A model generated the notes under the pieces. The model was not told the origin of the DNA, did no database searches, and worked only from the letters and a program-made list of their open reading frames with translations. This document shows positions 1-64,000 of a stretch of 64,000 bases of DNA, one piece after another. Source of the DNA: Symbiobacterium thermophilum IAM 14863 (GTDB lineage: Bacteria; Bacillota; Sulfobacillia; Symbiobacteriales; Symbiobacteriaceae); the NCBI RefSeq assembly GCF_000009905.1, contig NC_006177.1, forward strand, positions 3,234,595 through 3,298,594. Reading direction: 5' to 3'. Positions within the stretch are counted from its first letter, which is position 1, and each line of letters opens with the position of its first letter. The translations under genes and the position numbers were made by a program.

Positions 1-508
1 GCGCCGGCAGGGGCACGGTCACGATCTCGGTGTCTCCCTCGGCATCCCGGTGGACCGTCGCCGTGTTGCCCGCGATCTCGATCTTGAGGGCGGCGGCCAC
101 GTGAGGCAGCCCCAGGGCCTCGGCCACCCGCAGGGCGGTCTGGCCGGCGCCGGTGTCCACCGAGACGTTGCCGGCCAGGATCAGGTCGAACTTCCTGTCC
201 TTGGCCCAGGCGGCCAGCAGGCTGGCCGTCACGTACTCGTCGGCATCGGCCGGCGGCTCGATGGCCACCGCCTCATCCGCGCCCATGGCCAGCGCCCGGC
301 GCAGGGCCTCATCCACCCGGGCGGGACCGACGGAGAGCACCGTGACCGTGCCGCCCACGGCCTCACGGATCTTCAGGGCTTCCTCCACGGCGTACTCATC
401 GTAGGGGTTGATCACCAGCGTAACGTCGTCGTCGACCACGCGGCCATCCTTCACGGTTACCTTTGCTTCTGTGTCAAAGGTCTGCTTCAGGAGAACCAGA
501 ATCTCCAT
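1..508 (-). CDS. etfB: Electron transfer flavoprotein beta subunit, partial
   Basis: EtfB with EtfA accepts electrons from acyl-CoA dehydrogenases and passes them to the quinone pool during beta-oxidation. The reading frame starts at ATG 508-506 and remains open to the left edge, so about 169 N-terminal residues are visible. The start MEILVLLKQTFDTEAKV and the segment INPYDEYAVEEALKIRE are typical of EtfB. A GGAGGCG ribosome site lies 6 bases before the ATG. The start overlaps the last 35 bases of the upstream fadR gene, which implies co-transcription. The order lcfA-fadR-etfB matches the Bacillus fatty-acid degradation operon except that fadB is absent here. etfA is expected just outside the window. 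Confidence 0.93.
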   Translation of the reverse strand, partial: MEILVLLKQTFDTEAKVTVKDGRVVDDDVTLVINPYDEYAVEEALKIREAVGGTVTVLSVGPARVDEALRRALAMGADEAVAIEPPADADEYVTASLLAAWAKDRKFDLILAGNVSVDTGAGQTALRVAEALGLPHVAAALKIEIAGNTATVHRDAEGDTEIVTVPLPA

Positions 509-1112
509 TCCCCACGCCTCCTTCGCGGTGTTGCATCACGCCATGGGCGATGAGCCGATAGGTGGGCTCAGCCAGGGCCAGGATGTCGAACTTGTACCCC
601 GACATCACCCATGCGGTCACGGTCTGGTCGAGGGTGCCGAAGATCAGGTTGCGGATCTGCTTGGCCGGGACCTCACGGGTGAAGAGCCCTGACGCCTGCC
701 CCTCAGCGATGATCTGGTCGATGACCGCGAACCAGCCCTTCATCAGGTTGCTGATCTGCTGCTGCACCTGCGTGTCCGCCTGGCGCATCTCGATCTGGGT
801 GACGGCGGCCAGCTCCGGGCGGGTGCCCAGGGACCGCAGGTGCTGCGCGATGGCCCGCCTGAGCTTCTCGCGGGGATCGACCGCGTCCCCGATGGCTTCC
901 TTGATCTCGCTGACCAGCAGATTCAGCCGCTCCCGGAAGAGGCAGACGAGCAGGTCCGGCTTGTTCTGGAAGTAGAGGTAGACGGTTCCCGCTGCGACGC
1001 CGGCCTCCGCGGCGATGCGCGAGATCTGGGCGTTGTGGTAGCCCTGTCGGGCGATCACGTGCTGAGCGGCATCCAGGATTGCGGCGTACTTGTCGCCGCC
1101 CCGTACGGACAC
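474..1112 (-). CDS. fadR: TetR-family repressor, FadR type
   Basis: This 212-residue TetR-family DNA-binding regulator has its helix-turn-helix at about residues 25-50 (ISRIAAEAGVAAGTVYLYF). It very likely senses long-chain acyl-CoA and represses the operon. The assignment rests on context: it lies between a long-chain acyl-CoA ligase and etfB, as fadR (ysiA) does in Bacillus, and a palindrome resembling the Bacillus FadR box precedes the operon. The start is GTG 1112-1110, which shares one base with the lcfA stop (TAGTG), so translation is probably coupled. The C-terminal 12 codons overlap the etfB start. The ligand is inferred, not shown by the sequence. Confidence 0.9.
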   Translation of the reverse strand: MSVRGGDKYAAILDAAQHVIARQGYHNAQISRIAAEAGVAAGTVYLYFQNKPDLLVCLFRERLNLLVSEIKEAIGDAVDPREKLRRAIAQHLRSLGTRPELAAVTQIEMRQADTQVQQQISNLMKGWFAVIDQIIAEGQASGLFTREVPAKQIRNLIFGTLDQTVTAWVMSGYKFDILALAEPTYRLIAHGVMQHREGGVGNGDSGSPEADL

Positions 1113-2779
1113 TACACGACCCCCTTCCGGCTCTGTTCCTCCTCGAGGAGCACCCGCCGCAGCACCTTGCCGACCAGGGACTTGGGCAGCTCGTCCCGGA
1201 ACTCGATGATGCGCGGAATCTTGTACGCCGCCAGGTGCTGCCGGCAGAACTGCTTGATCTCCTCAGGGTCGAGGGTCACCCCCTCGCGCGGCACGATGAA
1301 GGCCTTCACCGTCTCCCCCCGGTAGGGATCGGGCACCCCGACCACCGCGGCCTCCTTGACGCCCCGGTGCAGGTAGAGCACCTCCTCCACCTCGCGGGGA
1401 TAGATGTTAAAGCCGCCGGCGATGATCAGGTCCTTCTTCCGGTCGACGATGTAGAAGTAGCCCTCCTCGTCCATGCGGGCCATGTCGCCGGTGTGGAGCC
1501 AGCCGTCCCGCAGGGTCTCCGCCGTCGCCTCCGGCAGGTTCCAGTACCCCTTCATGACCTGGGGGCCGCGGACCAGGAGTTCGCCCACCTCGCCCACCGG
1601 CACGTCCTCGCCGGTCTCGGGGTCCACGATGCGGCACTCCGTGTCAGGCCACGGCAGGCCGATGGACCCTTCCTTGCGCCGGTCCCAGATGGGGTTGGCG
1701 TGGGTCACCGGCGATGCCTCGGTGAGTCCGTACCCCTCCACCAGCCGGCCGCCGGTCAGCCGCTCGAACTCGGCCTGGACCTCCACCGGCAGCGGTGCGG
1801 CCCCCGAGATACAGGCCTCGATGGAATCCAGCCGGTACTTCTGCACATCTGGCAGGTTGTTGAGGGCGACGTACATGGTGGGCGCGCCGGGGAAAATGGA
1901 AGGACGGTACTTCTGGATGAGCTTCACCGCTTCGCGGGCCTCGAACTTGGGCTGCAGGACCATGGTGCCGCCCACGTGGATTGTGAAGTTCATCAGCGTG
2001 GTCATGCCGTAGACGTGGAAGAAGGGCAGCGCGGCCAACGTGACCAGCGCGGGACCGCGCCGCGCTCTGTACAGCCACGCCTCGGTCTGGAGCACGTTGG
2101 CCACCAGGTTGCGGTGGGTCAGCATGCACCCCTTGGGCAGGCCGGAGGTGGCGCCGGTGTACTGGAGCAGGGCCAGATCGTCGGCCGGGTTCACGGGCAC
2201 GGGCTCCGCGATCGGTTCGGCGCCCACGAGGCTGGCCCACGGCAGCACCCCCTTGCGGTAAGCGATCCGGGGCGGCTTCAGCTTCAGCGGGGCGATCCAC
2301 CTGACCGGCGCCGGCATGTAGTCCTGCATCCCCGTGTACACCACGTGTTCCAGGTTCAGCTGGTTCACCTTCGGGTACGCCAGGTCGATGGCGATCATGA
2401 CCCGGGCGCCGCTGTCGTCCACCTGGTGCCGGAGCTCGCGGGGCATGTAGAGCGGGTTGACCATGACGACGACGGCGCCGGCCATCAGAGCCCCGTAGTA
2501 GGCGATGACCGCCTGCGGACAGTTGGGCAGCATGACGGCTACCCGATCGCCCTTGCGGACGCCGAGGCGGATCAGCCCCGAGGCGACGCGCCGGGCCTGC
2601 TCGTGGAGTTGCCGGTAGGTGAGCCGGGCTCCGTAGAACACCGTCGCCGTCGCGTCACCGTGCCTCTGCGCGGCCCGGACCAGCAGGTCGTAGAGCGCCC
2701 TGTCCTCGTAGACCAGCTGAGGCGGCACCTGCGGCGGATAGGCCTTCAGCCAGGGCTTGGCGGCATATGGGCTGGACAC
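1112..2779 (-). CDS. lcfA: Long-chain-fatty-acid--CoA ligase
   Basis: This 555-residue AMP-forming acyl-CoA synthetase activates long-chain fatty acids for beta-oxidation. The phosphate-binding motif reads YTGATSGLPKG, a slight variant of the usual YTGGTTGxPKG. The adenylate motif VEGYGLTEASP, the GWLHTGD motif and the C-terminal lysine region (PKSLVGKVLRR) are all present, so the enzyme looks complete. Translation starts at GTG 2779, with GGGGAGGGGAGG just upstream. It is the first gene of the lcfA-fadR-etfB operon. No membrane segment is evident. Chain-length preference cannot be read from the sequence. Confidence 0.94.
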   Translation of the reverse strand: MSSPYAAKPWLKAYPPQVPPQLVYEDRALYDLLVRAAQRHGDATATVFYGARLTYRQLHEQARRVASGLIRLGVRKGDRVAVMLPNCPQAVIAYYGALMAGAVVVMVNPLYMPRELRHQVDDSGARVMIAIDLAYPKVNQLNLEHVVYTGMQDYMPAPVRWIAPLKLKPPRIAYRKGVLPWASLVGAEPIAEPVPVNPADDLALLQYTGATSGLPKGCMLTHRNLVANVLQTEAWLYRARRGPALVTLAALPFFHVYGMTTLMNFTIHVGGTMVLQPKFEAREAVKLIQKYRPSIFPGAPTMYVALNNLPDVQKYRLDSIEACISGAAPLPVEVQAEFERLTGGRLVEGYGLTEASPVTHANPIWDRRKEGSIGLPWPDTECRIVDPETGEDVPVGEVGELLVRGPQVMKGYWNLPEATAETLRDGWLHTGDMARMDEEGYFYIVDRKKDLIIAGGFNIYPREVEEVLYLHRGVKEAAVVGVPDPYRGETVKAFIVPREGVTLDPEEIKQFCRQHLAAYKIPRIIEFRDELPKSLVGKVLRRVLLEEEQSRKGVV

Positions 2780-2823
2780 GTCCTCCCCTCCCCCTCATGT
2801 GCGGTTCCGAATCCCCCGGAGAC

Positions 2824-2841
2824 TGAATGAATGGCCATTCA
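2824..2841. promoter_or_regulatory. Candidate FadR operator
   Basis: TGAATGAATGGCCATTCA contains the perfect 16-base palindrome ATGAATGGCCATTCAT. It agrees at all but two defined positions with the Bacillus FadR box as I recall it (TGAATGAMTANTCATTCA). It lies 45 bases upstream of the lcfA start and just downstream of a TACAAT minus-10-like hexamer (2850-2855, minus strand), a position suited to repression. Confidence 0.72.
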
Positions 2842-2849
2842 TCAGGGCC

Positions 2850-2855
2850 ATTGTA
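2850..2855 (-). promoter_or_regulatory. Possible -10 of the lcfA operon promoter
   Basis: TACAAT on the minus strand is a good -10 hexamer, but no convincing -35 is found 16-18 bases upstream, so the promoter is tentative. The expected start point falls on the FadR-like palindrome. The rest of 2780-3077 holds only this site and two downstream hairpins. Confidence 0.35.
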
Positions 2856-2971
2856 TTCTGAATGTCCACCCATAACTCCTCCTTTCGCCCTATGAGAACA
2901 CTAGTTATCTTTATCACATTCAGGGATCTTTCTGGACACCAAATCATCAGTCGCCTCGTCGCGCGCGAAAG

Positions 2972-3011
2972 GGCGCCCCGCACAGCCGGTCCTGCCGCTG
3001 TACGGGGCGCC
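2972..3011. terminator. Strong hairpin between the lcfA and ferredoxin genes
   Basis: GGCGCCCCG (2972-2980) pairs with CGGGGCGCC (3003-3011). The stem extends inward through ACAGC/GCTGT after a C/A mismatch. There is no long T-run on either side, so it could be a terminator typical of GC-rich genomes or another stem-loop. Confidence 0.45.
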
Positions 3012-3041
3012 TTCGCTCACCTGCCGGGAAACATGACGAAA

Positions 3042-3062
3042 CCGGCCCCGCTGCGGGGCCGG
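3042..3062 (-). terminator. Terminator of the ferredoxin-like gene
   Basis: CCGGCCCCG and CGGGGCCGG form a 9-bp stem with a 3-base loop, 16 bases after the gene's stop. On the minus strand it is followed by TTTCGT. Confidence 0.6.
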
Positions 3063-3077
3063 CATCCTCGGTTCAGT

Positions 3078-3371
3078 TCAGTCGGGGTTCGGGCAGGCCA
3101 GATGACACAGCCGGCACCCCAGGCAGATGGAGAGGTCGAGCCGCCAGACGTCGCCCGGATGCGTTAGCGCGCCGGAAGGGCATGCCGCCACACACGCCAT
3201 GCACTGGCCGCATGAGCGTTCCGGCGCGGTGGGATTCACGGGAGGCTGGGAACGCTTGGGTGAAAACAGCCTGCCAAATGGCGTCAGCCCGGTGATGGTG
3301 CTCACCCCCAGCACATCTCCTGCCCTGAGGGTAACACACCCCGGAACGGACAGGCCATGGGGAGAAATCAC
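3078..3371 (-). CDS. Two-[4Fe-4S] ferredoxin-like protein, start uncertain
   Basis: The C-terminal half carries two complete CxxCxxCxxxCP motifs (CGQCMACVAACP and CLGCRLCHLACP), the signature of a 2[4Fe-4S] electron carrier. The frame is open upstream to 3584, but that extension looks non-coding and overlaps the inverted repeat and promoter region of the divergent DoxX gene. A start at GTG 3371 (97 residues) or at an internal GTG is therefore more likely. No start has a strong ribosome site. The N-terminal segment is not recognised. The redox partner is unknown, and the neighbouring DoxX membrane protein is divergent rather than in the same operon. Confidence 0.6.
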   Translation of the reverse strand: MISPHGLSVPGCVTLRAGDVLGVSTITGLTPFGRLFSPKRSQPPVNPTAPERSCGQCMACVAACPSGALTHPGDVWRLDLSICLGCRLCHLACPNPD

Positions 3372-3541
3372 CGCGATCGCAGTAGGGTCCGGACCCGGTC
3401 GCGGTCGGTTTTGGAGCGGGACGGCGCCCGCGCCCCCGGTGCCACCTGGCTCTCGCGGAGATCTTTCGTCACCCGCAGGTAGTGCCAAAGTACTAGCCCT
3501 CGAATAATCAGAACGCAGGATGGCGCGGACGTGCGCTCCGA

Positions 3542-3562
3542 TGTTACAGTGTGGCTGTAACA
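3542..3562. promoter_or_regulatory. Perfect 8-5-8 inverted repeat, operator-like
   Basis: TGTTACAG-TGTGG-CTGTAACA is a perfect inverted repeat in the divergent region between the ferredoxin-like and DoxX genes. It ends 25 bases upstream of the doxX -35 element, which suits an activator site for that gene or an operator for the divergent one. The cognate regulator is not identifiable. Confidence 0.5.
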
Positions 3563-3587
3563 AGTTCGTTAGAAACGTGAACATCAG

Positions 3588-3615
3588 TTGCAGTTCCCGG
3601 TCGGTTTTCTATCAT
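3588..3615 (+). promoter_or_regulatory. Promoter of the first DoxX gene
   Basis: TTGCAG (3588-3593) and TATCAT (3610-3615) are separated by 16 bases. This sigma-A-type promoter lies 50 bases upstream of the DoxX start. Confidence 0.55.
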
Positions 3616-3665
3616 CCCCTGGGTATCATCATCGGGCGGTATTTCTCTAAGGAGGAGAAGCAAGC

Positions 3666-4190
3666 ATGTTCGAGTACTTCAAGGGTCCCAAGGGCAGCTG
3701 GATCTGGCTCGTGGTTCGCCTGTACGTCGGTTACCAGTGGCTGACCGCCGGCTGGCACAAGCTGGTGGATGGGTTCGACGCCTCCGGCTTCCTGAAGGGG
3801 GCCATCGCCAAGGCCGTGCCCGCCTCCGAAGGCGCCAAGCCGGTTGTGCAGGGCTGGTGGGCCGCGTTCCTGGAGAAGTTCGCACTTCCCAACGTCGGTC
3901 TGTTCAACTTCCTGGTTCCCGTCGGCGAGTTCCTGGTCGGCCTGGCGCTGATCCTCGGCTTCGCCACCATCTTCGCCGCCACCATGGGCATGGTGATGAA
4001 CTTCGCCTTCCTGCTCAGCGGCACGATCAGCAGCAACCCGAATCTGCTCATCCTGGAGTTCATCCTGGTCGCCCTGGGCGGCGCCTACGCCGGCTACATC
4101 GGCGTGGACTACTGGTTCCGGCCGATCTGGCGGAGCTTCCTCACCCGCATCTTCGGCAAGGAGACCGCCACGGCAAAGGCCACAGCCTAA
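3666..4190 (+). CDS. DoxX-family membrane protein
   Basis: A 174-residue protein with about four membrane segments: around residues 11-30, 83-102 and 105-122, with a fourth near 128-145. DoxX proteins are small integral membrane proteins linked in some organisms to quinone or thiosulfate metabolism, but most have no proven function. The sequence RLYVGYQWLTAGWHKL near the N terminus is typical of the family. The start is ATG 3666 with CTAAGGAGGAG upstream. It is a single-gene unit with its own promoter and terminator. A second, shorter DoxX gene lies at 9992-10441. Confidence 0.8.
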   Translation: MFEYFKGPKGSWIWLVVRLYVGYQWLTAGWHKLVDGFDASGFLKGAIAKAVPASEGAKPVVQGWWAAFLEKFALPNVGLFNFLVPVGEFLVGLALILGFATIFAATMGMVMNFAFLLSGTISSNPNLLILEFILVALGGAYAGYIGVDYWFRPIWRSFLTRIFGKETATAKATA

Positions 4191-4205
4191 CCACAGAGTG
4201 GAAAA

Positions 4206-4245
4206 GCAGCCAGCACGATCGCCGTGCTGGCTGCTTCTTTTTCTC
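4206..4245. terminator. Bidirectional terminator between doxX and argF
   Basis: GCAGCCAGCACG (4206-4217) pairs with CGTGCTGGCTGC (4223-4234) and is followed by TTCTTTTTC on the plus strand. On the minus strand the tail is TTTTCC, so it can also serve argF, which ends at 4261. Confidence 0.88.
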
Positions 4246-4260
4246 TCCTACCCGGGCTGC

Positions 4261-5199
4261 TCAGGCCATGATCAACGTCATGATCGCCTTCTGCGCGTGC
4301 AGCCGGTTCTCGGCCTCGTCGAACACCGCGGACTGCGGGCCGTCGATCACCTCGGCGGCCACCTCCTCGCCCCGGTGGGCCGGGAGGCAGTGCATGAAGA
4401 TCGCCTCGGGCGCCGCGCACCGCATGAGCTCCGCCGTCACCTGGTAGCCGGCGAACGCCTTCCTCCGCTGCTCGGCCTCAGCCTCCTGGCCCATGCTGGC
4501 CCATACGTCCGTGTACACGATCTGGGCGCCGGTCACCGCCAGGACCGGGTCGGTCACGACCTCGACCAGGCCGCCGTACCGCGCCGCCGTCACCTGCGCC
4601 CGGGCGACCCGCGCGGGATCGGGCTGGTAGCCCTCGGGGCTGGCGACCACGACGTGCATACCAAACTTCGCGCCGCCGTCCATCAGGCTGTGGGCCACGT
4701 TGTTGCCGTCCCCCACGTAGGCCAGCTTGAGCCCCGGCAGCGTGCCGAACCGTTCCAGGGCCGTGAGCAGGTCGGCCACCACCTGGCACGGGTGCTCCTC
4801 GTCGGTCAGGCCGTTGATGACGGGGATCGTCGCCCACTCGGCCAGCTCCACCACCTCCCGGTGGGAGAAGGTACGGATCATGATGCCGTCGAGGAACCGG
4901 CTCATCACCCGGGCGGTATCGGCGATGGATTCGCCGCGCTGCAGCTGCAGGTCGTGCGCCGAGAGGAACAGGGCATCGCCCCCGAGTTGGCGGATGCCGA
5001 CCTCGAAGGAGAGCCGCGTGCGGGTCGAGGGCTTGGCAAAGTACATCCCGAGTTGCTTCCCCTTCAGCGGCTCGTCGCGAATGCCCGCCTTCAGGCGGGC
5101 CTTCTGCCACATCGCCAGCTCCAGCACCTCTTCCAGCTCGTCCCTGCTCCAGTCGTGGAGCGAGATGAAATCCCTCCCTTTGAGGGTCGTCACCGTCAC
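4261..5199 (-). CDS. argF: Ornithine carbamoyltransferase
   Basis: This 312-residue cytoplasmic enzyme joins carbamoyl phosphate and ornithine to give citrulline in arginine synthesis. Signature motifs are all present: the carbamoyl-phosphate loop STRTR (about residue 57), HPCQ (about 136) and HCLP (about 272). The catabolic and anabolic forms are similar, but the ARG-box-like sites at the promoter and the absence of arcA/arcC neighbours favour the anabolic role. The start is GTG 5199 with GGAAGGAGG upstream. The gene stands alone, between its own promoter and a terminator shared with the convergent doxX. Confidence 0.96.
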   Translation of the reverse strand: MTVTTLKGRDFISLHDWSRDELEEVLELAMWQKARLKAGIRDEPLKGKQLGMYFAKPSTRTRLSFEVGIRQLGGDALFLSAHDLQLQRGESIADTARVMSRFLDGIMIRTFSHREVVELAEWATIPVINGLTDEEHPCQVVADLLTALERFGTLPGLKLAYVGDGNNVAHSLMDGGAKFGMHVVVASPEGYQPDPARVARAQVTAARYGGLVEVVTDPVLAVTGAQIVYTDVWASMGQEAEAEQRRKAFAGYQVTAELMRCAAPEAIFMHCLPAHRGEEVAAEVIDGPQSAVFDEAENRLHAQKAIMTLIMA

Positions 5200-5230
5200 G
5201 ACACGCGTCCTCCTTCCCTGGATAGGAAAG

Positions 5231-5259
5231 AGTGTAACGCATATCTATGCAGAGCGCAA
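5231..5259 (-). promoter_or_regulatory. argF promoter
   Basis: TTGCGC (plus coordinates 5254-5259) and TACACT (5231-5236) lie 17 bases apart on the minus strand, about 35 bases upstream of the argF start. Confidence 0.7.
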
Positions 5260-5271
5260 GCATAAAAATGC
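5239..5271. promoter_or_regulatory. Tandem ARG-box-like ArgR operators
   Basis: Two palindromes, GCATATCTATGC (5239-5250) and GCATAAAAATGC (5260-5271), match the TGNAT-WWWW-ATNCA layout of ARG boxes. Their centres are 21 bases apart, exactly two helical turns and the spacing usual for paired ARG boxes. The proximal one fills the argF promoter spacer and the distal one adjoins the -35 element. Arginine-dependent repression by ArgR is inferred. Confidence 0.68.
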
Positions 5272-5284
5272 ACGCCCCGCCGCC

Positions 5285-6130
5285 CTAGTGCGGCCCCCAG
5301 GGACCGCGCACGGTCTTGCCGTAGGCGACCCGGCGCTTGCCCGGGCGCGGGCCCGCCGGCCGGATGGTCCGCATGCGGTTCAGCTCACGCCAGAGCAGGA
5401 GGGCCGCCGGGACGGCCGTGACCAGCAGGAGCCCGGCCTGGCCGTAGTCCAGGCCCAGCACGTTCCGACCCAGGTAGAGCCCGATGTGCACCCCCGCCAC
5501 CAGCCACACCGACTGGGTCTGCAGGAACAGCAGGCTCTGCAGCGCTGAGAAGGTGAGGCCCGCCAGCCCGCCGAACTGCGCCCGGATCTGTGGGGCCGGC
5601 CAGCCCAGGCCGAACAGCGCGGTCAGGACCACCCACGCCACCGGGGTCACCAGGGCGAGGAGCAGGACATCCCGGCCCGACAGGTCCTGCTCGAAGCGGG
5701 AGATCGCGATGCCGCGCAGGATGAGCTCCACACCGAAGAGGGCCGCGGACGTAAGCGCCGCCTGCACGAGGGACTCCACCCCCAGGTTCAGCTGCGGCAT
5801 ACGGCCCCACCCGCCCAGCAGGAAGGCCAGGCCAGCTAGCGCGAGCCCACCGGCCAGGCCGGGGAGGAACCAGAAGCGGGCGGCGAACGTGGGCCTGAGG
5901 CCGGCGTTGTCCGCCTTCCAGCCCCACCGCCAGTCGATGTAGGTGAGGCTGGCCGCGATCGGCACGACGGCGTGGCTGGCAGCCACCGCCCAGCGGGCGG
6001 CGCTGGGTGCCACGCTGCCGAGCAGCCCAAAGAGCGTCACGACCTGGTCCGCGATCATCTGCAGCAGGGTGATCAGCAACAGGAAGCCGGCCACCGTCCA
6101 GACAGAGGACCAGAACCGGTTCAGGTGCAT
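5285..6130 (-). CDS. CPBP-like membrane protein, degenerate protease motif
   Basis: A 281-residue multi-pass membrane protein with about seven hydrophobic segments and a basic C-terminal tail. The region FGVELILRG (about residues 135-143) resembles the EExxxR motif of CPBP intramembrane (CAAX-type) proteases, but the first glutamate is valine. A histidine-containing segment (GVHIGLYLGRN) resembles the last family motif, while the FxxxH motif is not seen. It is therefore probably a non-catalytic relative. It lies 12 bases downstream of the NERD-like gene and is probably co-transcribed with it. Family membership is moderately sure; function is unknown. Confidence 0.6.
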   Translation of the reverse strand: MHLNRFWSSVWTVAGFLLLITLLQMIADQVVTLFGLLGSVAPSAARWAVAASHAVVPIAASLTYIDWRWGWKADNAGLRPTFAARFWFLPGLAGGLALAGLAFLLGGWGRMPQLNLGVESLVQAALTSAALFGVELILRGIAISRFEQDLSGRDVLLLALVTPVAWVVLTALFGLGWPAPQIRAQFGGLAGLTFSALQSLLFLQTQSVWLVAGVHIGLYLGRNVLGLDYGQAGLLLVTAVPAALLLWRELNRMRTIRPAGPRPGKRRVAYGKTVRGPWGPH

Positions 6131-6142
6131 CGCGCTCCTCCT

Positions 6143-6730
6143 CTACTCCGTCGTCCCCCCGGCGCCCGGCGGACTGATCAGCCGGATCAGGTCGGCCGCG
6201 GGGAACCCGACCGCGGACGCAGGAATCCGCCCCGCGACGAACGCATCCAGCTCGTCCCACTGGACCAGGGTGGCCTCGGGTTCGGTTCCCTGGCAGCGCG
6301 CGGCGCCGGCCGTAAACACCACCACAGGCTCCAGGACGATCCCCCGGGCACGGCCAGTAAAGGCCAGCCGCTCGCAGAACACCCGCGCCCTGCGGTCCGG
6401 CCGTCCCAGATCCACCTTCCCCCCTGCGCCGCGCCACTCGCCCTTCGGGCCCGGGACGATGTCGCCCGCCCAGTGGAGCGCGTTGATCACCAGGGCCCGG
6501 CCCGGACCGACCAGGCAGAGGTCGACGGTCATGAACCCGAGGGTGGGCCGGACCACCAGCACGCTCCGCTCTCCCAGGTCCATCGCCGACAGCCGCTCGG
6601 TCAGCAGCCGGAGCCCTACCCCTTCCTCCAGCTCCGCCACCTGCCTCGCCGCGGCGGAAAGGGGTGCCGTCAGCCTGTGCCGCCAGGAACGCGGCTTCGT
6701 TTCCGGAATGGGACCAATTCGCTTGACCAT
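6143..6730 (-). CDS. NERD-like domain protein
   Basis: A 195-residue soluble protein. The core reads VDLCLVGPGRALVINALHWAGDI, matching the layout of nuclease-related (NERD) domains in which a hydrophobic strand ends in a catalytic E-K/W pair. Here the usual E(T/A)K triad is INALHW, so activity is doubtful. The open frame continues upstream to 6883, but that part is low-complexity and arginine-rich. ATG 6730 (MVKRIGPIPE) is preferred. A TATACT hexamer lies only 6 bases upstream of this ATG, leaving little room for a leader. It is the first gene of a pair with the CPBP-like gene. Confidence 0.5.
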   Translation of the reverse strand: MVKRIGPIPETKPRSWRHRLTAPLSAAARQVAELEEGVGLRLLTERLSAMDLGERSVLVVRPTLGFMTVDLCLVGPGRALVINALHWAGDIVPGPKGEWRGAGGKVDLGRPDRRARVFCERLAFTGRARGIVLEPVVVFTAGAARCQGTEPEATLVQWDELDAFVAGRIPASAVGFPAADLIRLISPPGAGGTTE

Positions 6731-6921
6731 ACCCTCAGTATAGCCCAGACTCTTTCGTATTTCATCCTGCCCTTTGCTCCGGAGGGAGGCCCCACGCAGT
6801 GCGGTGGGCGGACCCGCCCTGCGGGCACCTGCGCATCTCCCGGCACGCCTGCCCGGCCGCGGAGAACCAACCAGCGCGAACATTCGTCTAAATTATGCGA
6901 AAGAAACCGAAAAGCCTGCAT

Positions 6922-6935
6922 GACTTGGGGAAGTC
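6922..6935. promoter_or_regulatory. Upstream dyad GACTT-GGGG-AAGTC
   Basis: This inverted repeat lies 21 bases upstream of the -35 of the ABC transporter promoter. Its right half begins a copy of AAGTCTG that recurs 63 bases downstream in the palindrome over the start region. Confidence 0.4.
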
Positions 6936-6956
6936 TGACCGTTTGGCCGTTGCCTA

Positions 6957-6986
6957 TTGACATGCTTCAACTTGGTAAAGTATCAT
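6957..6986 (+). promoter_or_regulatory. ABC transporter operon promoter
   Basis: A perfect -35 TTGACA (6957-6962) is 18 bases from TATCAT (6981-6986). It is the only strong plus-strand promoter before the permease gene and predicts a leader of about 150 bases. Confidence 0.75.
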
Positions 6987-6992
6987 AGTGCC

Positions 6993-7008
6993 CAAGTCTG
7001 CAGACTTG
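6993..7008. promoter_or_regulatory. 16-base perfect palindrome at the transcription start
   Basis: CAAGTCTGCAGACTTG begins 7 bases after the -10 element, so a bound protein would block transcription. The cognate repressor is unknown. Confidence 0.55.
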
Positions 7009-7145
7009 TATAGCGTTTCTCTGCAAGGGCACGCGTCAAGGAAACGTCTTCGCCACGCCGGAACGCCAACCCTGGGCCGCCCACGTCTTCGGGGGCCCTT
7101 CTCCTTTCTGAATCCGAAAGATTGTTCCCGATTGGAGGCATCTTC

Positions 7146-8021
7146 ATGGAACTCATCCTGAACTTCCTGCTGCCCGTTCTGCAGCAAGGCCTGGTCTGGG
7201 GGCTGGTCGCCCTGGGCGTCTGGATGACCTTCCGGGTGGTGAACGTGCCGGACCTCACGGTGGACGGCACCCTGACCACCGGTGCGGCCACCGCAGCCCG
7301 CCTGCTGACGATGGGCGTCCACCCGGTGACCGCGACGCTGGCCGGGTTCGCCACCGGCGCTGCGGGCGGCGCGATCACGGGTCTGATCCACACCCGCCTG
7401 CGGGTGCAGCCGCTCCTGGCCAGCATCATCACCATGACCGGGCTCTACTCCATCAACCTGCGCATTATGGGCCGCTCCAACATCGCTCTCTTCACCCTGA
7501 AAACCCTGGTCCCGGACAACAGCTGGGCCAGGCTGGCGCTGTTCGCCGGCGTCGCCGCGCTGCTGGTGCTGCTCATGAACCTCTTCTTCCGCACCGAGCT
7601 GGGGCTGGCGCTGCGGGCGACGGGCGACAACGACGCCATGGTGCGGATGCTCGGGGTCAGCAGCGACAGCATGCGGCTGCTGGCGTTCACCCTCTCCAAC
7701 GCCGTGGTCGGACTGGGCGGAGCCCTGGTGGCCCAGTACAGCGGCTTCGCCGACGCCCAGATGGGCATCGGCACCATCGTCGCCTCGCTGGCCGCGCTCA
7801 TCATCGGCGAGGCGCTCTTCGGCTCCCCCACCGTCTTCCGGGCGACCCTCTCGGCGCTGCTGGGCTCCATCATCTACCGGGCCATCTTCGCGCTGGCCCT
7901 CCGGGCCGGCTTCCAGGCCAGCGACCTGAAGCTGGTGACGGCCGCGCTGGTCGTCATCGCCCTCTCGATCCCGCAGATCAAGCGGACCATCCGGCTGCCG
8001 GAAGGGAGTGAAGCCAGGTGA
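7146..8021 (+). CDS. ABC transporter permease, TrpY/COG4120 type
   Basis: A 291-residue inner-membrane permease with about eight hydrophobic segments, related to the branched-chain-amino-acid type permeases of the TrpXYZ-like systems. The motif ELGLALRATGDN (about residues 154-165) is characteristic of this permease family and probably contacts the ATPase. ATG 7146 is chosen over an upstream in-frame start at 7122 because TTGGAGGC lies 6-13 bases before it. It is the first gene of a permease-ATPase-binding-protein operon. The substrate may be tryptophan, tyrosine or a nucleobase-like compound; this cannot be settled from the sequence. Confidence 0.85.
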   Translation: MELILNFLLPVLQQGLVWGLVALGVWMTFRVVNVPDLTVDGTLTTGAATAARLLTMGVHPVTATLAGFATGAAGGAITGLIHTRLRVQPLLASIITMTGLYSINLRIMGRSNIALFTLKTLVPDNSWARLALFAGVAALLVLLMNLFFRTELGLALRATGDNDAMVRMLGVSSDSMRLLAFTLSNAVVGLGGALVAQYSGFADAQMGIGTIVASLAALIIGEALFGSPTVFRATLSALLGSIIYRAIFALALRAGFQASDLKLVTAALVVIALSIPQIKRTIRLPEGSEAR

Positions 8022-8821
8022 CGGGGCTCACCATCGAAGGCGTGCACAAGACCTTCTTTCCGGGTACGGTCAACGAGATCCGGGCCCTGAAGGGCGTCGA
8101 CCTCACCCTGGCGCCCGGCGAGTTCGTCACCGTCGTGGGCTCCAACGGCGCCGGGAAGTCGACCCTGCTCAACTCGGTGGCCGGCGTCATCGCCCCGGAC
8201 CGGGGGCGCATCCTGCTGGGCGACGTCGACATCACCCGCCTGACCGAGGTGCAGCGGGCAGCCCGCATCGGCCGGGTACTGCAGAACCCGCTAGCCGGCA
8301 CCGCCCCCAGCCTGACCGTGGCCGAGAACCTCGCCCTGGCCCTGGCCCGGGGCCGGTCCCGGGGCCTGCGGTGGGCCCTGACCGCCGCCCGGCGCCGGAT
8401 GTTCGCGGAGGAGCTGGCCCAGCTGGGCCTGGGACTGGAGAACCGGCTGGACGACAAGGTGGGGCTGCTCTCCGGCGGCCAGCGCCAGGCGCTGAGCCTG
8501 CTCATGGCCACCCTGCAGCGGCCGGACGTCCTGCTGCTGGACGAGCACACCGCGGCCCTCGACCCACGGGCGGCTGCGCTGATCGCCGAGCTGACCAACC
8601 GCTGGGTGCGCCAGCATCGGCTGACCACCCTGATGATCACCCACAACCTGGAGCAGGCCATCCGGCTCGGCGACCGGCTGGTCATGATGCACGAGGGCCG
8701 GATTCTGTTCACGCTCAGCGGTCCGGAAAAGCAGGGGCTGACCATCGAAGGGCTTCGGCAGGCCTTTGAACGAGTGCGGGGCCAGGAGTTCAGCTACGAT
8801 CGGGCCGTGCTCGCCCATTAG
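8018..8821 (+). CDS. ABC transporter ATP-binding protein, COG1101 type
   Basis: A 267-residue ATPase that powers the transporter. Walker A is GSNGAGKST (about residue 42), the signature is LLSGGQRQALSL, Walker B is LLLDEH and the switch histidine is in ITHN. The GTG start at 8018 overlaps the permease stop (GTGA), so the two are translationally coupled. The DEH in place of DEP after Walker B, followed by TAALDP, is usual in this subfamily. Confidence 0.93.
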   Translation: MTGLTIEGVHKTFFPGTVNEIRALKGVDLTLAPGEFVTVVGSNGAGKSTLLNSVAGVIAPDRGRILLGDVDITRLTEVQRAARIGRVLQNPLAGTAPSLTVAENLALALARGRSRGLRWALTAARRRMFAEELAQLGLGLENRLDDKVGLLSGGQRQALSLLMATLQRPDVLLLDEHTAALDPRAAALIAELTNRWVRQHRLTTLMITHNLEQAIRLGDRLVMMHEGRILFTLSGPEKQGLTIEGLRQAFERVRGQEFSYDRAVLAH

Positions 8822-8891
8822 GCGATCCCCCCTCCCCAGGGGTTCGCACATAGAGAGAAGTCCGGAAGGCAACAGAGGAGGGCGATCTGCC

Positions 8892-9905
8892 GTGCGTCGC
8901 GTACTGTTGGCGTGTCTTGCCGCCGCGCTCGTGCTGGCCGGGTGTGGCGGGTCCGCATCGCAACCGCAGGGGACCAGCGGATCCGATCCCAGCTCCGGAT
9001 CGGATGGGCGGGTTCGGATCGGACTGACCCAGATCGTGGAGCATCCGGCCCTGGACGCCACCCGGCAGGGCATCATCGATGGCCTGAAGGATGCCGGGTA
9101 TGAGGACGGGAAGCAGATCGAGATCGACTTCCAGTCGGCTCAGGGCGAACAGCCCGTGGCGCAGCAGATCGCGGAGAAGTTCGTCGCCGACAAGAAGGAC
9201 CTGATCATCGCCATCGCCACGCCCAGCGCGCAGGCCGTGGTGCAGGCCACCCGGAGCAACCCGATCCCCGTGGTCTTCAGCGCAGTCACCGACCCGCTCA
9301 GCGCCGGCCTGGTCTCCGACCTGCAGAAGCCCGGCGGCCACGTGACGGGGACCTCGGACCTGGTGCCCGTGAAGATCCAGATGGAGCTCTTCGACCGGCT
9401 CGGCCTGAACGTGACCAACGTGGGCGTAATTTACAACGCCGGCGAGGCCAACTCGGTGGCCCTGATGAAGGACATCAAGGTCGCGGCCGAGGAGCTGGGG
9501 CTGAACATCGTGGAGGCGACGGTGGCCAACGCCACCGAGGTGCAGCAGGCCGCCCAGTCGCTGGTCGGCCGGGTGGACGGGTTCTACCTCATCACCGACA
9601 ACACCCTGGCCCAGGGGGTCCAGGCGGTGATCGACATCGCCAACACCCACAAGATCCCGGCCATCTCCTCCGTGGACAGCTACGTGGAGCAGGGAGCCCT
9701 CGCCACGTTCGGCCTGGACTACTACCTGCACGGCCGGCTGACCGCCGAGGTCGTCGCCGAGATCCTGCAGGGCAAGGACCCCGGGGATCTGCCGGTGCGC
9801 TACAACGAGGACCTGAGCCTGATCATCAACACCCGGGCGGTGGAGACCCTGGGCCTCGACATCCCGGCCGCGGTGCTGGAGGAGGCCAGGAAGGTCGGCG
9901 AGTAG
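8892..9905 (+). CDS. ABC transporter substrate-binding lipoprotein, TrpX type
   Basis: This 337-residue periplasmic-type binding protein is anchored as a lipoprotein. The signal peptide ends in the lipobox LVLAGC, with the modified cysteine at about residue 17. The mature part (ALDATRQGIIDGLKDAGY, TPSAQAVVQ) belongs to the COG2984 family found with this permease and ATPase. GTG 8892 is preferred because AGAGGAGGGCG precedes it and the signal peptide begins there. The upstream extension to 8766 would overlap the ATPase gene. A strong terminator follows. Confidence 0.92.
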   Translation: MRRVLLACLAAALVLAGCGGSASQPQGTSGSDPSSGSDGRVRIGLTQIVEHPALDATRQGIIDGLKDAGYEDGKQIEIDFQSAQGEQPVAQQIAEKFVADKKDLIIAIATPSAQAVVQATRSNPIPVVFSAVTDPLSAGLVSDLQKPGGHVTGTSDLVPVKIQMELFDRLGLNVTNVGVIYNAGEANSVALMKDIKVAAEELGLNIVEATVANATEVQQAAQSLVGRVDGFYLITDNTLAQGVQAVIDIANTHKIPAISSVDSYVEQGALATFGLDYYLHGRLTAEVVAEILQGKDPGDLPVRYNEDLSLIINTRAVETLGLDIPAAVLEEARKVGE

Positions 9906-9920
9906 AACCCGGGCAACGCC

Positions 9921-9968
9921 ATCGGGGCTGTCCCGAAAGCAGATGATCCTGCTTGGGACAGCCCCGAT
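9921..9968. terminator. Terminator after the ABC transporter operon
   Basis: ATCGGGGCTGTCCC (9921-9934) pairs with GGGACAGCCCCGAT (9955-9968), a 14-bp perfect stem followed by CGTTGTT. It also faces the convergent DoxX gene. A very similar arm sequence recurs in the terminator at 17019-17066. Confidence 0.82.
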
Positions 9969-9991
9969 CGTTGTTCGGCCTTCGATCGCGT

Positions 9992-10441
9992 TCAACGGCG
10001 AATGACCGCCCCGTCTGCCGCGCCCTGGCTCCGCCTGCGGAGCCACAGGGCATCCAGGGAGGCCGCACCGCCGCCGGTGAGCACTAGCGCCAGGCAGGCG
10101 AACATCGCCGTGATCTGCATGCGGACGGCCGTGTAGTCGAACGTCCCGCCGGCCCAGGCCTGCCCCCAGTTCACGAGGGCCGTCGCCACGACCATCTCCA
10201 TCAAGAAGAGCAGCCCCATGACCCGGGTGCCCAGCCCCAGGAGCAGCAGAAGGCCCCCCACGACCTCCAGCACGGCGGCAAACTGGCCCAGCCAGCCCGG
10301 CAGGCCGAAGTTGCCGAACAGAGCCGCCGCTCCCGCAAGGTTGGTTAGCTTGGGCCAACCGGCAAAGAGGAAGACGGCGGCGAGGGGAATGCGGAGCAAG
10401 AGCGGGACGAAGGCAACACCAGGACCCTCCAGACGCTGCAT
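9992..10441 (-). CDS. DoxX-family membrane protein, second copy
   Basis: A 149-residue DoxX protein with four membrane segments, beginning with the family-typical LLLRIPLAAVFLFAGWPKL. ATG 10441 is preferred to the TTG at 10474 because GGGGAGGG lies just before it. It is a single gene with its own promoter. It differs in length and sequence from the DoxX gene at 3666-4190, so it is a paralogue from another subgroup rather than a recent copy. Function unknown. Confidence 0.82.
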   Translation of the reverse strand: MQRLEGPGVAFVPLLLRIPLAAVFLFAGWPKLTNLAGAAALFGNFGLPGWLGQFAAVLEVVGGLLLLLGLGTRVMGLLFLMEMVVATALVNWGQAWAGGTFDYTAVRMQITAMFACLALVLTGGGAASLDALWLRRRSQGAADGAVIRR

Positions 10442-10475
10442 GGCCACCCTCCCCAGCGTTGTGGTGTTGATCAAG

Positions 10476-10505
10476 ACTATAGCATTGCAAATGTTACGGC
10501 CACAA
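10476..10505 (-). promoter_or_regulatory. Promoter of the second DoxX gene
   Basis: TTGTGG (10500-10505) and TATAGT (10476-10481) lie 18 bases apart on the minus strand, 35 bases before the ATG. Confidence 0.65.
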
Positions 10506-10518
10506 CGAGACGGCCCCT

Positions 10519-10540
10519 CCCTGTCCGGGATCGGACAGGG
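10519..10540 (-). terminator. Terminator after the serpin genes
   Basis: CCCTGTCCG and CGGACAGGG form a 9-bp stem with a 4-base loop 14 bases after the serpin stop. No strong T-run follows. Confidence 0.6.
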
Positions 10541-10553
10541 AAAGGCCGAATTC

Positions 10554-11789
10554 TCACGGGTTCACGACGGCGCCCAGGAACAGGGTCATCCCCGTTCGGT
10601 CGTCCCGGATCGCCAGCAGGAAGGGCCTGTCCAGCACCACCTCCGGCGGTTGGGGGGGCGGTGCGGCGCCGGCCGTTATCCCCACAACCGTCGCGGCGGC
10701 CGCCTCGGTGCCCTCTTCGTTGATCTCCAGGAAGGTTTTCTGGATCACCGCCCCGATGTACAGCGGTTCGTCGGTGACCAGGAGGCCGCCAAAGTCGGCC
10801 CGTCGGTCGTCGAAGGCCCGCTCCATGCCCAGCGCCTGAAGCGCTTCGCTCAGGTCATGCCGGTCCGTGAAGCGCACCTTCGGCATGGCCAGCCGGATGC
10901 GCGTCTCGGCCAGCGCGTCGATCCAGCCCCGGAACCGCTCGGGGGTGAGCCCCACCACGAAGCCGTCCCACTCGTCCGGCATGAAGGCGTAGAGCGCCAC
11001 GTCCCCCTCGCCATAGGGCATTCGCACGCCCACCAGCCCCTCCTCCGCCAGGTAGCCGAAGGTCTCGGTCTGGTGCATGAACTCCACCTGCACCTCGCTC
11101 CCGTCCGGCCTGCGGAAGGGCCCGGGCTCCGTGCGGTCGGGGTCGAACGGCTCCTGCCACTCGCCCTTGAAGTGGAGAGCGTTGACCAGCGCCATGCGCT
11201 GCTCGGCGTAAGTTCGGTCGATCAGGTCTGTGATGCGATCCCGTGTCCGTCGCGCGACCCAGCGGTTGATCGCCGCCGCGGCCTCAGGCCGGCCGAAGGT
11301 GGTGCCGAACACCTCCGCGCCGTACTGCTTCGCGGCCACCTCCCGGAAGGCCGGGACGACCGCAAAGTCCCTGTGGTGCCAGACGGCGTTGGCCGCGGTC
11401 AGCTTCACCCCCCGGCCGGGGTTGGCCATGATGCCCCACACGTCGCGCATATGCGCGTTTACGGCCCCCATCTCCGCATCGCCATACCCCAGGGCGGCCA
11501 GCATCTCCCGTTGGGTCTCCCCCCGGGCGCCGTTCGCGGCGAGGCTGAGGATCACCCAGGCGCTTGCGGGCGACAACAACAGATTCGCATCCGGCCGCTG
11601 GTCGTACACCGCCCGCAGCAGCTCGATGCCGAAGCGGTCGGCGGCCTCCGAGAGGGCCGGGTCCACCGCGTCGGGACGGGGAGGGGGCGACGCCAGCCCC
11701 GGACTGCCGCACCCGGTCATCATGAGGACCGCCGCCAGCGCCGCGACGACCGCGATGGGTCCGAAACGTCGTGGATGCATGGTTCGCAC
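10554..11789 (-). CDS. Serpin, lipoprotein (second of a tandem pair)
   Basis: A 411-residue serine-protease inhibitor of the serpin fold. The N terminus is a signal peptide with the lipobox MMTGC, so the inhibitor is probably tethered outside the cell. The hinge of the reactive loop, EINEEGTEAAAATVVGI (about residues 349-365), has the small residues of inhibitory serpins. By the usual numbering the scissile bond lies near G-A in TVVGITAGAA. The C-terminal PFLLAIRDDRTG strand is intact. The start is GTG 11789, behind a G-rich ribosome site. It follows the other serpin by 12 bases and shares long identical blocks with it. Confidence 0.93.
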   Translation of the reverse strand: MRTMHPRRFGPIAVVAALAAVLMMTGCGSPGLASPPPRPDAVDPALSEAADRFGIELLRAVYDQRPDANLLLSPASAWVILSLAANGARGETQREMLAALGYGDAEMGAVNAHMRDVWGIMANPGRGVKLTAANAVWHHRDFAVVPAFREVAAKQYGAEVFGTTFGRPEAAAAINRWVARRTRDRITDLIDRTYAEQRMALVNALHFKGEWQEPFDPDRTEPGPFRRPDGSEVQVEFMHQTETFGYLAEEGLVGVRMPYGEGDVALYAFMPDEWDGFVVGLTPERFRGWIDALAETRIRLAMPKVRFTDRHDLSEALQALGMERAFDDRRADFGGLLVTDEPLYIGAVIQKTFLEINEEGTEAAAATVVGITAGAAPPPQPPEVVLDRPFLLAIRDDRTGMTLFLGAVVNP

Positions 11790-11801
11790 GGCTGCCCCCC
11801 C

Positions 11802-13037
11802 CTACGACGGATCCGCGATGGCACCCAGGAACAGGGTGACGCCGGTGCGGTCGTCCCGGATCGCCAGCAGGAACGGCTTATCCAACACCACCTCCGGGGG
11901 CTGTCCGGCCGGTGCGCTGGTGACGGTCACCGCCACACCGGTGGCGGCCGCCGCTTCCGTGCCTTCCTCGTTGATCTCCAGGAAGGTCTTCTGGATCACC
12001 CGGCTGATGAACAGCTCCCGGCTGCCCTCGAACAGGCCCCCGAGGTCGGCCCGGCCGGGGGTGAACGCCCGCTCCATGCCCATGGCCGCGAGGGGATCCG
12101 CCAGCTCAGCCCGGTCGGTCAGCCGGATCTTGGGGAAGGCGAGGCGGATCTCCTGCCGGCCCATCCGTTCCACCCAGCCGGCGTACCGCTCCGGGGTGAG
12201 CCCTTCCACGAAGCCCTCCCACTCGTCGGGCATGAAGGCGTAGAGCGCCAGGTCCCCCTCGCCGTACGGCAGCCGTACGCCCACCAGCCCGTCCTCCGCC
12301 AAGTAGCCGAAGACGGCCGTCTGGTGCATGAACGGCACCTCCGCCGTGCCGCCGTCCGGCAGGTGGAAGGGACGGTCGTAGGTGCGGGCGGGGTCGAAGG
12401 GCTTCTGCCACGCCCCCTTGAAGTAGAGGACGTTGACCAGCCACATGACGTCGTCGGGCCGAGTCCCTTCGACCAGCTGGGGGATGCGCCCCCGGGTCTG
12501 GTCGGAGACCCAGCGGTTGATGGCCTCGGCGGACGCCGGCTCGCCAAACGTCGTCTCCCGCACCTGCGCTCCGTACTGCTGGACCGCGACCTCCCGGAAC
12601 GCGGGGGCCACCGTCATCCCCTTCTGGTGCCAGACGGCGTTGGCAGCGGTCAGTTCGACGCCCGCGCCCGGGTGCGCCAGGATTCCGCGCAGGTCCGCGA
12701 TGGCCCGGTTCACGGCGCCCAGATCCATGTCCCCGTACCCCATGGCCTCCAGCATCTCCTCCCGGGTCTCGCCCCGGGCGCCGTTGGCCGCGAGGCTGAG
12801 GATGATCTGGGCGCTGGCCGGGGACAGAAACAGGTTCCCGGCTCCCCGCTCTCGGTGCACCTCCTGGAGCAGGCGGATGCCGAACCGGTCGGCGGCGCTG
12901 GCCAGGTTCGGGTCCACCTTTTCCGGCCGGGCCGGGTCGCTCGCCCCACCAGGTCCCCCGGGGCCGCCGGCGCCCGGCAGCACGCCACCGCAGCCGGCGA
13001 GAACGAGGCCCACGAGCAGAAGCGTGAGTGCCTTCAT
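11802..13037 (-). CDS. Serpin, lipoprotein (first of a tandem pair)
   Basis: A 411-residue serpin with a lipoprotein signal (lipobox LVLAGC, cysteine 16) followed by a Gly/Pro linker. The hinge EEGTEAAAATGVAV fits an inhibitory serpin. Counting from the hinge puts P1-P1' near T-S in TVTSAP, unlike its neighbour, so the two probably trap different proteases. Flanking strands (SLAANGARGET, FKGAWQKPFDP, PFLLAIRDDRTG) are strongly conserved between the two. The start is ATG 13037 with GGAGGATCG upstream. The pair looks like a tandem duplication in one operon. Confidence 0.94.
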   Translation of the reverse strand: MKALTLLLVGLVLAGCGGVLPGAGGPGGPGGASDPARPEKVDPNLASAADRFGIRLLQEVHRERGAGNLFLSPASAQIILSLAANGARGETREEMLEAMGYGDMDLGAVNRAIADLRGILAHPGAGVELTAANAVWHQKGMTVAPAFREVAVQQYGAQVRETTFGEPASAEAINRWVSDQTRGRIPQLVEGTRPDDVMWLVNVLYFKGAWQKPFDPARTYDRPFHLPDGGTAEVPFMHQTAVFGYLAEDGLVGVRLPYGEGDLALYAFMPDEWEGFVEGLTPERYAGWVERMGRQEIRLAFPKIRLTDRAELADPLAAMGMERAFTPGRADLGGLFEGSRELFISRVIQKTFLEINEEGTEAAAATGVAVTVTSAPAGQPPEVVLDKPFLLAIRDDRTGVTLFLGAIADPS

Positions 13038-13223
13038 CGATCCTCCGCACCTCCCGAGCCGGGCCGCGACAGCGCCTGCGGAACGCAGGGCGGCCTCGCC
13101 CGTCCTCCTACCCTTCAGACGTGGGTACCGACGCGGGCCGTTTCAGCCGCGGGGGCCACAGGCCGAACCACCGCCGCGCTTCACCCGTTCTCTTAGGTAA
13201 GGGGAAAAGGGAGGGATTTTCGG

Positions 13224-13709
13224 ATGCTGACCAGTCCCGCTGACTTCGCCCGTTATTTTGAATCGGTGCGCGGCCGCACCCTGGCGTTCATCCAGGCGAT
13301 TCCGGAGGATCGGATGGACTTCGCGCCTCAGCCCGGCAAGTTCACCTTCGGCGACCTGATCCGCCACATCGCCGCCACGGAGCGGATGTTCGTGGAGGGC
13401 GCCATCGAGGGGCGCTGGGCCTATCCCGGTCACGGCCGCGAGCTGGGCTCCACCAAGGACGAGGCACTCGGCTACCTGATGGGCGCTCACGAGGAGGCGA
13501 TGGCCAGACTGCGGGCGGCAGACCCGGGTGTGCTGCAGGAGAAGCGGACCACGCCCCTCGGTGCAACCGTGAGCGCGTGGCGCCTGCTCATGATGATGAC
13601 CGAGCACGAGATTCACCACCGCTCGCAGATCGGGCAGTATCTGGTCGCCTTGGGGCTCGAGCCGCCCCAGCTCTTCGGCCTGAAACTGGAGGATTTCCTG
13701 GGGCGGTAG
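13224..13709 (+). CDS. DinB-family protein
   Basis: A 161-residue four-helix-bundle protein of the DinB/YfiT superfamily. Three histidines fit the metal-binding triad: one in LIRHIAATE (about residue 48) and two in TEHEIHHRSQ near residue 130. Members include thiol-dependent transferases, but most bacterial DinB-like proteins have no assigned substrate. The start is ATG 13224 behind AAAGGGAGGG. The gene is single and divergent from the serpins. Confidence 0.85.
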   Translation: MLTSPADFARYFESVRGRTLAFIQAIPEDRMDFAPQPGKFTFGDLIRHIAATERMFVEGAIEGRWAYPGHGRELGSTKDEALGYLMGAHEEAMARLRAADPGVLQEKRTTPLGATVSAWRLLMMMTEHEIHHRSQIGQYLVALGLEPPQLFGLKLEDFLGR

Positions 13710-13733
13710 CCGGTCCGCCGCCCTGTGTGCGCA

Positions 13734-13764
13734 AAGCCCCGAAGGCGTGCTGCCTCCGGGGCTT
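13734..13764. terminator. Terminator between dinB-like gene and membrane protein gene
   Basis: AAGCCCCG and CGGGGCTT arms with an inner AGGC/GCCT pairing. It lies between two convergent genes and can serve both. Confidence 0.7.
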
Positions 13765-13789
13765 CGATCGCGGTCGGATTGTCAGCGGT

Positions 13790-14218
13790 TCAACTGGCCC
13801 GCTTCAGCGGCTTTACCGCCGTCAGGTGGCGCCGGCAGGTGACCAGCGCATGCCGGCCCACCAGGGCGATGGCGCCGTGCAGCAGTGCGAAGGCCACGAG
13901 GGCAAGGGGATGGCCGTAGCCGCGCAGGGCCAGGTACAGGTTGAGCACCAGGCCGGCGATCAGCTCCACCCAGATGACCAGCTTGACCAGCTCCCGGTTC
14001 AGGTGCGGCCTGCTGGCCCCCCGCAGGAGGAACACACCCAGCACCGCCACAATCGCGCCGATGAAGAAGACGCCGTCCATCAGCACCCGCTGGCCCCCGG
14101 GCTCCAGATCCAGCCCCATGGTCGGGATGGCATAGGAGAGCAGCAGCGGGTTGAACACCAACGCCATCGCCAGGTACAGGGCCCCCACCCCGTACATCCA
14201 GCCGCTCAGGTAGCGCAT
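13790..14218 (-). CDS. Small four-helix membrane protein, unknown
   Basis: I do not recognise this family. The 142-residue product has four hydrophobic segments, near residues 8-28, 45-64, 76-97 and 105-122, with short loops and a basic C terminus. ATG 14218 is used because GAGAGGGG lies about 10 bases before it; an in-frame TTG at 14236 would sit inside that ribosome site. It is transcribed towards the dinB-like gene and away from the VUT gene. No cofactor-binding or catalytic motif is visible. Confidence 0.65.
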   Translation of the reverse strand: MRYLSGWMYGVGALYLAMALVFNPLLLSYAIPTMGLDLEPGGQRVLMDGVFFIGAIVAVLGVFLLRGASRPHLNRELVKLVIWVELIAGLVLNLYLALRGYGHPLALVAFALLHGAIALVGRHALVTCRRHLTAVKPLKRAS

Positions 14219-14299
14219 CCCCCACACCCCTCTCAACCGCGCACGAAACTTTGTTTCTCAAATATACCAGAAGAATTCGGCGCTGTCGAGGGGGAAATA

Positions 14300-14325
14300 G
14301 GGCGAAGACCCTAGACCCTTCGCCC
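14300..14325 (-). terminator. Terminator of the VUT-family gene
   Basis: GGGCGAAG and CTTCGCCC pair across a 10-base loop, 33 bases after the stop. The minus-strand tail is TATTTCC. Confidence 0.6.
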
Positions 14326-14357
14326 TACAAAAGGGTTTCGGGGATAGCCCGGACGGA

Positions 14358-14861
14358 TCACCGTTCCTGGGCCTGCGCCCGACGCCAGTACACCCGGTTC
14401 AGCACCAGGGCCCACAGGTAGCCGCCCGCGACCTTGGCCAGGAACTGGCCGGCCATGATCAGCGGCATGAAGCTGCCGAACGCGACGGAGGTGAACACGA
14501 CGGAGTCCACCGCCGCGGAGACGGCGTTGGAACCGTTGACCCGCCACAGCTTGGGCCGGTGGCGCAGGAGGTGGTACACGACGGTATCGGCCGCCCCGGA
14601 GGCCGCGAACGCGGTGAACGAGGCGAGCGCGATGCGCCCCGCATCCCGGTTGAGCAGCCAGGAGAGCACGGAACCGGACAGGATCAGCAGGGCCATCTTG
14701 CCCCAGAGGTTCCTGCCCTCCCACCGCTCGTGCAGGGCATCCCGGGTGGTGATATCCAGGCCGATGAAGACGAACGAGTTGATAATGCTGGCGTACGGGC
14801 CGAAGTACACCACGGAGAGGTTGGCGGCGACGATGGCCGCCAGGTACAGGGCAACGAGCAT
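14358..14861 (-). CDS. VUT-family (YhhQ-like) transporter
   Basis: A 167-residue membrane protein of the VUT/YhhQ family. Characterised members import queuosine precursors such as preQ0 or preQ1. The family-typical run VFIGLDITTRDALHERW follows the first two membrane segments, and about five segments are visible. The start is ATG 14861, with GAAGGAGAC 10 bases before it; the upstream frame is not protein-like. It is divergent from the ECF sigma gene. I looked for a preQ1 riboswitch in the leader and did not find one. The substrate is inferred from the family only. Confidence 0.78.
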   Translation of the reverse strand: MLVALYLAAIVAANLSVVYFGPYASIINSFVFIGLDITTRDALHERWEGRNLWGKMALLILSGSVLSWLLNRDAGRIALASFTAFAASGAADTVVYHLLRHRPKLWRVNGSNAVSAAVDSVVFTSVAFGSFMPLIMAGQFLAKVAGGYLWALVLNRVYWRRAQAQER

Positions 14862-14967
14862 GCTTGGTCTGTCTCCTTCGGAAATCTCGGTTTCTCGCTC
14901 GCACAGCTGAAACTTTCCGCCGGGGTAGGCGGTATTGGAGAGGAGAGGGCCGGAGGGGGGCTCGCAC

Positions 14968-15498
14968 ATGGAGCGGGACGCGTCGATCATCCAGCTGTGC
15001 CAGCAGGGCCACCGGGCGGGTTTCAGCCGCCTGGTGGAAGCCTATCAGGAGAGAGTCTACCGCACCGCCTATGCCTTCGTCCAGCACCGGGAGGACGCGC
15101 AGGATCTCACCCAGGAGGTCTTCCTGCGGACGGTGCGGGCCATTGACTCCCTCGACGCGGGCCGCCCCCTCTGGCCATGGCTCCGGCGGGTCACCACCAA
15201 CCTGGCCCTCAGCCACCTGAAACGGCGCAGGGGTCACCTGTCGCTGGACGACCTGCCCGAGGCCGCCCTCCTCGTGGCCCACGGCACGGAGCCGGCCTGG
15301 ACGATGCTGGACCTGGAGCGGGCCCTGGCGGACCTGCCGCCGCTCTGGCGGATGGCGCTCGTCCTGCGGCACCAGGAGGGGCTCGCCTACGAGGAGATCG
15401 CCCGGATGCTCGACCTGCCCGTCGGCACCGTGAAGACCTACCTGTTCCGGGCACGGCGGGCGCTCCGGGCCCGGTTGGAGACCGAGGGGGTGGAATGA
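14968..15498 (+). CDS. ECF-family RNA polymerase sigma factor
   Basis: A 176-residue extracytoplasmic-function sigma factor. Region 2 spans about residues 15-80 (FVQHREDAQDLTQEVFLRTVR is the -10-binding part). Region 4 spans about 115-170, with the helix-turn-helix YEEIARMLDLPVGTVKTYLFRAR. ATG 14968 follows GGAGGGGGG. The stop overlaps the next start (ATGA), a standard sigma/anti-sigma coupling. Its target promoter is unknown, and I see no obvious ECF-type -35 AAC motif immediately upstream. Confidence 0.92.
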   Translation: MERDASIIQLCQQGHRAGFSRLVEAYQERVYRTAYAFVQHREDAQDLTQEVFLRTVRAIDSLDAGRPLWPWLRRVTTNLALSHLKRRRGHLSLDDLPEAALLVAHGTEPAWTMLDLERALADLPPLWRMALVLRHQEGLAYEEIARMLDLPVGTVKTYLFRARRALRARLETEGVE

Positions 15499-15908
15499 TG
15501 GCGACGATGCGGTGCGACGAGGAGCTGGTCCAGCTCTACGTCGACGGCACCCTGCATCCGGCGGAGGCCGCGCTGGTGGAGGCGCACCTGCGGCAGTGCC
15601 GGGCATGCCGCCGCCTGGCCGGCTTCTATAAGAGCCTTTACTGGGACCTGGGACGCACGGCGACGCTCGCCCCGGACCCCGCGCAGGATCCGGACGCCCT
15701 GGCCGAGGTCCTGCTGGCCGAGCACCGGCGCCACCGGCAACCGGAGGCGCCGCCCGCATCGGCGTGGGCCTTCTCGACCCTGTGGCTCACGGCCAACCCC
15801 GCCTTCGCCAGGCCTGCCCGGACCCTCACCGCGCTGGGCCACCGGGGGGCGGAAGGGCTGGTGCGAACGCTGAAGCGCCGGTGGCGCAGGCGGAAGGGGG
15901 GCGGTTGA
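15495..15908 (+). CDS. Zinc-finger anti-sigma factor, apparently soluble
   Basis: A 137-residue partner of the ECF sigma factor. The ZAS signature HxxxCxxC is present as HLRQCRAC (about residues 32-39), preceded by a helix beginning CDEELVQLYVDG. Most proteins of this class have a C-terminal membrane helix; here the C-terminal half (ending RTLKRRWRRRKGGG) has no hydrophobic stretch long enough, so it may be cytoplasmic or rely on the adjacent DUF2953 membrane protein. It overlaps the sigma gene by 4 bases. Its regulatory role is inferred from family and position. Confidence 0.85.
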   Translation: MMATMRCDEELVQLYVDGTLHPAEAALVEAHLRQCRACRRLAGFYKSLYWDLGRTATLAPDPAQDPDALAEVLLAEHRRHRQPEAPPASAWAFSTLWLTANPAFARPARTLTALGHRGAEGLVRTLKRRWRRRKGGG

Positions 15909-15978
15909 CCTGCTGGCGATCCTGGCGGCGGCAGGCACGGTCCTGCTCCGGGCGCTTCTTCTGCTCCTCGGTCTGGCC

Positions 15979-16641
15979 GTGCTGATGGTGCTCGTCCTGC
16001 TCTTCGTCCCCTTCGACCTGCGCCTGTGCGGCCGCGCGGACCTGGCGGCGGACGACTGGGAGAGCCCGCTGGCCGGCCGGGCCGAATGGCGACTCCGGCT
16101 CCGCTGGGGGCTGCTGCCGGTCACAGCCGGCGCGCAGTGGTCGGACGGCCGTCTCGGGCAGCCGGAGGTGCGGGTCCTGGGCTTTCCGGTGCGCGGCGGC
16201 AACAAGGGCGGCCGAGGACACAGACCGAAGACCCCGGGCGCCACGAAACGGAAAGCGGGCCGGAAGGCTGGGCGGACCAAGCCTGACCCCGAACTGCTGC
16301 TGACCCTCGCCCGCGAGGCCGTGCAGCTGCCCGGCCGGCTCTGGCGCAGCCTGGGCGTCCGCCTGACGGCGGAGGGGAGCTACGGCCTGCCTGATCCCGC
16401 CCTCACCGGCCTCTGCGAGGCGATCCGCTGGAGCGCCGGCCTGGGTCGGTCCCTGCGGCTCACCCCCGACTTCGAACGGCCGTGCCTGGTGGGGCGCGGG
16501 GAGTTGACCGGGCGGGTCTACGGGTTCCGGTTGGCGGCCATTGCGTGGCACGTGGCGCGCCGGCCGGCGGTTTGGAACCGTCTCGTCGGCACAATCCGCT
16601 TCAGACCCCTGCGGACCATCTTACTGAGAGGAGGAGCCTGA
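15979..16641 (+). CDS. DUF2953 (YtfI-like) membrane-associated protein
   Basis: At least 220 residues. The N terminus is strongly hydrophobic (VLVLLFVPFDLRL), followed by beta-rich segments and a lysine-rich insert (about residues 85-100). The hydrophobic codons continue upstream to about 15910 without any ATG, GTG or TTG in frame, and GGAAGGGGGG lies before CTG 15910. Translation from a CTG near 15910 (243 residues) would give a full membrane anchor. The next gene is gerW, the same order as ytfI-ytfJ in Bacillus. DUF2953 proteins occur in spore formers; the molecular role is unknown. Confidence 0.78.
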   Translation: MLMVLVLLFVPFDLRLCGRADLAADDWESPLAGRAEWRLRLRWGLLPVTAGAQWSDGRLGQPEVRVLGFPVRGGNKGGRGHRPKTPGATKRKAGRKAGRTKPDPELLLTLAREAVQLPGRLWRSLGVRLTAEGSYGLPDPALTGLCEAIRWSAGLGRSLRLTPDFERPCLVGRGELTGRVYGFRLAAIAWHVARRPAVWNRLVGTIRFRPLRTILLRGGA

Positions 16642-16642
16642 T

Positions 16643-17014
16643 ATGGCGGCGGAGATGCTGAACTCGGTGATGGCGACCCTGGAGAAGCACCTGCACATTA
16701 AGTCCATCGTCGGCGAACCCATGACAGTCGGCGACGTGACCCTGATTCCGGTGATGGATCTGACCTTCGGCTTCGGGGCAGGCGGCGGCGAAGGACGCGA
16801 CGAGAAGCAGGGCGGCTCGGGCGTGGGCGGCGGCGGGGGCGCCCGCCTGGCGGCCAAGGCGGTCATCGTGATCAAGGACGGCGAGGTCTCCGTGCTGCCG
16901 CTGGGCCGGGGGACGGCCATCGACAAGATCATGGAGAAGATCCCCGGAATCCTGGAGAAGGTCAACGTGAACGTGAACGCCGGCGGCAAGGAGAAGGACG
17001 ACGACGACGAGTAA
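16643..17014 (+). CDS. gerW: Spore protein GerW/YtfJ family
   Basis: A 123-residue member of the GerW (YtfJ) family, which in Bacillus is made in the forespore and is needed for normal germination. The N-terminal TVGDVTLIPVMDLTFGFGAG motif, a glycine-rich centre and the segment VIVIKDGEVSVLPLG are diagnostic. The tail is acidic (KEKDDDDE). The ATG at 16643 follows GAGAGGAGGAG. It ends the sigma/anti-sigma/DUF2953/gerW run, which suggests that the ECF pair and this sporulation pair are read on one transcript. Confidence 0.88.
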   Translation: MAAEMLNSVMATLEKHLHIKSIVGEPMTVGDVTLIPVMDLTFGFGAGGGEGRDEKQGGSGVGGGGGARLAAKAVIVIKDGEVSVLPLGRGTAIDKIMEKIPGILEKVNVNVNAGGKEKDDDDE

Positions 17015-17018
17015 GCGC

Positions 17019-17066
17019 CGGGGGCTGTCCCGAGGTCATCCCCGATGACCCTGGAGACAGCCCCCG
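17019..17066. terminator. Terminator between gerW and leuB
   Basis: CGGGGGCTGTC (17019-17029) pairs with GACAGCCCCCG (17056-17066), with an inner GGTCATC/GATGACC stem. It lies between convergent genes. Confidence 0.78.
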
Positions 17067-17072
17067 TACCCG

Positions 17073-18179
17073 TCAGTGGACCCGGTCGGCGACCGCGCGG
17101 GCCATCGCCGCCGTGCCGAGGACCGCAGTGCCGGGCACGGTGATGTCGGCGGTGCGCAGACCCTCTTCCAGGACCGCAGCCACCGCCTGTTCCACCGCCC
17201 GGGCCGCGTCCTCCCGGCCCAGCGAGTGACGCAGGAGCATGGCGCCGCAGAGGATGGCGGCCAGGGGGTTGGCCCGGTCCTGGCCGGCGATGTCCGGCGC
17301 GGAGCCGTGGATGGGTTCATAGAAGCCCTTGGGCAGGCCGAATCGGTTGCGCGCCGCCCCGAGCGAGGCCGAGGGCAGCAGGCCGATGGAGCCGGTCAGC
17401 ATGGCCGCCTCGTCGGAGAGAAAGTCCCCGAACAGGTTGGAGGCCAGCATTACGTCGAAATCGCCGGGGCGGCGCAGGATCTGCATCGCCGCGTTGTCCG
17501 CCAGGAGATGCTCCACCTCGACGTCGGGGAACTCCCGGGCCACCTCGTCGACCACGGTCCGCCACAGCTTGCCGGCCTCCATCACGTTGCCCTTGTCCAC
17601 CGAGGTCAGCCTACGCCTGCGCCCCCGGGCGATTTCGAAGCCCATGCGCGCGATGCGGGCGATCTCGGCGTCGGTGTACACCTCGGTGTTCACGCCCCGG
17701 CGAGTGCCGTCGGGCAGGGTCTCGATGCCCCGAGGCTCGCCAAAGTAGATGCCGCCCACCAGCTCCCGCACGATGATGAAATCGACGCCGCCGCCGATGA
17801 TCTCGTTCTTCAGCGGCGAGGCGTCCTTCAGCGGGGGGTAGAGCAGGATGGGACGCAGGTTCGCGTACAGGTCGTAGCGCTTCCGGATGGCCAGCAGGCC
17901 GGCCTCCGGGCGCAGGTCCCACGGCAGCCCCTCGTAGCGGGGACCGCCCACGGCGCCGAAGAGGATGGCATCCGCGCGGTCACACGCATCCCGCGTCTCG
18001 TCCGGAAAGGGGGTTCCCACAGCGTCGTAAGCGGCTCCGCCCACCAGGTACTCCGAAAACTCCAGGCGGAAACCGTAGGCAGCCGCGGCTGCCTGCAGCA
18101 CGGTCACTGCCCCCCGGGTGACCTCGGGACCGATCCCGTCGCCCGGGAGGCAGGCAATGTGGTAGGTAGGCTGAGCCAA
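17073..18179 (-). CDS. leuB: 3-Isopropylmalate dehydrogenase
   Basis: This 368-residue cytoplasmic enzyme oxidises and decarboxylates 3-isopropylmalate with NAD in leucine synthesis. Motifs include the substrate loop [10 protein letters not shown] (about residue 107), the metal-binding [11 protein letters not shown] and [14 protein letters not shown], and the nucleotide region [17 protein letters not shown]. The length is normal. The start is TTG 18179, with GGAGG 10 bases before it. No other leu gene is adjacent, so the pathway is split in this genome. It has its own promoter overlapping the end of the upstream thioesterase gene. Confidence 0.95.
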
Positions 18180-18209
18180 CTCTGGAACACCTCCATCGGG
18201 TTTGGAGGA

Positions 18210-18238
18210 AGTTTAGCACGTTAAAGCATTTAAGGCAA
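18210..18238 (-). promoter_or_regulatory. leuB promoter
   Basis: TTGCCT (18233-18238) and TAAACT (18210-18215) are 17 bases apart on the minus strand. The -35 lies on the last codons of the thioesterase gene. No T-box or leader peptide is visible. Confidence 0.65.
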
Positions 18239-18622
18239 CCGCTTTTCCCCCGCCCGCTGGAGGAACCTCTCCATGCGCACGATGACCCGCTCGTGGGTGC
18301 CGCTTCCGACCCGCTCCCGGTCGTCGAACGCCTCGACCCGGAACAGCAGCCGCCGCCCGTCCACCCGCTCCAGCACGGCGGTGGCCCGGACCTTCATCCC
18401 CGGCGGCGTCGCGGCGAGGTGCTCGACGTCGACCCGGGTGCCCACGGTGGTCTCGCCCTCCCCGAGGAACGGCTCCACCGCCCTGGCCGCCGCCTCCTCC
18501 ATGAGCGCAATCATCATCGGCGTCGCGAACACGTCCACCGCGCCGCTGCCCACGGCCCTGGCGCAGTTCTCCGGCGTCACCACCGTCTCGGCCGTCGCGG
18601 TGAGACCGGGCGCAAGCGACAT
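18230..18622 (-). CDS. FlK-like (hot-dog) acyl-CoA thioesterase
   Basis: A 130-residue hot-dog-fold protein of the fluoroacetyl-CoA thioesterase-like group. The catalytic-type residues of that family appear in order: Thr and Glu in ATPMMIALMEEAA (about residues 33-45) and His in DVEHLAAT (about residue 68). In most bacteria these are housekeeping thioesterases of unknown substrate, and resistance to fluoroacetate should not be assumed. The start is ATG 18622 behind GGGAGGGAG. It lies directly upstream of leuB but the two appear to use separate promoters. Confidence 0.82.
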   Translation of the reverse strand: MSLAPGLTATAETVVTPENCARAVGSGAVDVFATPMMIALMEEAAARAVEPFLGEGETTVGTRVDVEHLAATPPGMKVRATAVLERVDGRRLLFRVEAFDDRERVGSGTHERVIVRMERFLQRAGEKRLP

Positions 18623-18694
18623 GTGATCTCCCTCCCGTGCTAATCGTCATCCGCCAGACGTCCAAACTCCAGACAGACAAAGGAGTGATGAGCG

Positions 18695-19282
18695 GTGGTC
18701 CACAGGTTCGATCCTCAGCGCGTCGAACGGCTTCTGGACGAGCGCCGCTACAGCTGGCACGATCCGGCGCAGGTCCTGCGCCACCTGGACCTGGACCGCT
18801 GCACCGCCCTCGCGGACGTGGGCTGCGGGCCCGGCTGGTTCGCGCTTCCGGCGGCGAAGCGGCTGCCTCCCGGCGGGGTGGTGTACGGCATCGACATCAG
18901 CGAGGAGATGCTGGAGCACCTGCGCCGGCGGGCCCGCGCGCAGGGCGTCGACAACGTCGTGCCCGTCCTCGCCGAGGAGGAGGACGAGTGGCCGGTGCCC
19001 ACCGAGTCGTGCGAGGCGGTGCTGATCGCCGACGTCTACCACGAGGTCGACCCGGCCTCCATGTTCATCGGCGAGGTGAAGCGCATCCTGCGCCCGGGAG
19101 GCGTCTGTCTGGTGGTGGACTGGAAGCCGGAGCCGACTCCCGAGGGCCCGCCCGCCGACCACCGGGTCGACCCGGATGACGTCATCGCGGAGTTTACGGC
19201 CGGCGGGTTTCAGTTCGTCGGCCCCTGCGACGTGGGGCCCTACTCGTACGGGTTGAAGTTTGCAAAACCGCCGCACCCGTGA
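18695..19282 (+). CDS. Class I SAM-dependent methyltransferase
   Basis: A 195-residue methyltransferase. Motif I ADVGCGPGWFALPAA (about residues 40-54) binds S-adenosylmethionine, an acidic residue follows in VYGIDIS, and motif IV/VI regions are EAVLIADVYHEV and RILRPGGVCLVVDW. The substrate is unknown; small-molecule and protein targets are both possible. The start is GTG 18695, with AAAGGAG about 11 bases upstream. It is a single plus-strand gene between two minus-strand genes. Confidence 0.85.
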   Translation: MVHRFDPQRVERLLDERRYSWHDPAQVLRHLDLDRCTALADVGCGPGWFALPAAKRLPPGGVVYGIDISEEMLEHLRRRARAQGVDNVVPVLAEEEDEWPVPTESCEAVLIADVYHEVDPASMFIGEVKRILRPGGVCLVVDWKPEPTPEGPPADHRVDPDDVIAEFTAGGFQFVGPCDVGPYSYGLKFAKPPHP

Positions 19283-19324
19283 GGCCCCGCCGCCCCTGCC
19301 GGCAACGCCACGAGGACGGCCCTT

Positions 19325-19912
19325 TCAACATTGCTCGCCCCGGGCCCTTCTCCCCTCCAGCCAGCACTTGCGGCAGCGGGCCTCGTACTTTTCGCCGCCA
19401 CCCACCACCACGTCCTCGGTCTTCGCGGTAAGCGCGAACGGCTTGGTGGCCGGTTCGCCACAGACGACGCACACCCCGTATACGGACGTGATGCTGTCCG
19501 CCAGGGCCAGCAGCTGGGGCATGCAGCCGAAGGGCCTGCCCTCCGACGTCTGCGACAGTCCGGCTGCGATCACGTAATGGCCGCGGTTGGCCAGCTCCTG
19601 CACCGTGTCCACCAGCGACACGTCGTAGAACTGCGCCTCGTCGATGCCGATCACGTCGGGCTTGTGGATCTCAGCATACCAGAGGATCTCCAGCGGGCTG
19701 TCGGTGTGGACCGCCTCGAACCGGAGCCCGTCATGGGTCACGATCACCTCGTCGTCGGTATACCGTTTGGCCATGCGCGGCTGGAAGACGACGGCGGTCC
19801 GCTTCGCCAGGATGAACGTTCGGACCCGGCGGATCAGCTCGGTCGTCTTGCCGGCGTACATGCTGCCCGAGGTGATGACATCGATCCATCCGTAGTTGAG
19901 ATTACGGTGCAA
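19325..19912 (-). CDS. tdk: Thymidine kinase, type II
   Basis: A 195-residue salvage enzyme that phosphorylates thymidine. The P-loop is GSMYAGKTTELI (about residues 16-27), the DEAQFYD motif contains the catalytic acid, and a structural zinc site is formed by CVVC and CRKC near the C terminus. The start is TTG 19912, with GGGGAGG 8 bases upstream. The closest downstream neighbour on the opposite strand is the methyltransferase; there is no shared operon. Confidence 0.95.
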   Translation of the reverse strand: MHRNLNYGWIDVITSGSMYAGKTTELIRRVRTFILAKRTAVVFQPRMAKRYTDDEVIVTHDGLRFEAVHTDSPLEILWYAEIHKPDVIGIDEAQFYDVSLVDTVQELANRGHYVIAAGLSQTSEGRPFGCMPQLLALADSITSVYGVCVVCGEPATKPFALTAKTEDVVVGGGEKYEARCRKCWLEGRRARGEQC

Positions 19913-19994
19913 CGTCGGCGCCTCCCCTGGCTGCTACGATTCCTACAGGGGTTTCGAGGCGCCGACCGGCGATTCCTCCGCCCCGCTCCCAATC

Positions 19995-20759
19995 TCAGGA
20001 CCGGGGGGAGGCCTCCCCCGGGTCAGCCGGATTCTCCGGCGCCGTGCCGGGATGGCGGGAGATGTACTCCCGGTAGTCCACGACCCCGTCTGCGATGGCC
20101 TCGGCAATCGTCCGTTGGTACTCCGGCTGCTGCATCCGGCCGCGCTCGGCCGCGTTGGAGAGGAAGCCCATCTCCACGATGACCGCCGGCACCTCCGTGG
20201 TGCGCAGGACGAAGTAGTCGCCCGGCAGGGCGTATCGGGTGGTATCGGTCCTCTCCCGCAGCCGGTTCTGGATGGAGATGGCCAGGGCCTTGCCCTCCGC
20301 CGAGCCGCCCTTCTGGTAGAAGGTCTGCGCGCCCCAGCAGTGGCAGCGGTCCTGATTCGCGTGCAGCGACAGGAACAGGTCCGCCTGGTGCTCGCCCACC
20401 AGGGCCACCCGCTGACGCAGGTCCTCCCGGACCGTGCGGGAGTAGTGGGTGTCGTCGGTCCGGGTGAGAACCACCCGGGCCCCGCGCGCTTCCAAAATCT
20501 CCTTGAGGACGTGGGCCACCTGCAGCGTGAGGTCCTTCTCCTTCACCCCCGCCACCACGGCCCCCGGATCCCAGCCCCCGTGTCCCGGATCCACCACGAT
20601 GACCAAGCCGGCCAGCGGGCCGGGCGCGGGTTCGGGGGCCTGCGGCTCGCCGCCCTCCCGGGACGCCCGCAGCCCTTTCCACAGCGGCCAGGTCGCCGCG
20701 ACCAGGACGGCGGCGACCAGGCCCAGCAAGACGGCCTGAGGCAGCGGAAACTTGCGCAC
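19995..20759 (-). CDS. cwlD: N-acetylmuramoyl-L-alanine amidase, CwlD-like
   Basis: A 254-residue amidase_3 enzyme with one N-terminal membrane anchor (about residues 8-27). Zinc ligands are seen in VDPGHGGWDPG (H, about residue 59) and SLHANQ, and the catalytic glutamate lies in VIVEMGFLSN. In Bacillus, CwlD trims peptide side chains so that muramic lactam can form in spore cortex, and cwlD likewise lies downstream of rpsI. The start is GTG 20759 behind GGGGGGAGGAG. A possible sporulation-type promoter lies just upstream. Confidence 0.9.
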   Translation of the reverse strand: MRKFPLPQAVLLGLVAAVLVAATWPLWKGLRASREGGEPQAPEPAPGPLAGLVIVVDPGHGGWDPGAVVAGVKEKDLTLQVAHVLKEILEARGARVVLTRTDDTHYSRTVREDLRQRVALVGEHQADLFLSLHANQDRCHCWGAQTFYQKGGSAEGKALAISIQNRLRERTDTTRYALPGDYFVLRTTEVPAVIVEMGFLSNAAERGRMQQPEYQRTIAEAIADGVVDYREYISRHPGTAPENPADPGEASPRS

Positions 20760-20783
20760 ACTCCTCCCCCCTCATGCAGGAAG

Positions 20784-20809
20784 GGTATGCGCCACCTGCG
20801 CGGACATGC
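20784..20809 (-). promoter_or_regulatory. Possible sporulation (sigma-E/G-like) promoter of cwlD
   Basis: On the minus strand GCATGT (20804-20809) is followed after 14 bases by CATACC (20784-20789). This resembles the layout of sigma-E promoters (about GMATAWT, 14 bases, CATACA). No sigma-A promoter is seen between the rpsI terminator and cwlD. Confidence 0.35.
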
Positions 20810-20844
20810 CGGTTGCAGAAGGACAGGCGGGCTCCGGACGCATG

Positions 20845-20875
20845 AAGAAAGCCCGTGGCAACTCGCCACGGGCTC
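20845..20875 (-). terminator. Terminator after rpsI
   Basis: AGCCCGTGGC and GCCACGGGCT flank a 5-base loop, followed on the minus strand by TTCTTC. It closes the rplM-rpsI operon. Confidence 0.85.
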
Positions 20876-20883
20876 CTGCCATT

Positions 20884-21279
20884 TTAGCGCTTGGAGAACT
20901 GCGGGCGCTTGCGGGCCTTCTTGAGGCCGTACTTCCGGCGCTCCTTCATCCGCGGGTCGCGGGTGAGGAATCCGGCCTGCTTCAGCGCAGGGCGCAGCTC
21001 GGGATCATACTTGACCAGCGCACGGGCGATGGCGTGCCGGCAGGCGCCCGCCTGGCCGGAGATGCCCCCGCCGATCACGTTCAGGTAGACGTCAAACTTG
21101 CCCGTCGTCCCGGTCACGGTGAACGGGCTCTCCACCATCATCTGCAGGGTCTGAAGACCGAAGTACTCCTGAAGGGTGCGGCCGTTCACCACGAAGTTGC
21201 CGGTACCCGGCAGCAGGCGAGCCCGGGCGATGGCGGTCTTCCGGCGGCCCGTACCCCAGTACTGCGTCACGGTCGACAT
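20884..21279 (-). CDS. rpsI: Ribosomal protein S9
   Basis: Small-subunit protein S9, 131 residues, normal length. The C terminus [20 protein letters not shown] is the conserved basic tail that reaches the P-site t[17 protein letters not shown] near the N terminus is diagnostic. The start is ATG 21279. It follows rplM by 22 bases, in the standard L13-S9 pair. Confidence 0.98.
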
Positions 21280-21301
21280 CGATCAACACGCCTCCTCTCG
21301 A

Positions 21302-21733
21302 TTAGACCTCAAGCGGCTCGGGCTTCTGCGCCGCATGCGGGTGCTCGGGACCGGCGTACACCTTCAGCTTGCGGTACATCTGCCTGCCCAGCCGGTTGTG
21401 CGGAAGCATGCCTTTGATGGCGAGCTCAAGGACGCGCTCAGGCCGCCTCGCGATCATCTGCTCGAAGGTCGTGGCCTTCTGTCCGCCCGGATAACCGGAG
21501 TGACGGTAGTAGACCTTGTCCGTGACCTTCTTGCCGGTCACCTGGATCTTCTCGGCATTGACGATGATGACAAAATCACCGCAATCAACGTGCGGGGTAA
21601 ACGTGGGCTTATGCTTGCCGCGCAGAATGGCAGCCACCTTGCTGGCCAACCGCCCGAGGGTCTTGCCTTCGGCGTCGACCACATACCACTTCCGCTCCAC
21701 ATTCTGCGGATTGGCCATGTAAGTCTTGTTCAC
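21302..21733 (-). CDS. rplM: Ribosomal protein L13
   Basis: Large-subunit protein L13, an early assembly protein. GTG 21733 ([20 protein letters not shown], 143 residues) is chosen because GTAGGAGGG precedes it and because the length then matches other L13 proteins. A longer frame to 21760 would include the ribosome site. Motifs [12 protein letters not shown] and [19 protein letters not shown] are typical. Confidence 0.97.
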
Positions 21734-21888
21734 GGGGTTCCCTCCTACGGAATCGGTCATCGAGGGTCTTCGGATGATCTATGTTCATCGGCCGGCGCCT
21801 GGCGTACACGCCCTACTCGGGGAAAAGGCGCGAGGTCCAGGTCGCTCCTGGTCAGAACCTCTTTTCGCCAGAGGTGGCGAGGTCAACG
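21734..21888 (-). promoter_or_regulatory. Structured rplM leader, possible L13-type leader RNA
   Basis: About 155 bases of leader lie between the promoter and rplM. They contain short helices such as CGCCA/TGGCG and CCTCT/AGAGG just after the start point. Firmicutes are known to have an L13 leader, but I cannot align this one by eye. Confidence 0.35.
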
Positions 21889-21894
21889 CTCCAT

Positions 21895-21924
21895 AGTATA
21901 CATTGGCGAACGAACCACTGTCAA
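21895..21924 (-). promoter_or_regulatory. rplM-rpsI promoter
   Basis: TTGACA (21919-21924) and TATACT (21895-21900) are 18 bases apart on the minus strand. The -35 overlaps the truA stop codon. Confidence 0.85.
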
Positions 21925-22724
21925 GGCTCCAAATCCGCGTCCGGCGCGGCCTCCGCGGCCCAGGGCGGAATGCTCGGGCCGTCGCCGTAGACCACCTCTT
22001 CCAGGCAGAGCCCGTGGGGCGGCAGGGTCCGGCCCGCATCCTCCCGCCGGCCGTGCCGCAGGGCCTGGGCCACCCGGTCGAGGCTGCGCCGGCCTGCGCC
22101 CACCTCCAGCAGCGTGCCGGCGATGATCCGCACCATGTTATAGAGGAAGCCATCGGCCGTGACGTCCAGGTGGAGGAACGGCGGCTCCTCGGTGAGCGTC
22201 AGCCGGGTGATCGTCCGCACGGTCGTGCGGGCCGATCCCCCCGTCGCCCGGAAGGCGGCGAAGTCGTGCCGCCCCACCAGCAGCGCCGCCGCCCGCCGCA
22301 TCGCGTCCACGTCCACCGGCCGGTGCCAGTGGTAGCTGTACAGACGGGCCATCGGCAGCCGGTACGGGGAAAGGCAGAACGTATACCGGTACCGCTTCTC
22401 CCGGGCCCAGTACCGGGCGTGGAAGTCGGGGGGCGCCTCCTCTGCGCCGATGACGGCGATGTCGTCCGGGAGATGGCCGTTCAGGGCCGCGGGCCACCGG
22501 TCGATGGGAATGGTGGCGTATGTGCGCAGGTGCACCACCTGGCCCCGGGCGTGGACGCCCGCGTCCGTGCGGCCGGCGGCCGCGCCGATGCGCAGGTCGG
22601 GCTCGCCGGTGACGGCTCGCAGCGCCTCCTCCAGCCGCTGCTGGATGGTGATGCCGTTGGGCTGCCGCTGAAAGCCGGCATAGGCCGTGCCGTCGTAGGC
22701 GAGGATCAGCTTGATGGTCCGCAT
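21921..22724 (-). CDS. truA: tRNA pseudouridine(38-40) synthase
   Basis: A 267-residue enzyme that converts uridines 38-40 of tRNA anticodon stems to pseudouridine. The catalytic aspartate is in GRTDAGVHARGQ (about residue 53), and the GFLYNMVR motif binds RNA. The start is ATG 22724. It is the last gene of the ecfA1-ecfA2-ecfT-truA run, the same order as in Bacillus between rplQ and rplM. Confidence 0.96.
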   Translation of the reverse strand: MRTIKLILAYDGTAYAGFQRQPNGITIQQRLEEALRAVTGEPDLRIGAAAGRTDAGVHARGQVVHLRTYATIPIDRWPAALNGHLPDDIAVIGAEEAPPDFHARYWAREKRYRYTFCLSPYRLPMARLYSYHWHRPVDVDAMRRAAALLVGRHDFAAFRATGGSARTTVRTITRLTLTEEPPFLHLDVTADGFLYNMVRIIAGTLLEVGAGRRSLDRVAQALRHGRREDAGRTLPPHGLCLEEVVYGDGPSIPPWAAEAAPDADLEP

Positions 22725-22747
22725 CGCGCACCTCCCCCCAGGCGCCG

Positions 22748-23554
22748 CTACCCGACGCCCCCGATCCGCATGACCACCATCAGCGCGACGAAGCCGATCA
22801 GGACCACAAGGGCGACGGCGTCACGGGCCGTGAACGTCAGCTCCTTCATGCGGGTCCGGCCCTCGCCGCCGCGATACCCCCGGGCCTCCATCGCGGTCGC
22901 CAGCTCGTCAGCCCGCCGGAAGGCCGCCACGAACAGCGGGACCAGCACGGGCACCAGGCTCCGTACCCGAGAGACCAGGGACCCCGTCGCGAAGCTGGCG
23001 CCGCGGGCCTGCTGCGCCCGCATGATCCGGTCGGCCTCCTCGGCCAGGGTGGGGATGAAGCGCAGCGCGATGGTCATCATCAGCGCCAGCTCGTGCGCGG
23101 GGACGCCGATAGGCCGCAGGGGGCGCAGCATCATCTCCAGCCCGTCGGTGAGCCGAATCGGCGACGTGGTCAGCGTCAGGATCGACGCGATGGTCACCAG
23201 CAGGAGCAGCCGGGTCGAGGTCACGGCGACAAGCCGGAGCCCCTCGCGGGTGGCGACCGCGGGCCCGATGCGGAAGAGTTCCTCGCCTGGCGTCAGGAAC
23301 AGGTTGAACAGCGCCGTGATCACCAGGAAGATGAGAATGGGCCGGAGGCCCCGCAGAATCTGTTTCAGCGGCACCCGCCCCAGGGCCACCAGCGCCAGGG
23401 TGAACAGGACGGCCGCCAGGTGGCCCGGCCACGCCCGGGGAAGGAAGATGGCGATGGAGAGCAGGAAGACTCCCGTGATCTTCACCCGCGGGTCCAGCCG
23501 GTGCAGAAGCGAGTTCCCGGGGTAGTATTGCCCGATGGCGACCTGGAAGCTCAC
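22748..23554 (-). CDS. ecfT: ECF transporter transmembrane protein EcfT
   Basis: A 268-residue membrane component of an energy-coupling-factor vitamin transporter. It couples the two ATPases to separate substrate-binding S components. About six membrane segments are visible. The coupling-helix motifs appear as ARGASF and EARGYRGGEGRTR. The GTG start overlaps the ecfA2 stop by 4 bases. No S component is encoded here, so this is a shared (group II) module. Confidence 0.94.
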   Translation of the reverse strand: MSFQVAIGQYYPGNSLLHRLDPRVKITGVFLLSIAIFLPRAWPGHLAAVLFTLALVALGRVPLKQILRGLRPILIFLVITALFNLFLTPGEELFRIGPAVATREGLRLVAVTSTRLLLLVTIASILTLTTSPIRLTDGLEMMLRPLRPIGVPAHELALMMTIALRFIPTLAEEADRIMRAQQARGASFATGSLVSRVRSLVPVLVPLFVAAFRRADELATAMEARGYRGGEGRTRMKELTFTARDAVALVVLIGFVALMVVMRIGGVG

Positions 23555-24417
23555 GGGCGGTCAGCCCCCTTCCTGCCTGCCAGGACGCCCCGGATGGCGG
23601 CCACCGCCTCGTCCATGGTCACCACGTCCGGCGGGATGGACCAGCCCCGCTCCCGGAGCTTGTCCGCCAGCGCGACCGCCGCCGGCACGCCAAGGCCGAT
23701 CGCCTCCAGTTCGGCACGCCGGGCGAACAGCTCCCAGGGCGTACCCAGCATGTGGACCCGGCCCCGGTGCATCACCAGCACCCGGTCCGCGTACTCGGCC
23801 ACGTCGTCCATCGAATGGGACACCAGCACCACCGTCATACCCGTCCGTGCGAAGCCGCCCACCAGGTCCAGGATCTCCCGCCGCCCCTGGGGGTCAAGGC
23901 CGGCGGTGGGCTCGTCCAGGATCAGCACCCGCGGCTCCATGGCCAGCACCCCCGCCAAGGCCACCCGGCGCGCCTGGCCGCCCGAAAGGCCGAAGGGCGA
24001 GCGGTCCTTCATCGCCGGATCCAGCCCCACCCGTTCCAGGGCCGTCATCACCCGCCGCTCCACCTCCGCGGCGCCCAGCTGCATGTTGCGCGGGCCGAAG
24101 GCGACGTCCTCGAAGATCGTCTCGCCGAACAGCTGGTGCTCGGGGTACTGGAAGACCAGGCCCACCCGCTGGCGCACCTTGCGCAGGTCCGTCTTCCGGT
24201 CGGAAAGGTCCAGGCCGTCCACCAGCACGCGGCCGGTCGTGGGCCGCAGCAGGCCGTTCATGTGCTGAATCAGGGTGGACTTGCCCGATCCCGTGGGGCC
24301 GATGATCCCCCAGAACTCCCCGTCTGGGATGGTCAGCGAGACGTCGTCCAGGGCCTTCCAGGCAAACGGGGTCCCGGGCTGATAGATGTGGCTTACGGCC
24401 TCGAATACAATTGGCAT
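23551..24417 (-). CDS. ecfA2: ECF transporter ATPase EcfA2
   Basis: A 288-residue ATPase. Walker A is GPTGSGKST, the signature is LSGGQARRVALAG, Walker B is LILDEPTAGLDPQG and the switch is VSHSMDD. It pairs with the EcfA1 product as the hetero-dimeric motor. It overlaps ecfA1 by 25 bases and ecfT by 4, so the three are tightly coupled. Confidence 0.94.
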   Translation of the reverse strand: MPIVFEAVSHIYQPGTPFAWKALDDVSLTIPDGEFWGIIGPTGSGKSTLIQHMNGLLRPTTGRVLVDGLDLSDRKTDLRKVRQRVGLVFQYPEHQLFGETIFEDVAFGPRNMQLGAAEVERRVMTALERVGLDPAMKDRSPFGLSGGQARRVALAGVLAMEPRVLILDEPTAGLDPQGRREILDLVGGFARTGMTVVLVSHSMDDVAEYADRVLVMHRGRVHMLGTPWELFARRAELEAIGLGVPAAVALADKLRERGWSIPPDVVTMDEAVAAIRGVLAGRKGADRP

Positions 24418-25256
24418 AGCGCTTCCACCAGCTCATCCAGCGTGAGTATCGTCCTGGGCAGCGGCACGCCCTGCGCCCGCAGCCGCTCGGCAGCCTGCAC
24501 GGCGGGGGGCAGGTCCAGCCGGAGGGCCCGGATGCGGTCGGCCTGAGCAAAGACCTCCCGGGGCGTGCCGACCATCTGCACCCGGCCCTCGGCCATCACC
24601 ACCACCCGGTCGGCCACGACCGCCTCGTCCATGAAGTGCGTGATCCAGACAACCGTCATGCCCAGTTCCCGGTTGAGGCGGCGGACAACCGCCAGCACCT
24701 CGGCGCGGCCCGACGGGTCGAGCATGGCGGTGGGCTCGTCCAGCACCAGGCAGGCGGGACGCATCGCCAGGGCGCCGGCGATGGCCACCCGCTGCTTCTG
24801 GCCGCCCGAAAGCAGGTGCGGCGACCGCTCCCTGTGCTCGCTCATGCCCACGGCCTCCAGGGCCTCCGCCACCCGGGCGCGGATCTCCGCCGAGGGCAGC
24901 CCCTGGTTCTCCGGGCCGAAGGCGACGTCCTCCTCCACCACGGCCGCGACGATCTGGTTGTCCGGGTTCTGGAAGACCATGCCGACCCGGTCCCGGATGG
25001 ACCAGAGATTGGCCTCCTCCCGGGTGTCCAGGCCGTCGACCAGCACCCGCCCCGCCCGCGGGAGCAGGAGGGCGTTCAGGTGCCGCGCCAGGGTGGACTT
25101 GCCGGAGCCGTTCATCCCCAGGATGGCCAGAAACTCGCCCCGGCGCACGTCCAGGTCCACCCCGTCCAGGGCCAGCCGGACCGGTGCCGCGCCGTCGGCC
25201 TCCTCACGGCCGTAGGCGTAGGAGACCCCTTCCGCGACGATGTACGGGTTGGTCAC
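24393..25256 (-). CDS. ecfA1: ECF transporter ATPase EcfA1
   Basis: A 287-residue ATPase, first gene of the ECF module. Walker A is GMNGSGKST, the signature is LLSGGQKQRVAIAG, Walker B is LVLDEPTAMLDPSG and the switch histidine is in WITHFMDE. An insert near residue 20 (REEADGAAPVR) lengthens the first loop. There is no clear promoter in the 70-base gap to rplQ, and a strong terminator hairpin stands there, so expression may depend on read-through. Confidence 0.94.
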   Translation of the reverse strand: MTNPYIVAEGVSYAYGREEADGAAPVRLALDGVDLDVRRGEFLAILGMNGSGKSTLARHLNALLLPRAGRVLVDGLDTREEANLWSIRDRVGMVFQNPDNQIVAAVVEEDVAFGPENQGLPSAEIRARVAEALEAVGMSEHRERSPHLLSGGQKQRVAIAGALAMRPACLVLDEPTAMLDPSGRAEVLAVVRRLNRELGMTVVWITHFMDEAVVADRVVVMAEGRVQMVGTPREVFAQADRIRALRLDLPPAVQAAERLRAQGVPLPRTILTLDELVEALCQLYSRP

Positions 25257-25280
25257 GGCCTAATTCCCTCCCGCGTCGCT

Positions 25281-25314
25281 GAAACGCCCGGGCGCTGCCG
25301 CGCCCGGGCGTTTC
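25281..25314 (-). terminator. Terminator after rplQ
   Basis: GAAACGCCCGGGCG pairs perfectly with CGCCCGGGCGTTTC. The stem ends in TTTC on both sides. It marks the end of the alpha operon, though ecfA1 follows without a clear new promoter. Confidence 0.8.
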
Positions 25315-25326
25315 GCACCAGTGAGT

Positions 25327-25668
25327 TCAGACCAGCTCGAGAATCGCCATGGGGGCCGCATCGCCCTTCCGAACGCCGGTCCTGATCACCCGGGTGTAGC
25401 CGCCGTTGCGGTCGGCGTACCGGGGAGCGATCTGGTTGAACAGCTTCGTCACGACCGACTCGTCGTAGATGTAGGCGAGGGCCTGCCGACGGGCGTGCAG
25501 ATCGCCGCGCTTGGCCAGGGTGATCATCTCTTCGGCGATGGACTGAACCGCCTTCGCCTTGGCCTCGGTCGTCTCGATCCGCTCCTTGTCGAAGAGGGCC
25601 GTCACCACGGCCCGGAACAAGGCCTTGCGGGCCGAGCTGTCCCGGCCGAGCTTCTGATATTTGGCCAT
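25327..25668 (-). CDS. rplQ: Ribosomal protein L17
   Basis: Large-subunit protein L17 of 113 residues, which lines the polypeptide exit region. The N terminus [19 protein letters not shown] and the C terminus [20 protein letters not shown] are conserved. It is the last gene of the alpha operon, 48 bases after rpoA. Confidence 0.98.
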
Positions 25669-25715
25669 TTTCCTTGGTTCACCCCTATCCTGTCCAGATC
25701 GAAAGCGCCTCGGGG

Positions 25716-26663
25716 CTAGTCATCAGGTTGCCGCAGCGAAAGGCCGAAGGCCGCCAGCTTGGTCTTGACCTCTTCCAGCGACTTCTTGCCCAGGTTGCGG
25801 ACCTTCATCATCTCTTCGTCGGTCTTGGAGACCAGCTCCGCGATGGTGTTGATGCCCGCCCGCTTCAGGCAGTTGTACGAACGAACGGAGAGATCCAGCT
25901 CTTCGATGGTCATCTCCATCAGCTTGTTCCGCTCGTCGTCTTCCTTCTCCTGCATGACCTCGATCTCGTCGGCGTCCTCGGTGAGCGAGATGAAGAGCTC
26001 CAGGTGCTCCTTGAGGATCTTCGCCGCCCAGGAGCAGGCCTCGTCGGGCCGGATGGCCCCGTTGGTCCAGACCTCCAGGGTGAGCTTATCGTAGTTGGTC
26101 TTGTTGCCGACGCGGGTGTGCTCGATGGTGTAGTTCACCCGACGGATCGGGGAGAAGATCGAGTCGACGGGGATCACGCCGATGGGCATGTCCGGGGTCT
26201 TGTTCTGGTCGGCCGGCACGTAGCCCCGCCCCTTGCTGACGGTGATCTCGGCGATGAGCCGGCCGCCCTTGTCCAGGGTGGCGATGTGCAGGTCCGGGTT
26301 GAGGATCTCCACATCGGCGTCCGTATGAATGTCCCCCGCGGTGACCTCGCCCTCGCCCTCCGCGTGGAGGCGCAGGACCTTCGGTTCGTCGCTGTGCATC
26401 CGGAGCGAGAGCTGCTTGAGGTTGAGGATGATATCCGTGACGTCCTCGACCACACCGGGGAGCGTGGAAAACTCATGCAGCACGCCGTCGATCTTCACAG
26501 AGGTGACTGCGGCGCCCGGCAGGGAAGAGAGCAGGATCCGCCGCAGGGAGTTGCCAAGGGTGATGCCGTAGCCGCGCTCCAGAGGCTCCACCACGAACTT
26601 GCCGTAGCTGTTGTCCTCCGCCAGCACCACGGTCTCAATCTTGGGCTTTTCCATTCCGATCAT
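25716..26663 (-). CDS. rpoA: RNA polymerase alpha subunit
   Basis: A 315-residue alpha subunit. The N-terminal domain (to about 230) dimerises and scaffolds beta and beta', with the motif [17 protein letters not shown]. The C-terminal domain (about 250-305, [18 protein letters not shown]) contacts UP elements and activators. ATG 26663 ([12 protein letters not shown]) is preferred over GTG 26693 because it aligns with Bacillus [12 protein letters not shown] and gives the usual length. Confidence 0.98.
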
Positions 26664-26773
26664 CTGGTAGATACCCCCAATTCCCTGTCTCACTCATGTG
26701 AGCGCCCTACGCCACCGCCCAAGAACCCAGCTCTGCCCACCAGCTGCGGCCAGTGCCACAGTCGGTGCGACCG

Positions 26774-27397
26774 TTACCGGGAGTAGAACTCGACAATGAG
26801 CTGCTCCTGCACCGGCGTGTCGATCTCGTCGCGATTGGGCAGCCGGAGAACCGTGCCGCGCAAGGCTTCCGGATCGACCGACAGCCAGGCCGGCACCGTG
26901 CGGGTGGCAGCCGCGGCCAGCTCCTTGATGCGCTTGTGCTCGCGGGAGGACTCGCGCACGGCGACCACGTCGCCCTCGCGCACCAGGTAAGAGGGGATAT
27001 TGACCTTGCGGCCGTTGACCTCGATGTGGGAATGCTTGACGATCTGGCGGGCTTCCGCACGGCTGGCGGCGAAGCCCATCCGGTAGACGACGTTGTCGAG
27101 GCGCCGCTCCAGCGTCTGCAGCAGCACCTCGCCGGTGACGCCCTTCTTGCGGGAGGCCATCTCGAAGTAACGCTCGAACTGCCGCTCCAGCACGCCGTAG
27201 TACCGGCGGGCCTTCTGCTTCTCCCGCAGCTGGATGGCGTACTCCGTCGGCTTGCGCCGGGAGGCGCCGTGCTGCCCCGGCGGGGTAGCCCGCTTGACGA
27301 TGGGGCACTTGTCGCTGTAGCACTTCTCGCCCTTCAGGTAAAGCTTAACGCCCTCACGCCGGCACAGCCGGCAGACGGGACCCGTGTATCGCGCCAT
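26774..27397 (-). CDS. rpsD: Ribosomal protein S4, zinc-binding form
   Basis: Small-subunit primary assembly protein S4, 207 residues. The N terminus has four cysteines (CRLC and KCYSDKC) for zinc, and the S4 RNA-binding domain begins at about residue 98 ([20 protein letters not shown]). Its place inside the alpha operon (rpsM-rpsK-rpsD-rpoA-rplQ) differs from Bacillus subtilis, where rpsD stands alone, and resembles the Clostridia and enterobacteria. Confidence 0.98.
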
Positions 27398-27420
27398 TGG
27401 TTACTTTTCCCCTCCTCGTC

Positions 27421-27810
27421 CTACACGCGGCGCCGCTTCGGCGGGCGGCAGCCGTTGTGGGGAATCGGGGTCACGTCCTTGATCGCCGTGACCTCCAGGC
27501 CGGCGGCCTGCAGCTGGCGGATCGCCGCCTCACGGCCGGACCCCGGCCCCTTGACCAGCACTTCAACCTCACGCACGCCGTGCTCCATGGCGTCCTTGGC
27601 CGCCTTCTCGGCCGCCATCTGGGCCGCAAACGGCGTGGACTTCCGGGAACCCTTGAACCCCATGGCGCCGGCGGTCGCCCAGGCCAGCGCGTTGCCATGG
27701 ACATCGGTGATGGTCACGATCGTGTTATTGAAGGTAGAACGGATGTGGGCCACGCCCTTGTCTACGTTCTTCCGCTCCCTGCGCTTCACGCGGGCAGTGC
27801 GCTTAGCCAT
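27421..27810 (-). CDS. rpsK: Ribosomal protein S11
   Basis: Small-subunit platform protein S11, 129 residues. The motif [18 protein letters not shown] and the C-terminal [13 protein letters not shown] are diagnostic. It lies 16 bases after rpsM and 23 before rpsD in the alpha operon. Confidence 0.98.
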
Positions 27811-27826
27811 TCAGACGTGTCCCTCC

Positions 27827-28201
27827 TTACTTCGCCTTCTTCTTGCCGGCGACCGTGCGCCGCGGGCCCTTCCGGGTCCGGGCGTTCGTCTTGGTGCGCT
27901 GCCCGCGCACGGGCAGACCCCGGCGATGCCGCAGGCCCCGGTAGCAGCCGATCTCGATCAGCCGCTTGATGTTCATCTGCACTTCGCGCTGGAGGTCGCC
28001 TTCGACCTTGTACTCATGATCGATGACCTCGCGCAGCTTGGCCACCTGCTCCTCGGTCAGGTCGCGCACGCGAGTGTCCGGATCGATGCCGGTCTTCTTC
28101 AGGATCTCACGGGAAAGCGACCAGCCGATGCCGTAGATGTACGGCAGGGCGGCTTCGATGCGCTTGTCACGAGGCAGGTCTACGCCTGCAATACGCGCCA
28201 T
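27827..28201 (-). CDS. rpsM: Ribosomal protein S13
   Basis: Small-subunit head protein S13, 124 residues. It contacts S19 and the large subunit. [19 protein letters not shown] and the C-terminal [18 protein letters not shown] are typical. It is separated from rpmJ by an unusually long 314-base gap. Confidence 0.98.
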
Positions 28202-28515
28202 GCTGCTGAATTACCCTCCTCATGCAAAAGACCAAGGTGATCGTCCAGATTGCACGACCCGTCCCAAACGACAACACCGCAGGAAATGTGGCGAGGGAAG
28301 AGGGACCTCGGCCACCAGCCGCTCCCTGAGGGGAAGCCGCCGGGTTCCAGTTCGGGTTTTGCACGCCTCCCGGCAGTGTCCGAACCTCGAGCCCATGCGT
28401 AAACGCCGGTGCGCCTCCCGCCACGGCAGGAGGTGCGCCAGCCGGATAAGCAAACAGCGTGTGTCTGGTTCCCGCGCTCCGGCGGGTGCCCGCCGAGCCG
28501 GGCGTGTCAAGGAAA
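28202..28515. other. Long non-coding gap between rpmJ and rpsM
   Basis: No plausible gene is seen in these 314 bases. They contain at least three stem-loops: 28288-28315 (GTGGCGAGG with CCTCGGCCAC), 28409-28439, and 28480-28495 (CGGCGGG/CCCGCCG). No strong promoter is visible. A leader RNA of the alpha operon is one possibility. Confidence 0.45.
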
Positions 28516-28629
28516 CTATCCCTGCTTCTGCTTGTGCTTCGGATTCTCGCAGATCACCATCACGTGACCGTGACGCTTGATGACCTTGCACTTCTCGCAA
28601 ATCGGCTTCACCGACGGGCGAACCTTCAC
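28516..28629 (-). CDS. rpmJ: Ribosomal protein L36, zinc form
   Basis: Large-subunit protein L36, 37 residues, too short for many gene callers. It reads [16 protein letters not shown] at the start and ends [11 protein letters not shown]. The zinc ligands are C11, C14, C27 and H32. The start is GTG 28629, with GAGGAGGGGC upstream. It follows infA by 111 bases. Confidence 0.97.
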
Positions 28630-28740
28630 GAGCAGCCCCTCCTCTCTTCGCGCGCTCGTTTGGCCTCAGCGGTCCACGTCAAGCGCAGGGATGCAGCCCA
28701 TTGCAGGACTGGTCAAATGTCAACGGCTGGGGACAACCGG

Positions 28741-28959
28741 CTACTTGTACCGGTATACGATTCTACCACGAGTCAGGTCGTAAGGCGATAGTTCCACCGT
28801 CACGCGGTCCCCAGGGAGAATCCGGATGAAGTGCATCCGGATCTTGCCCGACACGTGAGCCAGCACCCGATGACCGTTGGGCAGCTCCACGCGGAACATC
28901 GCATTGGGCAGATTCTCGACGACGGTGCCCTCAACCTCAATGACGTCGTCCTTCGACAT
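28741..28959 (-). CDS. infA: Translation initiation factor IF-1
   Basis: IF-1, 72 residues, an OB-fold protein that binds the A site of the 30S subunit during initiation. [20 protein letters not shown] and [16 protein letters not shown] are near invariant. It lies 9 bases downstream of the KOW-domain gene. Confidence 0.98.
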
Positions 28960-28968
28960 ACGCCCGTT

Positions 28969-29259
28969 CTAAACCCCCTCGTAGACTCTCGCAGGCATGG
29001 TCTCCAGGGCCTTGGCGATCTGTTCGTCGGTGACCTTGGCGCCTCGTTCCAGTCGGAGAGCCAGCGAGGCGTCCACCCAGCCGATTACTTCGAGGTGCCG
29101 CCGGTTCTTCACCTTCGGACGAGACACCGTACGTCGCTGGCCGTTGGCCACTGCAACGAACCGCTCATCCAGCACCCGCACCACGACGTAATATGTTCCC
29201 AGGTCGCGTCCGGCCAGAGAGCGCACGATGGCGCCGGGCCTTAGACCCGGTTGATCCAC
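28969..29259 (-). CDS. KOW-domain RNA-binding protein
   Basis: A 96-residue protein with an N-terminal KOW-like domain (GAIVRSLAGRDLGTYYVVVRVL), related to the L14e-like proteins found before infA in many Firmicutes. It is presumed to bind ribosomal RNA; the precise role is unknown. The start is GTG 29259, with GGAGGTGC upstream. In most relatives map precedes it; here it follows a promoter region instead. Confidence 0.85.
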   Translation of the reverse strand: MDQPGLRPGAIVRSLAGRDLGTYYVVVRVLDERFVAVANGQRRTVSRPKVKNRRHLEVIGWVDASLALRLERGAKVTDEQIAKALETMPARVYEGV

Positions 29260-29322
29260 GTTCGTGCACCTCCGTCATCGCACTCGCATGTCGGGCTTAC
29301 ACGGTGAAAGGCCAATATCATA

Positions 29323-29328
29323 AGTATA
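29323..29328 (-). promoter_or_regulatory. Second promoter of the KOW-infA unit (extended -10)
   Basis: TGCTATACT on the minus strand is an extended -10 element, about 64 bases before the KOW gene. The -35 region is poor. Confidence 0.5.
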
Positions 29329-29435
29329 GCACAGAACCGGGGATTTATTCCTCACAGTTTGGTGAGATTATCCGGTCCCAACTCGGCCTGCGCCTGCCTG
29401 TGCGCAGCGCTTCCCGGATTTCCCAGCCGATAGCC

Positions 29436-29464
29436 AGGATAGCACCGCACTGCCACGTTTGCAA
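29436..29464 (-). promoter_or_regulatory. Upstream promoter of the KOW-infA unit
   Basis: TTGCAA (29459-29464) and TATCCT (29436-29441) are 17 bases apart on the minus strand, in the gap where map would be expected. Confidence 0.6.
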
Positions 29465-29481
29465 GCGCGGCCGATGCGGCC

Positions 29482-30132
29482 TCAGCGGGAAGCCCGCACG
29501 GCCTCCTTGATGTCGGCCGTGACCTGGTCCATGGGCTGGTCTCCGCGGACGGTGCGAACCAGCCCGCGTTCCTTATAGAACTGGAGAAGCGGCGCCGTCT
29601 GGGAATGGTACAGGTTGAGGCGCACCGCAACCTTCTCTTCCTGGTCGTCGCTGCGCTGGTACAGCTCGCCGCCGCACCGGTCACAGCGGCCGGCCTCGCG
29701 GGGCGGGTTGAACCGGACGTGATAGGTGGCCCCACAGGAGCGGCACACCCGGCGGCCCACCGCACGCTCGACCAGCAGTTCGTCCGGCACGTCGATGTTG
29801 ATGACGGCGTCCAACGCGAGGCCCAGCTCAGCCAGCATCTCGTCCAGCGCCCGGGCCTGCTCCGGCGTCCGCGGGTATCCGTCCAGGACGAACCCCTTCT
29901 TGCAGTCGGGCTGTGCAAGCCGGTCCCTGACCATGGCGTTGGTCACGTCATCCGGTACATACTTGCCAGCATCCACGTACTCCTTGGCCAGCTTGCCCAG
30001 GGGAGTGCCCTGGCTCATGTGGGCACGGAAGATGTCCCCGGTGGAGATGTGTGGAATGCCTTCCTGCCCGGCCAGCAGCACGGCCTGGGTTCCCTTGCCT
30101 GCTCCCGGCGGGCCCATCAGAATGATGTGCAT
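29482..30132 (-). CDS. adk: Adenylate kinase, zinc-lid form
   Basis: A 216-residue enzyme that interconverts AMP, ADP and ATP. The P-loop is GPPGAGKGTQ (residues 7-16). The lid carries four cysteines (CRSC and CDRC) that bind zinc, usual in Gram-positive and thermophilic species. The start is ATG 30132. It is the last gene of the spc operon here, since map is absent. Confidence 0.97.
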   Translation of the reverse strand: MHIILMGPPGAGKGTQAVLLAGQEGIPHISTGDIFRAHMSQGTPLGKLAKEYVDAGKYVPDDVTNAMVRDRLAQPDCKKGFVLDGYPRTPEQARALDEMLAELGLALDAVINIDVPDELLVERAVGRRVCRSCGATYHVRFNPPREAGRCDRCGGELYQRSDDQEEKVAVRLNLYHSQTAPLLQFYKERGLVRTVRGDQPMDQVTADIKEAVRASR

Positions 30133-30178
30133 CCCCCTACCTCGCTTTCACCAAACCGGGCGCGCAGACGGGACCCGC

Positions 30179-30220
30179 GAGGACCGGCGTCCTCCGGACG
30201 GGGAGGACGGTCCGGTCCTC
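30179..30220. terminator. Large stem-loop between secY and adk
   Basis: GAGGACCGG (30179-30187) pairs with CCGGTCCTC (30212-30220), and inside it GTCCTCC (30189-30195) pairs with GGAGGAC (30202-30208), leaving a 6-base loop. No T-run follows, so it may be a partial terminator or an RNA-processing or stability element. Confidence 0.45.
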
Positions 30221-30240
30221 TGCGCACCCTCGTGTATCAC

Positions 30241-31515
30241 CTAAGTCCGCATGAACCCCTGGTAGTGCCGCATCACCAGTTGCGCCTCCAGCTGCTTCGT
30301 CGTCTCCAGCGCCACACTGACCACGATCAGCAGCGAGGAGCCGCCGATGTACGCATTCTGGACGCCGGCGAGGCTCATGATCGTGATCGGCAGGATCGTC
30401 ACCGCCGCCAGGAACAGGCCACCCACCAGCGTGAGCCGGCTGGAGACCCGCTCCAGGTACTCGGCGGTGGGCCGGCCCGGCCGATACCCCGGAATGAACC
30501 CGCCGTTCTTCTTGATGTTGTCGGCCACGTTCTCAGGGTTGAAGGTGATCGCGGTGTAGAAGTAGGTGAAGAAGACGATCAGCAGCGCGTTGATCAGCAT
30601 GAACCACCAGGACCGCGTATCCAGGTACCTGCCCACGAAGACCGCGAAGTCAGAGTTCGGGAAGAACCCCGCGATCGTGATGGGGAAGTACATCAGGGAC
30701 GAGGCGAAGATCAGCGGAATCACGCCGGCCTGGTTGATGCGGATGGGCAGGTGAGTCCGCTGTCCGCCGACCACCCGCCTGCCGACAACGCGCTTCGCGT
30801 ACTCCACCGGGATCTTCCGCACGGCTTCGTTGATGATGACCACGAAGACCACCATCAAGAGGGCGACCACAGCCACGAGCAGAGGCTGGAAGATGTTACG
30901 CTGGCCGGCCCGGAGCAACAGGATCTCGTTGTAGATGGAGTAAGGCAGCCGGGAGACGATGTTCGCGAAGATGATCAGCGAAATGCCGTTGCCGATGCCC
31001 TTCTCCGTGATCTCCTCGCCGATCCACATCACCAGGGCGGTGCCGGCGGTCAGGCTGACCATGATCACGAAGAGGGTCGTCCAGCTGTTGCTGTAGAAGG
31101 CGCCGTAGCTCCGCAGCGCGTAGCCGATGCCAAAGGCCTGGACGAGACCCAGCACCACCGCGCCGTAGCGGGTGTACTGCTGGATCTTCTTGCGCCCCTC
31201 CTCGCCCTCCTTCTGCAGCTCCTCCAGCCGCGGGATCACGACCGTGAGCAGCTGCATGATAATGGAGGAGTTGATGTAGGGGGTCACGCCCATCGCGACG
31301 ATGGCAAACTGGGAGAACGCGCCTCCGGCGAAGATGTCGAAGAAATCGAAGAGGCCGCCTGCTCCGAACACTTCCGTCAACCGATCCAGGTTGACCCCAG
31401 GGACGGGAATGTGCGCGCAAATTCGAATGACGACGAGCATCCCGATGGTGAAGAGCAGACGCTTCCTCAGCCCGGGCACGCGCATCGAATTGCGCAGCGT
31501 TTCCAGCATCGCCAT
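30241..31515 (-). CDS. secY: Protein translocase subunit SecY
   Basis: A 424-residue channel protein of the Sec translocon with ten membrane segments. The motifs GVTPYINSSIIMQLL (plug and TM2 region) and IPGYRPGRPTAEYLE are typical. The start is ATG 31515, 5 bases after rplO. It partners SecE, encoded at 58219-58422. Confidence 0.98.
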   Translation of the reverse strand: MAMLETLRNSMRVPGLRKRLLFTIGMLVVIRICAHIPVPGVNLDRLTEVFGAGGLFDFFDIFAGGAFSQFAIVAMGVTPYINSSIIMQLLTVVIPRLEELQKEGEEGRKKIQQYTRYGAVVLGLVQAFGIGYALRSYGAFYSNSWTTLFVIMVSLTAGTALVMWIGEEITEKGIGNGISLIIFANIVSRLPYSIYNEILLLRAGQRNIFQPLLVAVVALLMVVFVVIINEAVRKIPVEYAKRVVGRRVVGGQRTHLPIRINQAGVIPLIFASSLMYFPITIAGFFPNSDFAVFVGRYLDTRSWWFMLINALLIVFFTYFYTAITFNPENVADNIKKNGGFIPGYRPGRPTAEYLERVSSRLTLVGGLFLAAVTILPITIMSLAGVQNAYIGGSSLLIVVSVALETTKQLEAQLVMRHYQGFMRT

Positions 31516-31520
31516 GGCTG

Positions 31521-31988
31521 TTACTTCACCTCTTCGGTGGCTTCTCCGATAACCTCAACCTTTCCGCCTGCGGCCTCAATCTTCTGCCGGGCAGACTCGC
31601 TTACCGCGTGCGCCCGCACAGTCAGCGCCTTCGTCAGCTCACCGGTCCCCAGGACCTTGACGCCCTTGGTGGCGTTCTTGCAGACCCGGGTCTCGTCCAG
31701 CAGCTCGGGGGTCACGACAGTGCCGGCCTCGAACCGCTCCAGGTCGGCGACGTTGACCACCTCGTACCGGACCTTGAACGGAGCGTTGGAGAAGCCCCGC
31801 TTGGGCAGCCGCCGGGTCAGCGGCATCTGGCCGCCCTCGAAGCCGGGGCGGACGCCGCCGCCGGAGCGGGCCTTCTGGCCCTTGTGGCCCCTGCCGGACG
31901 TCTTGCCGAGGCCGGAACCGATGCCGCGGCCCACGCGCTTGCGTTCGTGCCGGGCGCCGGGGTTGGGAGCCAGCTCATGCAGTTTCAT
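31521..31988 (-). CDS. rplO: Ribosomal protein L15
   Basis: Large-subunit protein L15, 155 residues. The glycine- and arginine-rich N-terminal arm ([19 protein letters not shown]) threads into 23S rRNA. It lies between rpmD and secY as in other bacteria. Confidence 0.98.
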
Positions 31989-32027
31989 CCGTTTGTCACC
32001 TCAATTCGTCTGGGCTGTCAGAAAGCC

Positions 32028-32210
32028 CTACCCCTCCTGCACCTCGACCATGTGCGCCACGCGGGCGATCATGCCGCGCACGGCGGGGTTGTCGGGCCGC
32101 TCCACCGTCTTGTTGAGCTTGGTCAGGCCCAGGGACTTCAAAGTGGCGATGATCCGCTGGTCCCTGCCGGCCAGACCCTTCTTGAGGGTGATCTTCAGCG
32201 TACCAGCCAC
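32028..32210 (-). CDS. rpmD: Ribosomal protein L30
   Basis: Large-subunit protein L30, 60 residues (LKITLKKGLAGRDQRIIATL). The start is GTG 32210, behind GAGGGATGAG. It lies 14 bases after rpsE. Confidence 0.97.
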   Translation of the reverse strand: MAGTLKITLKKGLAGRDQRIIATLKSLGLTKLNKTVERPDNPAVRGMIARVAHMVEVQEG

Positions 32211-32224
32211 GTCTCATCCCTCCT

Positions 32225-32725
32225 CTAACCGAGGATCTGCTCGACGGGCTTGCCGCGCAGCTTCGCGACTTCCTCCGCGCTCTTCAGCTGGCGCAGCCCC
32301 GCGAGCGTGGCGAGCACCTGGTTGGCCGCGTTGTTGGAGCCCAGGCTCTTGGTGAGGATGTCACGCACGCCGGCCGCCTCCAGCACGGCACGGACCGCGC
32401 CGCCGGCGATGACGCCCGTACCCGGGGAGGCCGGCTTCAGCAGGACCTTCCCGGCGCCGAACCGGCCGATCACCTCGTGGGGAATGGTGGTGCCGTTCAG
32501 CGGGATCTTGATCATGTGCTTCTTGGCGTCCTCGGTCCCCTTGCGGACCGCCTCGGGGATCTCGGCCGCCTTGCCAAGGCCTGCGCCCACGCGCCCGTTG
32601 CCGTCGCCGACGACCACCACGGCCGAGAAGCTCATGCGCCGGCCGCCCTTGACGGTCTTGGCCACGCGCCGCAGGTCCACCATCTTCTCCTTCAGTTCGC
32701 CCTGAACGTTCTCGTTGCGAGCCAC
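32225..32725 (-). CDS. rpsE: Ribosomal protein S5
   Basis: Small-subunit protein S5, 166 residues, important for decoding fidelity. GTG 32725 ([20 protein letters not shown]) follows GGAGGGAAAC and gives the normal length; the upstream frame to 32827 is the shadow of rpl[21 protein letters not shown] is the RNA-binding motif. Confidence 0.97.
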
Positions 32726-32747
32726 GATCGTGTTTCCCTCCCTCGAC

Positions 32748-33119
32748 TTAGAACTCCAGGCCGGCTTCACGGGCGGCCTCGGCGAGGGCGGCAACCCGGC
32801 CGTGGTAGAGGTACCCGGCCCGGTCAAAGACCACCTTCGTCACGCCGGCGGCCAGTGCACGCTTGGCGACCACTTCGCCCACAATCGCGGCGGCGGCCTT
32901 GTTGCCACCGCTGCCCTGCAGCCGGCTTCTCACCTCGGGGTCGAGGGTGGAGGCAGAGACCAGGGTCCTGCCGACCGTGTCGTCAATGATCTGCGCGTAG
33001 ATGTTCTGATTCGAACGGAAGACGTTAAGCCGCGGCCGCTCGGGCGTGCCGTGGACGGTCTTCCGCACCCGCAATTGGCGCTTCCGCCGCGCCTTGTTGC
33101 GATCCAGCTTCTTGATCAT
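32748..33119 (-). CDS. rplR: Ribosomal protein L18
   Basis: Large-subunit protein L18, 123 residues, which binds 5S rRNA with L5. [20 protein letters not shown] and [20 protein letters not shown] are conserved. It lies 14 bases after rplF. Confidence 0.98.
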
Positions 33120-33133
33120 CCTCGGTCACCCCC

Positions 33134-33670
33134 CTACTTACCGGCCTTGCCGACCTTGCGCCGGATGTGCTCGCCGGCGTACTTGATGCCCTTGCCCAGA
33201 TAGGGTTCGGGCGGACGGGTCGCACGGATGTCCGCCGCCACCTGGCCGACCAGCTGCTTGTCGATGCCGGCCACGATGACCTGGTTGGGCGCGGGCACCT
33301 GGAACTCGATCCCGGGGGGCGGATTGAAGACGACGGGGTGCGAGTACCCGACCGACAGCGTGAGCTGATTGCCGGTCTTGGCTGCGCGGTAGCCGGTACC
33401 CACCAGCTCCAGCGTCTTGGAATAACCCTTCGTCACACCCTCCACCATGTTGGCGATCAGGGTGCGGGTCAGGCCATGCAGCGCCTTGTGCTCCCGCTCA
33501 TCGGAAGGACGGGACACACGGAGGGCGCCGTTCTCAATCGTGATGCTCATAGCGGGATGGATCTCACGGGAGAGCTCACCCTTGGGACCCTTGACACGCA
33601 CCAGGTTGCCCTCGACGGTGACCTCGACGCCCGCGGGAATCTCGATGGGAGCCTTGCCAATGCGAGACAC
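33134..33670 (-). CDS. rplF: Ribosomal protein L6
   Basis: Large-subunit protein L6, 178 residues, near the factor-binding site. [17 protein letters not shown] starts the protein and [19 protein letters not shown] ends it. The start is GTG 33670. Confidence 0.98.
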
Positions 33671-33686
33671 GGCAGCACCTCCTTCC

Positions 33687-34085
33687 TTACCAGATGTAGC
33701 AGAGAACCTCGCCGCCGAGGCCCTGCTGACGGGCCTGCTTGTCCGTCATGACGCCCTTGGACGTGGACAGGATGGCGATACCCAGGCCGCCGAGCACCCG
33801 GGGGATCTGATCGCGCTTGGCGTAGACCCGCAGGCCGGGCTTGGAGATCCGCCGCAGGCCCGAGATGACCCTCGTCTTATTGGGACCGTACTTCAGGTAG
33901 ATCCGGATCACGCCCTGGTGACCGTTGTCGATCCACTCGAAGTCACGGATGAAGCCTTCATCCTTCATGATCTGCACAATGGCCTTCTTCATCTTGGACC
34001 CGGGAACATCGACGCGGTCATGGTAGGCCAGGTTCGCGTTCCGGATCCGGGTCAGAAGGTCAGCAATCGGATCGGAGACGACCAT
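33687..34085 (-). CDS. rpsH: Ribosomal protein S8
   Basis: Small-subunit protein S8, 132 residues. ATG 34085 ([17 protein letters not shown]) follows GAAAGGAGG; the open frame to 34166 is an upstream artefact. The C-terminal [20 protein letters not shown] motif is typical. Confidence 0.98.
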
Positions 34086-34248
34086 GCTTGCGTATCCTCC
34101 TTTCAGGATCGGGCGGTTGGAGTCGGCACTGCGGGGCGGCCCCCCGCACCGCCGGCGTGGAGGCATGTCACTCGCCGGCTGAACCCACCGGGCCCCGGGC
34201 GCGGCCTGGAGCGCTGCCGGTGTCCGACTCCCCTTCCCGAATCACCAG
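34086..34248. other. 163-base gap between rpsZ and rpsH
   Basis: This is a longer spacer than usual in the spc operon. It contains a 7-bp hairpin near 34130-34148 (TGCGGGG/CCCCGCA). No promoter or gene is seen. Confidence 0.4.
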
Positions 34249-34434
34249 CTACCAGCTCGCCTTGCGAATGCCGGGAATCTGGCCCTCGTGCGCCAGCTTG
34301 CGGAAGCAGTGCCGGCAGAGGCCAAACTTCCGCATGTACGCCCGGGGACGGCCGCAAAGCTTGCAGCGGTTGTAGGCCCGCACCTTGAACTTCTGCGGAC
34401 GCGCTGCCTTGACTTTCAAGGAAGTCTTTGCCAC
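34249..34434 (-). CDS. rpsZ: Ribosomal protein S14, type Z
   Basis: Small-subunit protein S14 in its short zinc-binding form, 61 residues. Cysteines 24, 27, 40 and 43 (CKLC and CRHC) bind zinc. It lies 12 bases after rplE. Confidence 0.97.
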
Positions 34435-34446
34435 TCTCGTCCCTCC

Positions 34447-34989
34447 TTAGCGCTCCGCGAAGGGCATGCCCAGCCCCTTCAGCAAGGCCTTCGCCTCTTC
34501 GTCGGTCTTGGCGGTCGTGACGATGATCACGTCCATGCCGCGAATCTTGTCGACCTTGTCATAGTCGATCTCCGGGAACAGCAGCTGCTCCTTCAGACCC
34601 AGGGCGTAGTTGCCGCGGCCGTCAAACGACTTCGGGGAGACGCCGCGGAAGTCACGCACACGGGGAAGAGCGACGTAGATCAGCTTCTCGAGGAAGTCCC
34701 ACATGCGCTCGCCCCGCAGGGTCACCTTGCAGCCGATGGGCATTCCCGTCCGGATCTTGAACGAGGAGATGGACTTCTTCGCCCGCGTGATGACCGGCCG
34801 CTGGCCGGCGATGGCGGCGATGTCCGCGACGGCGGCGTCCAGCGCCTTGGCGTTCTGCACGGCCTCGCCCAGGCCGACGTTGATGACGATCTTCTCCAGC
34901 CGGGGGATCATCATCACGTTCTTGTAGTTGAACTGCTTTTGAAGCGCAGGAGCAACCTCCTGCTGGTACTTCGTCTTCAGGTTGGCCAA
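34447..34989 (-). CDS. rplE: Ribosomal protein L5
   Basis: Large-subunit protein L5, 180 residues, which binds 5S rRNA and contacts P-site tRNA. TTG 34989 ([14 protein letters not shown]) is preferred to TTG 34998 because the latter directly abuts the GGAGG ribosome site. [20 protein letters not shown] is the family signature. Confidence 0.97.
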
Positions 34990-35024
34990 GTGCCACAAGC
35001 CTCCTTTCTAGAGCCGCCGCCCGG

Positions 35025-35291
35025 CTAGCCCTTCTTCTTCGCCTTCTTCGCTTCGATCTTCGCCAGCGACATCACGTTCGAGGCGTGAATCGGCGCCTCC
35101 ATCTCGATAATGCCGCCGTTGGGATTCTTGGCGGAAGGCTTGGTGTGCTTCTTGACCACGTTCACGCCCTCGACCACCACGCGGTTCTCCTTGGGCAGGA
35201 CCCGCAGAACCTTGCCCTGCTTGCCCTTGTCCTTGCCGGTGATGACGACGACGATCTCGTCTTTCTTGACGTGCACCTTGCCGTTATGCAT
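35025..35291 (-). CDS. rplX: Ribosomal protein L24
   Basis: Large-subunit assembly initiator L24, 88 residues, somewhat shorter at the C terminus than the roughly 100 residues usual in Bacillus. The KOW motif is [20 protein letters not shown]. The tail is lysine-rich. Confidence 0.97.
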
Positions 35292-35311
35292 CGCTTGCTA
35301 CCCCCTCCCGA

Positions 35312-35680
35312 CTACAGGACCTCAGGAGCCAGGGAGATGATCTTCATGAACTCCTTGTCGCGCAGCTCGCGCGCCACCGGGCCGAAGATGCGGGTGCCCC
35401 GGGGCTCCTTGTCGTCCTTCAGGATTACGGCAGCGTTCTCGTCGAAGCGAATATAGGAACCGTCCTCGCGGCGCAGCCCCTTCTTGGTGCGCACCACGAC
35501 GGCCCGCACGACGTCGCCCTTCTTCACCACGCCGCCCGGGCTGGCTTCCTTGACCGAGCAGACGATGACGTCGCCGATGTTGGCATACCGCCGCCAGGAC
35601 CCGCCAAGGACCTTGATGCACATCAGCTCCTTGGCGCCGGTGTTGTCGGCAACCTGGAGGCGAGTCTGAACCTGAATCAC
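35312..35680 (-). CDS. rplN: Ribosomal protein L14
   Basis: Large-subunit protein L14, 122 residues, at the subunit interface. [20 protein letters not shown] and [14 protein letters not shown] are invariant-type motifs. The start is GTG 35680. Confidence 0.98.
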
Positions 35681-35747
35681 GGCCGTACCTCCTCTCGTTC
35701 GCTAGCCGGTTTCCCCTGCGAAGAGGACCTGGCTAACCGGCCCTCTG

Positions 35748-36032
35748 CTACACCTCAGGTGCGGACTTGTAGTCCGGCGCGGACTCGATGATCTCGACCA
35801 CGCGCCAGCGCTTTTCCTTGGAGAGCGGCCGGGTCTCCATGATCCGGACCTTGTCGCCCACCTTGCACTGATTGTGCTCGTCGTGGGCCTTGAACTTCTT
35901 GGTCCGGCGGACGCGCTTCTTGTACAGCGGGTGCTGGACCAGGGTTTCGACGGCAACCACGACGGTCTTGTCCATCTTATCGCTGGTGACCACGCCGACG
36001 CGGGTCTTGCGAAGATTGCGCTCTGCGGTCAT
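35748..36032 (-). CDS. rpsQ: Ribosomal protein S17
   Basis: Small-subunit protein S17, 94 residues, an OB-fold RNA binder ([17 protein letters not shown]). Its ATG overlaps the rpmC stop (ATGA). Confidence 0.98.
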
Positions 36033-36241
36033 GCCTTAACCTCCCCCTGGGCCTTCAGCTCCCGCTCGCGGATGACGGTCTTGCACTGTGCGATGGCCCG
36101 ACGCACCTCGCGAATGCGGGCGGTGTTCTCCAGATTGTTGACCGCCAACTGGAACCGGAGGTTAAAGAGCTCCTCCTTGAGCTCAGCCACCTTGGCCTTG
36201 ATCTCCTCGGTGGACATTTCGCGGATTTCCTTAACCTTCAT
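36029..36241 (-). CDS. rpmC: Ribosomal protein L29
   Basis: Large-subunit protein L29, 70 residues, at the exit tunnel. ATG 36241 ([13 protein letters not shown]) is chosen over GTG 36253 by alignment to the family. The start overlaps the rplP stop by 11 bases. Confidence 0.96.
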
Positions 36242-36698
36242 TGGCTTCACCACCCGTCTCAGCAGCGGCAGGCGTGACGGCCTTCTCCCGCTTCACGAAC
36301 TTGCACTTGATGGGCAACTTGTGCGCCGCGAGCCGCATCGCCTCCTGGGCGGTCTCCTCGTCCACGCCGGCCAGCTCGAACAGGATCCGGCCGGGCTTGA
36401 CGACGGCCACCCAGACCTCAGGGGCGCCCTTGCCGGAGCCCATACGGACCTCGGCAGGCTTGCGGGTCAGCGCCTTGTGGGGGAAGATCTTGATCCAGAC
36501 CTTGCCGCCGCGCTTGATGAAACGGGTCATGGCGACACGGGCGGCCTCAATCTGCCGGTCGGTGATGAAGGCGGGCTCCAGGGCCTGCAGACCGTAGTCG
36601 CCGAACACAACCTCATTGCCGGCCTTGGACCGGCCCTTGTTCAGCTTGGCCACCGCCTTGTGCACGCGGCGCCACTTGACGCGCTTGGGTGCGAGCAC
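36231..36698 (-). CDS. rplP: Ribosomal protein L16
   Basis: Large-subunit protein L16, 155 residues, near the A site. [20 protein letters not shown] and [17 protein letters not shown] are typical. A charged C-terminal extension of about 10 residues overlaps the rpmC start. Confidence 0.97.
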
Positions 36699-36701
36699 TG
36701 G

Positions 36702-37505
36702 CTATTGCCCCCCTTCCCGATTGACAGGCTTCGGGCCGGCCTCGATTGCCGCCCGCTCCAGGGCCGCGCGCTCCTCGCGGCTCATCCGCTGGCCGCCCTG
36801 GCCGCGGCCGCGCCCGCCGCGCCGACCGCCGCGCTCACGCCGCTCGCCGCGCTCGCGCCGGTCGCCGGCAGCCGCCTTCTGGGCAGCCTCGCCAGCGTAG
36901 ATCCAGACCTTCACGCCGATCTTGCCGAAGGTCGTATCGGCCTCGGCGAAGCCGTAGTCGATGTCGGCCCGGAGGGTGTGCAGGGGCACGGTGCCCTCCC
37001 ACGCACGCTCGGACCGGGCGATCTCCGCACCGCCGATGCGGCCGCTGACGATGATGCGCACGCCCTGGGCGCCCAGCCGCATCGCCCGCTGGATCGCCTG
37101 CTTCATGGCCCGGCGGTGGGACATCCGCTTCTCCAGCTGCTGCGCGATGGACTCCGCCACGAGCTGCGCATCCAGCTCAGGCAGCCGGATCTCCTTGACG
37201 TCCAGGGAGATCTGCTTGCCGGTCATCTGCGCCAGCTGGTTCTGCAGCTCCGCGATGCCCTGGCCCTGGCGGCCGATCACCATGCCCGGCTTGGCGGTGT
37301 GCACGATGATGCGGATGCGGCCCCCCGCCCGCTCGATCTCGATGCGGGAGATGCCCGCGGCGTAGAGCGTCTTCTTGATGTACTTCCGAATCTTGACGTC
37401 CTCCACCAGCAGATCGCTGAAGTTCCGCTTGTCCGCATACCAGCGGGTGTCCCAGTCCTTCACGATGCCAATGCGGAGGCCCTTCGGGTGTACTTTCTGA
37501 CCCAC
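36702..37505 (-). CDS. rpsC: Ribosomal protein S3 with an Arg/Gly-rich tail
   Basis: Small-subunit protein S3, 267 residues, about 50 longer than in Bacillus. The KH domain ([18 protein letters not shown]) and C-terminal domain are normal up to about residue 208. Beyond that is a low-complexity tail with [20 protein letters not shown] followed by an acidic/basic helix. It lies 2 bases after rplV, with its ribosome site inside the end of that gene. S3 lines the mRNA entry channel. Confidence 0.97.
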
Positions 37506-37507
37506 TG

Positions 37508-37849
37508 TTACTTAGCCTCCTTTTCCTTCACCACGACGGTGATGTGGGAGGTGCGCTTCAGGATGGGGAAAGCCTGGCCCCGCTGCCGCGGATGGTAGCG
37601 CTTCAGCGTGGGACCCTGGTCGACGTACGCCTTGGCGATGTAAAGGTTATCCTTGTTCAGGCTGAAGTTGTGCTCGGCGTTGGCCGCAGCGCTGGCGATC
37701 ACCTTGGCGACGGGCTCGCTGGCCCGCTTCGGAATGAACTTGAGAAGCGCGAGCGCTTCGTTCACGCTCTTGCCCCGGACCAGATCGATCACCACACGCA
37801 CCTTGCGCGGGGCGATGCGCACGAAGCGAGCGCTGGCCTTGACTTCCAC
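37508..37849 (-). CDS. rplV: Ribosomal protein L22
   Basis: Large-subunit protein L22, 113 residues, whose hairpin lines the exit tunnel. [20 protein letters not shown] and [14 protein letters not shown] are typical. The start is GTG 37849. Confidence 0.98.
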
Positions 37850-37890
37850 GTGTGTTTACCTCCTTCGCTCAGACTTCAGAGGGTTGCCTG

Positions 37891-38172
37891 CTACCGCACA
37901 CGGCTGGACCTCTCGTCCCCACCGTGACCTCTGAAGGTCCGGGTCGGAGCGAACTCACCCAGCTTGTGGCCAACCATTTCCTCGGTGATGTACACCGGGA
38001 CATGGGTCTTCCCGTTGTGGACCGCGATCGTGTGGCCGACCATCTCGGGGAAGATGGTGCAGTCACGGGCCCACGTCTTGAAGACCTTCTTCTCGCCCTT
38101 CTCGTTCATGGCGAGGATCTTCTTCTCAACAGAAGGGTCGATGTACGGACCCTTTTTGAGCGAGCGACCCAT
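37891..38172 (-). CDS. rpsS: Ribosomal protein S19
   Basis: Small-subunit head protein S19, 93 residues ([36 protein letters not shown]). It lies 41 bases upstream of rplV. Confidence 0.98.
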
Positions 38173-38190
38173 TCAGCTTACACCCCTTCC

Positions 38191-39024
38191 CTACTTCTTG
38201 CGGCGGCTGACGATCAGCCGGTCGGACTTCTTGTTGGGCTTGCGGGTCTTGTAGCCCAGGGTCGGCTTGCCCCACGGGGTGACCGGGCTCGGCATGCCGA
38301 TCGGGGACCTGCCCTCACCACCGCCGTGCGGGTGGTCGACCGGGTTCATCACGACACCGCGCACAGCCGGGCGGAAGCCCAGGTGGCGCTTGCGGCCGGC
38401 CTTGCCGATGACGATGTTCTCGTGCTCCAGGTTGCCCACCTGGCCGACCGTCGCCCGGCAGGCCAGCAGCACCTTGCGCTGCTCGCCGGACGGAAGCCGG
38501 AGCAAGGCGTAGCGCCCTTCCTTCGCCATGATCTGGGCGGAAGCGCCGGCGGAGCGGACCAGCTGCCCGCCGCGGCCGGGATACAGCTCGATGTTGTGCA
38601 CGATGGTGCCGACCGGGATGTTCTCCAGCGGCAGGGCGTTGCCGACCTTGATGTCCGCGTCAGGCCCGGAGACGACGGTATCGCCGACGTTCAGGCCCAC
38701 GGGGTGGAGAATGTACCGCTTCGCGCCGTTGGCGTAGACCACCTTCGCGATGCGGCAGGTGCGGTTGGGGTCGTACTCGATGGAAACCACCTTGGCGGGG
38801 ATCCCATCGAACTCGTTCCGCTTGAAGTCGATGATCCGGTACATCCGCTTGTGGCCGCCGCCACGGTGCCGGACGGTGATGCGGCCGTAGACGTTGCGCC
38901 CAGCCTTCCGGGTGAGGCGCTCCAGCAGGGACTTCTCGGGCCGCGTGCTGGTCAGCTCCTCGAAGGTGTGCCGCGTCATCTGGCGGATACCCGGGGAAGT
39001 GGGCTTATAGTGCTTGATTCCCAT
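38191..39024 (-). CDS. rplB: Ribosomal protein L2
   Basis: Large-subunit protein L2, 277 residues, near the peptidyl transferase centre. The motif [15 protein letters not shown] contains the conserved histidine. It lies 18 bases upstream of rpsS. Confidence 0.99.
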
Positions 39025-39036
39025 CGTGTACCCTCC

Positions 39037-39321
39037 TTACAGGCCCTCGAAGACCTTGATGCTGTCGCCTTCCTTGAGCTGGACGATGGCCTTCTTCCAG
39101 TCGGAACGGCGCCCGATGTACTTGCCCTGGCGGCGCAGCTTGCCGCGCACGCGCATCGTGTTGACGCGGACCACCGTCACGCCGAAGATCTCCTCGATCG
39201 CCTGCTTGATCTGCGTCTTGTTCGCGTCCAGCCGGACCTTGAAGGCGTACTTGCCCTCGCTCATCTTGGCCACGCTCTTCTCGGTGATGAGCGGCTTGAG
39301 GATGATGTCGCGAGCCTCCAT
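39037..39321 (-). CDS. rplW: Ribosomal protein L23
   Basis: Large-subunit protein L23, 94 residues, docking site for trigger factor and SRP at the exit. KPLITEKSVAKMSEGKYAFK is typical. The ATG overlaps the rplD stop (TGATG). Confidence 0.98.
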   Translation of the reverse strand: MEARDIILKPLITEKSVAKMSEGKYAFKVRLDANKTQIKQAIEEIFGVTVVRVNTMRVRGKLRRQGKYIGRRSDWKKAIVQLKEGDSIKVFEGL

Positions 39322-39944
39322 CAGCCCAGCACCTCCTCAACCTTGGCCACGGCGTCCTGGGTGAACACGAGCTTGCTGGCCGCGAGCACATCGTAGGCGT
39401 TCAGGTTGCGGGCAGCGTTGACGCGCACGCCGGGAATGTTCCGGGCCGACTTGTAGATGTTGACGTCTTCCTGAGCGGTCACGATGAAGGCCGAGCCGTC
39501 GACCTTCAGGTTCTTGAGCAGGGTGGCCACCTCGCGGGTCTTGGGGGCCTCCAGCTCAAACTTATCAACCACGATGAGTTCGCCGCTCTTCACCTTGGCG
39601 CTCAGGGCCTGGCGCAGCGCAGCCCGACGGGCCTTCTTGGGCATCGACCAGCCGTACTCGCGCGGGTGCGGACCGAAGACGATGCCGCCCTTCCGCCACA
39701 GGGGCGAACGAATCGAACCATGACGGGCCCTGCCGGTGCCCTTCTGGCGCCACGGCTTCCGGCCGCCGCCCGAAACCTCAGCCCGGGTCTTGGTGTCCGC
39801 GGTGCCCTGCCGCTTGTTGGCGAGGTACATCTGCACCACTTCGTGCAGGAGACCGGGATTCACCTCAGCCCCGAAGACGGCGTCCGAAAGGGTGATCTCC
39901 CCGACGGTGGCGCCTTCCTTGTTGTAAACGGCCACTTTCGGCAT
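39321..39944 (-). CDS. rplD: Ribosomal protein L4
   Basis: Large-subunit protein L4, 207 residues. The extended loop [20 protein letters not shown] reaches into the exit tunnel. It lies 23 bases after rplC. Confidence 0.98.
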
Positions 39945-39967
39945 GTTGGCTCCTCCTTTCGGCGCGA

Positions 39968-40618
39968 TTACTGGGCCTTGGCCTTGGCCCGGGCCGCCTT
40001 CACAGAATCGCGGATGGTGATCAGGGAGCCTTTCGCTCCGGGAACGGCGCCCTTGATGAGGATCAGGTTCTTCTCGGGGTCAACCTTCACGACCCGCAGG
40101 CCGAGTACCGTGACCCGCTCGCCGCCCAACCGGCCGGGCAGCTTGCGGCCCTTCGGCACGCGCGCCCAGCGGCGCTGACCCAGCGAACCGGGACGCCGGT
40201 GATATTTCGAGCCGTGGGACGAAGGTCCACGGTTGAAGTTCCACCGCTTGACGCCGCCGGCGAAGCCCTTCCCGCGCGAGATGCCGGTGACGTCGACCAG
40301 CTCGCCCTCGGCGAAGATGTCGGCCTTGATGACGTCGCCCACGTTGAGCGACTCCACGTCGTCCAGGCGGAACTCCCGCAGGTAGCGGGTCGCCTTCACC
40401 TGATGCTTCTCGAAGTGCCCCTTCAGGGGCTTGTTGACGAGCGTCTCGCGAATCTCACCGAAGCCGAGCTGAACGGCGTTGTAACCGTCCGTCGCGGTCG
40501 TCTTCTTCTGGACGACGACGCAGGGCCCGGCCTCAACCACGGTGACGGGGATGATCTTCCCGTCGGGAGCGAAGATCTGGGTCATGCCCAGCTTCTTGCC
40601 CAGGATGCCCTTCTGCAC
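39968..40618 (-). CDS. rplC: Ribosomal protein L3
   Basis: Large-subunit assembly protein L3, 216 residues. GTG 40618 ([16 protein letters not shown]) is chosen because GGAGGTG lies 6 bases upstream; the frame extends to 40684 but the extra residues match nothing. [20 protein letters not shown] is the core loop. Confidence 0.97.
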
Positions 40619-40794
40619 AAGAGCCACCTCCACATCAGTGGTCGCAAGGATCCGAAGGCCGTCGGGGCCTGCTGGGCCCCGCACGGCAGGGCCTTACGGC
40701 CCAGCCGCTCCTGGCAGGCCGCTTCGGTCCAGGCGACATGATCGATCGCCGCAGGTCTGCCTGCCGACCTGGCGGGAGCCGCGTTCCTCCCGTC
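40619..40794. other. 176-base gap between rpsJ and rplC
   Basis: This spacer is GC-rich with several short complementary runs around GGGCC/GGCCC. No convincing promoter or named leader RNA is visible. Confidence 0.4.
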
Positions 40795-41103
40795 TTAGAG
40801 CTTGATCTCGATGTCGACGCCGGCTGGCAGATCCAGCTTCATCAGGGCCTCGACGGTCTTGGAGCCGGGCTCGACGATATCGATCAGCCGCTTATGGGTG
40901 CGCATCTCGAACTGCTCACGGATGTCCTTCTCACCGTTGGGGGCGGTCAGGATCGTGTAAATGCTCTTCTCCGTCGGCAGCGGGATCGGGCCGCTGACGG
41001 TCGCGCCGGTGCGGATGGCCGTTTCGACGATCTTCGCAGCCGAGCTGTCGAGGATCTTGTGGTCGAAGGCCCGCAGCCGGATGCGGATCTTCTGCTTGGC
41101 CAC
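40795..41103 (-). CDS. rpsJ: Ribosomal protein S10
   Basis: Small-subunit protein S10 (also NusE, a partner of NusG/NusB in antitermination), 102 residues. [20 protein letters not shown] and [14 protein letters not shown] are typical. The start is GTG 41103. Confidence 0.98.
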
Positions 41104-41162
41104 GCTGACTTCCCTCCTCTATCGGGGACATTCCTGTTCCCGAATCACCAGGGCCCGAAACC

Positions 41163-41188
41163 GGGGGACGGGCACCGTGCCCGCCCCC
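41163..41188 (-). terminator. Hairpin between tuf and rpsJ
   Basis: GGGGG-A-CGGGCAC pairs with GTGCCCG-C-CCCCC, a 12-bp stem with one mismatch. It may give partial termination after tuf; there is no long T-run. Confidence 0.5.
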
Positions 41189-41213
41189 CGGGCGAGGCCC
41201 ATCTACGCCGATC

Positions 41214-42401
<1,188 letters not shown>

Positions 42402-42440
42402 GGGCGGATTCTCCTCCTTACCAACCGTTCTTTTGAAGGT

Positions 42441-44525
42441 TTATGCCTTGCCCTGGGCCTTCTCGATGATTGGCTTGGCCACGTTCGGAGGCACTTCCTC
42501 GTAGTGGTCAAACTGCATCGAGTAGACGCCACGGCCCTGGGTCCGGGAACGAAGATCGGTCGCGTAGCCGAACATCTCGGCCAGGGGTACCTGCGCCCGG
42601 ATGACCTGGGCGTTCCCCCGGGCCTCCATGCCTTCGATGCGGCCACGGCGGGCGTTCAGGTCGCCGATCACGTCGCCCATGTACTCCTCCGGCACCGTCA
42701 CCTCGACCCGCATGTAGGGCTCGAGGAGGACCGGCTGGGCCTTCTGGGCGGCGGCCTTCAGGGCCATGGAACCGGCGATCTTGAAGGCCGCTTCCGAGGA
42801 GTCGACCTCGTGGTACGAGCCGAAGACCAGCTCGACCTTGACGTCGATCATCGGGTAACCGGCGAGCACGCCGTTCTGCAGAGCTTCCTTGATGCCCTGC
42901 TCCACCGGGCCGATGAACTCCTTCGGAATGACGCCGCCGACGATCTTGTTCTCGAAGATGAACCCGGAACCGGGTTCGGCGGGCTCCAGGTTGATAACGA
43001 CGTGGCCGTACTGGCCGCGGCCGCCGCTCTGCCGGACGAACCGGCCTTCCACGTTCTCGACGCGGCCCCGGACCGTCTCCCGGTAGGAGACCTGGGGCTT
43101 GCCGACGTTCACGCCCACCTTGAACTCCCGCTGCAGCCGGTCGACGATGATCTCCAGGTGCAGCTCGCCCATGCCGGCGATGATGGTCTGCCCGGTCTCC
43201 GGATCGGTGAACATCCGGAAGGTCGGATCCTCCTCCGCCAGCTTCAGCAGGGCGGTGCTGAGCTTATCCTGGTCCGCCTTGGTCTTGGGCTCCACCGCCA
43301 GCTGGATGACCGGCTCGGGGAACTCCATCGACTCCAGGATGACCGGGGCGGCGTCGGTGCAGAGCGTGTCGCCGGTGCCGGTGTCTTTCAGACCCACTGC
43401 GGCGGCGATGTCGCCCGTCTCGACGACCTCGACCTCTTCCCGGTGGTTCGCGTGCATCCGCACCAGCCGGCCGATGCGCTCCCGCTTGCCCTTGGTGGCG
43501 TTCAGCACGTAGCTGCCGCTCTTGAGCTGGCCGGAGTACACCCGGAAGAAGCAGAGCTTGCCGACGTAGGGGTCGGAGACGACCTTGAACGCCAGGGCCG
43601 AGAACGGCTCGTTGTCGTCGGCCTTGCGCTCGGCGGGCTCCCCGGTCTCGGGGTCCGTGCCCTGGACCGGCGGGATGTCCAGCGGCGAGGGCAGGTAGTC
43701 GACGATCGCGTCAAGGAGCGGCTGAACGCCCTTGTTCTTGTACGAGGAGCCGCAGCAGACCGGGTTGATCTTGCACTCCACGGTCAGCTTCCGCAGACCC
43801 CGCTTGATCTCCTCGACGGTCAGCTCCTCGCCCATCAGGTACTTCTCCATCAGGGCGTCGTCCGCCTCAGTCGCCGCCTCGATCATCCGGGTGCGGTACT
43901 GCTCCACCAGCTCCCGCATGTCCTCGGGAATCGGCTCCTCGCGGATGTCCTTGCCCAGGTCGTCGTAGTACATGATGGCAACGTTGCGAACCAGGTCGAC
44001 AACCCCGCGGAACGTGTCCTCGGCGCCGATGGGAATCTGAATGGGCACCGGCCTTGCGCCGAGCCGTTCCTCCATCATCCGGATGACCCGGAAGAAATCC
44101 GCGCCGATGGTGTCCATCTTGTTGACGTAGGCCAGACGGGGCACCCCGTACTTGTCAGCCTGCCGCCAAACTGTCTCGGACTGCGGCTCCACGCCACCCT
44201 TCGCGCAGAAGACGGCCACCGCGCCGTCCAGCACGCGGAGAGACCGCTCAACCTCCACCGTGAAGTCCACGTGTCCGGGCGTGTCGATGATGTTGATCCG
44301 GTGGTCCTTCCAGCTGCAGGTCGTAGCAGCGGACTGAATGGTGATACCGCGCTCCTGCTCCTGCACCATGAAGTCCATGGTCGCCGCACCCTCGTGGGTC
44401 TCGCCCAGCTTGTGGGTCCGGCCGGTGTAGAACAGGATGCGCTCCGTCGTTGTCGTCTTGCCGGCGTCAATATGCGCCATGATGCCAATGTTGCGGAGCC
44501 TATCCAGCGATACCTGCCGAGACAT
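42441..44525 (-). CDS. fusA: Elongation factor G
   Basis: A 694-residue translocation GTPase. G1 [14 protein letters not shown]3 DTPGHVDFT and G4 NKMD are present, and domains II-V are complete up to [15 protein letters not shown]. It follows rpsG by 39 bases. Confidence 0.99.
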
Positions 44526-44564
44526 CGGACACCCCCCTTTGCGTTGGAATTCGCATCAAATAAG

Positions 44565-45035
44565 CTACCACCGATAGTGGGCGAAGGGCTTGTTGGCCTC
44601 GGCCATCCGGTGAACCTCTTCCTTCTTCTTCACCGCACCGCCGGTGTTGTTGAAGGCATCCACCAACTCCGCGGCCAGCCGCTCCACCATGGTGCGCTCC
44701 CCACGCGCGCGCGCAAACTGGACCAGCCACCGGATGCCCAGGGCCTGGCGCCGCTCGGGGCGCACCTCCATCGGCACCTGGTAGGTGGCGCCACCCACCC
44801 GGCGGGAGCGGGTCTCCACGACGGGCATGATGTTCTTCAGCGCGCCCTCCAGCACTTCCATCGGCTCCTTGCCGAGCTTCGCGCTGGCCTTGTCGATCGC
44901 CTCGTAGAAGATGCGCTGCGCCAGAGCCTTCTTGCCGTCAAGCATGATCTTGTTGATGACGCGGGTCACCAGTTCCGAGTTGTATACCGGATCCGGCTGA
45001 ACCTCCCGCTTCGGTACGTGACCTCGACGCGGCAT
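44565..45035 (-). CDS. rpsG: Ribosomal protein S7
   Basis: Small-subunit head assembly protein S7, 156 residues. [20 protein letters not shown] and [19 protein letters not shown] are typical. The start is ATG 45035 behind AAAGGGG. Confidence 0.98.
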
Positions 45036-45150
45036 GCGATTACCCCTTTCTTTCCACTAACTCTGGGCGGCGAGTCGGGGGGCTGCACCAGGCAGCACGT
45101 CCACCAGCTTCGCCGTAGGGTCCCGGTTACTCTCCCCGCCCCCGGCTTAC

Positions 45151-45534
45151 TTACTTCTTGCCTGCCTTCGGCCGCTTGGCGCCGTACTTGGAACGGCCCT
45201 GCATGCGGTTGGCCACGCCCGCCGCATCAAGCGCACCGCGCACGATGTGGTAACGGACGCCCGGCAGGTCCTTCACACGGCCGCCGCGCACCAGCACGAC
45301 AGAGTGCTCCTGCAGGTTGTGACCGATGCCCGGGATGTACGCCGTCACCTCGATGTTGTTCGAGAGGCGGACACGGGCGATCTTCCGCAGCGCCGAGTTC
45401 GGCTTCTTGGGCGTGGTGGTCTTGACCACCGTGCACACACCCCGCTTGAAGGGATTGCCCTTGAGCGCCGGCGAGGCGGACTTCTCGGTCAGCTTCTTGC
45501 GACCTTGACGGACAAGCTGGTTGATGGTCGGCAC
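45151..45534 (-). CDS. rpsL: Ribosomal protein S12
   Basis: Small-subunit decoding protein S12, 127 residues. GTG 45534 ([14 protein letters not shown]) follows GGAGG by 8 bases and is preferred to GTG 45543, which overlaps the ribosome site. [20 protein letters not shown] keeps the lysine whose change gives streptomycin resistance, so the wild-type state is expected. Confidence 0.97.
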
Positions 45535-45584
45535 AGAACGCACCTCCTTCCGGGATATGCTGATCGATGGGGAACGGGGGCCGG

Positions 45585-45836
45585 CTAGCCCTCCAGGATG
45601 GCGGCGGCAGCAGCGCCGACCTCGATCCCGCAGGCCTTGCCCAGCACCACCATCGATTCAACCTCTTCGATCTCGAGGCCCTTCTCCCGTGCGGCCTCGA
45701 GCACCCCGCGGAGCACGTGCTCCTCGGCGTCCCGGGCCACGAACACCACACGGGCCTGGCCCTTTGCGATGGCCTTCACAGTCTGTTTCGTTCCGATGGT
45801 CTTCTTGGAAGCCGTTTTGAGTCGCTCCAAACTCAT
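45585..45836 (-). CDS. rplGB: L7Ae-family RNA-binding protein (YbxF-like)
   Basis: An 83-residue L7Ae-type protein that binds kink-turn RNA. It matches the YbxF proteins found before rpsL in Firmicutes. ATG 45836 ([19 protein letters not shown]) follows AGGAGG; a frame to 45863 is open but lacks a ribosome site. It is the first gene of the str operon, directly after a strong promoter. Confidence 0.9.
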
Positions 45837-45871
45837 CGCCCCAGAAACCTCCTGCTCAGGCACACTTTCAT

Positions 45872-45900
45872 ATTGTACTCAGGGGGCAGACACGAGTCAA
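45872..45900 (-). promoter_or_regulatory. str operon promoter
   Basis: TTGACT (45895-45900) and TACAAT (45872-45877) are 17 bases apart on the minus strand, 35 bases before the L7Ae-like gene. Confidence 0.85.
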
Positions 45901-45952
45901 GAAAAACCCGCGCCGCGTGCACTCCTGCGGGCTCTTACGCGCGCAGCCTCCC

Positions 45953-46573
45953 TCAATCGCCCATTTTCGGCTTGTCCTCCCTGCGAGCCCGCAGCACCCG
46001 ATAGCCAGCCTGCCGCGCCACGTCCTCGACGTTGCCGAAGAGCGCTTCCAGTTTCCGCTTCATGCTCGGGGCGCCCTGCTTGTTCTGCACGACGACCCAG
46101 AGCGAGCCACCCGGCTTCAGGGCCGCGTGGGCCTCGTCCAGCAGCCGGTAGACCGTGGCCTTGCCGGCGCGAATCGGCGGGTTGGTCACCACGGCGTCAA
46201 AGGCGATCCCCGCCACCGGCTCCAGCCCGTCGCCCACCCGCACCTCCGCGTTGGCGATGGCGTTGGCCTCCAGGTTGCGACGCGCCAGCTCGGCCGCCCG
46301 CTCGTTGATCTCTACCATATAAATGAACCCCTGCGGTGCGAGCCGTGCCGCCACGATACCGATGGGCCCGTAGCCGCAGCCCAGGTCCAGCACCGTGTCG
46401 GCCGGGCCGATCTCCATCGCTTCAATTAACAACAGCGACCCGAAGTCAACCCGCTCCCGGGAGAAGACCCCGGCGTCGGTGACGAAGCGGAAGTCCATCC
46501 CCCGAAGCGTGACGGAGAAGCTGGTCTCCGCGTGGGCCACCCCTGGCCGGCGGGTGTAGTAGTGTTCGCTCAC
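45953..46573 (-). CDS. RsmC-like rRNA methyltransferase (YbxB-like)
   Basis: A 206-residue class I methyltransferase. Motif I is DLGCGYGPIG (about residue 60), and the NPPI motif typical of guanine-N2 methyltransferases acting on 16S rRNA is present (VVTNPPI). GTG 46573 follows GGAGGAGGCGG. In Bacillus the homologue ybxB lies between rplL and rpoB; here it lies after rpoC, so the gene has moved within the cluster. The target nucleotide is inferred from the family. Confidence 0.88.
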   Translation of the reverse strand: MSEHYYTRRPGVAHAETSFSVTLRGMDFRFVTDAGVFSRERVDFGSLLLIEAMEIGPADTVLDLGCGYGPIGIVAARLAPQGFIYMVEINERAAELARRNLEANAIANAEVRVGDGLEPVAGIAFDAVVTNPPIRAGKATVYRLLDEAHAALKPGGSLWVVVQNKQGAPSMKRKLEALFGNVEDVARQAGYRVLRARREDKPKMGD

Positions 46574-46664
46574 GGAGCCGCCTCCTCCGGACAACATGAC
46601 CCTGCGCGCCGGCGCTCCGTGCGTCGCAGGGGCTTGGGCAACAGTCCAACGAAAATGCAGAGCA

Positions 46665-46877
46665 ATGGTACCGAAAAATGGTGCGGAAGGCAAGAGTGCG
46701 CGCAGACGGGCCCCCCCGGCGGCTGAGGTGGACGAGTCCCCGCTGATCGAGGCGGCGAGGGCAGGTGTGGACGGCGCATTCGACAGCCTCGTCAGACCGC
46801 ATCTGGACCGCGCTTACCGGATCACCGTCCCGTTCGAGAACGTCCGGGAGTTCGCTCAGCGCTTCGTGTCCCGCTGA
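46665..46877 (+). pseudogene. Truncated ECF sigma-factor remnant
   Basis: The frame encodes SPLIEAARAGVDGAFDSLVR and then PHLDRAYRI, which closely follows sigma-70 region 2.1 of ECF factors. It then ends after ENVREFAQRFVSR, about where region 2.2-2.3 should continue. Region 4 is missing. About 70 residues are open from ATG 46665. There is no good ribosome site. It is best read as the 5' relic of a decayed sigma gene, though a short functional peptide cannot be excluded. Confidence 0.5.
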
Positions 46878-46909
46878 TCGCCGCACGATCGCCGGTGAGC
46901 GCGCATAAC

Positions 46910-46938
46910 GGCCCGGCTGCCTCTCACGGCAGCCGGGC
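46910..46938. terminator. Terminator after rpoC
   Basis: GGCCCGGCTGCC and GGCAGCCGGGCC form a 12-bp stem 10 bases after the rpoC stop. The plus-strand side ends in TTCTC. Confidence 0.7.
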
Positions 46939-46947
46939 CTTCTCGTG

Positions 46948-50487
<3,540 letters not shown>

Positions 50488-50503
50488 CGCTCAGCACCCT
50501 CCC

Positions 50504-54256
<3,753 letters not shown>

Positions 54257-54600
54257 GCGGTCTAGGCCTCCTCGCTCCTGTATGGTGGCCATCAAGAAGC
54301 TCCCCGTCTGGAAGTGCCCACCGCGGAAGCGCTCGATGTATCATCAACTCCCCCGCCGATTTGAACGCACCGGCAGGAGAAACTGTAACCGACTACGAAA
54401 AAGAAAAAAGCACTTGCACGACCGGCCGCTGATGGTCGGCCTTTCCAGGATGCCATTCTTTATTGGTATCCTGGAAAACCCGGTTTATGCATGTATCGGG
54501 TGAACTTTCCGCCCGGTGCATGGGCGCAGCGGGAGTTCGCCGTAACCGTCCCGTCCACACTTTGATGGCAAGTTATCATGTTACCACGGCAGGGAACCCC
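54257..54600 (-). promoter_or_regulatory. Long rpoB leader with possible attenuator
   Basis: About 315 transcribed bases precede rpoB. They include a long hairpin (TTTCCAGGAT at 54442-54451 with ATCCTGGAAA at 54468-54477). A short CGACC/GGTCG stem (54419-54438) follows, then a T-rich run on the minus strand (54398-54409). This is the order of an attenuator. No ribosomal-protein binding motif is recognised. Confidence 0.5.
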
Positions 54601-54606
54601 TGTCAA
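54578..54606 (-). promoter_or_regulatory. rpoBC promoter
   Basis: TTGACA (54601-54606) and TAACAT (54578-54583) are 17 bases apart on the minus strand, with TGG forming an extended -10. The stretch GCCGTGGTAAC is shared with the rpmG promoter. Confidence 0.82.
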
Positions 54607-54620
54607 GGGAAGTCCAGACC

Positions 54621-54655
54621 GCGGGCAGAGCCGCCAGGTTCTGCCCGCCCTTTTC
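54621..54655 (+). terminator. Plus-strand-oriented terminator upstream of the rpoB promoter
   Basis: GCGGGCAGA and TCTGCCCGC form a 9-bp stem followed by CCTTTTC on the plus strand. No plus-strand gene is present, so it may stop antisense transcription or act as a plain stem on the other strand. Confidence 0.5.
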
Positions 54656-54670
54656 ATTCCGAAAGAAGGC

Positions 54671-54712
54671 GAGGGTTGGAGCCGCGCCCGGGCAGCGCTG
54701 ACTCCAACCCTC
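54671..54712 (-). terminator. Terminator after rplL
   Basis: GAGGGTTGGAG (54671-54681) pairs with CTCCAACCCTC (54702-54712), followed on the minus strand by GCCTTCTTTC. It separates rplJL from rpoBC. Confidence 0.78.
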
Positions 54713-54732
54713 CTTTCCGGCGGCGAACGCCC

Positions 54733-55116
54733 TTACTTGACCTCGACCTCGGCGCCGGCCTCCTTGAGCTTCTCGGCGGCGGCGTCGGCATCGGCCTTGG
54801 AGACCTTCTCCTTGACGGGCTTGGGAGCGCCGTCGACCAGGTCCTTGGCCTCCTTCAGGCCCAGGCCGGTCAGCTCGCGGACGACCTTGATGACCGCGAT
54901 CTTGTTGGCGCCGGGGTTCTTCAGGATGACGTCGAACTCGGTCTTCTCCTCCGCGGCCGGAGCAGCAGCGGCGGCGCCCGCGGCGGGGGCAGCGGCGACG
55001 GCCACCGGGGCGGCGGCGGTCACGCCGAAGGTCTCCTCGAACAGTTCCTTCAGTTCCTTGAGCTCGAGGGCGGTCATGCCCTTAATGATCTCGATAACCT
55101 CTGCAGCCTTGGACAT
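54733..55116 (-). CDS. rplL: Ribosomal protein L7/L12
   Basis: The stalk protein L7/L12, 127 residues. The N-terminal dimerisation domain is followed by an Ala/Pro-rich hinge (about residues 38-55) and the factor-binding domain ([20 protein letters not shown]). The start is ATG 55116 behind AAGGAGG. Confidence 0.98.
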
Positions 55117-55170
55117 GTGGGAAACCTCCTTAAACTTGAACTTGAAATGGCATCAAGATGGGATTCCGAA

Positions 55171-55710
55171 CTAGGCCTCGGCACCCTCCAGCTGGCGGAT
55201 GCGCGCATCCAGCGCATAGGCGAAGCTGGCCAGCAGGCCGTTGATGGCGCCGGCGACGCCCTGCAGGGGCGCCTGGATGCCGGCCAGCACCTGGGCGAGC
55301 AGGGTCTCGCGGTTGGGCAGGTCGGCCAGCGCCTTCACCCCGTCCGCGTCGATGACCTTCCCCTCGAGGATGCCGGCCTTCATCACGAACTTGGGCTCCC
55401 GTTCCTTCGCGAAGAACTCGCGGATCTTCTTGGCGCCCGCGGCCTCGTCCTCATAGGAGAACGCCAGGGTCGTGGTGCCGTGCAGGTACGGCTCGAGCCC
55501 TTCGATGCCCAGCTCCCGGGCAGCGATGCCGATCAGGGTGTTCTTGGCCACCTTCAGCTCGACACCGGCCTGCCGGAGTTCCCGGCGCAGTTGCGTCACC
55601 TGGGCGACGGTCAGCCCGAGGTTATCGGCCAGCACGACGCTCTTGGCGTTCTGCAGGGCCTCCTTCAGCTCGGCCACCGCCTGCTGCTTCTCGGGACGGA
55701 TCGTGCGCAC
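55171..55710 (-). CDS. rplJ: Ribosomal protein L10
   Basis: Stalk-base protein L10, 179 residues. It anchors L7/L12 dimers and represses its own operon by binding the leader RNA, a complete copy of which lies upstream. VVLADNLGLTVAQVTQLRRE and VAKNTLIGIAARELG are typical. The start is GTG 55710. Confidence 0.98.
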   Translation of the reverse strand: MRTIRPEKQQAVAELKEALQNAKSVVLADNLGLTVAQVTQLRRELRQAGVELKVAKNTLIGIAARELGIEGLEPYLHGTTTLAFSYEDEAAGAKKIREFFAKEREPKFVMKAGILEGKVIDADGVKALADLPNRETLLAQVLAGIQAPLQGVAGAINGLLASFAYALDARIRQLEGAEA

Positions 55711-55744
55711 GTTCTGTTCACCCCCTTAACCGGAACATGAAGAA

Positions 55745-55774
55745 AGACCTCCGACCATAGCCAGTCGGAGGTCT
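55745..55774 (-). terminator. Attenuator terminator in the rplJ leader
   Basis: AGACCTCCGAC and GTCGGAGGTCT form an 11-bp stem with an 8-base loop, followed on the minus strand by TTCTTC. It lies between the L10 leader fold and rplJ. Confidence 0.82.
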
Positions 55775-55895
55775 GAGATGTAGCACCCAGACGCGCGCGC
55801 CCCGGGAGGCGCGACATCCGACCTCGGCGGGCTGGCGAAAACGCCACTTAGGCCTGTGCGGCACCTGCTGTCTACGGTCGTTCACTATGGAGTTC
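55775..55895 (-). ncRNA. Ribosomal protein L10 leader RNA
   Basis: The minus strand contains CGACC-GTAGACAGCAGGTGC, a long hairpin arm with GGCG-TTTT-CGCC, then GCCGAGGTCG, which closes on the first CGACC. The AGACAGCAGGTGC and GCCGAGG blocks are the conserved L10-binding kink-turn of the bacterial L10 leader. L10-L12 binding is expected to favour the downstream terminator. Confidence 0.88.
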
Positions 55896-55908
55896 ATGCA
55901 CACCGACG

Positions 55909-55937
55909 AGTATATCCCTTTGGTGTGCAGGCGTCAA
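55909..55937 (-). promoter_or_regulatory. rplJL promoter
   Basis: TTGACG (55932-55937) and TATACT (55909-55914) are 17 bases apart on the minus strand, just upstream of the L10 leader. Confidence 0.85.
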
Positions 55938-55959
55938 GGGTGAGTTGCAGCACGCGCGC

Positions 55960-56094
55960 TTACGCCCGCTCCTCCTCCAGCATCTCTTCCAACCGGATCT
56001 TCTCCTGGATCAGAATGCGCTTCTCCGCCGGCGAGGCCTTCAGCCACCGGTCGACCAGGCTCTCCAACCGCTGCCGGATCTGGCGCTCGTCCAT
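55960..56094 (-). CDS. Small charged protein of 44 residues, unknown
   Basis: I do not recognise this gene. ATG 56094 follows GGGAGGTGAAACGGCAG, a good ribosome site, and the frame ends at TAA 55960-55962. The product is highly charged and helical, with segments such as RQRLESLVDRWLKASPAEKR and EEMLEEERA, and could form a coiled coil. It has its own strong promoter about 70 bases upstream and sits between the rplA terminator and the rplJ promoter. The codon bias matches its neighbours. Function cannot be inferred. Confidence 0.6.
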   Translation of the reverse strand: MDERQIRQRLESLVDRWLKASPAEKRILIQEKIRLEEMLEEERA

Positions 56095-56164
56095 CTGCCG
56101 TTTCACCTCCCGCCACCGTTGCTGTATGGCGATTTTGGCTATATGTAGATCTCAGCCCCGGCCT

Positions 56165-56193
56165 ATAGTATCCCGCAGATGTCGCGCTTGCAA
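56165..56193 (-). promoter_or_regulatory. Promoter of the 44-residue gene
   Basis: TTGCAA (56188-56193) and TACTAT (56165-56170) are 17 bases apart on the minus strand. They lie between the rplA terminator and the small gene, with no other gene to serve. Confidence 0.7.
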
Positions 56194-56238
56194 TACAGGA
56201 TCGACCCGATTCGACATGGTCCCCGCAGGCGCGATAAA

Positions 56239-56263
56239 GGGGTCCGCCCCGAAGGCGGACCCC
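56239..56263 (-). terminator. Terminator after rplA
   Basis: GGGGTCCGCC and GGCGGACCCC form a 10-bp stem with a 5-base loop, followed on the minus strand by TTTATC. Confidence 0.85.
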
Positions 56264-56279
56264 GTCGACAGCTCCTTCT

Positions 56280-56987
56280 CTACTTCTCCGCCGTGGCGGT
56301 CAGGCGGGCCGGGTTGACCTTGATGCCGGGGCCCATCGTCGCCGAGATGGTGACCGACTTCATGTACTGGCCCTTCGCCGCCGCGGGCTTCGCCCGGAGC
56401 AGGGCCTCCGTGAGGGCCCGGAAGTTCGCCGCCAGCCGCTCCACGTCGAAAGAGGCCTTGCCGATGGGCGCCGCGACGATGCCGGCCTTGTCGGTCCGGT
56501 ACTCCACCTTACCGGCCTTGATCTCCTGGATAGCGTTGGCCACGTCGAAGGTGACGGTGCCGGTCTTGGGGTTGGGCATGAGGCCGCGGGGACCGAGGAT
56601 GCGGCCCAGCCGGCCGACCAGGCTCATCATGTCCGGGGTGGCCACAGCGACGTCGAAGTCCAGCCAGCCCTCCTGGATCTTGGCCACCAGGTCCTCGGCA
56701 CCGACGTAGTCCGCGCCGGCGGCTTCGGCTTCCTTCGCCTTCTCGCCCTTGGCAAACACGAGCACCTTCACTTCCTTGCCCGTGCCACCAGGCAGCACGA
56801 CGGCGCCGCGGATCTGCTGGTCCGCATGGCGGACGTCGACGCCCAGGCGATAGGCGACCTCGATCGTCTCATCGAAGTTGGCCGTGGCGGTCTTCTTCAC
56901 CAGCTCCAGGGCCTCCATGGGATCGTACAGCTTATTGCGGTCGACCAGCGCCGCCGCACTCCGGTACTTCTTGCCATGCTTCGGCAT
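56280..56987 (-). CDS. rplA: Ribosomal protein L1
   Basis: Large-subunit stalk protein L1, 235 residues. ATG 56987 ([17 protein letters not shown]) follows AAGGAGG; the frame runs on to 57050. [20 protein letters not shown] is the family signature. Confidence 0.98.
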
Positions 56988-57064
56988 TGTGATCTTCCTC
57001 CTTGTGGTTAAACCGCGATTCGGCTGCCGCCCGAAGGCAGCCTCCCACAAGCCAAGGCCGTGCG

Positions 57065-57487
57065 CTACTCGACATCCACGCCCATGGACCGGGCGGTACC
57101 GCGCACCATGCGCTTGGCGGCCTCCAGATCGTTGGCGTTCAGGTCGGGCATCTTGATCTTGGCGATCTCCTCGACCTGGGCGTCGGTCAGCTTGCCGACC
57201 TTCTGCTTGTTCGGCACGCCGGAGGCGGTCTCAATGCCTAGCGCCTTCTTGATCAGAACGGCGGTGGGCGGGGTCTTCAGGATGAAGGTGAAGGAACGGT
57301 CCTCGTACACGGTGATCTCCACCGGGATGACGAGGCCGACCTGGTCCTTGGTCCGCTCGTTGTACTCCTTGCAGAACGCCATGATGTTGACGCCGTGCGC
57401 GCCCAGGGCCGGACCGACGGGCGGCGCCGGGGTCGCTTTCCCCGCTGGCAGCGCCAGCTTGATCACCGCTGTGACCTTCTTCGCCAC
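57065..57487 (-). CDS. rplK: Ribosomal protein L11
   Basis: Large-subunit GTPase-centre protein L11, 140 residues. [20 protein letters not shown] is the N-terminal signature and the C-terminal domain binds 23S rRNA. The start is GTG 57487 behind AAGGAGGAG. Confidence 0.98.
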
Positions 57488-57518
57488 GATGACTCCTCCT
57501 TAGAAGATGTGGTACGGC

Positions 57519-57537
57519 GGGCGTCCGGCAGACGCCC
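57519..57537. repeat. Hairpin in the rplK leader
   Basis: GGGCGTC and GACGCCC form a 7-bp stem with a 5-base loop 31 bases before the rplK start. Confidence 0.4.
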
Positions 57538-57570
57538 TCCCACTGCGGACCAAGGGCCCGCACATCAAAG

Positions 57571-57591
57571 GGTCGCGCAGGATGCGCGACC
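57571..57591 (-). terminator. Terminator-like hairpin after nusG
   Basis: GGTCGCGCA and TGCGCGACC form a 9-bp stem followed on the minus strand by CTTTG. Since no rplK promoter is seen downstream, it is probably leaky or regulated. Confidence 0.55.
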
Positions 57592-57635
57592 GCATTGATC
57601 CTAACACAAAGCGGGGGCATTGGGAATGGCCCAGC

Positions 57636-58166
57636 TCAGATCTCCTCGATCTGGCTGAAGTCCACTTCCACCGGGGTCTCGCGGCCGAACATCGTGACCT
57701 GGACGCGCGCCTTGCCCTTCTCGGGGAAGATCTCCTTGATCACGCCAGTGTGGTCCTTGAACGGACCGGCGATCACCCGCACCGGCTGGTCGACCTCGAA
57801 ATCGACCACCACGTGGGCAGGCTTGTCCTCCCCGTGCCGGCCGAGGATCGCCTCGACCTCCTCGGGGGTGAGGGGGATCGGCTTGTTGCCGGACCCGACG
57901 AACCCCGTCACGCCGGGGGTGTTGCGCACGACGTACCAGGAGTCGTCGCTCATGACCATCTCCACGAGCACGTACCCTGGGAAGACCTTCCGCTTGACCT
58001 TCTTCTGTTTGCCGTCCTTGATCTCGATCTCGTCCTCCATGGGGACCAGGACCCGGAAGATCTTCTCCTGCATCTCCATGGACTCGACACGCTTCTCCAG
58101 GTTGGTCTTGACCTTGTTCTCATACCCGGAGTAGGTGTGGACGACATACCAGTGCTTCTCTGCCAT
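57636..58166 (-). CDS. nusG: Transcription factor NusG
   Basis: A 176-residue elongation factor that binds RNA polymerase. The N-terminal NGN domain contains HWYVVHTYSGYENKVKTNLE, and the C-terminal KOW domain VRVIAGPFKDHTGVIKEI binds S10 or Rho. ATG 58166 is chosen by alignment; the frame continues to 58196. It lies 52 bases after secE. Confidence 0.97.
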   Translation of the reverse strand: MAEKHWYVVHTYSGYENKVKTNLEKRVESMEMQEKIFRVLVPMEDEIEIKDGKQKKVKRKVFPGYVLVEMVMSDDSWYVVRNTPGVTGFVGSGNKPIPLTPEEVEAILGRHGEDKPAHVVVDFEVDQPVRVIAGPFKDHTGVIKEIFPEKGKARVQVTMFGRETPVEVDFSQIEEI

Positions 58167-58218
58167 GAGCCGGGGGGCAGGCCAGGCCCCCAACACCTGC
58201 CTTTGCGTGGGTTGCGAC

Positions 58219-58422
58219 CTAGGCGAGGAGCAGCTCCATCAGCGCCCCGATGCCCAGGTCCCAGAGGTAGAGAAACCCGGCGACCAGCGCGACCATGGCC
58301 ACCACGATGCCGGTCGCCTTGATGACGCGCTCACGGCTCGGCCAGACGACCTTCCGGAGTTCGCCGACGACCTCGCGCAGGTACGTACGAATCCCCTCAA
58401 AGAAGGCTTTGATGCGTTCCAT
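58219..58422 (-). CDS. secE: Protein translocase subunit SecE
   Basis: A 67-residue single-span SecE of the short Gram-positive type. The amphipathic helix REVVGELRKVVWPSRERVIK precedes one membrane segment. ATG 58422 is the natural start; the longer frame to 58590 crosses the promoter. Confidence 0.95.
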   Translation of the reverse strand: MERIKAFFEGIRTYLREVVGELRKVVWPSRERVIKATGIVVAMVALVAGFLYLWDLGIGALMELLLA

Positions 58423-58492
58423 GATCACGACCACCCTCGAGATAGAAAATGCCCCAACACAAATAAAACCTGGCAGCGCGACCAGTGTACAA

Positions 58493-58522
58493 ATTGTAGC
58501 ACGGCCGCGCACGGGTTGTAAA
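58493..58522 (-). promoter_or_regulatory. secE-nusG promoter
   Basis: TTTACA (58517-58522) and TACAAT (58493-58498) are 18 bases apart on the minus strand, with an extended TGC before the -10. Confidence 0.8.
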
Positions 58523-58607
58523 GCGCGCGGGCACAGTTTCCTGCGGTCGTCTCCGGCCTCCGGGAAGCGCTGAACCGCCGTACCGGTCACCGGTGCGGCG
58601 GTTCAGG

Positions 58608-58683
58608 TGGCAGGGGCGGCAGGACTCGAACCCGCAACCTACGGTTTTGGAGACCGTTGCTCTACCAGTTGAGCTACGCCCCT
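58608..58683 (-). tRNA. trnW: tRNA-Trp (anticodon CCA)
   Basis: The 76-base minus-strand gene has acceptor arms AGGGGCG and CGCCCCT and an encoded CCA end. The anticodon loop is CTCCAAA on the stem ACGGT/ACCGT, and the T loop is GTTCGAGTC. It lies between rpmG and secE, a common place for tRNA-Trp in this group. Confidence 0.96.
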
Positions 58684-58724
58684 GTGAGGGCCGAGCGCGC
58701 ATGGCGTCGGCACGATGCCCGGGC

Positions 58725-58889
58725 CTAGCGGGTCTCGCGATGGAGGGTGTGGTGCCCACAGGTCGGGCAGAACTTCCGGAGTTCGAGACGCCCCGAGTCG
58801 TTCTTCTTATTCTTATAGGTAGAGTAGTTCCGATTCTTACAATCGGTGCAGGCCATCGTGATAATGACCCGAGCGCTTGCCTTCGCCAC
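58725..58889 (-). CDS. rpmG: Ribosomal protein L33, zinc form
   Basis: Large-subunit protein L33, 54 residues. Two CxxC pairs (CTDC and CPTC) bind zinc. GTG 58889 ([17 protein letters not shown]) follows ATGGAGG; the frame to 58961 crosses the promoter. tRNA-Trp is next downstream. Confidence 0.96.
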
Positions 58890-58932
58890 GTTGCGCCACC
58901 TCCATTCCGCGAGGCACTCACCATGCCCATAT

Positions 58933-58961
58933 AAGTTACCACGGCGCCCACTCCGTGTCAA
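58933..58961 (-). promoter_or_regulatory. rpmG promoter
   Basis: TTGACA (58956-58961) and TAACTT (58933-58938) are 17 bases apart on the minus strand, with the same GCCGTGGTAAC junction as the rpoB promoter. Confidence 0.8.
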
Positions 58962-58992
58962 CAGTGGAACACGGGGCAGCCTGAACCGACCA

Positions 58993-59024
58993 GCAGGACC
59001 GGAGGGCTTCCCCTCCGGTCCTGC
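58993..59024 (-). terminator. Terminator after tRNA-fMet
   Basis: GCAGGACCGGAGGG and CCCTCCGGTCCTGC form a 14-bp perfect stem with a CTTC loop, 6 bases past the tRNA end. There is no T-run. Confidence 0.68.
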
Positions 59025-59030
59025 GCCTTC

Positions 59031-59107
<77 letters not shown>

Positions 59108-59131
59108 GTGTCTTTGCCTGCAGCACGTGTA

Positions 59132-59160
59132 ATTCTACTCGATCCGCCCGTCGCTGTCAA
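59132..59160 (-). promoter_or_regulatory. tRNA-fMet promoter
   Basis: TTGACA (59155-59160) and TAGAAT (59132-59137) are 17 bases apart on the minus strand, 25 bases before the tRNA. It opens the long minus-strand translation block. Confidence 0.85.
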
Positions 59161-59324
59161 GCCAGCGGCCGCCTGACATTATCATCCAGCACCGCGGAAC
59201 CGCCGGCCGCGCCGAGGCCGGCCCAGTGGGGGCTTGTGCAGGGCCGCCTGCAGTGCGAACATATCTGTAAAGACTTGACGCAACGCCACCCCACCCACCA
59301 CCGTCGAAGGAGGACCGGCTGCCC

Positions 59325-60059
59325 GTGCAACCGCCCCATCCCATGCCCTGCGAGCGCCAGACGGCGCTCGTCGTCAACGGTACCGAGCTGCTGCGCATCC
59401 AGACCACCCCGGTGGACCTCGGGGACTGGGCCCTGGGCTTCCTCTACAGCGAGGCCATCATCGACGGGCCGGCTGACCTGCTTGCGGTCCGGGTGGACGC
59501 CGACACCTGCGTCGTGGAGGCCGCCGTCGCGCCGTCCCGCGCGCTCCATGCGGTCCGGGCGGCCGGGCGCTACCGGCGCCCCGACCCGGGACAGGGGGTC
59601 GCCTTCGACGCCGGGGCCCACGCCGGCGAGCTTCGGCCGGTTACCCACGGACTCGTCGTTTCCCGGGAACAGGTCGCCGGCTGGATGCGGCAGCTGCAGG
59701 CGGCAGCGCCGCTCTATGCAGCCACCGGCGGCATGCACGCGGCGGCCGTCGTGCACGTCCCCACGGACACGCTGCTCGTCCGGGAAGACATCGGGCGGCA
59801 CAACGCCGCGGACAAGGCCATCGGCGCCTGGCTGCGGTCCGGCTGGCCCCCGGAGGAGACCGTGCTGCTGGCCACCGGCCGCATCTCCTATGAGATGTGC
59901 CGGAAGGCCGCCCGCGCCGGCATCGGCGTGGCGGCCTCGCTCTCTGCCGCCACCGACCAGGCCATCGACCTGGCGGAGGCGCTCGCCATCGACCTGGCCG
60001 GATACGCAAAGAGCCCCGACCGGTTGGTGATCTACACCGCCGGCGGGCGCATCCGCTGA
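59325..60059 (+). CDS. FdhD-like sulfurtransferase lacking the cysteine loop
   Basis: A 244-residue FdhD-family protein. FdhD transfers sulfur from IscS to the molybdenum cofactor of formate dehydrogenase, using two cysteines in a CxxC-type loop. Family motifs are clear: ALGFLYSEAII, YAATGGMHAAAVV, VREDIGRHNAADKAIG and ATGRISYEMCRKAARAG. At the place of the cysteine loop the sequence is AAGRYRRPDPGQG, without cysteine. GTG 59325 follows AAGGAGG. No formate dehydrogenase gene is nearby. It lies 20 bases before the receptor-like gene. Confidence 0.85.
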   Translation: MQPPHPMPCERQTALVVNGTELLRIQTTPVDLGDWALGFLYSEAIIDGPADLLAVRVDADTCVVEAAVAPSRALHAVRAAGRYRRPDPGQGVAFDAGAHAGELRPVTHGLVVSREQVAGWMRQLQAAAPLYAATGGMHAAAVVHVPTDTLLVREDIGRHNAADKAIGAWLRSGWPPEETVLLATGRISYEMCRKAARAGIGVAASLSAATDQAIDLAEALAIDLAGYAKSPDRLVIYTAGGRIR

Positions 60060-60079
60060 CGCGAAAGGAGGTGCGCGCG

Positions 60080-62008
60080 TTGCAGGCCCGCCCGGCCCGC
60101 CGTTTCCGCAGCCGCATCCTGATCCTCGTCGCCGCCGCCTCGCTGGTGCCGGCCGCCCTGCTGCTGGGGATCAGCCTTTACCTCAACGGCCTGGTGCAGC
60201 GGCAGATGGACCGGGAGGTCGACGAGGCCCTGAGCCTTGCGATCAACCTGGAGCAGGCCCTGATCGACGCCAGCCTCGTGCGCATGCGCGACCGGGCCGT
60301 CGCCCTGGCAGCCCACCCCGCCGTGGTGGCCGCCCTGGCCGGCGGCGGGGATCCCGGCCCCATCCTCGACGACTTCCAGCGCGCGCTGCCCGGCGCGGAC
60401 CTGATCGCGGTGGTCGGCCCCGACGGCCGGGTGGTCGCCCGCGCCGGGGCGCAGGCCTCCGGCGAGCGGCTCAGCTACGGCGGCCTGGTAGACCTGGTGC
60501 TCTCCTCGGCCGCGCCCGTCCACTCGCCGGTGGTGATCACCGCCGAGGAGCTGGCCGGGGAACCGGCAGGGATCCAGGCGCAGGTGCGCATGCCGGTCAT
60601 CGAGACCCCGGGATCCGCGGATCCCCGCACCGGCCAGGTACTGGACGAGGCGCTCGCCCTGGTGGGGGCCGCGCCAGTGCGGGACGAGGGCGGCCGGGTG
60701 CTCGGGGCCGTCCTGGTCAGCGACATTCTCAACAACGACCATGCGATCGTGGACGAGGTTCTCCAGCGCTCGACCCACGGCCTCAGGGTGGACGCGTCCA
60801 TCGCGCTGGACGGCATTCGGGTCACGACCACGGTGCCCGCCGTGGGCGGCGGCCGGCGCGCCGTGGGAACCCTGTACTCCGACGTGGTCATGGAGCGGCT
60901 CCGCTCCGGGCAGGAGTACCGGGGCAGGGCCCTGGTGGGCGGCTGGCAGTGGCAGCGCACGATCTACGTGCCCCTCAGGGATCCGTCCGGCCAGGTGATC
61001 GCCGCGCCCTTCGTCGGTATCCCCGAGGCCGCCTTCGCCCAGCTGGCGCGCACCACGTCCGTCTCCACCGGCGTGGCCCTGCTGTTCGCCGTCCTGTCCG
61101 TCGCCGGGCCGATCCTGGTCGCTCACCGGTTCGCCGACCGGCTTCGTCAGCGGGATGAGGGGCTGGCCGGCCTGGCGGCGGAGATCCAGGGCGCGAGCGA
61201 CGCCCTCGCGCGGGACGGGCGGAAGGCGTGGACGGCCGCAGACGACGCGCGGGCCGCGGCGGAGGAGGCGCTGCGCGCCACGGAGCAGGCCGGCGAGTCC
61301 ACCGGCGCGGCCCGGGGCCGCATGCGGGAGCTGGAGGTGACCCTGGCGCGGGTCAACGCCGGAACGGACGAGCAGACCCGCACGCTCCGCCATGCCGCCC
61401 GCATCGTTGCGCTGGTGAGCCAGGCCGTGCAGGAGTCCAGGTCCTCCTTCAACGCCGTGCTGGAGGCCCTGCGGGCCGTGATGGCCGCGGCCCAGCAGGG
61501 GCGGCAGGACGTGCTGCGCGCCGCGGGCGCCCTGGAGCTCCTGCGGCTGGAGGCTGAACCCGCCGAGTCCGGTGAAGGCGCGTCCCGCCTCGACCGGCTG
61601 ATCGACGACCTGGAGCAGGCCGGGCGGGCGGTGGCCGAGTGCGATGCCGCCCTGGAGGAGATCGTGTCGCGCATCGACGAGGCCACCGAGCGGCTGTGGG
61701 CCCTGGCGGCGATCATGAACGAGAGCGGCGCCCGGGCGGGCGCGGTCAGCCAGCAGATGGCGGACCTGACGCAGGTGGCCGAGGAGACCGCGGAACGGCT
61801 GCGGGCCACCACCGAAGCCACCCGGGAAGTCATCAGCGCCGTGGAGGCGGTGGCCGGAGACATCAGCGCCGGCGTGGGCCTCGTGCGGCGCGCCAGAACC
61901 CACGTGGACGCGGCCGCGGAGGCCCATCGGCGGCTCGACCAGCTCGCCGAGCGCATCCAGGAGCTGGCCCGCCAGCTGGCTGAGTCGGCCACCCACCCCC
62001 CACAGTGA
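60080..62008 (+). CDS. Cache-like membrane coiled-coil receptor without MCP tip
   Basis: A 642-residue membrane protein. One membrane segment lies near residues 13-36, a large extracytoplasmic region of Cache type follows to about 320, and a second segment is near 328-348. The C-terminal part is about 290 residues of alanine-rich helices with heptads, like a chemoreceptor signalling domain. However, the conserved hairpin tip (the EAARAGE-type motif that binds CheA and CheW) is not present. TTG 60080 has AAAGGAGG 8 bases upstream. Either a divergent receptor or a scaffold is possible. Confidence 0.65.
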   Translation: MQARPARRFRSRILILVAAASLVPAALLLGISLYLNGLVQRQMDREVDEALSLAINLEQALIDASLVRMRDRAVALAAHPAVVAALAGGGDPGPILDDFQRALPGADLIAVVGPDGRVVARAGAQASGERLSYGGLVDLVLSSAAPVHSPVVITAEELAGEPAGIQAQVRMPVIETPGSADPRTGQVLDEALALVGAAPVRDEGGRVLGAVLVSDILNNDHAIVDEVLQRSTHGLRVDASIALDGIRVTTTVPAVGGGRRAVGTLYSDVVMERLRSGQEYRGRALVGGWQWQRTIYVPLRDPSGQVIAAPFVGIPEAAFAQLARTTSVSTGVALLFAVLSVAGPILVAHRFADRLRQRDEGLAGLAAEIQGASDALARDGRKAWTAADDARAAAEEALRATEQAGESTGAARGRMRELEVTLARVNAGTDEQTRTLRHAARIVALVSQAVQESRSSFNAVLEALRAVMAAAQQGRQDVLRAAGALELLRLEAEPAESGEGASRLDRLIDDLEQAGRAVAECDAALEEIVSRIDEATERLWALAAIMNESGARAGAVSQQMADLTQVAEETAERLRATTEATREVISAVEAVAGDISAGVGLVRRARTHVDAAAEAHRRLDQLAERIQELARQLAESATHPPQ

Positions 62009-62029
62009 CCACCCGCCGGCCATGAGCGA

Positions 62030-62056
62030 GGGCCCGGTCCTTCCCGGACCGGGCCC
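62030..62056. terminator. Terminator between receptor-like gene and response regulator
   Basis: GGGCCCGGTCC and GGACCGGGCCC form an 11-bp stem with a 5-base loop between convergent genes. Confidence 0.75.
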
Positions 62057-62076
62057 TTGCCTGTCCTTCCGCGCGG

Positions 62077-62712
62077 TCAGATCCAGCCGTTTTTTGACGC
62101 GACCATCGCCGCCTCCACCCGGTTCTTCACGCCCATGCGCCGCATGGCTTCCGCCAGGTAGCCCTTCACGGTCTTCTCGCTCAGGAACATGCGCTCCGCG
62201 ATCTCCCGGTTGGTGTACCCCTGGGCCACCAGGCGGATGATCGCCAGCTGCTGCCGGTTGAGGGGGATGCGCTCCTCCTTGTCCGCCGACGGCGAACGCA
62301 TCTGCTGCATGAGGTAGCCCACCACCTTGGGATCCATGGCCACCTCGCCCCGCGCCACCGCCCGGATCGATCGCTTCAGGTCCATGCCGAGCACGTCCTT
62401 CACCACGTACCCCCTGGCGCCGGCCCGCACCGCGCCCAGCACCAGGTCCGAGTCGCTGAAGGTGGTCAGCATGAGCACGGCCACCTCGGGCATCTCCTCC
62501 TGCAGTTGCCGGCAGACCTCCACCCCGTCCACATCGGGCAGCCGGGCGTCCAGCACCACCACGTCCGGCCGCAGGCTCCGGCAGAGGGCGACGGCCTCCC
62601 GTCCCCCCGCGGCCTCCCCCACCACCTCCATGTCCTCCTCCCGGGAGAGCAGCGACTTCAGCCCCTCCCTCAGCAGCTCATGGTCGTCCACGATCAGGAC
62701 ACGGATGGGCAT
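62077..62712 (-). CDS. NarL/LuxR-type response regulator
   Basis: A 211-residue regulator. The receiver domain has the phosphoryl site in VVVLDARLPDVDG (Asp, about residue 55), the acidic pocket in IVDDHE and a lysine in VVKDV. The C-terminal LuxR helix-turn-helix is VAQGYTNREIAERMFLSEKTVKGYL, quoted here as two adjoining parts: VAQGYTNREIAERM and FLSEKTVKGYL. It overlaps the kinase gene by 35 bases, so the two form one system. Target genes are unknown. Confidence 0.94.
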   Translation of the reverse strand: MPIRVLIVDDHELLREGLKSLLSREEDMEVVGEAAGGREAVALCRSLRPDVVVLDARLPDVDGVEVCRQLQEEMPEVAVLMLTTFSDSDLVLGAVRAGARGYVVKDVLGMDLKRSIRAVARGEVAMDPKVVGYLMQQMRSPSADKEERIPLNRQQLAIIRLVAQGYTNREIAERMFLSEKTVKGYLAEAMRRMGVKNRVEAAMVASKNGWI

Positions 62713-63784
62713 GCGTGTCCACCCCCTTCAGCGGCACCGAGGCCCTGACCAGGAGACCGCCCTCGTCGCCGTCCACCAGCTCCAGCCGTCCCCCCAGCCG
62801 GGCCACCCGCTCACGCATACCTCTAACACCAAACCTTCCTGGTTTCTCAATATCAGTGCGATTCTTTATCCCCGCGCCATTATCCTGCACGACCAGGGTC
62901 ACCGCTGCCGGCTCGTAGCGGAGCGCCACCATGACGGCGCTGCCCCCGCTGTGCTTGCGGGCGTTGGTCAGGGCCTCCTGGCCCACCTTGAAGAGGGCGT
63001 CCTCCACCTCGGCCGGCAGGGCCCGGGGCCTGCCTGCGACGGTGAGGCGCGTGGTGAACCCGTCGCGCTCCGCCTCCCGCAGGAGCCGGCGCAGCCCGCC
63101 GTGCAGCCCGCCCTCGCTGAGCTCCGGGGCCCGCAGGGCGAAGATCGCCTCCCGGGTCTGCGCCGCCGCCTCCGCTGCCAGCCCCCGGAGCCGCTCCAGC
63201 TCCTCCCGCAGCGGGTCGGCAGGCGGCAGGTCGCCGAGCAGCCAGTCCAGCTTCAGCGCCACCAGGTAGGCGGTCTGGGCGGCCCGGTCGTGCAGGTCCT
63301 GGGCGATCCGGTTCCGCTCGCTCAGGAGTAGCTGGCGCTGCTGCGCCTCGCTGAGCTCACCCCGCAGCGCGGCCAGCCGCTCGGTCTGGCTGCGGTACCG
63401 CTCCACGGCCTCCCGCGCCCGCCGCTCCGCCCGCTCGGCCCGCTGGGCGAGGCGCGCCCGCTCCTGCGCCGCCTCCAGCAGCTTGCCGGCCACCGCGCCC
63501 AGGAGCGCCAGCCCCTCCGCGTCCCCGGCTCCGTCCGCGGCCAGCTCCAGCCCCCCGGCGAGGGGCAGGTTGACTTCGCCGCGCACCTCGGCGCCTTCGG
63601 GAAACCGGGCCAGCCACTCCGTCCGGCCGGCGCGCCGCACCCCCGCGGCGCGCCAGCCCAGCGCCTCCGCGGCTGCCCGGGCCACGGCGGCAGCCAGCTC
63701 CGGCTCCGAACCCGCGGCCGGAAGGGCCGCCACCGCCCGGGACACCCACTCCGCCTGCACCGGCCACACCCCCTGTAGATCCAA
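62678..63784 (-). CDS. Soluble histidine kinase, HisKA_3 type
   Basis: A 368-residue kinase without membrane segments. A GAF-like N-terminal region (to about 110) is followed by a coiled coil (about 110-160). The phosphoacceptor histidine is in ERNRIAQDLHDRAAQ (about residue 165), and the ATPase motifs are GQEALTNARKHS, DNGAGI and GVRGMRERV. It signals to the adjoining NarL-type regulator. The frame opens at TTG 63784, but GTG 63760 with GGGGG upstream is also possible. The signal is unknown and probably cytoplasmic. Confidence 0.9.
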   Translation of the reverse strand: MDLQGVWPVQAEWVSRAVAALPAAGSEPELAAAVARAAAEALGWRAAGVRRAGRTEWLARFPEGAEVRGEVNLPLAGGLELAADGAGDAEGLALLGAVAGKLLEAAQERARLAQRAERAERRAREAVERYRSQTERLAALRGELSEAQQRQLLLSERNRIAQDLHDRAAQTAYLVALKLDWLLGDLPPADPLREELERLRGLAAEAAAQTREAIFALRAPELSEGGLHGGLRRLLREAERDGFTTRLTVAGRPRALPAEVEDALFKVGQEALTNARKHSGGSAVMVALRYEPAAVTLVVQDNGAGIKNRTDIEKPGRFGVRGMRERVARLGGRLELVDGDEGGLLVRASVPLKGVDTHAHPCPDRGRP

Positions 63785-64000
63785 GTACGCAGCCCGCTCG
63801 GGTATAACAACTTACGAACAGCGACCGAACGGGGAAGCGAACAGGACCGAACGCCTAGGTGAAGAGCCGCCGGGCGGCTCGTTCACTTTTATTTACAAAG
63901 CGTATAACATGTATTCTGATCAACTAGTTTGTCCTGCCCACGTTCCCCGAGGCAGCCCGGAAGGGAGGGTGGACGCCATCGCCGCCATGGTCACCACGCG
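63785..64000. other. Right-edge intergenic region with possible new plus-strand gene
   Basis: A plus-strand frame opens at GTG 63971 (VDAIAAMVTTR), close behind GGAAGGGAGG, and runs off the window. A TATAAC hexamer near 63902-63907 with TTCACT upstream could be its promoter. The coding part is too short to identify. Confidence 0.3.

Follow-up and report, generated by a model that had tools for sequence, protein, structure and literature searches.

Sda is a 46-residue sporulation checkpoint hairpin (PF08970) of sporulating Bacillota, which is built of two antiparallel helices and in Bacillus subtilis is controlled by DnaA. SinI, an antirepressor of 57 aa in B. subtilis, is activated by Spo0A~P and is formed by helices around a short turn. 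The Spo0E-like phosphatases (PF09388) are likewise small helical hairpins. In a window of 64,000 nucleotides, the whole stretch of Symbiobacterium thermophilum IAM 14863 DNA that was analyzed, we found a gene between rplA and rplJ whose product is predicted to resemble these proteins in shape. The microprotein is like Sda in its size, in its predicted two-helix antiparallel hairpin, and in its sporulating Bacillota host, but has no sequence match to it; Sda is also set apart by its DnaA control in B. subtilis. The Sda profile gave no match at the locus and none above the cut-off in 11 genomes. The microprotein shares with SinI its small size and helices around a short turn, while activation by Spo0A~P, known for SinI, would here be a matter of inference; no Pfam SinI match was found for any of the 14 members of the microprotein family at E-values up to 10. 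Spo0E-like members were detected above the cut-off in two related genomes (G003 and G004), but the microprotein lacks the S-x-x-L-D-x-L motif, and its comparison with the Spo0E profile covered 13 columns only, at 12% probability. Membership in the Sda, Spo0E, or SinI families was therefore rejected, as no profile matched.

The 44-residue frame lies on the minus strand (56094..55960, stop included), from an ATG at 56094-56092 to a TAA at 55962-55960, and encodes MDERQIRQRLESLVDRWLKASPAEKRILIQEKIRLEEMLEEERA. An alternative GTG 12 nt 5' of the ATG overlaps the Shine-Dalgarno sequence, and the alignment of relatives starts at the ATG. An earlier note, made from the sequence of the window, had described such a frame between rplA and rplJ with a good ribosome site, and both points hold. 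It had also called the promoter ideal, which overstated a sequence that, though conserved, falls below the threshold of our promoter scanner (9/12) and was not listed by it. The note had further described the unit as isolated by a terminator on one side and by the rplJ promoter on the other. The hairpin on the rplA side (56263..56239; GGGGTCCGCC-loop-GGCGGACCCC then TTTATC) is real, with a folding energy of -24.5 kcal/mol and a z of -3.6, and the rplJ promoter starts 22 nt past the microprotein stop; the weaker part of the claim is the T-run of the hairpin, which is short, and for this reason the hairpin is missing from the terminator scan. The microprotein gene is its own transcription unit.

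Table 1 Features of the microprotein locus (positions in the window).
Feature	Position	Strand	Evidence
rplA (L1), upstream neighbor	56280..56993	-	
Terminator hairpin (weak T-run) that follows rplA and sets the unit apart from it	56236..56263	-	Folding energy; also present in G002
Putative Spo0A site, TGTCGAA plus degenerate GGTCGAT	56200..56216	-	Invariant in five f1 genomes
Sigma-A type promoter, TTGCAA-17-TACTAT	56165..56193	-	-35 ATTGNA and -10 conserved in both f1 and f2; 8 of 12 consensus bases
Inverted 0A-like element CGCGACA, possibly a third one, between -35 and -10	56180..56186	-	Degenerate in Symbiobacterium itself
Shine-Dalgarno sequence GGAGGTGA	56103..56110	-	GGAGG-type site before ATG in 8/8 orthologues
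Microprotein coding sequence	55960..56094	-	Intact in 8/8 order genomes; purifying selection, frame-specific
rplJ promoter, TTGACG-17-TATACT	55909..55937	-	Promoter scan; conserved in relatives
L10 leader RNA of rplJL (RF00557)	55733..55895	-	Rfam match, 52 bits (cut-off 44)
rplJ (L10), downstream neighbor	55171..55710	-	

We compared the frame across the eight available genomes of the order, which comprise a family f1 of five genomes (G000-G004) and a family f2 of three (G005, G006, and G007). Orthologues share 50-84% identity, and their differences cluster at third codon positions. Within f1, dN/dS was 0.16-0.23 in nine of ten pairs and 0.07 in the remaining one, and between the two most similar f2 genomes the aligned core holds six differences, every one synonymous. 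A six-frame control on five close pairs gave the microprotein frame the lowest pN/pS every time, and apart from antisense frame 0 no other frame was free of stops in all five. The claim that the frame is coding is well supported, because third-position bias, low dN/dS, and the six-frame control agree. The earlier note had proposed conservation and synonymous-site bias in relatives as the check on its reading, and a broken frame or a purely non-coding RNA as the outcomes that would speak against it; the frame is intact in all eight genomes, with a dN/dS of about 0.2 within a family, and neither adverse outcome was found.

That the frame is not a gene, and is instead a by-product of the rplJ 5' region (a leader RNA or leader peptide), is barely credible. 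The frame is short, and in Symbiobacterium no terminator lies between it and rplJ; against this stand the frame-specific synonymous-site pattern, the low dN/dS, the conserved ATG and Shine-Dalgarno sequence, and paralogues found away from rplJ. The RF00557 covariance model does not cover the frame and matches wholly downstream of it. From the codon statistics and the position of the Rfam L10 leader, a non-coding or leader RNA only was rejected.

The gene was found to be confined to one order. A protein search over 41 genomes recovered the eight order genomes and no clear E-value outside them. A profile search of 154 genomes of the class returned the same eight plus two marginal matches inside long frames, so that none of the other 146 class genomes gave a convincing match. 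Scanning a large collection of species genomes yielded only loci matching genomes of Symbiobacterium's order. Matches to the PolC frame in G005 and G007 were taken as chance helical similarity. A phage origin was also rejected, as no homologue occurs among phage records or viral contigs. In an open-licence library, literature on Symbiobacterium in connection with Spo0A or small proteins, and on the interval between rplA and rplJ, was searched and yielded nothing about the gene. The gene is thus real, protein-coding, previously unnamed, and restricted to Symbiobacterium and its order, and its products securely form a new lineage-specific microprotein family.

To characterize the product, we predicted its structure and searched for related proteins. 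AlphaFold2, run on seven sequences, gave a helix at residues 3-19, a short turn, and a helix at residues 22-43 (pLDDT 94.8, pTM 0.69). The charged, probably coiled-coil product of the earlier note is thereby supported as a charged helical protein, in the form of a predicted two-helix hairpin. Seven residues are invariant across the 14 family members (M1, L10, W17, P22, K32, R34, and E36). The window protein matched no Pfam or NCBIfam family, and the microprotein had no PHROG match and no sequence-related PDB structure. Scans of all 14 members gave weak matches only (Rnk_N, E 0.009, in two members; MinE, 0.025), which were set aside as helical and of low specificity. Foldseek retrieved generic hairpins only, with a best E-value of 0.89; ribosomal protein L29 was among the hairpins of similar overall shape with E above 5 and no sequence relation found. 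The product, small, charged, and predicted to form a hairpin, shows no catalytic signature, and it most likely acts by binding a protein.

Paralogues were found at other loci. One form, MRRPI..RP....ELDWLVDQW...PEERLQIVLAKIRAEE, adjoins pepF in the three Symbiobacterium genomes; the G004 paralogue is on a contig with a pepF fragment, and G003 holds a further copy. At L027:9711-9905 the paralogue is convergent with pepF. The region upstream of the pepF paralogue (TTATCGACCTATACAATATT...TGATATCAT) shows strong conservation within the genus but no exact 0A core. A third form of the family, in G003 (L030:448-633), is convergent with an HflX-like gene, a neighbor identified by eye.

We analyzed the gene neighborhood across the order. 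Upstream, rplA was found in seven of the eight genomes, the exception being G001, where the contig begins in between. In G001 the end of a group II intron stands at the contig start just 5' of the microprotein promoter (L003:20-94), at the place expected for rplA. Downstream, rplJ was likewise found in seven of the eight; in G007, queD/queE-like genes come next. These and other genes follow the microprotein in that genome (L033:5385-9800), with no rplJ within the next 4.5 kb. The earlier note had suggested a protein associated with the ribosome or RNA polymerase. A hairpin that binds the ribosome, close to L1 or to the L10/L12 stalk, or the polymerase would account for a gene that has not left the L11-L1-L10-L12-rpoBC cluster. 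Wherever the contig includes rplA, the gene follows it, and G007, with rplJ separated, is no exception; a small, charged, helical product would suit such a role. However, a promoter of its own and a hairpin boundary set the gene apart from the ribosomal-protein operon, its paralogue family occupies non-ribosomal loci, no ribosomal or polymerase factor matches it in sequence, and the L29 matches are those of a weak, generic hairpin. It is from the location of the gene only that a possible role at the ribosome or RNA polymerase follows; because the rplA-side position is kept in the order, the idea retains some weight, and we consider it unlikely.

The upstream DNA also bears on this question. 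We aligned the 166 noncoding nt upstream of the gene in the five f1 genomes and found 40 of the 166 positions to be invariant, most of them inside a conserved 37-nt block, TGTCGAAT-NN-GGTCGAT-NNN-GTATTGCAA-NNNN-GACA, which is followed by the -10 element; the remaining noncoding sequence is largely diverged. TGTCGAAT and GGTCGAT are invariant in the five genomes without exception. TGTCGAA is the core of the Spo0A site, with protein contacts at G2, C4, and G5 (PMC3485338). An exact copy of it lies at 56216-56210 and the degenerate copy GGTCGAT at 56206-56200, in a 10-bp register; counted from the inferred transcription start, the 0A boxes fall near -58 and -48. In a shuffle test the P value was 0.0005 for a 0A core inside an invariant 7-mer of the 166 nt in f1, and 0.014 for a core present anywhere in them, values that serve as guides only because we recognized the motif on inspecting the block. 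The inverted element in the -35/-10 spacer is exact in G004 (TTCGACA) and reads TTTGACA in G003. In f2 the promoter layout is kept (TCGAAT...GTC.A...ATTG.A) without an exact Spo0A core; the box of G005 and G006 is TCTCGAA, with a contact base changed and a spacing of 11 bp, and G007 has no clear 0A box in the region upstream of the microprotein. As the f2 layout persists but its box is altered in this way, Spo0A control is best supported for f1. Judged from these motifs, Spo0A control of the microprotein promoter is likely. A regulatory block of the Spo0A type also speaks against a role at the ribosome or RNA polymerase. With a conserved promoter of its own that bears a putative Spo0A site, the gene looks less like a part of the ribosome than like a small regulator linked to sporulation.

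We then analyzed Spo0A and its known targets in the order. Spo0A is encoded in all eight genomes (above the TIGR02875 cut-off). The classical Spo0A targets spoIIGA and spoIIE carry the 0A core, as TTCGACA, upstream in 6/6 and 3/3 of the order genomes examined, respectively, and in the S. thermophilum spoIIE promoter TTCGACA stands in tandem with TTCGGCA at 10 bp. The exact motif at both genes suggests that the Spo0A box is conserved across this high-GC order. Upstream of spo0A itself, in S. thermophilum and G002, no 0A core was seen even when one mismatch was allowed. The five f1 genomes also encode a second Spo0A-like protein (for example G000:C1:247673-248395), which at about 202-223 bits exceeds the TIGR02875 cut-off; none is listed for f2 genomes in the same search.

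A different activator might bind the TGTCGAAT-GGTCGAT block, with the protein serving a housekeeping or stress role apart from sporulation. This would fit the f2 genomes, which retain the promoter layout but not the exact core, and a composite motif for which no other conserved noncoding site was seen in the genomes. A large regulon for TGTCGAATNNNGTCGAT was rejected, since most other genomic matches appear inside coding sequence. Against another regulator, an explanation that we regard as somewhat unlikely, stand the exact Spo0A core, the 10-bp register, and the recurrence of the core before spoIIGA and spoIIE in these genomes.

The conserved Spo0A box in the promoter points to sporulation or stationary-phase control. 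We propose that the gene encodes a lineage-specific, Spo0A-controlled helical-hairpin microprotein working by protein binding, a reading for which our confidence and our doubt are about equal. Spo0A~P would bind the tandem 0A box and stimulate the weak sigma-A promoter when starvation or sporulation sets in. The product, 44 residues long, would fold as an antiparallel two-helix hairpin and dock stoichiometrically on a partner protein, which may be a kinase, a phosphorelay protein, a repressor, or another regulator. Its mode of action would be like that of Sda, SinI, or Spo0E, without membership in their families. We infer Spo0A binding, activation rather than repression, the timing, and action by protein binding from these features. 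The 0A boxes are just upstream of a weak -35 element, a position as expected of an activator, while the inverted 0A-like element in the spacer makes repression possible. Counted against Spo0A are the promoter of the pepF paralogue, which has no exact core, the altered f2 box, and the rplA-side position kept across the order, for which a role in sporulation alone gives no need. A wider version, in which a Spo0A~P-switched hairpin family would link sporulation entry to the translation or transcription machinery from the ribosomal-protein/rpoBC cluster, is decidedly doubtful.

The lineage, in which Sda was not found and Spo0E-like proteins are scarce, offers here a simple unit of one promoter and one protein. 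To this branch of Bacillota, high in GC and equipped with Spo0A, the locus contributes a conserved microprotein family that had not been described, and it suggests that a small helical regulator encoded amid the ribosomal-protein genes belongs to the Spo0A regulon there.
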